DNA from: an uncultured Comamonadaceae bacterium
GTDB taxonomy: Bacteria; Pseudomonadota; Gammaproteobacteria; Burkholderiales; Burkholderiaceae
Length of the DNA stretch: 6,845 nucleotides
Assembly (NCBI GenBank): GCA_946482595.1
Contig: CAMLSD010000169.1
Location: forward strand, 1-6,845
Direction: 5' to 3'
In this document: piece after piece, positions 1 through 6,845 of the stretch
Numbering within the stretch: the first letter of the stretch is position 1
Layout: the number at the start of each line of letters is the position of its first letter
Program-made: the position numbers and the translations under genes
The notes under the pieces: generated by a model
The model's input: the letters and a program-made list of their open reading frames with translations, nothing else
Databases searched by the model: none
Told to the model about the DNA's origin: nothing

Positions 1-11
1 CCCCCGCGGGG

Positions 12-48
12 CTCAAGGAAACTTGGGCCGGCCCGGCGTTTCCTTGAG
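12..48 (-). terminator. Perfect hairpin overlapping the CoA-transferase stop, possible terminator
   Basis: Perfect 11-bp arms (ctcaaggaaac at 12-22 and gtttccttgag at 38-48) flank a 15-base loop that holds a further perfect palindrome, gggccggccc, at 25-34. The hairpin covers the last 11 codons and the stop of the CoA-transferase gene. No U-run follows; a second palindrome, ccccgcgggg at 2-11, comes next in the transcript. It could be a non-canonical terminator or a 3'-end stabilising stem. Terminator function is inferred; the symmetry is seen directly. Confidence 0.45.
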
Positions 49-1623
49 AGCGCTTGCGAGTCCCTCAGCCATCACGCCTTCGCGAAAGATGCGCTCGTCC
101 ATCGTGCGCAAGGCCGGCGACACGCGCACGGGGGCGCCGCAGGCGTCCAGTACGTCGCGCTGCAGGTCGATGCCGGGGGCGATCTCGGTGAGCATCAGGC
201 CATCGGCGTCCAGCACAAAGACGGCGCGCTCGGTGATGTAGGTCACCTCGCGTCCCAGGCGGTGCACATACGGGCCGTTGAAGCTCAGGTGGCCCACCTG
301 CGGCACGAGCTTCTTCACCCGGCCTTCGCGCACGATGCGCAGCCGCCCGTCGCCCGCCGCCACCTCCAGCCCGTCCGCGGTGAGCGTGCCCATGAACACC
401 ACACGGCGTGCGGTCTGCGTGATGTTGATGAAACCGCCCACGCCGGCCACCTTGGTGCCGAAACGGCTCACGTTCACATGGCCTTCGGGGCTGAACTCGG
501 CCAGCCCGAGGAAGGCGATGTCGATGCCGCCGCCGTCGTAGAAGTCGAACATCGCGGCCTGGTCGATCACCGCTTCGGGGTAGGCGCTGGCACCGAAGCT
601 GAGCAACTGCGCCGGCGTGCCGCCGATCGGGCCGGCCTCGACGGTCAGCGTGAAGCGGTCGTGACCTTCCTCGCGGGCGATGTCGCCCAGGCCGGCCGGC
701 ATGCCCACGCCCAGGTTCACGACCGGATCGTGCAGCGCCTGCAAGGCCAGGAAGGCACGTCGCTGCACGATCCGCCGCAGGTCGAGCGGCGGAGGGGCCG
801 CGGCGGCAGCATCGGCAACATGCCGGCCCTGCGCCCAGCCCTCGCTGGTGTAGGCCGGGTTGTGTGCTTCGCCAAAGGTCATCCAGTGCTCGGTGGGGTC
901 CTCGCACACCACCACATGGTCGACCAGGATGCCGGGAACGCGCACGAGGTTGGGGTCCAGCCGGCCGGCCGGCACGATGCGCTTGACCTGCGCAATCACG
1001 ATGCCGCCGCTGTTGCGTGCGGCCTGGGCCATGGCCAGCAGGTCCTGGTGGAAGGGCTCGTGCTCGGTGGTGAGGTTGCCGCGTTCGTCGGCGGTCGTGG
1101 CGCGGATCAGCGCGCAGTGCACCGGCATGGCCGGGTAGAAGAGTTGCTCCTCGCCCCCCAGCGTGACGCGCTCGACCAGCTGCTGTGTCGTGCGCGGTGT
1201 GAGTCGGCCGCCGTCGTGACGCGGGTCGACGAAGGTGTGCAGGCCGATGCGCGTGACCACACCGCTCTTGCCGCCGGCGATCGCCCGGAACAGGTGGGCG
1301 ATGACACCCTGGGGCCAGTTGTAGGCCTCGATCTCGTTGCGCTCCACCAGCTCGCCCAGCCGCGGCGCCGAGATCCAGTGGCCGCCGATCACCCGCCGCA
1401 CAAGGCCGGCATGACCGAAGTGATTGACGCCGCGGGTGGCGCGGTCGCCTTGCCCTGCCGCGTACAGCAGCGTGAGGTCGCGGGGGGCGCCATCCGCCAG
1501 GAAGCGGCGCTCGACGGCATGGGTGATGGCTTCGGCGTGGCCCGCGCCGACAAAGCCGGCGGTGGCCACGGTCCAGCCGTCCTGGATCAGGGCGGCGGCT
1601 TCAGGGGCGGTCAGGACATGCAT
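13..1623 (-). CDS. ydiF: YdiF-type acyl-CoA:acetate/3-ketoacid CoA-transferase
   Basis: This predicted 536-residue cytoplasmic family I CoA-transferase moves coenzyme A between an acyl-CoA and a free carboxylate such as acetate, a short-chain fatty acid or a 3-keto acid. It aligns by eye along its whole length with E. coli YdiF (about 531 residues). The alpha-like half is residues 1 to about 275, with the GDRA, YNWPQG and FVDPR stretches. The beta-like half is about 280 to 536, with NLGVGMPAG, VEAGPIGG and GRVKKLVP. Glu329 in VEAGPIGG corresponds to the catalytic glutamate that forms the glutamyl-CoA thioester in this family. The alpha and beta halves are fused in one chain, as is normal for YdiF. 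The ATG at 1623 gives the expected length, but only a weak GGCAGG-like ribosome binding site precedes it. The gene lies 55 bases downstream of the dadA homologue on the same strand with no terminator between them, so it is probably co-transcribed from the glycine riboswitch promoter. The substrate cannot be read from the sequence; propionate or acetate CoA-transferase are equally possible names. Confidence 0.93.
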   Translation of the reverse strand: MHVLTAPEAAALIQDGWTVATAGFVGAGHAEAITHAVERRFLADGAPRDLTLLYAAGQGDRATRGVNHFGHAGLVRRVIGGHWISAPRLGELVERNEIEAYNWPQGVIAHLFRAIAGGKSGVVTRIGLHTFVDPRHDGGRLTPRTTQQLVERVTLGGEEQLFYPAMPVHCALIRATTADERGNLTTEHEPFHQDLLAMAQAARNSGGIVIAQVKRIVPAGRLDPNLVRVPGILVDHVVVCEDPTEHWMTFGEAHNPAYTSEGWAQGRHVADAAAAAPPPLDLRRIVQRRAFLALQALHDPVVNLGVGMPAGLGDIAREEGHDRFTLTVEAGPIGGTPAQLLSFGASAYPEAVIDQAAMFDFYDGGGIDIAFLGLAEFSPEGHVNVSRFGTKVAGVGGFINITQTARRVVFMGTLTADGLEVAAGDGRLRIVREGRVKKLVPQVGHLSFNGPYVHRLGREVTYITERAVFVLDADGLMLTEIAPGIDLQRDVLDACGAPVRVSPALRTMDERIFREGVMAEGLASALKETPGRPKFP

Positions 1624-1678
1624 GCCTGCCAGTATCCGCCGGCTGCCGCGCCCGTGCTGTCACCTGCGTGGCGTCGCC

Positions 1679-2968
1679 TCAGGCCGGCTGGAGCACACCC
1701 GGGCGGCCGCGTTCCATGCCGCAGAACGCGTAGTCGACCTCCGGCACCCGGCCCGAGACGATGTCGGCAATGGCCGCCGCCGACCCGCATGAGTGCGTCC
1801 AGCCCAGCGTGCCGTGGCCGGTGTTGAGAAACAGGTTGCGCACGCGGCTGCGGCCGATGTAGGGCAGGTTGGACGGTGTGGCCGGGCGCAGGCCGGTCCA
1901 GTACTGGGCATGCTGGCCGTCGGTCATCTGCGGGAACAGCTCACGCACCCGGCGCACAATGGCCTCGCAGCGCGTGAGGTTGAGGTCGGTGTTGTAGCCA
2001 TTGAGTTCTGCGGTGCCGGCGATGCGCAGCCGGTCGCCCAGCCGCGAGAACACCAGCTTGTATTCGTCGTCGGTCAGCGAGACCGAGTACGAGTGCTCGG
2101 GCGAGGTCACCGGCAGCGTGACCGAATAGCCCTTGGCCGGATAGATGCGCAGCGACACGCCCAGTTCGCGCGCCATGGCCTGGCTGAACGAGCCCATGCA
2201 CAGGACATGCGCATCGGCGCTCAGGTTCATCACCTCGCCGGCGGCGGTGGCGATGCGCACCGAGCGGATCGCATCGCCCTCGCGCTCCAGGCCCAGGATG
2301 CGCGTGTTGTAGAGAAAGCGCACGCCAGCCGCCTCGGCCAGTGCCGCCAGGCCCCGGGTGAATTTGTGCGCGTCGCCCGATTCGTCGCTGGGCGTCATGC
2401 TGCCGCCCACGATGCGATCGCGGCACTGGGCCAGTGCGGGCTCGATGGCCACGCATTCATCGGCGGTTTTCATGTCGAGCTCGCAGCCGTGCTCGCGCAT
2501 CACGCGGGCGGGCTCCTGGGCCGCGTCGAACTCGGCCTGGCTGGTGTAGAAGTGCAGGATGCCCTGTGTGAGCTGGTCGTACTGCAGGCCGGTGCGCTGG
2601 CGCAGCTCGCGCAGCGTGGCCCGGCTGTACAGGCCCAGGTTCACGATCTGGCGGATGTTGTGGCGCGTGCGCCCGGGCGTGCATTCGCGCAGGAACTGTG
2701 CGCCCCAGATCCACTGGTTGAGATCGGCGCGCAGGCGGAACAGCAAGGGTGCGTCTTCACGCATCAGCCATTTCAGCACCTTGAGCGGGGCGCCGGGGTT
2801 GGCCCAGGGTTCAGCGTGAGAGACCGAGATCTGTCCGCCATTGGCAAAACTGGTTTCCATGCCGGCGGCGGGCTGGCGGTCGATCACGGTGACCTCGTGA
2901 CCGGCCTGATGGAGGAACCATGCGGTGGTGACGCCGGTGACACCGGCACCCAGAACGATGACTTTCAT
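1679..2968 (-). CDS. dadA: DadA-type FAD-dependent D-amino acid dehydrogenase
   Basis: This predicted 429-residue flavoenzyme oxidises a D-amino acid, and possibly glycine, to the 2-oxo acid plus ammonia, passing electrons to the respiratory chain at the inner face of the membrane. E. coli DadA has 432 residues and aligns from end to end. Seen here are the N-terminal dinucleotide-binding motif GAGVTG (residues 7-12) with Asp30 ending the second strand, the METSFANGGQIS block (37-48), and the C-terminal WTGLRP and GHGTLGWT (384-391) blocks that close the FAD site. The ATG at 2968 was chosen because the motif begins six residues later, as in DadA; the frame stays open upstream to 3130 but that stretch is the riboswitch leader. 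Ribosome binding is weak (GAGAGAAAG, about 10 or more bases upstream). The gene follows a tandem glycine riboswitch and terminator, so glycine probably controls it. Deamination of glycine is inferred from that control; D-alanine or another D-amino acid remains possible. Confidence 0.93.
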   Translation of the reverse strand: MKVIVLGAGVTGVTTAWFLHQAGHEVTVIDRQPAAGMETSFANGGQISVSHAEPWANPGAPLKVLKWLMREDAPLLFRLRADLNQWIWGAQFLRECTPGRTRHNIRQIVNLGLYSRATLRELRQRTGLQYDQLTQGILHFYTSQAEFDAAQEPARVMREHGCELDMKTADECVAIEPALAQCRDRIVGGSMTPSDESGDAHKFTRGLAALAEAAGVRFLYNTRILGLEREGDAIRSVRIATAAGEVMNLSADAHVLCMGSFSQAMARELGVSLRIYPAKGYSVTLPVTSPEHSYSVSLTDDEYKLVFSRLGDRLRIAGTAELNGYNTDLNLTRCEAIVRRVRELFPQMTDGQHAQYWTGLRPATPSNLPYIGRSRVRNLFLNTGHGTLGWTHSCGSAAAIADIVSGRVPEVDYAFCGMERGRPGVLQPA

Positions 2969-3028
2969 GGAGCGCTGCTTTCTCTCGAACAGAACGTGAG
3001 ATGAACGAGCGCATGCGATCCGGACATG

Positions 3029-3063
3029 AAAAAGGGAGCGCACGCGAAACTCGCGCCGCTCCC
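3029..3063 (-). terminator. Intrinsic terminator of the glycine riboswitch expression platform
   Basis: In the transcript the arm GGGAGCG (3063-3057) pairs with CGCTCCC (3040-3034). An inner CGCGA/TCGCG stem and a short GTT loop lie between them, and UUUUU (3033-3029) follows directly. This is a classic GC-rich hairpin with a U-run. It lies immediately 3' of the second aptamer and 60 bases before the dadA start. Transcriptional attenuation is therefore the likely control mode. The 5' arm abuts P1 of the second aptamer. Confidence 0.85.
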
Positions 3064-3159
3064 GCTGTCCTTGGTACCTGAGAGATTCGGGCGGGCACCT
3101 GGCCGCCGTTGCTCCTTCGGTGGGAGGCACTGCCAGGGGCAGCCGCTCCGCTCTCCAGC
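3064..3159 (-). promoter_or_regulatory. Glycine riboswitch, second aptamer of a tandem pair
   Basis: Read on the minus strand, this segment holds the conserved glycine-aptamer elements in order: GGAGAG (3156-3151), the block CACCGAAGGAGCAA (3122-3109), CTCTCAGGTACC (3084-3073), then CAAGGACAG. A short P1 can form between GCTG (3159-3156) and CAGC (3067-3064). An internal GGAG/GGC/GCC hairpin around 3149-3122 forms the variable arm. It follows the first aptamer after a 13-base linker, the usual tandem layout. The family binds glycine and normally raises expression when glycine is high. The downstream hairpin suggests control of transcription termination ahead of dadA. Confidence 0.95.
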
Positions 3160-3172
3160 ATCGACTGGTTGT

Positions 3173-3264
3173 CAGGTTCAGTACGGGGCCTGAGCGAGTA
3201 TGGGAGGTTGCGCCTTCGGCGGCCCGCCGTCACATGTGACCGGCAGGGCTCTCTCCTGAACCTG
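3173..3264 (-). promoter_or_regulatory. Glycine riboswitch, first aptamer of a tandem pair
   Basis: A perfect 9-bp P1 forms between CAGGTTCAG (3264-3256) and CTGAACCTG (3181-3173). Inside it lie GGAGAG (3256-3251), a long arm capped by the perfect palindrome GTCACATGTGAC (3240-3229), the conserved CGCCGAAGGCGCAA block (3221-3208), and GCTCAGG (3195-3189). These match the glycine aptamer core. P1 begins almost exactly where the upstream promoter predicts the transcription start, so there is little or no 5' leader. The expected role is to sense glycine together with the second aptamer. Confidence 0.93.
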
Positions 3265-3269
3265 GACGC

Positions 3270-3299
3270 AGTGTAACGAGCCGGAATTGCCGGTGTCAA
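3270..3299 (-). promoter_or_regulatory. Sigma-70-type promoter of the riboswitch-dadA unit
   Basis: On the minus strand a perfect -35 box TTGACA (3299-3294) is followed by an 18-base spacer and a -10 box TACACT (3275-3270, four of six consensus bases). An alternative -10, TTACAC at 3276-3271, would give a 17-base spacer. The predicted start is about 3265-3262, at the first bases of aptamer P1. The exact placement upstream of the riboswitch supports it as the real promoter. Confidence 0.75.
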
Positions 3300-3337
3300 A
3301 CCCGAGCCGCCGCAAAACCGGTAGCATTTCGGGTTTG
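3297..3337. repeat. 9-bp inverted repeat overlapping the dadA-unit -35 box
   Basis: The arms caaacccga (3297-3305) and tcgggtttg (3329-3337) are perfect inverted copies with 23 bases between them. The arm centres are 32 bases apart, about three helical turns. The left arm shares three bases with the -35 box of the minus-strand promoter. It may be an operator in the divergent region, or a stem in a prfC leader if that transcript starts upstream of it. No regulator is known from the sequence. Confidence 0.4.
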
Positions 3338-3404
3338 CGCGCCGCCCGGCGCGTGCTGGCCCGACCCGCCCCGGCTGCGCCGATGCCGCGGTCAACGGCC
3401 TCCT

Positions 3405-3408
3405 GGAG
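3405..3408 (+). promoter_or_regulatory. Ribosome binding site that sets the prfC GTG start
   Basis: GGAG (within TGGAGT) lies seven bases before the GTG at 3416. Upstream in-frame ATGs at 3287 and 3383 lack a comparable site and would add N-terminal residues with no match in RF3. I saw no convincing plus-strand promoter boxes between 3300 and 3405, although a prfC promoter is expected there. Confidence 0.7.
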
Positions 3409-3415
3409 TCCTTTC

Positions 3416-5029
3416 GTGTCTTTCGCCCCTGAAACCCGGCGCCGCCGGACCTTCGCCATCATTTCCCACCCTGACGCGGGCAAGACCACGCTGACCGAAA
3501 AGCTGCTGCTGTTTTCCGGTGCGATCCACATCGCCGGCTCGGTGAAGGCGCGCAAGGCCAGCCGGCATGCCACGTCCGACTGGATGGAAATCGAGAAGCA
3601 GCGTGGCATCTCGGTGGCCAGCTCGGTGATGCAGATGCTCTATCGCGATCACGTGATCAATCTGCTCGACACCCCCGGCCACAAGGACTTCTCCGAAGAC
3701 ACCTATCGCGTGCTCACGGCCGTGGACTCGGCGCTGATGGTGATCGACGCCGCCAACGGCGTGGAAGCGCAGACCAAACGGCTGATCGAGGTCTGCCGCC
3801 AGCGTGACACACCCATCATCACCTTCGTGAACAAGATGGACCGCGAGGGCCGCGACCCGATCGCCCTGCTCGACGAGATCGAGGCCGAGCTGGGCATGCC
3901 CTGCGTGCCGATGACCTGGCCGGTCGGCCAGGGCAAGGCCTTCGGCGGCATCATCAACCTGCGCTCGCAAAACATGCGCCTGTTCAAGGCGGGTGCCGAC
4001 CGGGTCACCGATGACGAGGTGGTGCCGTTGAGCGAGGCGGCCACGCTGCGCCAGCGCTTTGGCCATGACTATGAACTGGCCGAGCAGAACATCGAGCTGC
4101 TGGGGGCCGCGGCGCCGGCCTTCAACATGGAGGACTTCCTCGCGGCACGCCAGACGCCGGTGTTTTTCGGGTCGGCCGTCAACAACTTCGGCGTGCAGGA
4201 AGTGCTGGACGCCCTGGTCGACCTGGCGCCGCCCCCCGGCCCGCGCGTGGGCCTGACCGGCAGCAGCTCGCGCACCGTGGCGCCCGACGAGGAGCAGTTC
4301 TCGGGCGTGGTCTTCAAGGTCCAGGCCAACATGGATCCGTCGCACCGCGACCGCATTGCCTTCGTGCGCGTCTATTCCGGTCGTTATGCGCAGGGCATGA
4401 AGCTCAAGGTGCAGCGCACCAGCAAGGAGCTGCGCCCCACCAGTGTGGTGACCTTCCTGTCGCAGCGACGCGAGGCGGTCGACGAGGCCTATGCGGGTGA
4501 CATCATCGGTTTCACGACCCACGGCGGCGTGCAGCTGGGCGACACCATCACCGAAGGTGAGGCGCTGCAGTACACCGGGCTGCCGTTTTTTGCGCCCGAG
4601 CTGTTCCAGGCGGTGGAACTGGCCAATCCGATGAAGAGCAAGCAGCTCCAGGCCGGGTTGATGCAGCTGGGCGAGGAGGGGGCGATCCAGGTGTTCCGGC
4701 CGCAGGACGGCGGGGCGATGCTGCTGGGCGCCGTCGGTCAGCTGCAGTTCGAGGTGGTGCAGCACCGGCTCAAGGCCGAATACGGGGTGGATGTGCGCCT
4801 GATGCCGTCGCGCTATGTCGGTGCACGCTGGATCACGGCCGACACGCCGGAGGAGCTGAAGAAGTTCACCGACGTCAACAGCGCCAAGCTGGCGCTGGAC
4901 GCTGCCGACACGCTCGCCTACCTGATGACCTCGCCGTACGACCTGAGGCTCACGCAGGAGCGGCATCCCAAGATCCACTTCCACCCGCTGCGTGAACATG
5001 CGGGGCTGAGCCTGCAGAAGGCGGCCTGA
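3416..5029 (+). CDS. prfC: Peptide chain release factor 3 (RF3)
   Basis: RF3 is a cytoplasmic translational GTPase that helps remove RF1 or RF2 from the ribosome after the finished peptide is released. The 537-residue product (E. coli RF3 has 529) aligns along its whole length. It has the P-loop HPDAGKTT (18-25), the switch I motif RGIS (63-66), DTPGH (85-89) and NKMD (139-142), so all the GTP-binding elements are present. The GTPase domain occupies about the first 280 residues. A beta-barrel domain starts near the TGSSSRTVAPDEEQFSGVVFK region, and the C-terminal domain holds EEGAIQVFRP and GAVGQLQFEVV, typical of RF3 rather than EF-G. GTG at 3416 is chosen because GGAG precedes it by seven bases and it places the RRRTFAIISHPD block as in E. 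coli. An ATG at 3383 is the alternative. The stop overlaps the start of the next gene by one base. Confidence 0.97.
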   Translation: MSFAPETRRRRTFAIISHPDAGKTTLTEKLLLFSGAIHIAGSVKARKASRHATSDWMEIEKQRGISVASSVMQMLYRDHVINLLDTPGHKDFSEDTYRVLTAVDSALMVIDAANGVEAQTKRLIEVCRQRDTPIITFVNKMDREGRDPIALLDEIEAELGMPCVPMTWPVGQGKAFGGIINLRSQNMRLFKAGADRVTDDEVVPLSEAATLRQRFGHDYELAEQNIELLGAAAPAFNMEDFLAARQTPVFFGSAVNNFGVQEVLDALVDLAPPPGPRVGLTGSSSRTVAPDEEQFSGVVFKVQANMDPSHRDRIAFVRVYSGRYAQGMKLKVQRTSKELRPTSVVTFLSQRREAVDEAYAGDIIGFTTHGGVQLGDTITEGEALQYTGLPFFAPELFQAVELANPMKSKQLQAGLMQLGEEGAIQVFRPQDGGAMLLGAVGQLQFEVVQHRLKAEYGVDVRLMPSRYVGARWITADTPEELKKFTDVNSAKLALDAADTLAYLMTSPYDLRLTQERHPKIHFHPLREHAGLSLQKAA

Positions 5030-5805
5030 TGCGCCCGCTGAGCGAGTGGCCGCAGGCCGCGCGCCGCGGCCTGCGCGGGGTCTTCACCGACATTGACGAC
5101 ACGCTCACCAGTGATGGCGCGATCACGCCGGACGCGCTCCACGCCCTGCATGCGCTGCACGATGCCGGCATCACGGTGATCCCGATCACCGGCCGGCCCA
5201 TGGGCTGGTCGATGCCCTTTGCCGCAGCCTGGCCGGTCGCGGCCATCGTGCCCGAGAACGGCGCGATGGCCTTGCTGCCGGACGGTCGCCAGTTGTTCGT
5301 GCAGCCTGAGGCCGAACGGCAGCGCAATGCCGTGCGGCTGGCTCAGGTGGCGGCTGAGGTACAGCGCATCGTGCCGGCGGCTCGCCTGGCACGCGACAGC
5401 GCGGGCCGGGTGACCGACATTGCCGTCGACCACAGCGAGTTCACCCACCTGCCGCCTGAGCAGATCGAGCAGGTGGTGGCGGTGATGCAGGCTCACGGCA
5501 TGACGGCCACGGTGAGCTCCATCCACATCAACGGCTGGTTCGGCACGCACGACAAGTTGAGCGGGGCGCGCTGGGTGGCCCGGGAGCTGCTGGGCATCGA
5601 CCTGGACAGCGAACTCGAGCACTGGGCCTATGTCGGCGATTCGACCAATGACCAGCTCATGTTCAGGCACTTCGGGCACAGCATCGGTGTGGCCAACATC
5701 GCGCGCTTCCTGCCGCAGCTGGTGCATCGGCCGGCCTATGTGACGCAGGGCGAGCGTGGTGCCGGGTTTGCCGAGGTGGCGCAGGCGGTGCTGGCGGCGC
5801 GGTAG
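5029..5805 (+). CDS. HAD-superfamily hydrolase, type IIB (Cof-like phosphatase)
   Basis: This 258-residue cytoplasmic protein is predicted to hydrolyse a small phosphorylated metabolite such as a sugar phosphate. All four HAD motifs are visible. Motif I is FTDIDDTLT with nucleophile Asp21 and acid/base Asp23. Motif II is PITGRP with Thr54. Motif III is Lys176 in HDKLSGA. Motif IV is VGDSTND (202-208) with the metal-binding aspartates. The long insert between motifs II and III (about residues 80-170) is the position and size of a C2-type cap, which places it in subfamily IIB with Cof, sucrose-phosphatase and mannosyl-phosphoglycerate phosphatase relatives. The PENGA stretch (75-79) after motif II is also typical. 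Its ATG shares one base with the prfC stop (TGATG), and AAGG about seven bases upstream can act as ribosome binding site, so translation is probably coupled to RF3. The substrate is unknown and I give no symbol. Confidence 0.93.
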   Translation: MRPLSEWPQAARRGLRGVFTDIDDTLTSDGAITPDALHALHALHDAGITVIPITGRPMGWSMPFAAAWPVAAIVPENGAMALLPDGRQLFVQPEAERQRNAVRLAQVAAEVQRIVPAARLARDSAGRVTDIAVDHSEFTHLPPEQIEQVVAVMQAHGMTATVSSIHINGWFGTHDKLSGARWVARELLGIDLDSELEHWAYVGDSTNDQLMFRHFGHSIGVANIARFLPQLVHRPAYVTQGERGAGFAEVAQAVLAAR

Positions 5806-5806
5806 G

Positions 5807-5816
5807 GGCTGCAGCC
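5807..5816. repeat. Palindrome between convergent stop codons
   Basis: The perfect 10-base palindrome ggctgcagcc fills most of the 15-base gap between the phosphatase stop (5803-5805) and the HD-GYP stop (5821-5823). It has no U-run on either strand and no room for a loop as a perfect stem, so it is at best a weak element. No recognisable terminator is present in the gap. Confidence 0.3.
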
Positions 5817-5820
5817 AGGC

Positions 5821-6845
5821 TCAGCTGCGGCGATCGGGGATGCCGGTCCACATCTCGTCGAGGTTGCGGATGCCCCAGTCTTCAGGCAGTTCGCGGCTCA
5901 GGATGCGCTCGGACGTGCCGGGCTGACCCAGGTCGATGACCTCGGGCACGATGTAGGTGTTCGAGCGGGTCGAGAAGAACACCTTGACCAGCGGGGTGAG
6001 CAGCGAGGTTTCCGACTGGTCCAGCACCACCCCCAGCCGGCCGGACTGCAGCTTGACGAGCGAGCCGGTCGGGTAGATGCCCACGCTTTTCACGAAAGCC
6101 TGGAACACGCGGTTGTCGAACTGGCCGTCGCGTGCCCATTGCGCCATGTGGCGGATCGAGTCGGCCGGCGACCAGCCCGCCTTGTACGGGCGGTTCGAGG
6201 TGATGGCGTCATAGACGTCGCACACCGCGCCCATGCGGGCGTGCAGGCTGATCTGGTCGCCCTTGAGGCCATGCGGGTAACCGGCGCCGTCATGACGCTC
6301 GTGGTGGTGCAGGCACACGTCCATGGCCATTTCGGGCACGCTGCTGGCCTGGCGCAGCAGGTCATGGCCAGCGGCCGGATGGTGGCGCACCACGGCGAAC
6401 TCGGCATCCGTCAGGCGCCCGGGTTTGTTCAGGATCTCCAGTGGAATGGCGGCCTTGCCCAGGTCGTGCAGCAGGCCGGCCATGCCGGCCTCGCGCAGCG
6501 CTGCCGTGTCCAGGCCGAGTTGCTTGCCGAGTGCAACCATGAGCGCGCACACGGCCACCGAATGCAGATAGGTGTAGTCGTCGCGGGTCTTGAGTCGCGC
6601 CAGGCTGATCAGGGCGTTGGGGCTGCGCATCACCGAGTTCGAGATCTCCTCGACCAGCGGGGCCACCTGCTCTGCGCTGATTGCCTGGCCCATGCGGGCT
6701 TCCTGGAAGAGCTGCGTGACTTCCTTCTTGGCGCGTGCGCAGATGCGGGCGGCCTGCTGGACTTCTTCGGTGACGGAGGTGGGGCGGGGGGCCGCCAGGG
6801 GCTGGCTGCGGGGTGGGGGGGAGGCGGGGGTGGGTGCGCTGACCG
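5821..6845 (-). CDS. HD-GYP domain protein, predicted cyclic-di-GMP phosphodiesterase (N-terminus outside window)
   Basis: HD-GYP proteins degrade the second messenger cyclic-di-GMP and so influence motility and biofilm growth. The 340 visible codons are open to the window edge, so the gene begins beyond 6845. An ATG at 6693 is not the likely start, because conserved-looking helical sequence (EEVQQAARICARAKKEVTQL) continues upstream of it. From the N-side come a proline-rich linker (about 6785-6843), this helix, then the HD-GYP domain. The domain has YTYLHS, the HD pair in LLHDLGK (6463-6468), and the signature HHERHDGAGYP ending in GYP (6274-6282), then RMGAVCDVYDAITSNRPYKAGW. The signature residues look intact, so enzyme activity is expected. 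The C-terminal tail (GSLVKLQSGRLGVVLDQ onward) is like that of betaproteobacterial HD-GYP proteins that carry an N-terminal DUF3391 domain; that domain, if present, would lie outside the window. No receiver or membrane segment is visible. The gene converges on the phosphatase gene. Confidence 0.94.
   Translation of the reverse strand, partial: VSAPTPASPPPRSQPLAAPRPTSVTEEVQQAARICARAKKEVTQLFQEARMGQAISAEQVAPLVEEISNSVMRSPNALISLARLKTRDDYTYLHSVAVCALMVALGKQLGLDTAALREAGMAGLLHDLGKAAIPLEILNKPGRLTDAEFAVVRHHPAAGHDLLRQASSVPEMAMDVCLHHHERHDGAGYPHGLKGDQISLHARMGAVCDVYDAITSNRPYKAGWSPADSIRHMAQWARDGQFDNRVFQAFVKSVGIYPTGSLVKLQSGRLGVVLDQSETSLLTPLVKVFFSTRSNTYIVPEVIDLGQPGTSERILSRELPEDWGIRNLDEMWTGIPDRRS
6810..6834 (+). 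other. G-run cluster with G-quadruplex potential in the linker of the HD-GYP gene
   Basis: Four plus-strand G-runs of 4, 7, 5 and 3 bases are separated by loops of 1, 4 and 1 bases, which fits the G3+N1-7 pattern. On the coding (minus) strand this is proline codons of the interdomain linker, so low-complexity coding is enough to explain it. The G-rich strand is the template strand for this gene. Confidence 0.4.

What the first reader, a model, noticed from the sequence alone, without database searches (positions are those of the whole stretch)
1679..3299. Tandem glycine riboswitch over a DadA-type flavoenzyme
Seen: two glycine aptamer cores, a promoter at one end and a terminator at the other, directly ahead of a dadA homologue. 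Known: this riboswitch class usually controls glycine cleavage (gcvT-P-H) or glycine transport genes, and DadA normally deaminates D-alanine and other D-amino acids. Inference: this homologue is a glycine-responsive deaminating enzyme, giving glyoxylate, that works as an overflow route for glycine. The same arrangement may be a conserved subgroup marker that separates glycine-type from D-alanine-type DadA proteins.
Basis: partly seen in the sequence, partly recalled or inferred. Interest (0 to 1): 0.7.

Follow-up and report, generated by a model that had tools for sequence, protein, structure and literature searches.

The report
Glycine RNA switch controlling a flavoenzyme

Summary
Two RF00504 glycine aptamers (51.3 and 48.6 bits, cut-off 32) lie head to tail on the minus strand, 3268-3055, behind a sigma-70-like promoter; a hairpin with U5 (3063-3029) and a dadA homologue (2968-1679) follow. 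In a tree of 161 DadA-like proteins the riboswitch marks two separate clades: the window's clade A (40 of 41) and a distant clade R2 (13 of 14; NCBIfam NF009074). It is absent from A's ArgP-linked sister clade (0 of 42), from the Lrp-linked clade that holds E. coli DadA (0 of 17 loci) and from clade D (0 of 21). R2 carries it in Cupriavidus, Comamonas, Ideonella, Paraburkholderia, Sinorhizobium and Halomonas (8 of 8 records fetched). Of 13 other glycine-riboswitch places examined, 11 precede gcvT.

Most likely: glycine switches on an FAD dehydrogenase that deaminates glycine to glyoxylate, a second outlet beside glycine cleavage. Shown: RNA, gene, clade-specific link. Inferred: glycine as substrate, ON direction (my accessibility test gave no direction). 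E. coli DadA is a very poor glycine dehydrogenase in print, so these clades would need altered specificity; position 51 (His/Asn, not Tyr) is a candidate. I found no paper stating this link, but key supplements were unreadable.

The parts
3270..3299 (-). sigma-70-like promoter TTGACA-N18-TACACT
   Evidence: letters; a site scoring at least 8.5 close to aptamer 1 in 14 of 37 clade A leaders against 5 of 740 shuffles
3169..3268 (-). glycine aptamer 1 (RF00504)
   Evidence: 51.3 bits, E 1.4e-8
3055..3168 (-). glycine aptamer 2 (RF00504), joined to aptamer 1 without a gap
   Evidence: 48.6 bits, E 7e-8
3029..3063 (-). candidate intrinsic terminator: hairpin 3063-3034, U5 3033-3029
   Evidence: -21.8 kcal/mol
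1679..2968 (-). dadA-type FAD-dependent amino acid dehydrogenase, 429 aa
   Evidence: NF001933 D-amino acid dehydrogenase 513.1 bits (cut-off 383); PF01266 DAO 247.1 bits

Best explanation
A tandem glycine riboswitch of the ordinary class controls a DadA-type FAD dehydrogenase that has specialised on glycine (or accepts it well). When glycine builds up, both aptamers bind, the terminator after aptamer 2 is not completed, and the enzyme is made. It oxidises glycine to iminoacetate and so to glyoxylate and ammonium, passing electrons to the respiratory chain like E. coli DadA. It is a second glycine outlet beside the riboswitch-controlled gcvTHP operon. Shown here: the RNA, the gene under it, and the tight link of riboswitch and enzyme clade, found twice in the family. 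Inferred: glycine as ligand (from the canonical aptamer core), glycine as substrate, glyoxylate as product, ON direction.
For: Two Rfam-grade aptamers. Riboswitch within 700 nt upstream: clade A 39 of 40 loci plus the window, R2 13 of 14, and 0 of 42, 0 of 17, 0 of 21 and 0 of 25 in the other groups; 5 label changes on the tree against 44.9 in shuffles, 0 of 500 as low. Other branches carry other regulators: Lrp divergent in 17 of 17 and alanine racemase in 5 of 17 of the E. coli DadA clade, ArgP in 37 of 42 of the sister clade; neither Lrp, ArgP nor racemase next to any of the 41 clade A genes. R2 replicates outside: 5 of 6 loci over the NF009074 cut-off in a class-wide sample and 8 of 8 named plasmid or chromid records. 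R2 lies right behind gcvHP in 3 of 14 loci and beside glycine C-acetyltransferase and threonine dehydrogenase in Paraburkholderia. Other glycine riboswitches: 10 of 10 places precede gcvT, and 1 of 3 more. Clade A and R2 rarely share a genome: 1 shared, 4.8 expected, P 0.017, no correction for kinship. Papers, passages seen: a C. necator gene dadA6 is treated as glycine oxidase (PMC11879842; PMC12421819); malate synthase, which uses glyoxylate, is under glycine riboswitches in Pelagibacter (PMC2211319). Terminator-like hairpins in 12 of 40 clade A leaders against 4 of 160 shuffles; in L001 and L031 the 5' arm holds ACAGG of the aptamer 2 P1 strand, as an ON switch needs.
Against: No activity or expression data. 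A stricter hairpin search showed no excess (clade A 4 of 41, sister clade 4 of 42). The Shine-Dalgarno accessibility test gave no direction (7 up, 11 down of 40, p 0.64; 10-nt control blocks did no worse). In the window the terminator shares only one base (3063) with the paired part of P1, so how binding would stop it is unresolved. E. coli DadA has Km above 500 mM and kcat/Km 0.275 per M per s for glycine (PMC9436414, passages). Residues shared by A and R2 alone: 6, against 0-3 for other non-sister pairs, but only 3 (R2 with group E: 6) when all seven groups are used. Aptamer 1 of clade A lacks the usual GGAC after CUCAGG (0 of 37; GUAC 26, GUAU 5, other 6). I could not find out whether C. 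necator dadA6 belongs to A or R2.
Confidence: 0.6

Rival explanations
1. The enzyme's main substrate is another amino acid whose level follows glycine (D-serine, D-alanine, sarcosine or another N-substituted glycine), and glycine is only the signal.
For: Window protein scores as NF001933 D-amino acid dehydrogenase, 513.1 bits; E. coli DadA prefers D-serine (5.71) to glycine (0.275 per M per s; PMC9436414); nearest solved folds include sarcosine oxidases besides glycine oxidases.
Against: Glycine induction of a D-alanine-consuming enzyme would worsen glycine's known interference with peptidoglycan D-alanine (recalled); no alanine racemase near clade A (0 of 41); the link is found in two separate clades.
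Confidence: 0.25
2. The switch is OFF: glycine shuts dadA down, for instance because the enzyme has a biosynthetic or nitrogen-scavenging role.
For: OFF glycine riboswitches exist before transporters (PMC6944388, passages); in clade A it is aptamer 2 that keeps GGAC, and that paper ties a better conserved aptamer 2 to OFF-type transporter leaders.
Against: A dehydrogenase is catabolic; partner operon gcvTHP is a degradation operon; P1-overlapping hairpins in L001 and L031 favour ON. In the window the two aptamers score alike.
Confidence: 0.15
3. The aptamers are a ligand-altered variant (not glycine).
For: GUAC instead of GGAC in aptamer 1 of 26 of 37 clade A leaders; variant glycine riboswitches that do not bind glycine are known (cited in PMC6944388; details recalled).
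Against: 24 invariant core columns shared with two gcvTHP aptamers in a 21-sequence alignment; Rfam scores well over cut-off; aptamer 2 canonical.
Confidence: 0.05

Closest known systems
Tandem glycine riboswitch of gcvTHP (RF00504)
   Same: Aptamer core, tandem layout, promoter just upstream, hairpin downstream; same genomes carry one before gcvT.
   Different: Controls a DadA-type gene; aptamer 1 of clade A lacks GGAC after CUCAGG.
E. coli DadA, D-amino acid dehydrogenase
   Same: Same NCBIfam subfamily NF001933 and fold; probably the same FAD chemistry.
   Different: Other clade, Lrp and alanine racemase neighbours instead of a riboswitch; Tyr at position 51 where clade A has His.
NF009074 / PRK12409 D-amino acid dehydrogenase (clade R2)
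   Same: Also led by glycine aptamers: 13 of 14, 5 of 6, 8 of 8.
   Different: About 40% identical to the window protein; window scores 372.2 bits, under the cut-off 494.
Glycine oxidase ThiO
   Same: Nearest solved relatives by sequence (4ysh, E 1.5e-21) and by fold (7cyx, 4ysh, TM 0.67-0.68).
   Different: ThiO model 140.2 bits, cut-off 250.8; E. coli DadA scores the same on it (141.9), so the likeness says nothing about glycine.
Cupriavidus necator DadA6
   Same: DadA-named enzyme treated as glycine oxidase in a Burkholderiales bacterium (PMC11879842, PMC12421819; passages).
   Different: Its clade and leader could not be checked.

Membership tests
Glycine riboswitch RF00504 | Score over the gathering cut-off | tested here: met
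   51.3 and 48.6 bits against 32
Glycine riboswitch RF00504 | Conserved core shared with gcv aptamers | tested here: met
   24 invariant columns in 21 aptamers, two of them from gcvTHP leaders
Glycine riboswitch RF00504 | Binds glycine and changes expression | not testable with these tools
   needs in-line probing and a reporter
Glycine riboswitch RF00504 | Expression platform exclusive with P1 (direction of control) | tested here: inconclusive
NF001933 D-amino acid dehydrogenase | Score over curated cut-off | tested here: met
   513.1 against 383
Canonical DadA (D-alanine catabolism) | Clade with E. coli DadA, Lrp or alanine racemase neighbour | tested here: not met
   window in clade A; Lrp and racemase next to 0 of 41
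NF009074 equivalog | Score over curated cut-off | tested here: not met
   372.2 against 494
Glycine oxidase ThiO (TIGR02352) | Score over curated cut-off | tested here: not met
   140.2 against 250.8
Glycine dehydrogenase by activity | Oxidises glycine to glyoxylate | not testable with these tools
   enzyme assay needed

The most novel reading that the evidence does not exclude
Two separate lineages of the DadA family, both still annotated as D-amino acid dehydrogenase, are unrecognised glycine dehydrogenases: glycine-induced, feeding electrons to respiration, and together with gcvTHP forming the core of the glycine-overflow regulon of Burkholderiales. Within the family, the upstream regulator (Lrp, ArgP or a glycine riboswitch) tells the substrate.
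Probability: 0.45. Interest if true: 0.7.

Novelty: new member of a known kind. Interest (0 to 1): 0.52.

Why it matters
If right, a large set of genes annotated as D-amino acid dehydrogenase should be renamed, a second glycine outlet exists beside the glycine cleavage system, and metabolic models of Burkholderiales (including strains used for the reductive glycine pathway) need a glycine-induced leak to glyoxylate. It also offers a rare case in which regulators alone separate paralogues of one enzyme family by likely substrate, which an enzyme assay can test at once.

Tried and rejected
Operon reading: a CoA-transferase starts 55 bases after dadA, but it lies near dadA in the window only (1 of 41 clade A loci); rejected as part of the system. 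Start at GTG 3130: lies inside aptamer 2; rejected. Terminator as a general rule of the clade: strict search 4 of 41 against 4 of 42 in the control clade, looser search 12 of 40 against 4 of 160 shuffles; kept only as a candidate for the window and some relatives. Ribosome-site masking: no direction (the script then stopped with an error before its R2 summary, and 12 of the R2 leaders had been skipped for want of GGAC). Convergent residues of A and R2: weak. Fold search: nearest are glycine and sarcosine oxidases, but residues 33-58, which hold position 51, are under pLDDT 50, so the pocket was not modelled. C. necator dadA6: primers printed in PMC11879842 were looked for in 399 genomes of the family, in 26 R2 loci and in 4 genomes of one genus; no convincing match, so the link stays open. 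First count of genomes shared by A and R2 was 0; one search then showed an R2 fragment in G071, a clade A genome, so the figure given is 1. Position 52 (Ala in A and R2) is also Ala in E. coli DadA, so it is not used as a marker.

Papers: searches. 'glycine riboswitch' with 'D-amino acid dehydrogenase' or with 'Comamonadaceae' gave 0 papers; with 'dadA' 3 papers, where the word is dadantii or Dadabacteria. Passages only were seen of PMC3766115, PMC2258182, PMC2211319, PMC12452182, PMC6944388, PMC9436414, PMC5666159, PMC12421819, PMC11879842, PMC4710047, PMC12827605, PMC12593503, PMC5760752; the remaining listed papers were seen as listings. The gene lists of PMC3766115 and PMC6944388 are in supplements that could not be opened, so a prior listing of this link (RegPrecise too) cannot be excluded.

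Full report
What is there. On the minus strand of the window a promoter-like site (3299-3270) is followed by two glycine aptamers without a gap between them (3268-3169 and 3168-3055, 51.3 and 48.6 bits against a gathering score of 32), a strong hairpin with five U (3063-3029, -21.8 kcal/mol) and a 429-codon gene (2968-1679) that NCBIfam names D-amino acid dehydrogenase (NF001933, 513.1 bits, cut-off 383). prfC (3416-5029, plus) is divergent. The window belongs to no genome held; the nearest named relatives of the protein are a Burkholderiaceae MAG (83%) and Aquincola (82%).

Is it more than a single case? All 8 Burkholderiales loci with at least 73% identity found in genome contigs have RF00504 matches directly upstream; Oxalicibacterium (58%) and Pseudomonas gingeri (36%) have none. 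In 100 genomes of the Aquincola family, 92 have a glycine riboswitch and 90 a DadA-like protein at E 1e-60 (both match lists were capped). I fetched 150 of the listed DadA-like loci, scanned them with a covariance model built from 21 aptamers and built a tree of 161 proteins: 159 loci (L033 dropped as the same gene as L002), the window and E. coli DadA.

Result. 53 of the 161 carry a riboswitch within 700 nt. They fall in two places of the tree: clade A, 40 of 41 including the window (the exception is L061), and clade R2, 13 of 14 (the exception is L133). None is found in A's sister clade (0 of 42), in the clade of E. coli DadA (0 of 17 loci), in clade D (0 of 21) or in 25 unplaced or more distant loci, among them L007 and L063, a contig-end locus with 414 bases of leader. 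The label needs 5 changes against 44.9 in shuffles (0 of 500 as low). A motif count that does not depend on the model agrees: two or more CCGAAGG cores in the 450-nt leader in 40 of 41 A; one or more in 13 of 14 R2; 0 of 42, 0 of 17 and 0 of 21 in the others. Caution: this is a quick tree; the sister clade nests inside the riboswitch-bearing lineages with SH-aLRT 86-89, and R2 sits on a long branch, so loss in the sister clade is as possible as separate gains.

Regulators differ by clade (neighbours within 4.5 kb). E. coli DadA clade: Lrp divergent in 17 of 17, alanine racemase in 5 of 17. Sister clade: ArgP in 37 of 42 (named by NCBIfam for two of them), LysE-type exporter in 10 of 42. Clade A: none of Lrp, ArgP, racemase, Gcv or RidA in 41. 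R2: gcvP and gcvH directly upstream in 3 of 14.

Beyond the family. In 274 genomes of the class only the Aquincola genome has a close clade A protein; the four next-best hits (48-50% identity) have no aptamer. R2 (over the NF009074 cut-off) occurs in 6 of 274, with an RF00504 match upstream in 5 of 6; of 22 lower-scoring DadA-like loci none has one, though four of those loci are cut short. In the plasmid collection 723 records match R2; I fetched 8 of the best 19, chosen for variety, and 8 of 8 have an aptamer over the gathering score just upstream: Cupriavidus metallidurans, C. oxalaticus, C. campinensis, Comamonas testosteroni, Ideonella dechloratans, Sinorhizobium meliloti, Halomonas sp., Paraburkholderia phenoliruptrix. 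In the last, glycine C-acetyltransferase and threonine dehydrogenase, which make glycine from threonine, lie next to it.

Rest of the regulon. Ten other riboswitch places in these genomes all precede gcvT (10 of 10). Three more fetched: gcvTHP (L257), a Peripla_BP_6 binding protein (L254) and another DadA-like gene of the Xenophilus genome (L255, 43% identical to clade A L046, not in the tree). Genomes with A: 32 of 100; with R2: 15 of 100; shared 1 (G071, an R2 fragment), expected 4.8, P 0.017 without correction for kinship (an earlier count of 14 and 0 missed the fragment).

How it works. Aptamer cores are canonical: 24 columns are invariant in 21 aptamers, two of them from gcvTHP leaders. 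Aptamer 1 of clade A departs in the stretch after CUCAGG: GUAC 26, GUAU 5, other 6, GGAC 0 of 37. For the switch itself the evidence is mixed. Hairpin plus U-run in 12 of 40 A and 3 of 13 R2 leaders against 4 of 160 and 0 of 52 shuffles, but a stricter search found no excess over the control clades. In L001 and L031 the hairpin's 5' arm contains the P1 strand of aptamer 2, the layout of an ON switch; in the window the two share one base only (position 3063). Ribosome-site accessibility showed no trend (7 up, 11 down of 40, p 0.64). I hold ON as likely from metabolic logic and from the published rule that glycine-degrading genes are switched on (PMC6944388, passages), not as shown.

Is the substrate glycine? 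Arguments for: regulation, and the company of gcv, kbl and tdh. Papers (passages only) treat C. necator dadA6 as a glycine oxidase (PMC11879842) that contributes to formate assimilation (PMC12421819); I could not tell whether it belongs to A or R2. Argument against taking it for granted: E. coli DadA has Km above 500 mM and kcat/Km 0.275 per M per s for glycine, lower than 5.71 for D-serine (PMC9436414). So these clades must differ in the active site if glycine is the substrate. Position 51 is His in 41 of 41 A and Asn in 14 of 14 R2, while Tyr fills it in 18 of 18, 21 of 21, 9 of 9 and 11 of 11 of four other groups, and Phe or Tyr (20 each of 42) in the sister clade. That it lies near the substrate, at the level of residue 54 of Bacillus glycine oxidase, is my reading of the alignment with recalled numbering; the model has low confidence there. 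The number of residues shared by A and R2 alone is 6, against 0-3 for other non-sister pairs, but 3 under a stricter count in which R2 and group E share 6. Fold and sequence neighbours are glycine oxidases, but the ThiO model scores E. coli DadA just as high, so this does not bear on glycine.

Known or new. None of the passages or listings that I saw names dadA under a glycine riboswitch. PMC3766115 speaks of twelve glycine-metabolism genes under this riboswitch and lists them in a supplement that I could not open. The class of RNA and the enzyme family are both known; the regulated clades, and the sorting of DadA paralogues by regulator, are what may be new.

Noticed in passing
window 13-1623 (-): CoA-transferase family protein (PF01144; FadX model 334 bits, below its cut-off 750) starts 55 bases after dadA; found near dadA in no other clade A locus.
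   Followed up: partly
L254:2902-2994 (+), gene 3163-4305: A glycine aptamer (68.8 bits) precedes a Peripla_BP_6 periplasmic binding protein, a third glycine-riboswitch place in that genome (G017); perhaps a glycine or amino acid uptake system.
   Followed up: partly
L255:1446-1554 (+), gene 1636-2883: Second aptamer-led DadA-like gene in the Xenophilus genome of L008, 43% identical to clade A L046; not placed on the tree.
   Followed up: partly
L047 and L055 (genome G019): One genome carries two clade A dadA genes, each with its own riboswitch.
   Followed up: no
L061 (G040), L133 (G083): Clade A and R2 members without any aptamer in the fetched stretch: natural losses that could serve as controls.
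   Followed up: no
L065-L103 group: The sister clade of DadA-like proteins is divergent from argP in 37 of 42 loci, 10 with a LysE-type exporter: possibly D-arginine or D-lysine dehydrogenases.
   Followed up: partly
L247:2378-2483 (-): SAM-I/IV riboswitch (60 bits) close to the glycine-riboswitch dadA locus on Paraburkholderia pSYMBR3459.
   Followed up: no
L200:145-208 (-): nhaA-I RNA (46.2 bits) in the same locus as an R2 dadA.
   Followed up: no
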